Source: a virus
DNA length: 34,066 nucleotides
Direction: 5' to 3' (one strand)
Virus record (IMG/VR): IMGVR_UViG_3300025132_000142
Span: 1 to 34,066 of that record
The translations under genes and the position numbers were made by a program. Shown here piece after piece: positions 1-34,066 of this stretch (its first letter is position 1; each line of letters starts with the position of its first letter). The notes under the pieces were generated by a model. It was not told the origin of the DNA. It made no database searches and worked only from the letters and a program-made list of their open reading frames with translations.

Positions 1-7
1 TACATCT

Positions 8-25
8 TCTATGCAATAGCATAGA
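8..25. other. Short perfect hairpin at left edge
   Basis: A 7-bp inverted repeat (TCTATGC, loop AATA, GCATAGA) lies 43 bases upstream of the first gene. No T-run follows on the plus strand, so it is not a convincing terminator. It could be an operator, an RNA-processing hairpin, or the end of a gene that lies outside the window. The remaining bases of 1-68 show no clear promoter. Confidence 0.35.
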
Positions 26-68
26 GTGATCAAGATAACAAATCAACTGACGAAAGGAGTATCAACTG

Positions 69-581
69 ATGTCAGAATACAGAGAAAGAAAAACAGGTGA
101 AGTTAAAAGCCAAGGTCAATGGAGGGCAGACTTTGCTCATATGTCTCTACCTCGTGTCTGGAAAGCAGCAACGCTAGACTCACTTAACCTAGACGCTGTA
201 CTAGCAAGTCCTGCAGCTACAACCAGTTCATATCAAATAAGTGTGCGTGATGGTGTTGAGCAAGACAGCAAAGGAAACTGGGTTGAGAAGTATGTCGCAA
301 AGGATATGTTTGCTGACACAACAGATGAAGATGGCAAGAAGACCACCAAAGCTCAACACGAAGCTGCTTATCAAGCAAGTCTAGACTCTAATACTGCAGA
401 AGTTCACAGAGTTAAACGTAACAAACTTCTAGCTGATACTGATTGGACACAGATAAATGATAGTCCTTTAAGTAACGAGAAAAAGACCTCATGGGCTACT
501 TACAGACAAGAACTACGTGGTATTACTGACTTAGATGAATGGCCTAACCTAGCAGATGATGATTGGCCTGTAGCGCCTTAA
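69..581 (+). CDS. Tail fibre assembly chaperone-like protein
   Basis: A 170-residue protein with a good ribosome binding site (aaaggag, 8 bases before the ATG). The last ~55 residues match the pattern of the phage tail assembly chaperone family (Phage_tail_APC): R-x-x-L-L-A-D-T-D-W near residue 120, then SW-x-x-Y-R-Q-E-L-R and a final WP. Such domains usually sit in proteins that help fold or attach tail fibres and lie next to fibre genes. Here the gene is directly before the large terminase, the place where T7-like phages often carry the small terminase subunit. A small-terminase role cannot be excluded, but no HTH is evident. The neighbouring fibre gene is presumably left of the window. Family assignment is from remembered motif resemblance. 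Confidence 0.55.
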   Translation: MSEYRERKTGEVKSQGQWRADFAHMSLPRVWKAATLDSLNLDAVLASPAATTSSYQISVRDGVEQDSKGNWVEKYVAKDMFADTTDEDGKKTTKAQHEAAYQASLDSNTAEVHRVKRNKLLADTDWTQINDSPLSNEKKTSWATYRQELRGITDLDEWPNLADDDWPVAP

Positions 582-591
582 AGGAACTAAC

Positions 592-2136
592 ATGGCTAAA
601 CAAGCACTAGACCAGATCAGACAAGCCGCTGAGAATGATCTAGAGTTCTTCATACAGCTAGTAGCTCCTTTACAATTACTAGGTGACTGTCACAAAGAAG
701 TCATAGAGTGGTGGACAAGAGAAGACGCTAGAAACTATCAGTTACTTTTGTTTCCACGAGATCACGGTAAGTCAAGACTCATAGCTTACAGGGTAGCGTG
801 GGAGCTAACCAAAGACCCAACTCTACGTGTGTTGTATATATCAGCTACAGCTAACCTCGCAGAGAAACAACTTAGTTTTATAAAAGGTATCCTTACATCT
901 GAGATATACAGACGGTACTGGCCTCAACACGTAAATCTAGAAGAAGGTAAACGAGCAAGGTGGACTAATTCAGAGATTAGTTTAGATCATCCACTACGTA
1001 AGAAAGAAAATGTCCGTGACCCAAGTATATTCACAGGTGGGCTTACTACATCACTGACAGGTTTACATTGTGACATAGCTGTACTAGATGATGTCGTAGT
1101 TGCTGAGAATGCTTTGACATCTGAGGGTAGAACAAAGGTAGCAAGTCAGTACTCACTGCTATCATCTATCGAAGGTGCTGACGCTAGAGAGTGGGTTGTA
1201 GGCACAAGGTATCACAGTAAAGATTTATATAACGACTTGATGGAAATGAAAGAAGTTCTCTACGATGATAAAGGAGAACAAACAGGTGAAGATAACATAT
1301 ACGAAATCTTAGAGAAACCTGTAGAAGATCAAGGTGACGGTACTGGACAGTTTTTGTGGCCTAAACAACAACGTAAAGACGGTAAGTGGTTTGGGTTCGA
1401 CATTGCTACGTTAGCTAAAAAACGTGGTAAGTACTTAGACAAAGGGCAGTTTAAAGCACAATACTACAATGATCCAAGTGATCCTGACAATGTACCAGTA
1501 TCAAGAGACAAGATACAATACTTCGACAGGAAACATCTACACTTAGATAATGGTCACTGGCACTACAAGGATAGTAAACTAAACCTCTTCGGAGCTATCG
1601 ACTTCGCATTTAGTTTAAGATCAAAGGCTGACTATACTGCACTTGTTCTTATAGGTGTTGACTCAGAAAACAACGTATACGTCTTAGATATTGATAGGTT
1701 CAGAACTGATCGTATATCTGAATACTTTGATCACATCTTTGAGTTACATAACAAGTGGTCTTTCAGAAAGCTAAGAGCAGAAGTTACTGTAGCTCAGATG
1801 GCAATCGTTAAACAACTAAAAGAATTAATTAAACAACACGGTCTAGCTTTAAGTATTGATGAGTTTAGACCTAACAAACAACAAGGTAATAAACAAGAGC
1901 GTATCGCTTCGGTTCTAGAACCTAGATACGATAATCTTCAAATGTGGCATTATCGTGGTGGTAACACTCAGTACTTGGAAGACGAACTGTCTACACGTAA
2001 CCCCCCACATGATGACGTAATTGACGCTCTAGCATCTGCAGTTGATATGGCTGTACGTCCAACACGTAACCTTAACAGGAAACGAGATAGTAATATAGTC
2101 TGGGCGAATAGCCGTTTCAGAGCAGGGAGTAGGTAA
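592..2136 (+). CDS. terL: Terminase large subunit (DNA packaging ATPase/nuclease)
   Basis: The motor protein that pumps genome DNA into the prohead through the portal and cuts concatemers. The N-terminal ATPase shows Walker A FPRDHGKS at residues 54-61, Walker B DIAVLDDV at 161-168 and a conserved GTRYH at 204-208. The C-terminal RNase H-like nuclease shows acidic residues D337 (GAIDFAFS), D347 (ADYTAL) and D474/D475 (PPHDDVIDAL). The length (514 aa) is usual for T7-like marine podoviruses. It ends in a TAATG overlap with the portal gene, so the two are probably translationally coupled. Confidence 0.93.
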   Translation: MAKQALDQIRQAAENDLEFFIQLVAPLQLLGDCHKEVIEWWTREDARNYQLLLFPRDHGKSRLIAYRVAWELTKDPTLRVLYISATANLAEKQLSFIKGILTSEIYRRYWPQHVNLEEGKRARWTNSEISLDHPLRKKENVRDPSIFTGGLTTSLTGLHCDIAVLDDVVVAENALTSEGRTKVASQYSLLSSIEGADAREWVVGTRYHSKDLYNDLMEMKEVLYDDKGEQTGEDNIYEILEKPVEDQGDGTGQFLWPKQQRKDGKWFGFDIATLAKKRGKYLDKGQFKAQYYNDPSDPDNVPVSRDKIQYFDRKHLHLDNGHWHYKDSKLNLFGAIDFAFSLRSKADYTALVLIGVDSENNVYVLDIDRFRTDRISEYFDHIFELHNKWSFRKLRAEVTVAQMAIVKQLKELIKQHGLALSIDEFRPNKQQGNKQERIASVLEPRYDNLQMWHYRGGNTQYLEDELSTRNPPHDDVIDALASAVDMAVRPTRNLNRKRDSNIVWANSRFRAGSR

Positions 2137-3875
2137 TGAAAACTATTGATATTGAAAATCTTATCGATCCAGATAACCTTGCCGTAGAGATCGCAGATAA
2201 GTGGAGACTATGGCATCAGTTACGTCACCATTGGGTTGAAGGTACTAAAGAGTTACGTAACTACCTTTACGCTACTGATACAACCACAACAGCTAATGCA
2301 ATCCTTCCTTGGTCAAATACAACAACTACACCAAAGATAACACAGATTGCAGACAACCTTCACGCTAACTACTTTGCTACTATGTTTCCACAACAGAAGT
2401 GGATGAAATGGGAAGCTGATACTCGTGATTCAGCACGTAAAGAAAAACGTGAGGTTATACAAGCCTACATGGATAACAAAGTAAATCAATCTAACTTTGT
2501 TACAACAGTTTCTGATATTATACAGGACTGGATTCTGTATGGTAATTGTTTTGGAATGGTAGACTGGCAAGAAGGTTTTACAACTAAAGAGTCTGGAGAG
2601 TTTATACCTTCTTATGTAGGACCAAAGTTAAAAAGAATATCTCCTTACGATATTTGTTTTAACCCTACAGCTGCGTCTTTTGAAGATTCACCAAAGATAA
2701 TAAAAAGCATTAAGTCTTTAGGTGAAATCAAACGTATGATAGACTCAGACCCAAACAATGAGTACCTTAACGGTATATTCGAAAAGATGATGTCTGCTCG
2801 TAAGAATGTACGAGGAACAGATGGTCACTTCGAGAAAGCTGAAGGTTTTATTGCTGATGGTTTTACAAGTATAGAACAATATTACGAATCAGACTACGTA
2901 GAGATTATGACATTCTACGGTGACATCTACGATCAAGAGTCTGGCGAGTTAATGTCAGACCGTGTGATTACTATTGTAGATCGTGCTCACGTACTAGACA
3001 ATCAAGAGAATCCATCATGGATGGGTAAAGCTCCTATCTTTCACAGTGGGTGGCGTAACCGTCCAGATAACTTATACGCAATGGGTCCACTAGATAATCT
3101 TGTAGGAATGCAGTACAGGATTGATCACCTAGAGAACCTCAAGGCAGATGTCTTTGATCAGATTGCATACCCAATACTAAAAGTAAAAGGTGATGTAGAG
3201 GACTTCGACTTCGAACCTGGAGCTAGAATCTATATGGGTGAAGAGGGTGATGTAGGATATATGGCTCCTGATGCTACTGCACTAAACGCTGACTTACAAA
3301 TTCAAACCTTAGAGAATAAAATGGAAGAAATGGCAGGTGCTCCTAGACAAGCTATGGGTATCCGTACTCCAGGAGAAAAGACTGCTTTTGAAGTACAGAC
3401 CTTACAGAACTCAGCGTCACGAATCTTTGAACACAAAGCTGCACATTTTGAACGTACATTCATAGAACCTATACTGAATACTATGCTTGAGATGGCTAGA
3501 CGTTATATGAATAGGTCTGACACTATTCGTATACTAGATGAGGAACAAGGTTTTACGAAATTTATGGATATAAGCCGTGAAGACATTACGTCTAGCGGAA
3601 AGATTGTACCAGTAGGGGCAAGGCATTTTGCTGAACGTGCTCGAAGATTGCAGAACTTAATTCAAATGGCTGCAGTAAAAGCACAAGACCCAACTGTTGC
3701 ACCGCACTTGTCAGGTAAAGAACTTGCTCGTATTATTGCCTATGAACTTGGCGAACCTACCTTGTTTGCAGATAATGTTTCAGTAAATGAGCAAATGGAA
3801 ACACAATCTAAAGTTCAAGACCTACAAGCTGCAAACGAAGAAAGACTAATGGAAGCACAAGAAATGGGGATTTAA
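2136..3875 (+). CDS. Portal (head-tail connector) protein
   Basis: A 579-residue protein directly after the terminase and before the scaffold, the standard place of the portal in T7-like phages. The ring of 12 portal copies forms the DNA entry and exit vertex. Sequence features agree with podovirus connectors: an early Trp-rich segment with LPWSNTTTTPKI (about residues 59-70), a central APRQAMGIRTPGEKTAFEV stretch (about 402-420), and a long helical Met/Arg-rich C-terminal part. Assignment rests on position, size and general resemblance. Start is fixed by the TAATG overlap with terL. Confidence 0.85.
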   Translation: MKTIDIENLIDPDNLAVEIADKWRLWHQLRHHWVEGTKELRNYLYATDTTTTANAILPWSNTTTTPKITQIADNLHANYFATMFPQQKWMKWEADTRDSARKEKREVIQAYMDNKVNQSNFVTTVSDIIQDWILYGNCFGMVDWQEGFTTKESGEFIPSYVGPKLKRISPYDICFNPTAASFEDSPKIIKSIKSLGEIKRMIDSDPNNEYLNGIFEKMMSARKNVRGTDGHFEKAEGFIADGFTSIEQYYESDYVEIMTFYGDIYDQESGELMSDRVITIVDRAHVLDNQENPSWMGKAPIFHSGWRNRPDNLYAMGPLDNLVGMQYRIDHLENLKADVFDQIAYPILKVKGDVEDFDFEPGARIYMGEEGDVGYMAPDATALNADLQIQTLENKMEEMAGAPRQAMGIRTPGEKTAFEVQTLQNSASRIFEHKAAHFERTFIEPILNTMLEMARRYMNRSDTIRILDEEQGFTKFMDISREDITSSGKIVPVGARHFAERARRLQNLIQMAAVKAQDPTVAPHLSGKELARIIAYELGEPTLFADNVSVNEQMETQSKVQDLQAANEERLMEAQEMGI

Positions 3876-3876
3876 T

Positions 3877-3939
3877 ATGCCAAAAAAAGGTCAACCGTAT
3901 AAAAAACCAATGGGTAAAAAGAAACCAAAAGGAAAATAA
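3877..3939 (+). CDS. 20-residue lysine-rich micropeptide
   Basis: An ATG two bases after the portal stop opens a 20-codon frame ending TAA just before the next ATG. The product begins MPKKGQPYKKP and is 45% lysine, with repeated K-P/K-K-P-K elements. It fills an otherwise empty gap exactly, and similar Lys/Pro micropeptides are, as I recall, common beside portal genes of marine podoviruses. It may neutralise DNA charge in the head, but that is speculation. No own Shine-Dalgarno apart from the GGGG at the portal end. Confidence 0.55.
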   Translation: MPKKGQPYKKPMGKKKPKGK

Positions 3940-3940
3940 A

Positions 3941-4189
3941 ATGCACTCAGCTTGGACCAAAGGTCTAAAGGGTGAGGATAAGAATCAACGCATCGAAGAA
4001 GTAATGTATTATAAAAATGCTTTCGATGAGTTACAGGAAGTTATCGAACAGACTCTGTATAAAAAAGATTCTGTACGTGACTACAGTCCAGGATGGGCTG
4101 AAAAACAGATTGCCGTAAACGAGTACAACGCTGCTCTATACGACATTCTAAAACTAATAGACCTCAACCGTAAGGATCAATTACAATAA
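3941..4189 (+). CDS. Hypothetical 82-aa protein between portal and scaffold
   Basis: A mostly helical, charged protein without Cys, signal peptide or membrane segment. It starts one base after the preceding micropeptide gene and ends in a TAATG overlap with the scaffold gene, so it belongs to the head assembly operon. I do not recognise the family. A role as small head-assembly factor is suggested only by position. Confidence 0.7.
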   Translation: MHSAWTKGLKGEDKNQRIEEVMYYKNAFDELQEVIEQTLYKKDSVRDYSPGWAEKQIAVNEYNAALYDILKLIDLNRKDQLQ

Positions 4190-4986
4190 TGTCAATATTT
4201 GATGAAGCAAAGTCTGAAGAAACCCAACCACAGGAAGCTCAGACTACACCAGAGCAGACACAACAAGAAGAACAACCTAGTGATTCTTACTTGCAGAAGC
4301 TTGTAGAGACAAGGGGTGATAACTGGAAAGACCCTGAAGTTCTTGCTAAAGGTAAACTTGAAGCTGATGAGCATATCAAGAACCTTGAGACTCAACTCAC
4401 ACAAATGCGAGAAGACCTCAGTAAGCAAGACTACGCAGCCCAGTTGTTGCAACAACTAGAGGGAAAGAAGGCTTCGGCTCCCACCAACGAAAAACCTCTA
4501 GAGTCCAATAATAATAATAATAATGGTGGCACTAATACTGAAGGTAACACCAACCTTGCAGTGAGTGAGGATGATCTAAAAAGCCTTGTTGAAAAAACTC
4601 TAACAGAACGTGAAACGCAAGCTACTGTCCAACAGAATATTGCGAATGTTGATGCAAAGCTGCAGGAAACATACGGTACGGAAGCCCGTACTATTCTGGT
4701 TAACAAGTCACAAGAACTTGGTATCAGTGTAGAACGTATGCAAGAACTAGCAGCCGAATCACCTTCAGCGTTCTTTGCTTTGATTGGCGAAAAACAACAG
4801 ACATTTAAACCCATTACTCAGGGGTCTGTTCGCACAGAAGCTGTTGGAGTTAAATCTGGAGGAGAGCGTGATTTTAATTATTATCAAACTCTTCGCCGTG
4901 AGAACCGTAGCCTATACTACACACCAAAGATGCAACAACAGATGATGGAAGATCGTCAACGTCTAGGTGATAGGTTCGGTGTATAA
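4189..4986 (+). CDS. Capsid scaffolding protein
   Basis: Lies directly before the major capsid gene, as in T7 (gp9-gp10). The 265-residue protein has the composition expected of a scaffold: a very acidic, Gln/Glu/Pro/Thr-rich N-terminus (residues 5-33), a helical coiled-coil-like stretch (about 58-98), a run of six Asn (residues 107-112) in a linker, and a basic helical C-terminus rich in Arg and Gln (FNYYQTLRRENRSLYY). Scaffolds guide coat protein assembly and leave the head before DNA enters; the C-terminal basic helices typically contact the coat protein. Confidence 0.82.
   Translation: MSIFDEAKSEETQPQEAQTTPEQTQQEEQPSDSYLQKLVETRGDNWKDPEVLAKGKLEADEHIKNLETQLTQMREDLSKQDYAAQLLQQLEGKKASAPTNEKPLESNNNNNNGGTNTEGNTNLAVSEDDLKSLVEKTLTERETQATVQQNIANVDAKLQETYGTEARTILVNKSQELGISVERMQELAAESPSAFFALIGEKQQTFKPITQGSVRTEAVGVKSGGERDFNYYQTLRRENRSLYYTPKMQQQMMEDRQRLGDRFGV
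4507..4524 (+). repeat. (AAT)6 trinucleotide repeat in scaffold gene
   Basis: Six in-frame AAT codons encode Asn107-Asn112 between the coiled-coil part and the C-terminal part of the scaffold. The run is a microsatellite that can change length by slippage without a frameshift, within a likely flexible linker. Confidence 0.9.
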
Positions 4987-5016
4987 TCAACATAACTTTA
5001 ATAAAGGAGATTCAGT

Positions 5017-5979
5017 ATGTCTATGACAACTGGTAACGTGTCTCTCTTAACTCGCTCAGAGGTATGGTCTGGTGAGCTAAAAGAGATTCTGCGTGACGAG
5101 ATGATGGCACAGAAGTATGTCCGTATGCTAGAAGGTTTTCCTGATGGCGATACGTTCAAGATACCATCAATCGGTCAAGCGCAAGTGGACAACTACGCTG
5201 AAGATACAGCGGTTCAGTATCGTCCAATGGATACAGGTCAATTCACATTCAGTGTTGACAAGTATCTATCATCAGCTACTTATATCACTAAGAAAGCTAA
5301 ACAAGACATGTTCTATATGAACGAAATGGTTTCTCGTTTTGTTCCAGAACAAGAACGTGCTGTAATGGCACACTTCGAAACAACGACTATGGCTGCTCCC
5401 GAAGCAGGTGTATCAGCAAACTCCAACGAGACAATCGATGGTGTAGAGCACAGATACGCTGCAGGAGGAACTGGTGCGGTTATTACACTTGAGGACTTCG
5501 CTCGTGCTCGACACGCTCTGAAGAAAGCAAATGTACCTGATCGTAACCTAGTTGCTATCGTTGATCCATCAGTAGAGTACACATTGAATACTCTAACAAA
5601 CCTAACAAACGTGTCAAACAACCCACGTTTCGAAGGTATTGTACGTGATGGTATTGCAACAGGTATGCAATTTGTTGCAAACGTGTACGGTTTTGACGTG
5701 TACTGCTCGAACTATCTAGCTGACGTTACTGACAGTGCGTTGCCTACATCTGCAGATGCTAATGTGGACTTCTCATCTGTTAATGGTAAAGCTAACTTGT
5801 TCTTCTCTGCAGACCCAAGTGCTTCCCCACTCGTGGGTGCATGGCGGCAAATGCCAGAGGTGGATTACGACTACAACAAAGACTTCCAACGTGATGAGTT
5901 TGTAACTACTGCTCGTTACGGTGTCAAGTTGTACCGTCCAGAGAACATGGTTCGCGTTGTATCTAAAACTAACGTCTAA
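5017..5979 (+). CDS. Major capsid protein
   Basis: A 320-residue protein with strong AAGGAG at 5004-5009. Position after the scaffold and the sequence style (LLTRSEVWSGELKEILRDE near the N-terminus, then FPDGDTFKIPSIGQ and a late DYDYNKDFQRDEFV... RYGVKLYRPENMV) fit the HK97-fold coat proteins of marine T7-like phages. It would form the icosahedral shell. The gene has a separate intergenic leader of 30 bases, unlike its coupled neighbours, consistent with high expression. With the next gene it ends at a strong terminator. Confidence 0.9.
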   Translation: MSMTTGNVSLLTRSEVWSGELKEILRDEMMAQKYVRMLEGFPDGDTFKIPSIGQAQVDNYAEDTAVQYRPMDTGQFTFSVDKYLSSATYITKKAKQDMFYMNEMVSRFVPEQERAVMAHFETTTMAAPEAGVSANSNETIDGVEHRYAAGGTGAVITLEDFARARHALKKANVPDRNLVAIVDPSVEYTLNTLTNLTNVSNNPRFEGIVRDGIATGMQFVANVYGFDVYCSNYLADVTDSALPTSADANVDFSSVNGKANLFFSADPSASPLVGAWRQMPEVDYDYNKDFQRDEFVTTARYGVKLYRPENMVRVVSKTNV

Positions 5980-6000
5980 TTAAGATAAGGAGAAAGATAC

Positions 6001-6480
6001 ATGTCTTACAATAACACAGATGGCCTACGTGTCATTACAGGTCTTGACCAAGGCGCTGCAGTTGATGCAGGTAATACCGCCAGTTCAGAAGTAAAAACAA
6101 TTGTAATTGATATTGCAGATGCTACGGCTCTAGGGTCTTCAGCTGCAACACCAGTAGCGAATGATCCATTCATTCCTGCTAACTCTTACATCACAGGTGC
6201 TCACTTAATGGTGACTACTGCGTTTACTTCAGGTGGTTCAGCAACCTTGGGAATCGGTGCGTATAACTCTGCAGGTTCTGCTATTGATGCTGATGGTATC
6301 GATGCAACCATTGCACTTTCAGCCATTAACGCTACAACTAAGGCAGTCGCATGTGACGGTGCTTTAGTAGGTGGTGCAGTAATGACTGGTGCTGCAGATG
6401 CATACATTAAACCAAACTACGGAACCGCTGCATTTACTGCAGGTGCTGCTAAGTTGGTTATTACTTACATCGAAACTTAA
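6001..6480 (+). CDS. Putative capsid-associated (decoration) protein
   Basis: A 159-residue Ala/Thr/Gly-rich protein, predicted to be mainly beta strands, with no signal peptide. Its own aaggag lies 21 bases after the coat gene, and it is followed by a terminator, so it shares the high-expression coat unit. This placement and composition fit a head decoration or minor structural protein. I do not recognise a named family. The next gene (152 aa) has similar composition and may have a related role. Confidence 0.6.
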   Translation: MSYNNTDGLRVITGLDQGAAVDAGNTASSEVKTIVIDIADATALGSSAATPVANDPFIPANSYITGAHLMVTTAFTSGGSATLGIGAYNSAGSAIDADGIDATIALSAINATTKAVACDGALVGGAVMTGAADAYIKPNYGTAAFTAGAAKLVITYIET

Positions 6481-6488
6481 TACTAATA

Positions 6489-6518
6489 GGTAGCTCCTTC
6501 GGGGGCTACCTTCTTTTA
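6489..6518 (+). terminator. Rho-independent terminator with C(UUCG)G loop
   Basis: GGTAGCTCC (6489-6497), loop TTCG (6498-6501), GGGGCTACC (6502-6510), giving a 9-bp stem with one G-T pair, followed by TTCTTTTA. The cUUCGg tetraloop is exceptionally stable. It ends the capsid transcript and probably attenuates the downstream tail genes. Confidence 0.9.
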
Positions 6519-6539
6519 TGCTCTTGAGGAATTTATAAT

Positions 6540-6998
6540 ATGGCAAACGTAAACCATTCAGCACTCTCTGACCCCTATCTTCACGAGCCAAAGGGTGTAG
6601 CTACTGCTAGTTCAGGGGATGTTTATTTAGCAAACGGATCAGGATCAGGAACATGGACTTCAAGACAGTCGATGCTCACTGTTCACTTTGCTGATATATC
6701 TGGTGCAAGTAATATATATGTACCTATGCCGTATGCAGGTACTGTAACAAAGATACAAAGTGTTTTAAGTGGAGCAATAGCAGGTTCAGATACAACATTT
6801 ACAGTAACCAATTCTGCAGGTGCTTCGATGGGTGTGTTAACTGTAACCCAATCAGGTTCGGCTGCAGGAGACGTAGACACATTAGCTCCATCATCTAACA
6901 ATACAGTAACTGCAGGTAGTTTTATAAAGATAGCCTGTAACGGTGGCGCAACTTCACACAAAGATTGTGTAATAGTTGTTTGTGTGGATGGATCATAA
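6540..6998 (+). CDS. Virion structural protein, HEPKGVA-type N-terminus
   Basis: A 152-residue protein. Its N-terminus contains NHSALSDPYLHEPKGVA, a segment I recall from structural proteins of several marine podoviruses and myoviruses, followed by SSGDVYLANGSGSGTW. The rest is Ser/Thr/Gly-rich, beta-type. It has GAGGA before the ATG and is the first gene after the capsid terminator. Function is likely head fibre, decoration or tail-associated protein, inferred only. It ends in TAATG overlap with the tail tube A gene. Confidence 0.6.
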   Translation: MANVNHSALSDPYLHEPKGVATASSGDVYLANGSGSGTWTSRQSMLTVHFADISGASNIYVPMPYAGTVTKIQSVLSGAIAGSDTTFTVTNSAGASMGVLTVTQSGSAAGDVDTLAPSSNNTVTAGSFIKIACNGGATSHKDCVIVVCVDGS

Positions 6999-7729
6999 TG
7001 AAAAGAACACTCCTACAAATAGTACAGAACATCTTATCGGATATGGATTCCGAAGATGTAAACAGCATCAGTGATTCTATAGAAGCAGAACAAATAGCTT
7101 CTGTAGTACGTGATGTTTATCTTAATATGGTATCTACAAGGATGATACCAGAACACCAAGAATTAATGAAGCTTGTAAGTCTATCGGACTCTGCAAAGCC
7201 AACACATTTTCAAGTACCTGATAGTGCAAAAAGACTTGACGTAATTAGGTACAATGTAAAAGCAACTTCAGGTAATGAGTTTAGAGAAATAGAATACATT
7301 GAACCTCTAACATTCCTAACATTAAACAATGAAGGTGATGATGTAATAGTTGTTAATGACGTAAACGGAAGTACACCTATACTAATCCGTAACGATAAGA
7401 TGCCAAACTTCTACACATCCTTTGATGATCTACATATTATAATGGATTCTTACGATAGCTCAGTGGATAACATATTAGCAGAATCTAAGACACAAGCACT
7501 AGGTCACAAGATTCCTACATTTACAATAAGTGATAACTTTACACCTGACATAGACGCAGTACTATTTCCGTACTTAATAGCTGAAGCTAAGTCTACATGC
7601 TTCTCATTGTTTAAGAGTGGTGTAGATCAGAAGATAGAACAAGCTGCACGTAGACAAAAGTCTTACATGCAAAGTGATATGTACAGAGTAAAGAAAGAAA
7701 ACAAAAGGCCGTACTATGGTAGACGTTAA
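6998..7729 (+). CDS. Tail tubular protein A (gp11-like head-tail adaptor)
   Basis: 243 residues from the ATG at 6998, chosen over an upstream ATG (6965) because it forms the TAATG junction and gives the usual N-terminus MKRTLLQIVQNILSDMDSEDVNSI. In T7, gp11 forms the gatekeeper ring between portal and nozzle. The I-x-D-S-I-E-A-E-Q-I-A-x-V-V-R-D-x-Y segment (about 26-43), followed by short strands, is characteristic of the family. A long helical C-terminal part contains basic residues. The gene lies before tail tube B as in T7. Confidence 0.83.
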   Translation: MKRTLLQIVQNILSDMDSEDVNSISDSIEAEQIASVVRDVYLNMVSTRMIPEHQELMKLVSLSDSAKPTHFQVPDSAKRLDVIRYNVKATSGNEFREIEYIEPLTFLTLNNEGDDVIVVNDVNGSTPILIRNDKMPNFYTSFDDLHIIMDSYDSSVDNILAESKTQALGHKIPTFTISDNFTPDIDAVLFPYLIAEAKSTCFSLFKSGVDQKIEQAARRQKSYMQSDMYRVKKENKRPYYGRR

Positions 7730-8030
7730 CTTCGATATTGATTACGACAGTAAAACACTGAAGGCCACATGTCCAGAAAAACTAGTTACTCCTATCCATG
7801 TAAGAAAATCACCAGATGGCTTTATATTCTTCGAGGTCCATGTAGAAAAAGGCAAGGTTCCAGGAGATTTAAGTGGAAAGTATACATCACTAGATAACGC
7901 AAAGAAAGCAATACAAGTTTATCTAAACGGAATTACTCCTTCTAAAACAGTTCGAAGAGAAGCGTTTGGTAAGGACTACGAGGAGCGTAAGAAACGAAAT
8001 GCCACAGAGTCTAACACAAAGGGTAGTTAA
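7716..8030 (+). CDS. Hypothetical protein overlapping both tail tube genes
   Basis: A 104-residue protein whose start overlaps the tail tube A gene by 14 bases and whose end overlaps tail tube B by 32 bases. It begins MVDVNFDIDYDSKTLKAT, has alternating strands, and ends in a basic Lys/Arg/Asn tail (about residues 83-104). It lacks Cys, membrane segments and signal peptide. I do not recognise it. The position suggests a tail assembly accessory. Confidence 0.65.
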   Translation: MVDVNFDIDYDSKTLKATCPEKLVTPIHVRKSPDGFIFFEVHVEKGKVPGDLSGKYTSLDNAKKAIQVYLNGITPSKTVRREAFGKDYEERKKRNATESNTKGS

Positions 8031-10170
8031 TACATTTGTAAAAGGTTTGATTACTGAGGCAGGTGAGTTAACGTTTCCACCAGATGCTTCAGTAGACGAA
8101 CTTAACTGTGACCTTAGACGTGACGGTTCAAGACGTAGACGTAAAGGTGCAGCTAAAGAAACTAACAACGTACTATCTAGCTTTACAATATCTGATTCAG
8201 AAGTTACTACAACAGGAACGTGGTTCAATGTTGGTGGTGAATCAGGTCAAGAGTTTCTAGTATTCCAGAAAGGTGCTACACTTTACTTCTTCAATAAGTC
8301 TGATGTACCTTTTTCAGCTAACATAGAAACTGGAACGGTCAACTTAGCTACATACGAAGTAGCAGGAAGCGTAGGTGCAGAGAATGCTAAGTGTAGTTTT
8401 ACTTCACTAAAAGGTGCTTTGGTTGTAGTATCTGAAGCTATCAACCCTATCTATGTAGAATACAATAATGTAACAGAAGCTGTCACAGTAGGTCAGATAA
8501 GTTTTCGTACTCGTGACTTTGATTGGCAAGGTGACACTACAACATACGATGAATCTAAAACAAGTCCATCTGACGCTCGTAAATATGATACAGAGAATGC
8601 AGGATGGGTTGCGCCTAATGGTGATACTGCTTTAAGTGCGTATCAATCAGCTAACTCTAGTAAACACCCACCTCTCACACATGCTTGGTATGCAGGTAAG
8701 AATGCGAGTGGTACATTTGATGCGGCTGAATGGGCAAAGGTCTACACAGGTAACAGCCTTACAGGTAACGGTCACTATATACTAGACTTCTTCAGTAAAG
8801 ATCGTTCTACTGCTTCAGGTATATCTGGTCTTACAACAGAAGTAGAGTCAAGTAGATTTAAAACTGTAGCTAACTTCGCAGGACGTGCTTTCTATGCAGG
8901 TCTTAACAGTAGTAAGAACTCTGATGTAATATTGTTTAGTCAACTAATAGATGACTTCTATCAACTAGGTGAGTGCTTACAACAGAACGATCCTACGTCA
9001 GAACAGATAAGTGATCTTCTAGCTACAGACGGTGGAACTATAAGAATATCAGGTGCTGTTGGTATCAAAGTACTTTACGTTATCGATGCTAGTCTGTATA
9101 TCTTTGCTGAGAATGGTGTGTGGCGTATTGAAGGTGTTGATGGTGTCTTTAGCCCTACAGCATTTGCAGTTAAAAAGATTACTGATGTCGGTATAGTAGA
9201 CGCAGGTAGTTTTGTTATAGCTGATGGTTCTCCTATATGGTGGAGTAAAAACGGCATACACACCTTACAGTTTGATCCTTCAAGTGGTAGACCAGTAGAG
9301 ACAAATCTTACTATTGCTACAATACAGAAGTACTGGGATGAAGTTCCTACTGCATCTAAGACTAAACTAATATCTACCTTTGATCCTATAAACAAACGTG
9401 CTTACTGGGCATGGCCTAAACAGGGTGAGACTGTAGAATCTAAAGTAAATAACATTCTTGTTTTAGATGTACCTTTAAAAGCTTTTTACCCTTGGTACGT
9501 AGAAGACGAAGGAACAACTACAGATTCAATAATAGGCATTGAGTTCTTTACAGGATTTGGTGCGGCTGCTTCTACGTTTGATGTTACTACAACAAATGGT
9601 AACGATGTTGTAACTTCTGCAGGAGATGATGTAGTATCTATTCAGACAGCTGCAGTAGCTACAGGATCACCTGCAATCATCTTAATTATAAGAGATGGTG
9701 ATACAAACAAGATGACTATGGGTTCCTTCACTGAAGATAACTTCTTAGATTGGGGAACTACAAACTACAGTTCTTTTGCTGAAGCAGGTTACGATTTTAT
9801 GGGTGACTTACTTCTAAGAAAGAATGCACCTTACATTACAACATACATGAGACTAACAGAGTCAGCATGGGAAGGTAATGAAACAAATGGATACGCTCCA
9901 AACAATCCTTCTTCAATGTTAGTATCTGCTTTCTGGGATTTCAAGACTAGTTCATCTAGTACTGCACAACAAGCATACAGATTGAAGTCAATGCCAGTAG
10001 TTGATTCTACTAACTTATTAAACTTCGACTACCCTGAGTCTGTCATTACAACAAGAATGAAGTTAAGAGGTAGAGGAAGATCAATGCGTATAAAGTTCGA
10101 AAGCGAACAAGGCAAAGACTTTATACTTTTAGGTTACTCCGTCTTAGGTGGACGTAACAATACACATTAA
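7999..10170 (+). CDS. Tail tubular protein B (gp12-like nozzle)
   Basis: 723 residues from the ATG at 7999. A longer frame from TTG at 7966 would add 11 residues but overlaps the previous gene more and has a poorer start; AGGAG at 7981-7985 lies 13 bases before the ATG. T7 gp12 (794 aa) forms the hexameric tail nozzle. Supporting features: the N-terminal PQSLTQRVVNTFVKGLITEAGELTF segment followed by DELNCDLRRDGSRRRRKG, typical of nozzle proteins, and a long beta-propeller-like middle with GVWRIEGVDGVFSPTAF near residue 370. Position after tail tube A agrees. Confidence 0.85.
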   Translation: MPQSLTQRVVNTFVKGLITEAGELTFPPDASVDELNCDLRRDGSRRRRKGAAKETNNVLSSFTISDSEVTTTGTWFNVGGESGQEFLVFQKGATLYFFNKSDVPFSANIETGTVNLATYEVAGSVGAENAKCSFTSLKGALVVVSEAINPIYVEYNNVTEAVTVGQISFRTRDFDWQGDTTTYDESKTSPSDARKYDTENAGWVAPNGDTALSAYQSANSSKHPPLTHAWYAGKNASGTFDAAEWAKVYTGNSLTGNGHYILDFFSKDRSTASGISGLTTEVESSRFKTVANFAGRAFYAGLNSSKNSDVILFSQLIDDFYQLGECLQQNDPTSEQISDLLATDGGTIRISGAVGIKVLYVIDASLYIFAENGVWRIEGVDGVFSPTAFAVKKITDVGIVDAGSFVIADGSPIWWSKNGIHTLQFDPSSGRPVETNLTIATIQKYWDEVPTASKTKLISTFDPINKRAYWAWPKQGETVESKVNNILVLDVPLKAFYPWYVEDEGTTTDSIIGIEFFTGFGAAASTFDVTTTNGNDVVTSAGDDVVSIQTAAVATGSPAIILIIRDGDTNKMTMGSFTEDNFLDWGTTNYSSFAEAGYDFMGDLLLRKNAPYITTYMRLTESAWEGNETNGYAPNNPSSMLVSAFWDFKTSSSSTAQQAYRLKSMPVVDSTNLLNFDYPESVITTRMKLRGRGRSMRIKFESEQGKDFILLGYSVLGGRNNTH

Positions 10171-10194
10171 CCGCGAAAGCGAACAGGAGACTGA

Positions 10195-10653
10195 ATGTCT
10201 TATACAATACGTGACGCTAACCATAGCGACATCTTAGATATTACGATTGCAGCCAAACTATTCTCTAAGGAAACTAACCATCCTGCTCTGAATACAATAA
10301 ACCCAAACAAAGTAGCTGCGACATTACAACAATTAATAGATAACGAAGCAGGTATAGTTAAAGTTGTTTGCTTCAATAACGAGATAGTAGGAACCATAGC
10401 AGGTGTTATCACTGAACTACCTATCAATGATCTTGTAGTTTCTCAAGAACTAATGCTATGGTTAGAACCATCACACAGAAATGGTAAGACTGCTCCTAAA
10501 CTCATTGATGAATACGTTGAGTGGTCTAAAACAAAAGGATGTAACTACGCAAGACTTTCTGCTCTTGATGTGGTATTAGACGGTAAAGCAGGTATTCTAT
10601 TTAAACGTAAAGGTTTTAAGCCAATAGAAACTGCATATATAAAGGAATTATAA
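10195..10653 (+). CDS. GNAT-fold protein, T7 gp13-like
   Basis: A 152-residue protein with the order of a GNAT acetyltransferase: N-terminal SYTIRDANHSDI strand, a GTIAGV beta hairpin (about 65-70), the pantetheine-loop-like SHRNGKTAPKLIDEYVEW (about 93-110) and a C-terminal LFKRKGFKPIETAYIKEL. It lies between tail tube B and the first internal protein, exactly where T7 carries gp13, a virion assembly protein that is also GNAT-related. The Q/R-x-x-G-x-G/A loop is only partly kept (HRNGKTA), so acetyl-CoA binding is uncertain and a structural role is likely. The start has AGGAG. Confidence 0.7.
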   Translation: MSYTIRDANHSDILDITIAAKLFSKETNHPALNTINPNKVAATLQQLIDNEAGIVKVVCFNNEIVGTIAGVITELPINDLVVSQELMLWLEPSHRNGKTAPKLIDEYVEWSKTKGCNYARLSALDVVLDGKAGILFKRKGFKPIETAYIKEL

Positions 10654-10654
10654 T

Positions 10655-11365
10655 ATGGCTGTATTTACTGCAATTGGTGCTATAGCAGGTGCTGTTGGTG
10701 GTGCTGCTCTTGGAACAGCTGTAGCAGGTGCAGGAATAGGTGCTGCAGGTTTTTTAGGAACATCTATTGCTACAGCTACTGTAGTAGGTGGTGCTGTAGG
10801 TGCTATAGTAGGTGGTGTAATTGGAAGTAAGGTAGATAAGAAGTTTGAACAAGCTCAAGCTGCAGTTACCGAAGCCACAGCAACAGGTGAGCAAATAGCA
10901 GGTATAACAGAAGAGGTAACTACCCTTGGAGGTACTCAAGTAGGTATACAAAAAGATATAATTCAAACAAAGTCTGAACAAGATAAACTTGCTGTACGAA
11001 GACAACGAAGATCAGCCATAAGAGAGGCTCAGATAGTAAGGGCGAGACAAAGAAATATAGCACAAGCTATGGGTGCTCAAGGTTCGGCTGTGTCTGGTGG
11101 TGCTGCATCTATTGGTTCAGAACTATCAGCTGCACTAGGATACTCAACACAACAGTCTGGTTTGTCTCAAATAATTACACAGAAGAGTCAGGAGTCGGCT
11201 GATATTCAAGGGCAGATTAACGCTCTATATGGAAAAGCTAATGTTCTTCAAGGTCAACAATCTCTCGCTTTATCTCAAGCTTCTTTATACTCTAGTCAAG
11301 CTCAAAACATATTAGGAATAGCAGGAACTGCATTTCAAGTAGGCTATGGTATAGCAGGAGTTTAA
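10655..11365 (+). CDS. Internal virion protein, gp14-like (ejection channel)
   Basis: A 236-residue protein. Residues 1-60 are almost entirely Gly, Ala, Val and Ile with GxxxG-like spacing (GAIAGAVGGAALGTAVAGAG), a strongly membrane-active segment. Then follow charged and Gln-rich helices with a probable coiled coil (about 60-115), an Ala/Ser/Gly linker and another Gln-rich helix. In T7, gp14 (196 aa) leaves the virion first and forms a pore in the outer membrane. Position before the two large ejection proteins agrees. Confidence 0.72.
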   Translation: MAVFTAIGAIAGAVGGAALGTAVAGAGIGAAGFLGTSIATATVVGGAVGAIVGGVIGSKVDKKFEQAQAAVTEATATGEQIAGITEEVTTLGGTQVGIQKDIIQTKSEQDKLAVRRQRRSAIREAQIVRARQRNIAQAMGAQGSAVSGGAASIGSELSAALGYSTQQSGLSQIITQKSQESADIQGQINALYGKANVLQGQQSLALSQASLYSSQAQNILGIAGTAFQVGYGIAGV

Positions 11366-11368
11366 TAC

Positions 11369-14300
11369 ATGGAAAATAATATTCTTATAGAATATGACAA
11401 TCATAAATTTACTGATGAAGTTAGTACTGTAGAAGAAAAAGACTTCTCTGTAAAAACGGATGCTGAGCTTGATGAGATAGAGTTAACTACAGGCAATCCT
11501 CATACTAATGTCAAAGTTGCAAAGCAGGACTTCTTGAAGCAGAACGGTCCTCTTCAAGACTATGCTTTAAAGAGTCTTCAGTATCTTGACGTAGAACCAC
11601 AGAAGTTCCAAGAAAATGTAGAGAACTATTATGAGAAAGAACGAACATTTGTAGAGTCTGAGCAGTATTTTTATGAACAGGCTATTGCATTAAAAGACCC
11701 TGAAATTGTACCTACTGATTTACGAATTGCTTCTAACAATCGTATAGCACAGAGTATAATTGACAGGTATATGGATCAGCAAGAAACAGGATGGGTAGAC
11801 GCTATCTTTGACACTGGAGCTATGATAGGTTATGAGATATATCGATCACCTAAAGTTCTTGTTTCTGAAGATGAATTTAAAGAACTAGGTAATCAGTTTA
11901 TTGATAACCTAATTAAAATGGAACCTAAAGAATTTAATGAGTACTTTGAAGAATTGTCCTCAGACATTATGAGTAGAGGTCTTCGGGAAGATAGCATTTA
12001 CAATCTTCTTACTTTAAAAGATATTGTACACGACAAAGGTTTTACAACTTGGTCTGATAGACTTGGAAGAAAAACATTCGCTGCTTTGGATGTACTAGGT
12101 ATTTCACAATTAACTGCAGGTGGTTTAAAACTAGCATTAAAAACAGCTAGGAAGCAAACTCTTATATCTAGAGTAGCTAACAATGAAGGACCTGAAGCTG
12201 CAAGATTAGCTGCAGAAAAGAAACTAGCTCGTAGTTTAGACGAAGAAGTTAAGGCTGATGTAGGACCTGCTTCTTTAAATCCACATTTAAATGACAAAGC
12301 TCCTTTACCTTCAGAAAGTTCTATCTCTAGGCTCAGAGAAGAAAATAGAATAATTGAAGCTGTTAAAGAGATGAACTCTGCAAACGCTATAGGACGTATT
12401 CTTCCTGAAGCTGAAGTCGCTACTCTTGCAGGAAGAATAGGTAAACAACTACAAGATTCTTTTAACAATCCTGTTTATAAAGCAAAACATGCTAATGAAG
12501 AAGGTGTGTTTTTAAACTCAAATAGTTTAGGTGACTACACAGTTACTGTTCAATTCGGACGTGCTACGGATGGTCAGCCATATAAGCCAACAAAAACAGG
12601 TAAGCCCTCTCAAGGTGTGAAAGATGCAGCATTACGTGCTCAAGGAGAAGTTGTAGAAGTAACTGACGAGCTAGGTAAGATAGAAGGGTATGTAATACAA
12701 AAGCGTGTTAATCTAAACCTAGCTAAAGAAGTTCCTGAGATTACAGATATGTGGGAAGGGGTGATGAATTTAGAACGCAGTGGCGTTAGGGTTGCTGCTA
12801 ATAAATTAATCTATGGAGGTACTAGAGGTTTTCAATCTGCGGCTGCTAGAGACTTATCGAATTTACACGAGCTTGGTATTATAAGTGAGGGTTCTGCAGC
12901 TAGACTTGGAGAAGTAATTCAAGAAATAGCTAGACCTATTGAAAAGCTAGGCCCTACAGATAACGCAGCATTAAACAGTATCATAAAAAAACTACGTGAT
13001 AATCCTATTGAATCTTCTAAACGTGTATATTATTCAGAAGAGGCTTTTGCTGCAGAGTATTATTCTCTTATGACTCGTGAACCATCTGAAAACGTGATGG
13101 CTGCTTATCGTGCTGCAGTTGAAATAAGTGAAGCTGATCATATACTAAGATCAAGTAACGTAATGCAACAGTACGTTCGATCAGGTTATCAAGCCCTTAA
13201 ATTACCTAATGGTTTTAGAGTACCTGCACTTAGAGTTTCTAAAACATCTGTTCCAGAGCAAAGTCCTATATTAGACATTGTAGATAATCAGATTACATAC
13301 AAAGAGTTTGTAGAACCTAAAGCAGATATTTGGCGTTTAGATAAAGAGTACGAAGGTAGTTATTTCGTAACACGTCCTAAGTCTGTAGATGCTCTTGATC
13401 CTGAAGATGTACTAGGATACAACGCAGGTGGTCCTAGAACTAACCCAACTGCTCAGTGGTTTGTTGTAGGCGGTGATTATTCAAGAGGACGTATGAAAAC
13501 ATTCTTGTCAGCAACTGTTAAATCAGATGCAGATAAAGCTATTCAAGAAATAAATAATATTCTTAAAGCTCAAGGTTCCGATAATATAGATGATATTGTA
13601 CAGCAAAACCATAGTTGGAATCCTGCAATAGACACATTTGATGAGTTTAAAGCTTTCGCTGAAAAGAATGGTTGGAACTTAGAGTCTACTCCTCAATTAG
13701 CAGTAAAAGAACGTAATGTGCCTATCAAGTCTCCTGAAGGTGACGGTGACGTATTCAACGGTATGGCTATGTCAGAGTTTATAGACAACGATATGAGGCG
13801 TAATGATAAAGTTCTTCCTCATTATGGTGGCTTTAAAACTGCAAATTATGATCCTATAACAAATATCTTTTCTGCAGCTATTAACTCTGTACAAGAATTT
13901 AGTTCTCGCGCTCATACTGTAAACACTATGGTAAGTTGGGTAAAAATGGCGAAGAGACTAGATGGTGTAGAATTACCAAAAGGTGTTCCAGAGAGCGATT
14001 ACTACAGCCTATTTATGGGTGCTTCTTTTAAAGGAAGAGATCCCAATACGATAAGAGCTAAAGAATTATGGAATGTAGGACGTAGGCGTTTAAATGTAAA
14101 AAGACAAGATGAAGTGCTTATGCAGCGTCTAGGTCAGGCTATGGGTGACTTTGTTTTCGAGACTACTAGAAGGGGTTCTAGTATTAAGTGGGGTGATCCT
14201 ACTAATATAGGTCTGAAGATAGGTTTCATGTCTAAGTTTGGGTTCTTTAATCCTAAACAGCTTATCGTGCAGATGCAACACGTTCAACAAATTATGTTTA

Positions 14301-15757
14301 TTTCTCCTACACAGGGTTCTCGTGGTACGTCTATGGCTCTTCTTATGCGTGGGATATTTGCATTTCCTTCTTTTAAGCAAGAAGGTCTGCGAAGAATGGC
14401 TAAAGTATACAATCTTCCAGAAAAAACAATGGAAGAGATATACGAATTTGTTGTTACTTCAGGAAGAGCTAACCTTGAAACAGAAATTGCTGAACTTAAT
14501 ACTGGTTTCGGAAGAGGTCTGTCAAGCTATAAAGGTGAAAACTATAATCAGAAACTTCTATATAAAAGTTGGGAAGGTTTAAAAAAGTATTCAAAGCAAG
14601 GAGCACAGCTTAGTTTAATTCCTTTTCGTGAAGGAGACAGATTGGCACGTATGTCAGGTGACTACACAGCTTTATTAGAATATATTGCTAAGAATCCTGG
14701 AGAGTCTATCTTAACAGAAAGTGCTCGAAGACAAATAATGAGACGTGCTGATGTTTTAAATTTTCATATGACATCTACATCAAATGCAGCTTGGCAAAAA
14801 GGTCCTTTAAGACTACCTACACAATGGCTGTCGTACACCTTTAGGTCTATGGAAGCAGTGTTTGTAGGACGTGATCTTACTCCTCTTGAGAGAGTTAGAC
14901 TTGGATTTGCTTTAACTGCTTTTTATGGTTTTGCAGGATTTGGTTTCACACAAGGTGCAGAGTATTTAGCAGATAAACTAGGTTTAAAAACTGACGATGA
15001 GTTCTTTACTTTCTTGAAGTGGGGTTTTCAAGAAGCTGTGATTGATCTTATGCTAGAAGATGAAAAAGGAAGAGTAGGTGTAGGTCTTACTACAAGTTTT
15101 GCACCTGCAGGTCAGCTTATTGATTTAGCTAAAAAGATAGACGAAGGAAGATTTTTAGAGGTATCTACTGGACCTGCAGGACAGATCAGTAAAGATATTA
15201 CTGTAGGTTTGTTTTCATTAATTGATAGTATTGTAAACTCTAACGAAGTCCTTATAAAAGAAAATGCTATAAATGTATTACGAAACATTACTACACTAGA
15301 TAGTTTAGCTAAAGCAAATGGTATTAGAAATCTAAAAAGATACAGAGGTAAGAGTGGAGCAAAGGTTCCAGGAGAGTTTACAGAAACAGAAGCTTATATA
15401 ACTGCTCTTGGTTTTTCTCCTCTTAAAGTTCAAGAGTACTATGCTGCTAAACCTATTCTTTTCAATGTAGAAAGAAAAATAAGAAAAGAACGTAAAATCA
15501 TTAATAGGTTAGCTGATAAAGCACACGATTTAATAAGAACTGGTGATTTAAGTAAAGTTGAGGAAGGTACAGATATTCTTAAAGGTTTAGCTTTGCGTAT
15601 CGAATTACTAGGTATTAGTGAAAAAGATAAAATGAGTTTACGTAAGGCTGTCATTACACCTATGAAAGATGAACTACCTCAGTTACTTCTTAAACTACAC
15701 GACAAAGTAAGCCCTGCTATGGCTGACCGTCTAAAATCTACTTTAACAGGAAACTAA
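11369..15757 (+). CDS. Large internal virion / DNA ejection protein (1462 aa)
   Basis: By length and place this corresponds to the giant internal core protein of T7-like phages (T7 gp16, 1318 aa), which forms part of the transenvelope DNA conduit. The N-terminal half is acidic and helical. The C-terminal part holds a hydrophobic segment at about residues 1176-1196 (RLGFALTAFYGFAGFGFTQ) and a second Gly-rich hydrophobic patch near 1235, the kind of regions expected to enter the membrane. I see no clear lysozyme motif, unlike T7 gp16; that activity seems moved to the next gene. The start is three bases after the preceding stop, with no strong Shine-Dalgarno except GCAGGAG upstream. Confidence 0.75.
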   Translation: MENNILIEYDNHKFTDEVSTVEEKDFSVKTDAELDEIELTTGNPHTNVKVAKQDFLKQNGPLQDYALKSLQYLDVEPQKFQENVENYYEKERTFVESEQYFYEQAIALKDPEIVPTDLRIASNNRIAQSIIDRYMDQQETGWVDAIFDTGAMIGYEIYRSPKVLVSEDEFKELGNQFIDNLIKMEPKEFNEYFEELSSDIMSRGLREDSIYNLLTLKDIVHDKGFTTWSDRLGRKTFAALDVLGISQLTAGGLKLALKTARKQTLISRVANNEGPEAARLAAEKKLARSLDEEVKADVGPASLNPHLNDKAPLPSESSISRLREENRIIEAVKEMNSANAIGRILPEAEVATLAGRIGKQLQDSFNNPVYKAKHANEEGVFLNSNSLGDYTVTVQFGRATDGQPYKPTKTGKPSQGVKDAALRAQGEVVEVTDELGKIEGYVIQKRVNLNLAKEVPEITDMWEGVMNLERSGVRVAANKLIYGGTRGFQSAAARDLSNLHELGIISEGSAARLGEVIQEIARPIEKLGPTDNAALNSIIKKLRDNPIESSKRVYYSEEAFAAEYYSLMTREPSENVMAAYRAAVEISEADHILRSSNVMQQYVRSGYQALKLPNGFRVPALRVSKTSVPEQSPILDIVDNQITYKEFVEPKADIWRLDKEYEGSYFVTRPKSVDALDPEDVLGYNAGGPRTNPTAQWFVVGGDYSRGRMKTFLSATVKSDADKAIQEINNILKAQGSDNIDDIVQQNHSWNPAIDTFDEFKAFAEKNGWNLESTPQLAVKERNVPIKSPEGDGDVFNGMAMSEFIDNDMRRNDKVLPHYGGFKTANYDPITNIFSAAINSVQEFSSRAHTVNTMVSWVKMAKRLDGVELPKGVPESDYYSLFMGASFKGRDPNTIRAKELWNVGRRRLNVKRQDEVLMQRLGQAMGDFVFETTRRGSSIKWGDPTNIGLKIGFMSKFGFFNPKQLIVQMQHVQQIMFISPTQGSRGTSMALLMRGIFAFPSFKQEGLRRMAKVYNLPEKTMEEIYEFVVTSGRANLETEIAELNTGFGRGLSSYKGENYNQKLLYKSWEGLKKYSKQGAQLSLIPFREGDRLARMSGDYTALLEYIAKNPGESILTESARRQIMRRADVLNFHMTSTSNAAWQKGPLRLPTQWLSYTFRSMEAVFVGRDLTPLERVRLGFALTAFYGFAGFGFTQGAEYLADKLGLKTDDEFFTFLKWGFQEAVIDLMLEDEKGRVGVGLTTSFAPAGQLIDLAKKIDEGRFLEVSTGPAGQISKDITVGLFSLIDSIVNSNEVLIKENAINVLRNITTLDSLAKANGIRNLKRYRGKSGAKVPGEFTETEAYITALGFSPLKVQEYYAAKPILFNVERKIRKERKIINRLADKAHDLIRTGDLSKVEEGTDILKGLALRIELLGISEKDKMSLRKAVITPMKDELPQLLLKLHDKVSPAMADRLKSTLTGN

Positions 15758-15758
15758 T

Positions 15759-18269
15759 ATGGCTCAAGATATATTCGCACCTAAAACATCCTTTGATATA
15801 GGTTACGAAAAACCACAACAAGGTGTTACAGACAATACCGCCAAGATTGCAGCTGACTTTGAGGCTATGGCTTTAGGCGCACAAGCTCGTGCAGTACAAG
15901 GTCAAGCTCAACTTGAGTCTAATCAGTTTAGAGCGTTAGATATGGGTCTAAAAATAGGAGCACAGTCCTATGATGCTTATGTTGACTCTCAAGAAAAACT
16001 TGCTGTAAGTACATTAATTAAAGAGTTTGAAAATATAGACGCTCAAGATGGTGAAAAGGGTTTACCTTACGAAACTAAAAGAGCAAGATACGCTAATGCT
16101 ATTGGAAAAGCAGGGCAAAGTATACCAGGTGGTATGGCTAAACTTGGCAAGTATGGTGCAATAATTAAGAACGCTACAGGCATAGATATGGGAGAGGTAC
16201 AGAAAGACCCCTCACAAGCTATGTACGAGACTATGTTAAAAGACCCAATGTTTTATTCTGCTTTTCAGGCATCAAAGTTAGAGCAACCTAACCTAACTCA
16301 AGAAGAAAGATTCCTTAAAGCTCAACAGTTTGCAATAGCTAACGCTGCTGTTCAATTAGAATCGACAACATTAGACTTAAAAAGCTTAGACTCTTACCAT
16401 AAAAAAGGTAAAAGATTTGTAGACAACGTTATACTAAATACTGAAAAATACATCAAAGGGTCTATGCAAACAAAGATAGAGCAAGGGATTCCTGTAACTA
16501 CAGAGGATATTGAGATTTTAGAGCAAATTGTTCAGAATACTCAATTACAAGTTGCAAAGGTGATACCCCCTTCTGCTCCTGAAAGTGAAAGAAACTACTA
16601 CGATAATATATTTACTCAGATAGATGGTCTTTTAAAAGAAATAAAAGACACAAAAGACCCTGATTTAATATTACGAGGACTTGCTTCTGGTTTAACTCAA
16701 CTGGCACAAGACGAAGGTGATGTTATGGGGATGGCTGCAGGTGCAACATATGCAGATTTAAATCTTCTTACAACTTTGGATGGTGTAGATACTATTATTG
16801 AAAGTATAAAAAAACAATCAGACGGTACTTACAAACCTTCAAGAATAAGTGGTGGCAATGCTGATCAAATTATGGATATGATTACGAAGGACTACGAAGG
16901 TACTGTAGGACCTAACACTGCTTTAAGTTCTGAAGAATTAGGACCTCTGTTTGATGCTACAGGTTTAGGTATAGATGATTTAGATTCATTACGTAAATCT
17001 GGATTAGGTCTTATTAAAGATTTAAATATAGGAAAAGTATCTACTGAAAAAGGAAAAAAACAACTAACTGCAGGTGTTGCAGACATCACTAAAAGTTTAA
17101 ATTTCCTAGATTTACAACAAACAGGTCTTCAGCTTAAAGTTTTACTAGAAGATTCTGGTATGCTAGACTTGATAGATGCTCTTGATAGTCAAGATCGTGC
17201 ATTGGCTAACAATCTTAGAACTCTTATGACAAGTGCTGTAACTAATAATCTAAGATTCTCTGAACAAAAGGTTGCGGTTATAGAAAGGGAAGGTGTAGGA
17301 GCCTCTAATAGAAAACCTGGATTAGTTTGGGATGAAAATACAAAAACATACTACGCTACAGATGAGTCCTATATAGACTTTCTAAAAGGTAAAACAGTTA
17401 GAAGAGGCTATCTGGTAGGTACTGATGCAGAAGCAGAAAGAAGAATAGAAAGTTTACTAAATGAGAAAGGACTGCCTCTTGCAAGGTCAAGTGATTTAGT
17501 TACTGAAGATATTAGTAAAGCCTATAAACACAGAGAAGTTATTGAGGTTGCAAATAGAGTACTAGACAGAATTAGAGTAGAGGAAGCTAATGAACCTGAA
17601 CCAGTACAACCAAGTGTAGAAGAAATAGCTACTACTGCTCTTGATCAAGTAGATGCTGAAGAGTTAAGAGAATCATCAGTACGTAGTATCCGAAACAACA
17701 ATCCAGGAAATATAAAGAAGACAAATACTCAATGGGAAGGTATGACTCAGGAGCAAGCTGACTCTACGTTTGTATCTTTCGAGAGTCCTGAGATGGGTGT
17801 TAGAGCTTTAGCAAGAGTCTTGAATACATACAACACACAATATAACTTAGATGATATATCTGGTATGGTTTCTAGATTTGCACCACCTACAGAGAATGAT
17901 ACTCAGAACTACATTAAGTTTGTATCTGAAAAGTCAGGTATTCCAAGAACTAGAAAGATTACTCTTCAAGATAACCCTGAAGATATGAAGAAAGTAATAG
18001 CAGCTATGATTGAAATGGAAGGTGGTTCTGACTCAGTCAAGTACTTTACTCCTAGTATAATAAACGAAGGTGTAAGACTAGCACTAGAATCTACTGCCTC
18101 GCAGGATGTTGGTATAGATGAAGACCCACAACAAGCTACCATAGAAAGAATACCTGTGCGCCCTGATGATGAAACTCTTGGAGCAGCTTGGGATATACTA
18201 TACGGTAACAGTATGAAACCTGAAAACAAACCTTTAAGGGAAAGTAAACGCCCTCAACAAAGACCATAA
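15759..18269 (+). CDS. Internal virion protein with lysozyme-like domain
   Basis: An 836-residue helical, Gln-rich protein starting one base after the preceding gene. Most of it fits a T7 gp15-like core protein. Residues about 640-770 form a separate domain: RNNNPGNIKK at 645-654, QWEGMTQEQ, FVSFESPEMGVRALARVLNTY, FAPPTENDTQNYIKFVSEKSG. This is the RNNNPGNI domain found in many phage virion proteins and assumed to be a murein-cleaving module that opens the cell wall during DNA injection. The tail end (KRPQQRP) is basic and resembles the end of the next protein. Confidence 0.75.
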   Translation: MAQDIFAPKTSFDIGYEKPQQGVTDNTAKIAADFEAMALGAQARAVQGQAQLESNQFRALDMGLKIGAQSYDAYVDSQEKLAVSTLIKEFENIDAQDGEKGLPYETKRARYANAIGKAGQSIPGGMAKLGKYGAIIKNATGIDMGEVQKDPSQAMYETMLKDPMFYSAFQASKLEQPNLTQEERFLKAQQFAIANAAVQLESTTLDLKSLDSYHKKGKRFVDNVILNTEKYIKGSMQTKIEQGIPVTTEDIEILEQIVQNTQLQVAKVIPPSAPESERNYYDNIFTQIDGLLKEIKDTKDPDLILRGLASGLTQLAQDEGDVMGMAAGATYADLNLLTTLDGVDTIIESIKKQSDGTYKPSRISGGNADQIMDMITKDYEGTVGPNTALSSEELGPLFDATGLGIDDLDSLRKSGLGLIKDLNIGKVSTEKGKKQLTAGVADITKSLNFLDLQQTGLQLKVLLEDSGMLDLIDALDSQDRALANNLRTLMTSAVTNNLRFSEQKVAVIEREGVGASNRKPGLVWDENTKTYYATDESYIDFLKGKTVRRGYLVGTDAEAERRIESLLNEKGLPLARSSDLVTEDISKAYKHREVIEVANRVLDRIRVEEANEPEPVQPSVEEIATTALDQVDAEELRESSVRSIRNNNPGNIKKTNTQWEGMTQEQADSTFVSFESPEMGVRALARVLNTYNTQYNLDDISGMVSRFAPPTENDTQNYIKFVSEKSGIPRTRKITLQDNPEDMKKVIAAMIEMEGGSDSVKYFTPSIINEGVRLALESTASQDVGIDEDPQQATIERIPVRPDDETLGAAWDILYGNSMKPENKPLRESKRPQQRP

Positions 18270-18279
18270 GGAGTAAGAG

Positions 18280-18501
18280 ATGAGAGCAAGTAATAAAAGA
18301 GGAGTATCTAGAATTTCATACTCTTCAATGGTAAAAGGAACTACAAATAAAGCAATAGGACACAACGCAGGGATTAAGTTAAAAACTAAGCCTATGCAGT
18401 TTGCTTCTACAGCTAAAAGTAAACAACAGAAGAGTGCTATAAAGAGAGCTGTTTCTAAAAGTTTTACTCCATCTTACATGAAACCAAAACAGAGGCCATA
18501 A
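18280..18501 (+). CDS. Small basic protein, 73 aa
   Basis: A highly basic protein with about a quarter Lys/Arg, no Cys and no membrane segment, with AAGGAG six bases before its ATG. It ends KPKQRP, like the KRPQQRP end of the preceding protein, which might be a shared packaging or sorting tag or coincidence. Position between ejection proteins and endolysin suggests a late virion or DNA-binding protein. Family not recognised. Confidence 0.65.
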   Translation: MRASNKRGVSRISYSSMVKGTTNKAIGHNAGIKLKTKPMQFASTAKSKQQKSAIKRAVSKSFTPSYMKPKQRP

Positions 18502-18502
18502 G

Positions 18503-18970
18503 ATGAGTTTTAGATTAAGTCAAAGGTCAGTGGATAGACTCGAAGGAGTACATCCAGATATGACTGCAGTAGTTGAGAGAGCTATTCAACTGACAGAGGT
18601 AGACTTCGGAGTAACTCAAGGGGTTAGAACCTTAGATGAGCAAAAGGCTAACGTAGCTGCAGGAAGATCACAAACCATGAGGTCTAAACACCTACTACAA
18701 GATGATGGATTCAGTCATGCTGTAGACGTAGTAGCTTATGTAGGTCCAGACGTGTCATGGGAACTAAATCTTTATGATGATATATGTGACGCATTTAAAA
18801 AGGCTGCAGAAGAAGTAGGTTGCAGTATAAAATGGGGAGCAGCTTGGAGTGAAGGTGATATAAGAACCTATCAAGGAACCTCAGAAGATGCTATGATGGC
18901 GTATGTAGATTTACGTAGATCACAAGGACGCAGACCCTTCATCGATGCACCTCACTTCGAGTTGATGTAA
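18503..18970 (+). CDS. Endolysin, M15 peptidase (VanY/L-Ala-D-Glu endopeptidase type)
   Basis: Cuts peptide cross-links of murein at the end of infection. The 155-residue protein matches the M15 metallopeptidase plan: GVTQGVRTLDEQ (36-47), the zinc motif S-x-H...A-V-D as SKHLLQDDGFSHAVDVV (H63, D75) and the C-terminal PHFEL with H151. The usual S-x-H-x-x-G-x-A-x-D is stretched by a few residues (QDDGFS) between the first His and the Asp. No signal peptide, so release needs a holin. The following genes encode membrane proteins, making a lysis cassette. Confidence 0.85.
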   Translation: MSFRLSQRSVDRLEGVHPDMTAVVERAIQLTEVDFGVTQGVRTLDEQKANVAAGRSQTMRSKHLLQDDGFSHAVDVVAYVGPDVSWELNLYDDICDAFKKAAEEVGCSIKWGAAWSEGDIRTYQGTSEDAMMAYVDLRRSQGRRPFIDAPHFELM

Positions 18971-18971
18971 C

Positions 18972-19298
18972 ATGGAAAACTTAAAACTACCAGTAGCTCT
19001 TGTAGCTGCAATGGCTATGCAATTAGCAGGTGGTGTTTGGTGGGTGTCTCAGCAAGCTGCAACTATAACCTCTCTAGAAGAAACAGTATCTCAACTAGGT
19101 TCTCGTATGGCTATTGAAGACAAAGTAAATCTTAAAAGAGATGCTAAACAAGCATTAGATGAAATAGAAGAACTTTGGGAAGAAACAGAATATCTTTGGG
19201 AAGAAGCTAATAGTATGGCTAAACATATGACATCTATTATAGAGTTACAGCAACGAATTGCTATAATAGAAAACACCTTAAACTATGTGAGTCCGTAA
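18972..19298 (+). CDS. Membrane-anchored coiled-coil protein (i-spanin-like?)
   Basis: A 108-residue protein with one N-terminal membrane helix (about residues 7-28) and then a long coiled coil with many Glu and Lys. This is the plan of inner-membrane spanins such as Rz, and it lies one base after the endolysin. No separate o-spanin overlaps it, however, and a u-spanin-like gene exists 1.5 kb downstream, so the function is open. A tail-to-membrane or holin-accessory role is possible. Confidence 0.55.
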   Translation: MENLKLPVALVAAMAMQLAGGVWWVSQQAATITSLEETVSQLGSRMAIEDKVNLKRDAKQALDEIEELWEETEYLWEEANSMAKHMTSIIELQQRIAIIENTLNYVSP

Positions 19299-19526
19299 AT
19301 GGAAATGTTAGAACTTATTATTCAGTGGTTAGCCGCACCTCTTGCTTTTGTTGTATGGTTTCTGTTTATGAAGTCAACAAAGAACGAGAGAGACATTGCA
19401 GTATTACAAGCACAATATGAATCTAACAGACTAGCCTACGACAGAGAGATGAAAGAGCTAAAAGAAACTGTTAAGGCAATCTTTAACAAACTAGACAGTA
19501 TAGAACAAGCATTAAGAGATAAGTAA
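19299..19526 (+). CDS. Small TM plus coiled-coil protein, 75 aa
   Basis: Starts directly after the previous stop. One membrane helix (about residues 6-25, Trp-rich), then KSTKNERDIAVLQAQYESNRLAYDRE and further heptad-like helix. Such TM-first coiled-coil proteins occur in phage lysis modules as holin-like or Rz-like partners. It could pair with the 108-aa protein before it. It overlaps the next gene by one base (TAATG). Confidence 0.6.
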   Translation: MEMLELIIQWLAAPLAFVVWFLFMKSTKNERDIAVLQAQYESNRLAYDREMKELKETVKAIFNKLDSIEQALRDK

Positions 19527-20002
19527 TGGACCCAGTAAGTTGTGTTATGATGGCATCAGGTGCTTTCAAAGCATTGAAGGGTGCAATTGGTGCAGGTAAA
19601 GACTTGCAGGAAATGACAGGTCAGCTTGCCAATTGGGGTAAAGCTTTCTCTGACTTTACTAATTTAGAGGAAAGAGAAAAGAACCCCCCTTGGTGGAAGC
19701 AGACGTTTAAAGGCAGTGACGAAGAGACTGCTCTAGAAATATTTGCTAACAAGAAGAAGATGGAGCAGATGAGGGCTGAGATTAAAGACCACATATCTTG
19801 GAACTATGGGCCTAGTGCATGGGAAGAAGTCTTACAGATTGAAGCTAAAATGCGTAGACAAAGAAAAGAAGAACTTTATAGGAAACAGGAGAGAATAGAT
19901 GCGATTATTAATTTCGGTATTGGTGGTGTTATGTTTATCCTTGGGGGCGGCTTGCTACTATTGGTATTCTACTTCATCGGTAAACAACAAGGCAGATGGT
20001 GA
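19526..20002 (+). CDS. Late protein with C-terminal membrane anchor, 158 aa
   Basis: Begins MDPVSCVMMASGAFKALKGAIGAGKDL, a weakly hydrophobic Ala/Gly-rich helix, has a charged helical middle (about 65-125), and ends in one strong membrane helix at residues 130-151. I recall proteins of this kind (MDP... start, Gly/Ala helix, charged middle) in many marine cyanophages and pelagiphages without assigned function. It lies inside the lysis region and is coupled by overlaps on both sides (TAATG and TGATG). Confidence 0.6.
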   Translation: MDPVSCVMMASGAFKALKGAIGAGKDLQEMTGQLANWGKAFSDFTNLEEREKNPPWWKQTFKGSDEETALEIFANKKKMEQMRAEIKDHISWNYGPSAWEEVLQIEAKMRRQRKEELYRKQERIDAIINFGIGGVMFILGGGLLLLVFYFIGKQQGRW

Positions 20003-20175
20003 TGTGGTTCCTAGTGTGGATGCAGTTCCTAGTGGGGACGAATGAGTTCGAGTACTACCAAGTGGGTACTTACGGATCAGAAGAAGCCTGTAAAGAAGAG
20101 ATGGTAAGAGCAAGAGTAATGGTAACGAATAGCAAGTCAGCGGTACATTGCTTTGAGGTTGATAGAAATAAATAA
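20002..20175 (+). CDS. Small two-Cys protein with hydrophobic N-terminus, 57 aa (family copy 1)
   Basis: ATG in a TGATG overlap with the preceding stop. The product starts MWFLVWMQFLVGT, a short hydrophobic leader, then has YGSEEACKEEM near residues 24-34 and a second Cys near the end (C50). The same plan is found in the 63-aa protein at 21507 and the 82-aa protein at 26381 (minus strand). The leader suggests the membrane or periplasm and the two Cys could form a disulfide. Function unknown. Confidence 0.6.
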   Translation: MWFLVWMQFLVGTNEFEYYQVGTYGSEEACKEEMVRARVMVTNSKSAVHCFEVDRNK

Positions 20176-20278
20176 TAAGTTTGTAGTTTACGATAAAAAC
20201 GGCAAGGTAGTTATAATTACACGTAATAAAAATATTGCGATAAGGTATGCGAGGGGTAATGGCACATACAGTAATTGA
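20159..20278 (+). CDS. Possible 39-aa protein with TTG start
   Basis: An open frame that fills the gap before the holin candidate. Its product contains KFVVYDKNGKVVIITRNKN followed by IAIRYARGN, which reads like a real small beta protein. No ATG or GTG is available; TTG at 20159 or 20153 would have to serve, and GAGG at 20155-20158 is too close to the first of these. It overlaps the preceding gene by 17 bases. The start is unproven, hence the low confidence. Confidence 0.4.
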   Translation: MIEINNKFVVYDKNGKVVIITRNKNIAIRYARGNGTYSN

Positions 20279-20516
20279 TGATTGGAAAATTATACCAAGG
20301 CTTATGATGTTGGCTGTAACTATACTGACATATCAGGCAGTGCATTGGTTTATGGGCTTACCTGATCCATCTGTTGCACAGAGTGGTCTTGTATCTGTTT
20401 GTATGGGTGCTCTGACAGGATGTTTTGGTATATGGATGGGCAAAGAATCTAAAACAACAGTAACTCCAACGAGGGTAATACATGAGGAATCTTATAGTAA
20501 GCCTGATTCTAGGTAG
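20259..20516 (+). CDS. Holin candidate, two membrane helices
   Basis: 85 residues from the ATG at 20259, preferred over ATG 20247 because GAGGGG (20251-20256) sits just before it. Two membrane helices at about residues 12-33 and 41-60, joined by a short GLPDPS turn, with a charged C-terminal tail: the class II holin plan. DDWKIIPRLMMLA...GLVSVCMGALTGCFGIWMGKES is a pattern I recall from small holin-like proteins of marine podoviruses. It would time the release of the M15 endolysin. Confidence 0.65.
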   Translation: MAHTVIDDWKIIPRLMMLAVTILTYQAVHWFMGLPDPSVAQSGLVSVCMGALTGCFGIWMGKESKTTVTPTRVIHEESYSKPDSR

Positions 20517-20868
20517 CCTACTAGCAGGTTGCATGTTGAATCCTATGAAACTACTTGGAGGTGGGGGTGGTCCTAGTGTCAATGCTAATGTGCAAGCAGG
20601 GAAGACAAACTCACAGACAGTAGGTAATTCTACAAACACAGACCAAGAGGTTAGCCTACAGAATCTTGAAGGGAATTTGAATCAAAGTAATGATAAGAAT
20701 AAAGTAAGTACTGATAGTGTGGAAAACATAAATATAAACGAGATTCCACCTTGGGTATTGATACTTCTAGTGCTAGGTTGGTTAGCACCTAGTCCACAAG
20801 AAATGGGACGTGGTTTACTTACTCTTATAGCAACACTAAGGGGGAAGAAAGATGGCAGCGCGGCTTAA
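20482..20868 (+). CDS. u-spanin-like lipoprotein
   Basis: A 128-residue protein with a lipoprotein signal: hydrophobic residues 4-14 then the lipobox L14-A-G-C17, so the mature protein would start with lipidated Cys17. The middle is Asn/Gln/Ser-rich and polar (about 31-85). A second hydrophobic helix sits near the C-terminus at residues 90-103 (PWVLILLVLGWLA). An outer-membrane lipid anchor plus an inner-membrane C-terminal helix on one chain is the topology of unimolecular spanins such as T1 gp11 (134 aa), which fuse the two membranes at lysis. Its start overlaps the holin candidate by 35 bases. Confidence 0.62.
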   Translation: MRNLIVSLILGSLLAGCMLNPMKLLGGGGGPSVNANVQAGKTNSQTVGNSTNTDQEVSLQNLEGNLNQSNDKNKVSTDSVENININEIPPWVLILLVLGWLAPSPQEMGRGLLTLIATLRGKKDGSAA

Positions 20869-21103
20869 GAAGTCAAAGATGAAATGCAATAAGCCTAGAG
20901 CTACGCCTAATCATCCTAGTAAATCACACGTAGTAAAGGCTTGTGTCAATGGAAAAGAAACTGTTATCAGGTTTGGTCAGAAAGGTGTCAGAGGAAGCCC
21001 TAAAGGTTCAGCTAGGAATAAAGCTTTTCGTGCAAGACATGCTAAGAATATTAAAAAGGGAAAAATGAGTGCAGCATATTGGGCTGCTAAAGTAAAATGG
21101 TAA
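20852..21103 (+). CDS. Lys/Arg-rich small protein, 83 aa
   Basis: A strongly basic protein that overlaps the lipoprotein gene by 17 bases, with GGGGAAGA as ribosome site. The segment CNKPRATPNHPSKSHVVKAC, then IRFGQKGVRGSPKGSARN and KKGKMSAAYWAAKVKW form a conserved pattern that I remember in small proteins of marine phages and also of large eukaryotic DNA viruses. Two Cys flank the conserved first part. It may bind nucleic acid or be packaged, but function is not established. Confidence 0.65.
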   Translation: MAARLKKSKMKCNKPRATPNHPSKSHVVKACVNGKETVIRFGQKGVRGSPKGSARNKAFRARHAKNIKKGKMSAAYWAAKVKW

Positions 21104-21114
21104 AGGATAATAAA

Positions 21115-21507
21115 ATGAAGACAACTACAATGACTGCAGTTATAGCAATATGGATGTTTTTAATTGGCTACTTAATGCTATCAACTCCAAGCTTCGGGAA
21201 AGACTTTTCTGTAGCAGGACAGACTTTATCTATTGGTGCAGAGACTGACCTAAACTATACTACTGGTGTAGAGGAATGGGTATGGGAATTGACACCATCT
21301 GCCGGAGTAACTGCATTAGGTATTGGTTTGAGTGTAGCCACAGACATCGATATGTTGACTCTTGACGAGGGTGACATCTTCCAAGGTCTAGACTTCACTG
21401 CAGACTACGAAGTATCTAACACTAATATCAATCTATATACAGAAGTTTCAACAGATGCAGACCTAGAGTTTGGTGACGTAACTGTAGGGGCTAGGTTTAG
21501 CTTCTGA
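21115..21507 (+). CDS. Exported beta-barrel-like protein, ~130 aa
   Basis: From the ATG at 21115 (AAGGAT before it; an ATG at 21097 would add six residues that blunt the signal). A Sec-type signal peptide covers residues 1 to about 28 (TAVIAIWMFLIGYLML... PSFG). The mature part alternates short polar/hydrophobic strands (SVAGQTLSIGAETDLNY and similar) and ends VTVGARFSF with a terminal Phe, the C-terminal signature of outer-membrane beta barrels. It could alter the cell surface, for example against superinfection. Function inferred from shape only. Confidence 0.6.
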   Translation: MKTTTMTAVIAIWMFLIGYLMLSTPSFGKDFSVAGQTLSIGAETDLNYTTGVEEWVWELTPSAGVTALGIGLSVATDIDMLTLDEGDIFQGLDFTADYEVSNTNINLYTEVSTDADLEFGDVTVGARFSF

Positions 21508-21698
21508 TGTGGTTAGCTGTAGTAATGTTCTGTATGTCACCTACCAATTCAACAACGTGTACTCTGACAGTCAACAATGAAAACTTATACAGAACTAGAG
21601 AAGAGTGTCGTATTGAGATGCGTAATATGGTAGATATGTTTATTTCAGGAGGTGTCTTTTCACAAGGTACGTGTGTAGAAATAGGAGTTTCAACATGA
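21507..21698 (+). CDS. Small Cys-containing protein with hydrophobic leader, 63 aa (family copy 2)
   Basis: ATG in a TGATG overlap with the preceding gene. Begins MWLAVVMFCMSP, then YRTREECRIEM (about residues 28-38) and a final GTCVEIG. It repeats the layout of the 57-aa protein at 20002 and the 82-aa minus-strand protein at 26381: short MW/MV hydrophobic start, aromatic-x-S/T-E/R-E-x-C-x-x-x-M, late Cys. It has two further Cys (9 and 18). Probably periplasmic or membrane-bound; function unknown. Confidence 0.6.
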   Translation: MWLAVVMFCMSPTNSTTCTLTVNNENLYRTREECRIEMRNMVDMFISGGVFSQGTCVEIGVST

Positions 21699-21793
21699 AG
21701 ATAGTAAAATGGTTATGGAGATATTTAAAAAGAATAGGGTGTGCAATCTTAAATAAGAATTGTGGTCCTGACTGTAACTGTAAGGTAGGTTAA
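21695..21793 (+). CDS. Cys-rich 32-aa micropeptide
   Basis: ATGA overlap with the preceding gene. The N-terminal half is an amphipathic basic/aromatic helix (MKIVKWLWRYLKR) and the C-terminal half carries four Cys (16, 23, 27, 29) in NCGPDCNCKVG. The Cys cluster could hold a metal or disulfides. GGAG lies 12 bases upstream. Not recognised; kept because it fills the gap with coupled start and stop. Confidence 0.5.
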   Translation: MKIVKWLWRYLKRIGCAILNKNCGPDCNCKVG

Positions 21794-21794
21794 T

Positions 21795-21968
21795 ATGGCG
21801 AGTCCTACACCTACAAAACCTGCTCTGTGGTCTAGAGCCAAGGCAGAAGCTAAAAAGAAGTTCAAGGTCTATCCTTCAGCATACGCAAATGCTTGGGCTG
21901 CTAAGTGGTACAAGTCTAAAGGCGGTGGATGGAAAGGCAAGGACAACAGAGTAAAGAAGAAGAAGTGA
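21795..21968 (+). CDS. Lys/Trp-rich small protein, 57 aa (VYPSAYANAW type)
   Basis: Starts one base after the preceding stop. The core KKKFKVYPSAYANAWAAKW followed by YKSKGGGWKGK is a pattern I remember from tiny proteins shared by marine phages and large eukaryotic DNA viruses. The rest is lysine-rich, ending in four Lys. No function is known to me. With the genes before and after it forms a set of three basic proteins at the end of the late operon. Confidence 0.65.
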   Translation: MASPTPTKPALWSRAKAEAKKKFKVYPSAYANAWAAKWYKSKGGGWKGKDNRVKKKK

Positions 21969-21969
21969 T

Positions 21970-22197
21970 ATGGCTAAAGGCGGTCTAGGTAAATGGTTCA
22001 AAGAGGATTGGCGTGATGTCAAGACAGGTAAAAAGTGTGGAAGGTCAGGGAAGAAAGATAAGCGCAGAGGCTACCCTGCGTGTAGACCTAAAGCAGTTGC
22101 AGGAAAAATATCAAAGAGCGAAGCCAGAAAGAAAACAGGACCAAAGAGAGTCAAGTGGTCAGTAACCGCCTCTGGTAAGAAAAGAAAAAAGAAATAA
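21970..22197 (+). CDS. Basic small protein, 75 aa (GGLGKWFKEDW, DUF5872-like)
   Basis: Starts one base after the previous stop and is the last late gene before the terminator. It begins AKGGLGKWFKEDWRDV, followed by KKCGRSGKKDKRRGYPACRP, a layout I associate with the DUF5872 family of marine phages and giant viruses (memory only). It has two Cys (C24, C39) and a Lys-rich C-terminus. Nucleic-acid binding is plausible because of charge, otherwise unknown. Confidence 0.65.
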   Translation: MAKGGLGKWFKEDWRDVKTGKKCGRSGKKDKRRGYPACRPKAVAGKISKSEARKKTGPKRVKWSVTASGKKRKKK

Positions 22198-22200
22198 AAT

Positions 22201-22233
22201 AAACCCCCTTGGATTTCTCCTTGGGGGTTTTTT
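22201..22233. terminator. Bidirectional terminator between convergent blocks
   Basis: AAACCCCC (22201-22208) pairs with GGGGGTTT (22223-22230); inner TTGGA/TCCTT adds a 3-bp stem above a TT/TT internal loop. On the plus strand TTTTTT follows the G-run; on the minus strand the A-rich bases 22190-22203 give a T-rich tail. It sits exactly where plus and minus transcription meet. Confidence 0.9.
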
Positions 22234-22234
22234 C

Positions 22235-22537
22235 TTACTTGTGTGTATCAGTCCATCTCTTGCGTAGTCTATTGAGATACCAGATAGCTTTGTCTATATC
22301 TTCTAAACCATTCTTGTACTCGCAACGCCAGAGATACTTGAGAACATTTGCAGCATGTGGTGCTATACTACCAGACATATTCTCAGTCATAGCTTCGATA
22401 GCTTGTATACATTCTATCCCACTATGGTTGTAGTGAATAGGGTTATTAACTCTGTCAACTGATCTTTCAACAGCAAGACACTCACCACATACACCATCAT
22501 CATCTAGCAATCCATTACACTTATCACAAAACTTCAT
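22235..22537 (-). CDS. DUF3310 protein with N-terminal zinc ribbon (T7 gp1.7-like)
   Basis: A 100-residue protein. Residues 29-93 match DUF3310: VNNPIHYNHSGIECIQAIEAM, then NVLKYLWRCEYKNGLEDIDKAIWYLNRL. T7 gp1.7, a nucleotide kinase, carries this type of domain. The N-terminus has an added small zinc-binding motif C4-x2-C7...C17-x2-C20. It is the last gene of the minus-strand block, just downstream of the ribonucleotide reductase, which fits nucleotide metabolism. Catalytic activity for this copy is inferred. Confidence 0.75.
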   Translation of the reverse strand: MKFCDKCNGLLDDDGVCGECLAVERSVDRVNNPIHYNHSGIECIQAIEAMTENMSGSIAPHAANVLKYLWRCEYKNGLEDIDKAIWYLNRLRKRWTDTHK

Positions 22538-22547
22538 AAGCTTTCCT

Positions 22548-24440
22548 CTACGCTGATATATCTACAATCTCACATGTCTCGCCAGTACATGCGAATGTCT
22601 GACTAGACTTAGTTGTATCTTCTAACTCGTACTCTGATAACTTAGTCCAATCAATACTCTTAGGCATTGTCTTCATAAGTTCTTTGTAATCATCTTTAGT
22701 ACACTCTTGGTATGGTGCTTGTTGGTAGATGTGATCGTCATACGGTAAGAAACTTACACCACTCATCTCATCAAAGTGCTCGTATACAAATGAACCTACC
22801 TCAAACCATTCATCCTTTCTTACATTAATTGTTACGCTAGGTTTATGCTCGCACCAATGACGTTGATACATCAACCACGTTTCTAGTTGATCGATAGCTG
22901 ACAAGTCAGATGTTACTACAGCATTGTTTGGTGCTTGTACTGGAAAGCTAAACACTGTAGTCTGGTCTGGTTTGTAAACACACGGCTCACTTGGTATACC
23001 TTGATCCTTCATAAACTGAGTGAGAGGGTCTTTGTTGTCACCTCTTACTGTTCGAATATAGTAAGGACTATACCTAGCGTGAATACCAGAAGAAGAGTCA
23101 ACAAGTTGAGAGACAGTTCCCGATGGTTTGTTGCAACTTATAGCTGTACTACAGTTAATACCAAGACGTTCAGCCCACTCATTGTTAGTAGCTACCGCAA
23201 CTTCCCGAAGTCTTTCTAGTGTCTTGTCTAATCCTTCATTCTTTGTAGTCATTAATGGGTTGTCCATTACCCCTGTGAGAGACACACCAAGCAGTCGCTC
23301 TTCTTCGGTATTTCGCTGCCACACCTTTCGCAGATATGGGAAGTTGGTGTATGTGGATTGGATAGTTCCCAGTATTGTTGCCAAACGGACTTTTCGCTCC
23401 AGATCGTCCACAGTATCCGTAGCCCTGACAACAACCTCTGTAAGATTACAGAACTGATACGGCCTAAGGATAATCTCACTACACGGATTAGTTCCGAAGT
23501 CGTAGTTAGGATCACGTCTGCCATTCTTCGCAGCTTGATTCTTACTTGCTTGTCTATTGAATACACCCCTCTCTCCACTTCCTGATTCTACTAGAGCCAT
23601 CCACTCACGCATGAATGAAAGACTATCTGGTTTCTCTACGTATGCTACACTGTTGTTAGCTAAGTATCTATGAGCAGGAAACTCTCCTGACTTAGCGTGT
23701 CGCATCTTATCGTCTGATAGGTTAGACAGACTAATCATAGCACTACGTCTAACACCACCTACTACAACCACCTCACCTATCTTACACATGATGTCGTGTG
23801 CTTCTATGCTTGATAGCTTACGTCCTTGGGCTTCTTTGAATACATGAACTACGAAGTTAAACAAGTCAACTAAAGGTGCAGGTCCACTAGCTCTGCCACC
23901 AAATGTTTCAAGTCTAGCACCTGCAGGTCTTACCCTACTAACATTCCACTTAGGAATCTCACCACTATAAAGGAGAGCAATAACTTGTCGAAGAGCTTTA
24001 GCCCACCCTTCCTTACTGTCCTTTACCACAATGGTAGTATCACTCTCGAAGAGTTCTGGTATCTCTGGAAGCTTAGAAACGAACTGCCTCTCGACACTAA
24101 ACCCAACACCAGTACCACAGAGAAGAATAAACATAGCCTCATCGAAGGACTTAGGATCATCTACGGGTAGGTAACTACAGTTGTACCCTGCAGTGTTGTC
24201 TCTGTCCAATGCTGCACCTGCAGTCATAATTGCTCTCATACTTGGCATTACTTCGAGAGATAGTATTGCTTGTTCTATCTCATTACAAATACTAGAATCT
24301 ACCAACGAACTAACAACGTTAAACATATACCTATCTACTGTCTCTCCCCATGTCTCACGTCTTTGTTCTTCATCCAACCACCTAGCGTAGCGTGATGTGT
24401 GAATGAATGCTTGGTAGTCTGTTGGTAGATAATTGCTCAT
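22548..24440 (-). CDS. nrdJ: Class II (adenosylcobalamin) ribonucleoside-triphosphate reductase
   Basis: Reduces ribonucleotides to deoxyribonucleotides using vitamin B12 coenzyme. At 630 aa it has the monomeric RTPR layout known from Lactobacillus leichmannii, only shorter. C320 in NPCSEI would carry the thiyl radical, with E322 beside it; C88 (YNCSY) and C331 (QFCNL) form the reducible pair. The spacing C320 to C331 (11) equals C408 to C419 in the Lactobacillus enzyme. The C-terminal CTGETC (C617, C622) is the shuttle pair with the same 5-residue spacing. CGTGVGFSVE (108-117) is also typical. The start overlaps the end of mazG (ATGA). Use of this enzyme makes the phage dependent on host cobalamin. 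Confidence 0.92.
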   Translation of the reverse strand: MSNYLPTDYQAFIHTSRYARWLDEEQRRETWGETVDRYMFNVVSSLVDSSICNEIEQAILSLEVMPSMRAIMTAGAALDRDNTAGYNCSYLPVDDPKSFDEAMFILLCGTGVGFSVERQFVSKLPEIPELFESDTTIVVKDSKEGWAKALRQVIALLYSGEIPKWNVSRVRPAGARLETFGGRASGPAPLVDLFNFVVHVFKEAQGRKLSSIEAHDIMCKIGEVVVVGGVRRSAMISLSNLSDDKMRHAKSGEFPAHRYLANNSVAYVEKPDSLSFMREWMALVESGSGERGVFNRQASKNQAAKNGRRDPNYDFGTNPCSEIILRPYQFCNLTEVVVRATDTVDDLERKVRLATILGTIQSTYTNFPYLRKVWQRNTEEERLLGVSLTGVMDNPLMTTKNEGLDKTLERLREVAVATNNEWAERLGINCSTAISCNKPSGTVSQLVDSSSGIHARYSPYYIRTVRGDNKDPLTQFMKDQGIPSEPCVYKPDQTTVFSFPVQAPNNAVVTSDLSAIDQLETWLMYQRHWCEHKPSVTINVRKDEWFEVGSFVYEHFDEMSGVSFLPYDDHIYQQAPYQECTKDDYKELMKTMPKSIDWTKLSEYELEDTTKSSQTFACTGETCEIVDISA

Positions 24441-24796
24441 CTTTCGTCACCGTCCCCTTGTATAGTTCCACGTTCTTTACGATCATATAGTTTCTCTAGA
24501 TTCTTCATAGCTACATCGTGTAGTTCTATGTTTAAATCCTTAGACAACATAGCTGCGTACCACAAGACATCTCCTATCTCAGATGCAATAGCATTTTTAT
24601 CTAGGTTATTATCTCGTAACATCTTCTTTACTTTGTTAGCCACTTCACCTGCTTCACCTGCTAATCCAAGCGCAGGGTACAGGACTTTATGAGTATGCTT
24701 ATACATTGCAGTCTTTGACGCTGCACTCTGATATTGAGTAAGGCTCATCATATCTTTGTACGCTTCTTTGTAGTATTCCCAAGATTCACTTATCAT
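24437..24796 (-). CDS. mazG: MazG-like nucleotide pyrophosphohydrolase
   Basis: 119 residues with the metal-binding pattern of all-alpha NTP pyrophosphatases: E48-A-G-E51, then E73-I-G-D76 in SEIGDVLWYAAM. Such phage enzymes hydrolyse nucleotides and are proposed either to lower the alarmone ppGpp or to clean or recycle dNTPs. Located next to the ribonucleotide reductase, with which it overlaps by four bases, it probably serves nucleotide supply. It overlaps the upstream 64-aa gene by 11 bases. Confidence 0.85.
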   Translation of the reverse strand: MISESWEYYKEAYKDMMSLTQYQSAASKTAMYKHTHKVLYPALGLAGEAGEVANKVKKMLRDNNLDKNAIASEIGDVLWYAAMLSKDLNIELHDVAMKNLEKLYDRKERGTIQGDGDER

Positions 24797-24980
24797 ATTC
24801 TAACTCCTCTTCTAGTATATCAAATGGCATGTCCTTGAAGAAGTAATCCCCCAAGTCTATGTCTCCTCTTTCAATCAACAACCCAAGAACAACGTTCTCT
24901 GTTATATCATTCTGTTCTAATAACTGAGCTAGTCCATAGCTTTCTATTAATAAATCTAACTGCCCCTCGTAATCAAACAT
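24786..24980 (-). CDS. Hypothetical acidic protein, 64 aa
   Basis: From the ATG at 24980 (preceded by GGGGGGAAGG; another ATG four codons earlier lacks a ribosome site). A very acidic protein rich in Glu, Asp and Leu, starting MFDYEGQLDLLIESYGLAQLL, with a C-terminal DILEEELEYDK. No Cys, no membrane segment. Small acidic early proteins of phages often bind host enzymes, but nothing specific is recognised here. Overlaps the phosphoesterase end and mazG start. Confidence 0.65.
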   Translation of the reverse strand: MFDYEGQLDLLIESYGLAQLLEQNDITENVVLGLLIERGDIDLGDYFFKDMPFDILEEELEYDK

Positions 24981-25770
24981 CCTTCCCCCCATAGAGTTTA
25001 CGGATGGCGTTTAGTGAAACAAACTCAGGTTCATACACACCGTTCTCTAGTTCACGTTTTACTACAACACCCTTCCACCATTCATTGTTTGACTGTCCTG
25101 CCCACGACTCTTCAGCGCCTTTGAAACACCCTGCGACAAGCCCGATAATCGAATTAGGATGTGCAGAATCTTTGAAATACATACTACGTTTATGACTGTG
25201 ACCACAAGTAGAACTGTGATTCCTGTTTTGTAGTAAGGTGTAAGCATGATGAACACCAGAGATAGGTGTGCCATAATTACCTGCACCAAAGAAATGAGCG
25301 TAAGATACGCCATCGTAATCAGCGATACTGGGGGCTGAATTACGGTACTCATGGTACTCATCGAACCATTGCTTTGTTTGAAGATGCCCGAAGGAAATCC
25401 CGTACTTTTCTCCCTGAAGTCTTGGATCGTGGGCGATAGCTTTCTTGACTCTATTCTCATGGTTACCCTCGAACCCTATCCAGTATGGACGCTTTCTTTT
25501 GTGGTGTCTGAACTTCCAACGTAGTCTCTCCTGTGAATCATTATAGTGGTTGATGTCACGTTCATAACTTTGAGATACTATTGCTTGAGGATACTTTGTA
25601 TCAAAGCTATTCAAGCTACGCATGTCAGCACCGTCACCTAAGTCTACAACATAGTCTGGTTTCAAGTCGTAGATAAACGCACCTAGCCAATCGAATCTTT
25701 CATTGCTTGTTCCAGGATCAGCGTGAGCGCATGTGTAAACTAATACTGTTTTTCTTTTTCTAAGCATCAT
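24973..25770 (-). CDS. Calcineurin-like metallophosphoesterase
   Basis: A 265-residue enzyme of the two-metal phosphoesterase superfamily. Visible motifs: GDGAD (45-49, for GDxxD), GNHE (102-105), a His at 174/175 (VHHAY) and GHSH (190-193). The first motif, normally D-x-H, reads C14-A-H16-A-D18, so the first metal-binding Asp appears to be replaced by Cys. Substrate unknown; roseophage SIO1 carries a metallophosphatase in a similar gene set. It could process phosphate esters or nucleic acid ends. Overlaps the upstream 77-aa gene by 11 bases. Confidence 0.85.
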   Translation of the reverse strand: MMLRKRKTVLVYTCAHADPGTSNERFDWLGAFIYDLKPDYVVDLGDGADMRSLNSFDTKYPQAIVSQSYERDINHYNDSQERLRWKFRHHKRKRPYWIGFEGNHENRVKKAIAHDPRLQGEKYGISFGHLQTKQWFDEYHEYRNSAPSIADYDGVSYAHFFGAGNYGTPISGVHHAYTLLQNRNHSSTCGHSHKRSMYFKDSAHPNSIIGLVAGCFKGAEESWAGQSNNEWWKGVVVKRELENGVYEPEFVSLNAIRKLYGGKDV

Positions 25771-25993
25771 ATAAATCGTTGTTCTCTATGACAACACCCT
25801 CTATAGTTGTATTTACTCTATTTGATTCTTCGTAAGCTTCATCGAATGTACTGTATAACATTTCTGTTTCTTCTACCTGTCCATTAAACTCAGATAAGTA
25901 GACAACACAAACAGGGTGATCCCCTGTGGTATTATCAATTAGTTCAGGGTACTCAAATGGTTCTCGTATAACTTTATGTAAAGTAAGTTTCAT
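25760..25993 (-). CDS. Hypothetical early protein, 77 aa
   Basis: Start taken at 25993, where ATG overlaps the stop of endonuclease I (ATGA); an ATG at 26014 would add seven residues and lengthen the overlap. The protein begins MKLTLHKVIREPFEYPELI, is acidic, mixed alpha/beta, and lacks Cys clusters or membrane segments apart from one Cys in the VCVVYLSEF strand. Not recognised. Coupling to the nuclease and phosphoesterase suggests a DNA metabolism accessory. Confidence 0.65.
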   Translation of the reverse strand: MKLTLHKVIREPFEYPELIDNTTGDHPVCVVYLSEFNGQVEETEMLYSTFDEAYEESNRVNTTIEGVVIENNDLYDA

Positions 25994-26391
25994 CTCTTTG
26001 TTTCCTTTAGCCATGCTTCGGGTATATACCTGTCAGCGTATTTAAAATCATACTTGTTACACCACATACCATACGTTGTCTTACTTCCTTTGTAAAGCTT
26101 TGATTTACTATTTGTAAACACAAACCTTATGTCTAGTTCAGGGTACTGGTTACGAACTGCTAGGTGTTTGGCACGATCAGGAGATATAAACCTTCCTTTA
26201 GTCTCAATGATTATGCCGTTGTCTAATACAAAGTCAGGAGTGTAGGTCTTGATCTTGGGGTCTATCCATTTGATCTTCATCTCTTCGTATGTAAAACCTA
26301 TTCTTCTTTTCTTTAAGAACTTTGCAGTGTCTTGTTCTAGTCCTGATCTATAACCTGCCTTTAATGCTCTCTGTCTTATGTTAACCTTCAT
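25990..26391 (-). CDS. Endodeoxyribonuclease I (T7 gp3-like Holliday junction resolvase)
   Basis: 133 residues with the PD-(D/E)XK layout of T7 endonuclease I: E19 (GLEQDTAKFL), D53 (TYTPDFVLDNG), E63 and K65 (IIETKGRF). T7 uses E20, D55, E65 and K67, practically the same spacing. The enzyme cleaves branched DNA, resolves packaging concatemer junctions and helps degrade host DNA. Neighbouring exonuclease and ssDNA-binding genes form the recombination module. Confidence 0.93.
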   Translation of the reverse strand: MKVNIRQRALKAGYRSGLEQDTAKFLKKRRIGFTYEEMKIKWIDPKIKTYTPDFVLDNGIIIETKGRFISPDRAKHLAVRNQYPELDIRFVFTNSKSKLYKGSKTTYGMWCNKYDFKYADRYIPEAWLKETKR

Positions 26392-26629
26392 GGTCTTTTG
26401 GCCTTGGTTTTGGTTTAACTATTTCTTTTGAGAAGATTGATGTTGGTTTACAAGACATAATTATCTTCTTACCGTATGTATCTACTAACTCAAAGTACAT
26501 CTCCTCAAACAATCCTCTATCCATAACAGATTGACATTGTTGTTCGCTTGGAAAGAGTATGCTAGTTGATAACCTCTCACCTTCTACCCAATAGGTAATA
26601 ACAAGAAACGTCCATACTAAATTAACCAT
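26381..26629 (-). CDS. Two-Cys protein with hydrophobic leader, 82 aa (family copy 3)
   Basis: Begins MVNLVWTFLVITYWVEG, then LFPSEQQCQSVM (about residues 25-36) and a later MSCKP near residue 60. This repeats the plan of the plus-strand proteins at 20002 and 21507, here with an extra basic Pro/Lys tail (KPKPRPKDHEG). It has AGAGG 11 bases before its ATG and overlaps both neighbours. Probably membrane or periplasmic; odd within a DNA-recombination cluster. Confidence 0.6.
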   Translation of the reverse strand: MVNLVWTFLVITYWVEGERLSTSILFPSEQQCQSVMDRGLFEEMYFELVDTYGKKIIMSCKPTSIFSKEIVKPKPRPKDHEG

Positions 26630-27479
26630 CTATAGAAACCTCTGGAACTTTAGGTTCTGATCTTACATCCACTAAGAACACAGGACCATAACTGTAAATA
26701 AACTTTCGTGCTTCAGGCCAACACTTCTTCTTGAACTCACAGTAGCTGCACATCATTGGTAACTTAGAGTTAGGACTTGTCTTGGACTGAGGTACTTTCT
26801 GTTGACGCTCTACTGTTAGTTCACCTGATACAAGTTCTTTAGCATCAAGCATCTCCTGTTCTTTAGTCTTTAGTTCCTCAGTGAAGTCATAAACATCAAG
26901 ACATATGTGCCCATTCTGCTTGTCAATAGCTAGGAAAGCACCTTGCGTTTTGTTAGTAACCTTATCATCATTTTTACCTGCATAGACGTAACTACTTAAC
27001 TGACTGATGTACCCAAAAGGATCATCATTACGCAACGTACCTTCCTTGAACTTCTTAAAAGCATATGGACTACAAGACTTGACATCAACAGTCATACCAT
27101 CAATCACCGCATCACGATGTCCTTTGATACCATGCACGTCTAGTCTGTCTTGTTCTCCTCTTACATCATGCCCTGCAGCTATAGCTAGACTCAACGCAAG
27201 CTCTTCTATCATATCACCATAAAAGAACTTTAGTAATGCGTTGTACTCTAAAGGTATAGCCTCTTTAGGTGTGTTCACTTTGTACCATAGTTTTCTTTTA
27301 CATGGTGTTCCTATAGAAGATAGAGACAGGTAGCCTCGTGATTCTTGCGGTTTACTGAATCGCTTGTTAGCTATCAGAGCAATGCTGCGGCCTAGAATAG
27401 AACCTTGTGTTCCAGACCACCCACCTTTACCCTTGATAACCTCTTGCATGTCAGCAATCAGTGTATCAATGGTTTTCAT
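26622..27479 (-). CDS. PD-(D/E)XK exonuclease with Fe-S cysteines (Cas4/AddB type)
   Basis: 285 residues. Catalytic motifs: GHRDAVIDG (120-128; D123), D132-V-K134 and QLSSYVY (Q160...Y164). Four Cys at 60, 244, 247 and 253 have the C...C-x2-C-x5-C spacing of [4Fe-4S] nucleases such as AddB and Cas4. It lies between the ssDNA-binding protein and endonuclease I, where T7 carries gene 6 exonuclease, so it probably degrades host DNA and removes primers or produces recombination ends. Fe-S content is inferred from Cys spacing. Confidence 0.85.
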   Translation of the reverse strand: MKTIDTLIADMQEVIKGKGGWSGTQGSILGRSIALIANKRFSKPQESRGYLSLSSIGTPCKRKLWYKVNTPKEAIPLEYNALLKFFYGDMIEELALSLAIAAGHDVRGEQDRLDVHGIKGHRDAVIDGMTVDVKSCSPYAFKKFKEGTLRNDDPFGYISQLSSYVYAGKNDDKVTNKTQGAFLAIDKQNGHICLDVYDFTEELKTKEQEMLDAKELVSGELTVERQQKVPQSKTSPNSKLPMMCSYCEFKKKCWPEARKFIYSYGPVFLVDVRSEPKVPEVSIDG

Positions 27480-27974
27480 TTAGAATCCTACTGCTTCGTT
27501 CTCTTTGACATACTCTTCGAGTTCAAGAACTTTGACACCAACTAAACTTGTACGACTGTACTGTTGACCATCACTTCCAGTAAAGGTTGTGATTAAATTA
27601 GTACACTCAGCAAGAGTTCCGTTACCGATTACACCCATGTCTTCAGTCCAAACATTACCTTCCTTGTCTGTAACCTTTGGTGCTCCACCTGCTTGTGGAA
27701 TCTCAGTACCATCCTTCTTGAGAACCTTATGTGGACGTACAAACTTGACTACAATCTCACCATCAATCATGCGATTCTGGTTAGGTTGTTTCTGAGAACC
27801 TGCATCCTTGAGAGACTTCATACCCTCTTTGTCTAGGATTTGATTGACAGTGTACGCACCATCAGACTTCTCGTATGCTCCACCGTATCCTGTTAGATCA
27901 CGGTTCTCTTCGTTGAGTCGAGGCCATTCGATCTGACCTACAGTTTTTACTTCTTTGTATATTGTTTTAGGCAT
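27480..27974 (-). CDS. Single-stranded DNA-binding protein (gp2.5-like)
   Basis: 164 residues beginning MPKTIYKEVKTVGQIEWPRL, with the strand-rich middle (EIVVKFVRPHKVLKKDG) and DGQQYSRTSLVGVKVLELEE end of an OB fold. The C-terminus is acidic and finishes in Phe (EYVKENEAVGF); in T7 gp2.5 the terminal Phe after acidic residues contacts polymerase and helicase. Gene order polymerase-SSB-exonuclease supports the assignment. AGGAAAGG precedes the ATG, and a promoter lies directly upstream. Confidence 0.7.
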   Translation of the reverse strand: MPKTIYKEVKTVGQIEWPRLNEENRDLTGYGGAYEKSDGAYTVNQILDKEGMKSLKDAGSQKQPNQNRMIDGEIVVKFVRPHKVLKKDGTEIPQAGGAPKVTDKEGNVWTEDMGVIGNGTLAECTNLITTFTGSDGQQYSRTSLVGVKVLELEEYVKENEAVGF

Positions 27975-27998
27975 GGTTATCCTTTCCTTTTCTTAGAG

Positions 27999-28037
27999 CC
28001 ATACTTATATATTAATATATTATTTTATTCGTGTCAA
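27999..28037 (-). promoter_or_regulatory. Sigma70-like promoter of ssb-exonuclease-RNR genes, with palindrome
   Basis: Minus strand: -35 TTGACA at 28037-28032 (consensus), 17-base spacer, -10 region TAATAT at 28014-28009. It starts three bases after the DNA polymerase stop codon. A 14-bp perfect palindrome ATATATTAATATAT (28007-28020) covers the -10 region. The 23-base segment 27999-28021 is repeated exactly at 32800-32822. Confidence 0.75.
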
Positions 28038-28040
28038 GTA

Positions 28041-29924
28041 CTAATGTGTATCTTTCCAAGATTTTCCTATAGAAGATTCACCTTCTAGTGGACACATGAT
28101 TCCTAGATGTAAACCTGCCCACTTAATTGCTTCACGTTGTATCTCTCCTAATCTTTCAGCAACATCTAATGCACCCCTCACTTGTGTTTGCCATTCGTCA
28201 TGTACCCAAGTACATATCTTGTAGTCTATCTTCTCTCTGTCTGCTATCTCTCTCCACCTTCTTGTTGCGTACTTCATTACCAAAGTCTCACCGTTCTGTA
28301 ACATACCTGCCAATGTCTTATGTTGGTTAGGTACGAAGACTTTACGTCCATCGTATGCCTTGAAGTATCCACGTTCTGCTATGTCGGGTATTACTACACC
28401 CCTCAGTCTAGATAACCCTTCGATACTAGTCGTGAAGTTATGTACTGCTCTGTTAGCCTCTCTTGTATTTGTCTTTAGTATTTGTGCAATCTTTTGCGTA
28501 CCTGCTCCAAGTAAGAACGCATAGATAAAAGTCTTAGCCATGTCTCTTGTGATATGTTTCAAACCCAATGCCTTGCGATTAAGGTTGTGAATATCCGTAT
28601 CGTTTTCTTTCTTACCTTCGACAATAGCTTTGACGTACTGCTTACTCTCCATGATGTCAGCAAGTATCCGAAGTTGGATTCCTGCAGCATCCGTACCCAC
28701 AAGATAACAACCGTCAGGGGTTGTCCATAAATCTCTGAAGTCTCCATCATAATCTTTCTTCACTCTCTCTACTGCACTCTTCGGTTCACCATGAAAGACA
28801 CTTGGTATATTACCCATGTTAGGATGTCTGTGTGCCATACGTCCTGTCCATGAACCAATGTGTAAAAACTGTCCGTGTATACAACTGTCATTGCTATCTG
28901 AGAACGCCTGTATCCACTCAGCAAGTGTGCTTCTTCTTCCCTCCAATGTTAACCATTCAGCTAAAGCTTGAGCACCTTCAGGGGCATCGTCAGGCAGTGT
29001 CTTGAGGTTCTCCTCAGATACAGTCCAACCGTAATATCCGTAGTGTTCTAGCTTATCCTTGTTGTCTTCTCGTATAGCTTTGAGGTGTCCTTTAGTTTTC
29101 TCTACTGGTTTCCACCCTGCTTCCCATAGTCTCTCTACTCTGTGCTTTGTCGATCCAGGATTGAACTCTACGTAGTCATAGCAATCTAACATATCGTCTT
29201 CTATCTTAGTCTCAGGAAACTCTTTGAGTGATTTCTCTACGTTCTTAAACAGACCACCATCTTCTCTGACTCTGTACTTGATAGTCTTTATTAACTCTAG
29301 TCTTGGTGGGAATGCTTGGTGTATTCTCTCCTCTAGTTCTTGCAGTCTCTTAGTAATATCTAGGTGTAACTTATTTGCAACATCTATATTAAATTCAAAT
29401 CCACCCTCGTGCATTTCTTGACATATAATTGCTACATCATGTTCTAATCTCATTGCCTTTGACCATGCTTGAGACATAACATGTGGTGCGAAGTGATTGA
29501 ATAGTTTCTCTGTTACCTCTACATCTCTATGGCAATAGTCTAACATCTCTTGAGTTAGGCCACCCTGAAAGTCAGTGAAGTTATCTTTAGGGTAGCCTAG
29601 TTTTTCTCCCCATGTAGCCAACTTGTGTGATCCAATACCGAAGTCTATTAGCATAGAAACGACTAGCGTATCTACAACCTTAGACATATCGATCACTTTA
29701 CCTAAGTGTCTGTTGATTACAGGTGCGTCAAAGTTAATGAAGTTATGCCCTACCCATCTCGTTACTTTCTTGGCGTAGTCTTTGAATCTAGTACGCTCTG
29801 TTTGATCCTCATGTAAGTTATGAAACTCGTGAGTCTTACCTGTGTCTTTTTCTTTAACACAAATACACCACAACTTATCTGCGTTTAGATCGTTTGTTTC
29901 TATGTCTGCGAATACTATCATCAA
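28041..29924 (-). CDS. DNA polymerase, family A (T7-like) with 3'-5' exonuclease
   Basis: Replicative polymerase of 627 residues (T7: 704). Exonuclease motifs: D7-I-E9, GHNFINFD66, Y130-C-H-R-D134. Polymerase motif A TDAAGIQLR (D412), motif B RDMAKTFIYAFLLGAG (R460, K464, Y468), motif C VHDEW (H575, D576, E577). The E. coli 762-equivalent is Tyr468, as in T7. The next conserved Tyr of the O helix (E. coli 766, T7 530) is Leu472. AGGAAA lies before the start; the second codon is also ATG, leaving the exact start open by one residue. Confidence 0.95.
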   Translation of the reverse strand: MMIVFADIETNDLNADKLWCICVKEKDTGKTHEFHNLHEDQTERTRFKDYAKKVTRWVGHNFINFDAPVINRHLGKVIDMSKVVDTLVVSMLIDFGIGSHKLATWGEKLGYPKDNFTDFQGGLTQEMLDYCHRDVEVTEKLFNHFAPHVMSQAWSKAMRLEHDVAIICQEMHEGGFEFNIDVANKLHLDITKRLQELEERIHQAFPPRLELIKTIKYRVREDGGLFKNVEKSLKEFPETKIEDDMLDCYDYVEFNPGSTKHRVERLWEAGWKPVEKTKGHLKAIREDNKDKLEHYGYYGWTVSEENLKTLPDDAPEGAQALAEWLTLEGRRSTLAEWIQAFSDSNDSCIHGQFLHIGSWTGRMAHRHPNMGNIPSVFHGEPKSAVERVKKDYDGDFRDLWTTPDGCYLVGTDAAGIQLRILADIMESKQYVKAIVEGKKENDTDIHNLNRKALGLKHITRDMAKTFIYAFLLGAGTQKIAQILKTNTREANRAVHNFTTSIEGLSRLRGVVIPDIAERGYFKAYDGRKVFVPNQHKTLAGMLQNGETLVMKYATRRWREIADREKIDYKICTWVHDEWQTQVRGALDVAERLGEIQREAIKWAGLHLGIMCPLEGESSIGKSWKDTH

Positions 29925-29959
29925 GTTTTCCTATCCAGTGTGTAACATCGTCAAACGGA

Positions 29960-31543
29960 TTAGCTCCATCTGCCTCTATCCTCTGAGAGTTTAAAGGTTG
30001 CTTCGTTGAAGATGAGCTTTCCTGCGAACCCTGTCTTTCCTGCAGGTCTGTTCTTGACGAGTAAGAGCTTTGTCGTGTTCCTTTCATCACGATCCTCCGC
30101 CATCTTATCACGTTCTAGTTTTACTACAACAGATGCACGTTTCGCAATGGTTCTGCAATCTCGTACCTGTCCATCATCATTCTCATGGGCGATGGTTACG
30201 ATACCCACATTAAGTTCTGAGGCTAGTCGAGATAGCTGCACTGATAAACCAGACAACCATTTCTCTACTGTCTCATCACCTTTACGTGAGTAAGCTAAGT
30301 CTTGTATAGGTTCAAAGAATACATAGCTTACACCACAAGCTTCCCTAAAGTATCTTATCTTTTCTAAGATGTCCATAGGGTCTTCGTCAACAGCAATCTG
30401 AAACTGGTACAGTCTCTCATCTTTGGTTAGATCAATGATCGATTGCTTGACCTCTTCTTTCATGTCGTGTTCTTCTATTAAATCTTTACGTGTCAAGTTC
30501 ATGTTTAGATCATAAGAAACTAAACCTAACACACTTCTTTTTTCTGTCTCTTCGAGGTGACATATCGCAATGGATATATCCTTGTGCTCAGTCAGTACGT
30601 GGTGTTCCAAGTACCGCATGAACTCAGTCTTACCTATACCTTCGGGTGCTTGAAACACAGTGAAGTGTCCTTGCATTAGACCCAAGGCTACATCATCGAA
30701 GGACTCAATGCCTGTTGATACATAGATAGCATCGTCTTGTTTCTCGAACAACTCAAGGAACTGTTCGGGTGTGCTGCGAATGTTATCTGGTGTGTACCTC
30801 TTCGCATTGTAGAATGCCGCAGCGTAACTTGGTTTAGCATTCCCTTCAAGAAACTCATTAGCATCTTTGTACTTGTCGTGTATAATCTGATAAGTCTTCT
30901 TCGGGAAGAGTGCTCCTATCTTGGTAGCCAATGCCCTACCTGCCTCATCGTTATCAACTGACAACACAATCCTGTCGAAGCTATCAATCCACTCCTTTGA
31001 CTTACCCTGCCAGAGTTTCTGGTTAGGTGTTGCGCTAGGAACAGACACACAAGGATACTTCTTGTCGAGCATTTGGAAAGCAGACATGGCATCTAACTCG
31101 CCTTCACATACGACTACAGACCTTGATGAACCTGCATTGAACTTGTCCATGCCGAATAGTTCATCAGTCTTGAAACCTTTGTCTGTCTTGAAGCTCTTCT
31201 CCTTTGTGTTGCGTACCTTCCTGAATCCTGATGGATACTTGTACACCTGATTGAAACCAAATGTCTGTACCCCAAAGAACTCCATTACATCTTTTCGTAC
31301 ACCACGATAGGTGACGTAATCACCAAGTCCTTCTATCTCTGTAGTCTTTAGTGTTCTTGTTATCTCTTCCAATGGATACTCATCCTTTGCCCATGACTTC
31401 AAGTTCATTCCCTTCATTGGATATGTTCTCTCACAACTATGACAGAAACCTGTCTTCTTCTCAGAATTAAAAGCGAAAGCATCTGAACTGTCACACTCCA
31501 CATGAGGACATGGTTTGTGTGTTATCTCTTTAAATCTCATCAT
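29960..31543 (-). CDS. Primase-helicase (T7 gp4-like)
   Basis: 527 residues (T7: 566). N-terminal zinc motif C12-x4-C17...C34-x2-C37; TOPRIM primase residues E147 (VVVCEGELDA) and D197/D199 (SVDNDEAG); C-terminal RecA-like DnaB-type helicase with Walker A QAPEGIGKT (298-306), a Walker B-like VSYVFFEPIQDLAY and a later TIAHENDDG loop. It unwinds DNA and lays primers for the family A polymerase that follows 35 bases downstream. AAGGGA precedes the start. The usual acidic C-terminal tail is absent in this frame: the protein stops at LSEDRGRWS, and a tail-like DGANPFDDV sequence lies in the +1 frame. Confidence 0.93.
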   Translation of the reverse strand: MMRFKEITHKPCPHVECDSSDAFAFNSEKKTGFCHSCERTYPMKGMNLKSWAKDEYPLEEITRTLKTTEIEGLGDYVTYRGVRKDVMEFFGVQTFGFNQVYKYPSGFRKVRNTKEKSFKTDKGFKTDELFGMDKFNAGSSRSVVVCEGELDAMSAFQMLDKKYPCVSVPSATPNQKLWQGKSKEWIDSFDRIVLSVDNDEAGRALATKIGALFPKKTYQIIHDKYKDANEFLEGNAKPSYAAAFYNAKRYTPDNIRSTPEQFLELFEKQDDAIYVSTGIESFDDVALGLMQGHFTVFQAPEGIGKTEFMRYLEHHVLTEHKDISIAICHLEETEKRSVLGLVSYDLNMNLTRKDLIEEHDMKEEVKQSIIDLTKDERLYQFQIAVDEDPMDILEKIRYFREACGVSYVFFEPIQDLAYSRKGDETVEKWLSGLSVQLSRLASELNVGIVTIAHENDDGQVRDCRTIAKRASVVVKLERDKMAEDRDERNTTKLLLVKNRPAGKTGFAGKLIFNEATFKLSEDRGRWS

Positions 31544-31556
31544 CTACAATCCCTTA

Positions 31557-31706
31557 TCAGAACATAGGATTCATCAGGCTGAACTTCTCATACCATGATA
31601 AACCTTCCAATGCTAACCACATACCCACAGGTACACCTAGTATAAATATTACACACACTAGGAATGCCCACCCTAATCCTTTTGTTGTACAGTATTGCCC
31701 ACTCAT
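31557..31706 (-). CDS. Small membrane protein, 49 aa
   Basis: Begins at ATG overlapping the thyX stop (ATGA) and fills the gap to the primase-helicase. It starts MSGQYCTTKGLGW, then one clear membrane helix (about residues 13-33: AFLVCVIFILGVPVGMWLA) and a short C-terminal tail ending LMNPMF. Coupling and the hydrophobic helix support a real gene. Function unknown. Confidence 0.6.
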   Translation of the reverse strand: MSGQYCTTKGLGWAFLVCVIFILGVPVGMWLALEGLSWYEKFSLMNPMF

Positions 31707-32368
31707 CTACTATTCTCCATCAAAGCTTTCCAAGATTTAGGAAATAGTGTGCTCATGTCCATGCTAATTGAGTTAGCAACTAGGCGTGTCTCTTCTTGTG
31801 CGTCCTCTCCTTGTCGGAGCTTGCACATATCGAACCATGCATCAAGACTACCTGACCAATACCATTCTGTCATGGTGCTCTGAGGCAACACCATACGTGC
31901 TTGCTCTGGCGCTACACCCTCATCAAGTAACTGAGTATATGTCTTGTTGCACCACGCCTGATGTTTAGCTAACGTACTTATCATCTTGTTTGATATATCT
32001 ACAAAACCTTCACTACCCTGCTTCTTATCATCTGCACGTCCTCTCCATCGTGATACACTTACAGATGGATCAAAGAAACTAGGTTCATCATCTACATATC
32101 TACGGCTAACCTCATTCCATCTTAGGAACTTATGCTTCACTAACTGCCTAGCTACAAACACAGGTGCTTTGACATGGAAGGTAGCAAAGCAATGTCCAAA
32201 AGGTGACATGTGTTTGTGTCGTGCAAGATATGATATAAGTATACCGTCACTCACCGTAAGTGTATTGTCACTATCCCACTCGCTCCTCTTGTTGAAGCTA
32301 ACACGAGCAGCATTGACTACAGTCAAGTCACTACCCATACTATCTATTAAAGTTACATCAATCATCAT
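31703..32368 (-). CDS. thyX: Flavin-dependent thymidylate synthase
   Basis: Makes dTMP from dUMP with FAD and methylene-tetrahydrofolate. 221 residues. The signature RHRx7S appears as K78-H-K80-FLRWNEV-S88, with Lys in place of both Arg, preceded by APVFVARQLV and followed by RRYVD. The later EQARMVLPQSTMTEWYWSG (about 155-173) is the usual C-terminal dUMP-binding stretch. With RNR and MazG it completes a dNTP supply set. The start could be the first or second of two adjacent ATGs; GGAAAG precedes them. Confidence 0.92.
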   Translation of the reverse strand: MMIDVTLIDSMGSDLTVVNAARVSFNKRSEWDSDNTLTVSDGILISYLARHKHMSPFGHCFATFHVKAPVFVARQLVKHKFLRWNEVSRRYVDDEPSFFDPSVSVSRWRGRADDKKQGSEGFVDISNKMISTLAKHQAWCNKTYTQLLDEGVAPEQARMVLPQSTMTEWYWSGSLDAWFDMCKLRQGEDAQEETRLVANSISMDMSTLFPKSWKALMENSR

Positions 32369-32675
32369 CTTTCCTTACATAATTATCTATGAAGTGCTTG
32401 ATACTTTTACTCCGATACCATTTATTTTTACCAAGAACGCTCCATTTACCAGTAAGAAGTGCATAAATAAACTTATCATCTATTAACACAGTTCCTGATC
32501 CATGATGTTTCCATTTAACACCACTTAGTATAATCTCTCTTTCCTGTTGCAGTTTATTCAACTCATTCCAAGGGGCTTTTCCATATCGGTCTTTATCATA
32601 TACCCTTATCTCAGCAAGCCTTACTACCTCCATTTGCTTTTCTATCTCTTTATCTATCCTCTCTAACTCAATCAT
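32358..32675 (-). CDS. Hypothetical protein with N-terminal coiled coil, 105 aa
   Basis: Residues 1-50 form a charged helical coiled coil (MIELERIDKEIEKQMEVVRLA). Residues about 55-100 are a compact basic domain with SGTVLIDDKFIYALLTGKW then KNKWYRSKSIKHFIDNYVRK. The second part resembles small phage-specific domains without known function. It overlaps thyX by 11 bases and the upstream micro-gene by 8 bases. Not recognised further. Confidence 0.7.
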   Translation of the reverse strand: MIELERIDKEIEKQMEVVRLAEIRVYDKDRYGKAPWNELNKLQQEREIILSGVKWKHHGSGTVLIDDKFIYALLTGKWSVLGKNKWYRSKSIKHFIDNYVRKDDD

Positions 32676-32790
32676 TGTTCTTACCCTTGAGTCTGTGTTT
32701 GAAAAACAGAATCGTATTTATACCAGTGTTGATAGTAACCATGATAAGTATCCACCATTGCCACCATACTAACCCTCCTACTTCTAACAT
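32668..32790 (-). CDS. Small membrane protein, 40 aa
   Basis: First gene after the promoter at 32800-32838, with GGAG (32797-32800) eight bases before its ATG. It begins MLEVGGLVWWQWWILIMVTI, a Trp-rich membrane helix (about residues 7-30), and ends in a basic tail (KHRLKGKNND). Its end overlaps the next gene by eight bases. Good ribosome site plus overlap support translation. Confidence 0.6.
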   Translation of the reverse strand: MLEVGGLVWWQWWILIMVTINTGINTILFFKHRLKGKNND

Positions 32791-32799
32791 TTACATACT

Positions 32800-32838
32800 C
32801 CATACTTATATATTAATATATTCTAATCAATTTGTAAA
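32800..32838 (-). promoter_or_regulatory. Sigma70-like promoter, second copy of the palindromic element
   Basis: Minus strand: -35 TTTACA at 32838-32833 (5/6), 17-base spacer, -10 region TAATAT at 32815-32810. The 23 bases 32800-32822 equal 27999-28021, including the 14-bp palindrome (32808-32821). It would drive the 40-aa protein, thyX and the replication genes. It begins just downstream of the zinc-finger gene stop. Confidence 0.7.
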
Positions 32839-32840
32839 GA

Positions 32841-33044
32841 CTACTCTCTATATTTTTCTTTTATGTTGACAATCTTTTTTATTTCATCCTCTTCGTTTAT
32901 CCTAAATATCCTTTCGAGATCATCTCTTCCAAAGGTACTGTAGGCTGTTTTGTTTATATCATCTTTACAGTCAACACAGTAGTACCTATTCATTCTCTTG
33001 TCAGAAAAGGTTGCGTCTGCTCTATTACAACAATAACATCTCAT
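32841..33044 (-). CDS. Small zinc-finger protein, 67 aa
   Basis: Begins MRCYCCNRADATFSD with C3 and C6 (plus C5), followed by YYCVDCKDD with C23 and C26: a treble-clef or zinc-ribbon four-Cys site. The C-terminal half is a charged helix (DDLERIFRINEEDEIKKIV). AAAGGAT precedes the ATG. It is the first gene behind the half-site array at 33055-33112. A transcriptional or RNA-polymerase-binding regulator is plausible, by analogy with small phage zinc proteins; not proven. Confidence 0.65.
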   Translation of the reverse strand: MRCYCCNRADATFSDKRMNRYYCVDCKDDINKTAYSTFGRDDLERIFRINEEDEIKKIVNIKEKYRE

Positions 33045-33054
33045 GTCTCTATCC

Positions 33055-33112
33055 TTTAAGTATATTTGTTTATAGTATTATTATACTTAAAACAATATTA
33101 CTTTAAGTATAA
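33055..33112 (-). promoter_or_regulatory. Three TTTAAGTATA half-sites with TATAAT: operator/promoter or origin region
   Basis: TTTAAGTATA occurs at 33055-33064 and 33102-33111 on the plus strand and inverted at 33082-33091. The last two make a perfect 11-bp inverted repeat (33081-33091/33102-33112) with a 10-base spacer. On the minus strand a perfect TATAAT lies at 33085-33080, overlapping the inverted half-site, though no good -35 is seen 16-18 bases before it. A TTGACA stands further up at 33144-33139. The arrangement fits a regulated early promoter; an origin is an alternative. Confidence 0.6.
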
Positions 33113-33140
33113 GATAGGGTATCACAACTAAACTGGTTTG

Positions 33141-33359
33141 TCAAGCCACCTCCTTTAAATTAAATATAAAAGCTTTCTTTATGTTCTCAAACTCCTCTTT
33201 TCTTATGTGCATATTGAATATCTCCAAGTGGTTTCGAGCCTCTCTTATGTTTAGTTTTTTTGTTAAAATCTCGAATGTACCATCATGTTTCTCTGCTATG
33301 ATCACGTAAGAGTTAGGTAAATCCTGGATTTCCATACCGAATGTAGTTCTGTTGTTCAT
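33141..33359 (-). CDS. Hypothetical early protein, 72 aa
   Basis: Begins MNNRTTFGMEIQDLPNSYVI, with short strands and then a Lys-rich helix (about 40-68). No Cys, no membrane segment. The start overlaps the stop of the two-helix membrane protein upstream (ATGA). The gene ends just before the repeat-rich regulatory region. Not recognised. Confidence 0.65.
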   Translation of the reverse strand: MNNRTTFGMEIQDLPNSYVIIAEKHDGTFEILTKKLNIREARNHLEIFNMHIRKEEFENIKKAFIFNLKEVA

Positions 33360-33499
33360 TGTAGTTTACCTGCTAATGATGCAATTAATAAAATTATAAA
33401 CGTAATAATCAATAATCTTCCAGTGATAATTGTTTGCTTTGGTGGCATCGGTATTGCAAGAAACAAAGTCAACGCCACCACCCAAAGTAGTAATTCCAC
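33356..33499 (-). CDS. Small membrane protein with GTG start, 47 aa, two helices
   Basis: GTG at 33499-33497 overlaps the stop of the upstream gene (TAGTG) and is preceded by GAGAGGAG at good distance. The product starts with a hydrophobic helix (about residues 2-17: ELLLWVVALTLFLAIP), a short PMPPKQ turn, then a second helix (about 24-43). It ends in ATGA overlap with the next gene. Tight coupling and composition support it. Confidence 0.6.
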   Translation of the reverse strand: MELLLWVVALTLFLAIPMPPKQTIITGRLLIITFIILLIASLAGKLQ

Positions 33500-33984
33500 T
33501 ACATCAACTCCTCTCTCTTACACTCTTTGTAGTACTCGTAGTCACCATCTATGTCATACTCAAACCTCAAGTGCGAAGGTATATCTGCGAACCACCATTC
33601 ATCATCAAAGTCTACCTCGTATCTGGTGTCCTTACCGTTATCGAAAAGACCGATAAAGATGTACGAGTCATTGTAGTATGAGGCTGATAGTCCTACACCT
33701 AACCTCTCCATTGCCGCCTCGTATGCAGTGATAGGTGGGCCGTTCTTAGTCTCGAATGTGATATGCAACCACCAATCTCCTTCCTCTAATTCGGGTGGAC
33801 TACACTCAATACAGTATGCTTCCCGACTTGTACCCCACATTTCTACTGCTTTCTCGTACTCCCATGCTCCGATAGGATTAAGATACTCCAGTAAAGTACC
33901 ATCATCACAGGCTTTTTCGATAGCTGTTATGACTTCGATACCACCGCTGATAGTTAAGATATTCTGACACACACTAGACATCAT
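33499..33984 (-). CDS. Api92/YubB-like ferredoxin-fold protein
   Basis: 161 residues. NILTISGG near the N-terminus, EYEKAVEMWGTSREAY (about 43-57), then WWLHITFETKNGPPITAYEAAM and the aromatic SYYNDSYIFIGLFDNGKD match the pattern I know from Api92/YubB-like proteins of phages and plasmids (DUF1281). No catalytic function is established for them. The C-terminus is acidic. GAGGA precedes two consecutive ATGs. Confidence 0.65.
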   Translation of the reverse strand: MMSSVCQNILTISGGIEVITAIEKACDDGTLLEYLNPIGAWEYEKAVEMWGTSREAYCIECSPPELEEGDWWLHITFETKNGPPITAYEAAMERLGVGLSASYYNDSYIFIGLFDNGKDTRYEVDFDDEWWFADIPSHLRFEYDIDGDYEYYKECKREELM

Positions 33985-34066
33985 CTTCCTCTTTTCTTTG
34001 CGTTACATTTGGGAAGGCATGGTATAGCTTCCATCGGGTTTTCCGTAAGGCTCTTTCTGTGGATGC
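33974..34066 (-). CDS. 3' end of a further minus-strand gene (partial)
   Basis: A frame open to the right edge, ending TAG at 33974, 11 bases inside the next gene, in the coupled style of this block. The last 30 residues include TERALRKTRWKLYHAFPNVT and an acidic end KEEDDV. Another frame (ending 34000, ...YGKPDGSYTMPSQM) is also open to the edge, so the choice is not certain. Identity cannot be told. Confidence 0.4.
   Translation of the reverse strand, partial: ASTERALRKTRWKLYHAFPNVTQRKEEDDV

Follow-up and report, generated by a model that had tools for sequence, protein, structure and literature searches.

Phage T4 redirects the host RNA polymerase with two early phage proteins, MotA and AsiA, to promoters with a sigma70 -10 hexamer, the MotA boxes replacing the -35 element. 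In the group formed by P2 Ogr, P4 delta and 186 B, small phage-encoded C4 zinc proteins without an enzymatic domain serve several structural-operon promoters that share one recognition element and are read by the host RNA polymerase. Ogr has the cysteine pattern CX2CX22CX4C, and the P2 late promoters carry TGT-N12-ACA (PMC3931495). The DksA/TraR family, to which lambda Orf73 belongs, consists of small C4 zinc proteins by which host promoters are reprogrammed via RNA polymerase (PMC9239242). Cobaviruses belong to the phages that are abundant in the sea. In the published accounts of them there is no RNA polymerase gene and the word "promoter" is absent (PMC6918029, PMC6775973), and the question arises how phages with no polymerase of their own time their early, middle and late genes.

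The DNA analysed here, called the window, is a stretch of 34,066 bases from an IMG/VR record and represents part of the genome of a Zobellviridae/Cobavirinae phage. By comparison of the DNA polymerases, the closest isolate is Roseobacter phage CRP-4 (75.6% identical), and the next ones are CRP-5 and Lentibacter phage ICBM2, at 54% identity to the window. The minus strand carries the replication genes and the plus strand the structural ones, and the cobaviruses SIO1, ICBM1/2, CRP-4 and CRP-5 have the same gene order, with the two arms on opposite strands and no phage RNA polymerase. From the DNA polymerase relationship and the two-arm order with ThyX, ribonucleotide reductase (RNR), MazG and endonuclease I, as in CRP-4, we classify the window phage as a Veravirus-like cobavirus of Roseobacter-type bacteria. 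Relative to CRP-4, the stretch between the arms, which holds the late promoter, is absent from the window. A search with the phage RNA polymerase profile PF00940 gave no match, and none of the controls matched either. The ribonucleotide reductase (22548-24440) is kept in CRP-4 and near kin, but in G003 and G006 there is no more than a short weak match; one clade seems to be without this gene or to have a replacement.

An earlier note on this DNA had proposed a duplicated early/middle promoter based on an exactly repeated 23-mer. This sequence, CCATACTTATATATTAATATATT in the plus-strand orientation, does indeed occur exactly twice, at 27999-28021 and 32800-32822, the element itself being on the minus strand. 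There is no other site in the window with three or fewer mismatches (shuffled sequences give a mean of 0.00), and the whole record of the window contains the same two copies only. The features of the two sites are the following:

27999..28014, minus strand: conserved block TAATATATAAGTATGG of site 2, with the -10 hexamer at 28014-28009 (TAATAT) and ATAAGTATGG behind it; allele letter Y at position 28011
28032..28037, minus strand: -35 hexamer TTGACA of site 2, 17 nt from the -10 hexamer
27480..27974, minus strand: 164-aa gene of unknown family, the first one behind site 2, start at 27974; it lies behind DNA polymerase and is followed by exonuclease, endonuclease I, RNR and others
32800..32815, minus strand: conserved block TAATATATAAGTATGG of site 1, with the -10 hexamer at 32815-32810 (TAATAT); the allele letter is at 32812
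32833..32838, minus strand: -35 hexamer TTTACA of site 1, 17 nt from the -10 hexamer
32668..32790, minus strand: ORF for a hydrophobic product of 40 aa, read from the sequence, the first one behind site 1, start at 32790
28007..28020, no strand: perfect 14-bp palindrome ATATATTAATATAT, with a second copy at 32808-32821

Each copy sits in what is predicted to be a good sigma70-type promoter, TTGACA/TTTACA-N17-TAATAT, and precedes a gene start as had been claimed (27974 for the 164-aa gene and 32790 for the 40-aa ORF). The 17 bases said to separate it from the -35-like hexamer are found when counting to the -10 hexamer, while the distance to the 5' end of the 23-mer is 10 nt. Downstream of the 40-aa ORF there are a 105-aa gene (start 32675), ThyX, primase/helicase and DNA polymerase. 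Judging from its position and acidic C-terminus, the 164-aa product is probably a single-stranded DNA-binding protein.

We now turn our attention to the relatives. The loci of site 2 were fetched by the downstream protein, without use of the motif, and constitute thus unbiased evidence of conservation; all 31 upstream regions carry TTGACA-N17-TAAYATATAAGTATGG. For site 1 the relatives were fetched by the gene upstream of it, called znr, and the site is present in 44 of 44 records with the corresponding protein, ZnR (42 contigs, CRP-4 and the window). A third copy, TTGACA-N18-TAAYATATAAGTATAG, is found in the complete relatives and in CRP-4, on the opposite strand and ahead of the first late structural gene. 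Complete Veravirus-like relatives such as CRP-4 have accordingly three copies: after a 67-aa early gene (site 1), before the 164-aa gene (site 2) and at the late structural operon (site 3). The suggestion of a signature promoter is in this way supported for the phage group, with both the block and the -35 element kept, but the conserved unit is different from the 23-mer and its palindrome. It is TTGACA-N17/18-TAAYATATAAGTATRG, extending 10 nt beyond the -10 hexamer. The label "early/middle" is incomplete, since the same element is also found at the late structural operon.

In column counts, where the regular expression itself fixes part of the block, ATAAGTAT is fixed, TRG/TGA is almost fixed, the spacer is variable and the -35 is fixed at sites 2 and 3 (TTGACA in 42 of 42 and 23 of 23 contigs, respectively). 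A TTGACA-like -35, a spacer of 17 or 18 nt and, at sites 2 and 3, TAAYAT are thus the sigma70-type features observed. The -35 shifts between 17 and 18 nt, both of which are tolerated by sigma70, while TAAYAT and ATAAGTATRG are always contiguous. The difference between the -35 elements that had been pointed out belongs to site 1, which reads TTTACA, TTTACT or TTGACA. Likewise, the reported identity from -10 to about +1 holds within one genome, but between genomes one letter differs, and it does so in concert. The palindrome is present over the -10 region at both sites, but the operative role given to it is not supported, as it is missing in about half of the relatives. Many of them read ATATAGTAACATAT instead of ATATATTAATATAT, and we have rejected the palindrome as an operator and consider it incidental.

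The length and the exact repetition of the 23-mer are similar to those of 23-bp T7-type promoters, and one could imagine that a single-subunit RNA polymerase encoded by the phage starts from it. However, the published cobaviruses have no RNA polymerase gene (PMC6918029, PMC6775973), and the TTGACA conserved here at 17/18 nt is absent from T7-type promoters. The probability of this explanation is negligible.

The letter that differs between genomes is the fourth one of TAAY. It is identical at all readable sites of a given genome, either all T, as in the window and CRP-4, or all C. Near relatives disagree in this letter and distant ones agree, a pattern that implies frequent switching and is suggestive of a trans-acting partner. 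Our candidate for this partner is encoded directly before site 1, in the following region:

32841..33044, minus strand: ZnR, a 67-aa C4 zinc-ribbon-like protein (C3-x2-C6 ... C23-x2-C26, predicted helix 24-46), the proposed trans-acting partner
33116..33144, minus strand: the own promoter of znr, TTGACA (33144-33139)-N17-TACCCT (33121-33116), with an extended -10 TGA
33045..33115, minus strand: leader of znr; repeats of TACTTAAAG and inverted units TTTAAGTATA are retained here in all clades

The letter matches the type of ZnR without exception, in 39 of 39 contigs at site 1, 27 of 27 at site 2 and 15 of 15 at site 3. On a DNA tree of primase and polymerase (53 contigs), the ZnR type changes at least 8 times. 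Since many of the contigs are fragments and some are near-duplicates, the agreement is also given for independent pairs, which is 7/7 at site 1 and 7/7 at site 2 (p = 0.0156 each). Site 3, for which there are fewer genomes than for the other sites (15 contigs), gives 4/4, with a p value of 0.125 alone.

In a scan of 43 genes of the window, in which four near C-letter genomes were compared with distant T-letter genomes, only ZnR was closer to the distant same-letter genomes (75-79%) than to the near opposite-letter kin (57-59%). The reverse scan was made from the complete C-letter genome G004, which also carries genes missing from the window, and here again ZnR alone tracks the letter (87% to far C kin and 59% to near T kin); the genes between the right end of the window and the late promoter are highly variable and some could be compared in few genomes. 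Between the late promoter and znr, the only other genes of general occurrence are one of 72 aa and one for a 46-aa membrane protein. These two were considered as regulators and rejected, as they do not follow the letter. Another option considered was the two large internal virion proteins (11369-15757 and 15759-18269). Each of them exists in two very different types, with 25-38% versus 42-54% identity among otherwise near-identical phages, and the types are unlinked to the letter.

At site 2, the letter is the sole column that predicts the ZnR type with an accuracy of 1.00 among 1540 aligned columns, 662 of which are variable. The neighbouring base -1 reaches 0.98, and all other columns are at or below 0.83. 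At site 3, the letter is also the only column at 1.00. The scans and the column tests together indicate that neither linkage nor general relatedness accounts for the match between the letter and ZnR.

These results bear on the possibility that a segment with ZnR and the promoters is exchanged whole by recombination, or that one site converts another, and that no functional interaction is involved. The gene znr adjoins site 1, and its coding sequence has clearly been exchanged between lineages, as such a scenario would have it. However, primase and DNA polymerase, which separate znr from site 2, do not travel along with znr, and the association at site 2 is limited to the promoter within the 1540 columns, where the two types differ by few letters inside otherwise kin-like flanks. 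Site 3 is on the other arm, several kb away, and its flanks are unlinked. We judge recombination alone to be very improbable.

It could also be that the promoters are ordinary sigma70 promoters and that the letter and the ZnR type both follow the host strain, with ZnR fitting the host RNA polymerase and the -10 element fitting sigma, in which case the link would be indirect. The element is a good sigma70 promoter by itself, and similar strings occur in unrelated phages (see below). Moreover, CRP-5 and ICBM2, which differ from the window and CRP-4 in having neither ZnR nor the conserved motif, have a plain TTGACA-N-TATACT promoter at the late operon. A host shift should, however, mark the tail, the capsid and other host-facing genes, whereas only ZnR tracks the letter. 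In addition, sigma70 should be indifferent to T or C at this place in the -10, and the 10 nt behind the -10 hexamer are invariant at three unrelated gene starts, which is far beyond what sigma70 needs. An indirect link through the host is therefore improbable. Of the two options raised in the earlier note, a specific regulator or a host sigma factor, there is strong evidence for the former, and the regulator appears to be phage-encoded.

ZnR has the zinc motif CX2C-X16-CX2C. In the T genomes, all ZnR proteins read INKTAYSTFGRDDLERIF (or DRIF), and in the C genomes they read INEAVYNDFGRDDLNRIF or INV(A/T)(V/I)YN(Q/K)YGLDDLYR(A/T)F. Type-specific columns are concentrated at residues 29, 32, 34, 36, 37 and 44, within the predicted helix 24-46, and a second set is found at 51-61. 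The AlphaFold model is modest (mean pLDDT 66, pTM 0.43), and the helix, which lies behind the zinc ribbon, may be a recognition helix. Foldseek gave no match of this model in the PDB with E below 0.4, and family searches in Pfam, PHROGs and PDB sequences gave no match. No homologues were found in bacterial genomes, and among the isolated phages only CRP-4 has one. The HTH protein gp05 of ICBM2, which has the same length and is on the same arm, was considered as a counterpart but is unrelated in sequence. In the CRP-4 record (MK613346; locus L044), the ORF homologous to ZnR is at 1760-1963, while the annotated gp06 begins at 1832 and is a shortened hypothetical protein without the zinc ribbon.

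We hold, with reasonable confidence, that ZnR is the sequence-specific trans-acting partner of a regulon of three promoters, including the two copies in the window. Each promoter would consist of a host sigma70-type TTGACA-N17/18-TAAYAT fused to the fixed downstream ATAAGTATRG. All clades, of either letter, have kept the promoter of znr, which is without the TAAYATATAAGTATRG block, and the host polymerase would read znr early from this extended -10 promoter. ZnR would next read the block, either on DNA alone or together with the host RNA polymerase, and would then act on site 1 (ThyX, primase, polymerase), on site 2 (the 164-aa gene and exonuclease, up to RNR) and on site 3 (the late structural operon). 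It would in this way stand in for the phage RNA polymerase that cobaviruses lack. The regulon is probably an early-to-middle/late switch and ZnR likely the master switch of this phage group. All the evidence comes from comparison. It shows the anatomy of the promoters, the three sites, the concerted letter and the exceptionless match with ZnR, unique among the genes, whereas the activity of the promoters, a direct contact of ZnR with the DNA and the timing outlined here are inferred.

As to the sign of the regulation, activation is slightly favoured, since a repressor that is an early product would have the late operon switched on from the outset. In the opposite case, ZnR, as an early product, would cover the -10 and start region in all three promoters and close or tune them, and the pattern would be one of repressor-operator co-evolution. 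This differs from the best explanation in sign only. The block spans from -10 to about +4, which is a classical operator position, and for elements overlapping the -10 and the start, repressors are commoner than activators. The -35 elements are near consensus, meaning that the promoters could fire unaided, and the znr leader holds related TTAAGTATA / ATAAGTATAG elements, as negative autoregulation predicts. On the other hand, a lytic phage would hardly profit from a late operon that is open at the start and shut down afterwards, and the block is found at three promoters that jointly drive almost all non-early genes. We thus find a repressor rather unlikely.

The repeats in the znr leader make autoregulation possible. 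In one clade, the ATAAGTATAG in the leader is identical to the promoter block. We have also considered the leader as an RNA switch, but the z-score of the fold is -1.7, which is not significant.

The nearest functional analogue of ZnR is the P2 Ogr/delta group, which it resembles in being a small phage-encoded C4 zinc protein without an enzymatic domain and in the element shared by several promoters. ZnR is not a member of this group, however, as judged by the cysteine spacing (CX2CX16CX2C), the absence of a match to the Ogr_Delta family (Pfam PF04606) and the position of the site, which overlaps the -10 and the start. Another difference is that ZnR goes with the promoters for replication in addition to the late one. 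The proposed scheme is similar to that of MotA/AsiA, to which no sequence relation was found, but in contrast to the T4 middle promoters, TTGACA is retained here and the extra element is downstream of the -10. DksA/TraR proteins are not known to read a specific DNA letter, whereas the type of ZnR goes with one specific letter, and ZnR gave no match to zf-dskA_traR (PF01258). In our view, ZnR is a candidate for a phage-encoded regulator acting on promoters of the host polymerase; its protein family has not been described so far, its site is unusual and the co-evolution is clearly recorded. As a tentative extension, it could be the founding member of a new class of minimal transcription factors in phages, which recognise the -10/start region itself and help or replace sigma70 at TAAYATATAAGTATRG, the specificity having been switched repeatedly with all promoters matching.

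For the question of timing in cobaviruses, a concrete and testable answer is thus offered: a single candidate regulator, the three promoters that it would target and, in CRP-4, a phage that is in culture together with its host. The switches, at least 8, constitute a rare natural series of changes in regulator-promoter specificity that ties residues to a base. They could possibly be used in the study of the evolution of DNA recognition and for orthogonal promoter-regulator pairs.

Finally, a few unrelated phages have the same block behind a good -35, with no ZnR detected. These are perhaps chance matches, some of which are expected in 2.9 million contigs, and part of the block may reflect a preference of the host polymerase. 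In one unrelated phage, a 158-kb contig (IMGVR_UViG_3300001528_000378, L110:1195-1605) in which no ZnR homologue was found, there are five tandem TTGACA-N17-TANNNTATAAGTATRR promoters within ~500 bases, all with the downstream block and with AAATATGC ahead of the -10. Another phage group (L182, L185, L214, L228 and L234, with ZnR not found in the first four) has TTGACA-N17-TAATATATAAGTATAG immediately ahead of a conserved gene start (TCAAGAACAACACAACAACGGAG).
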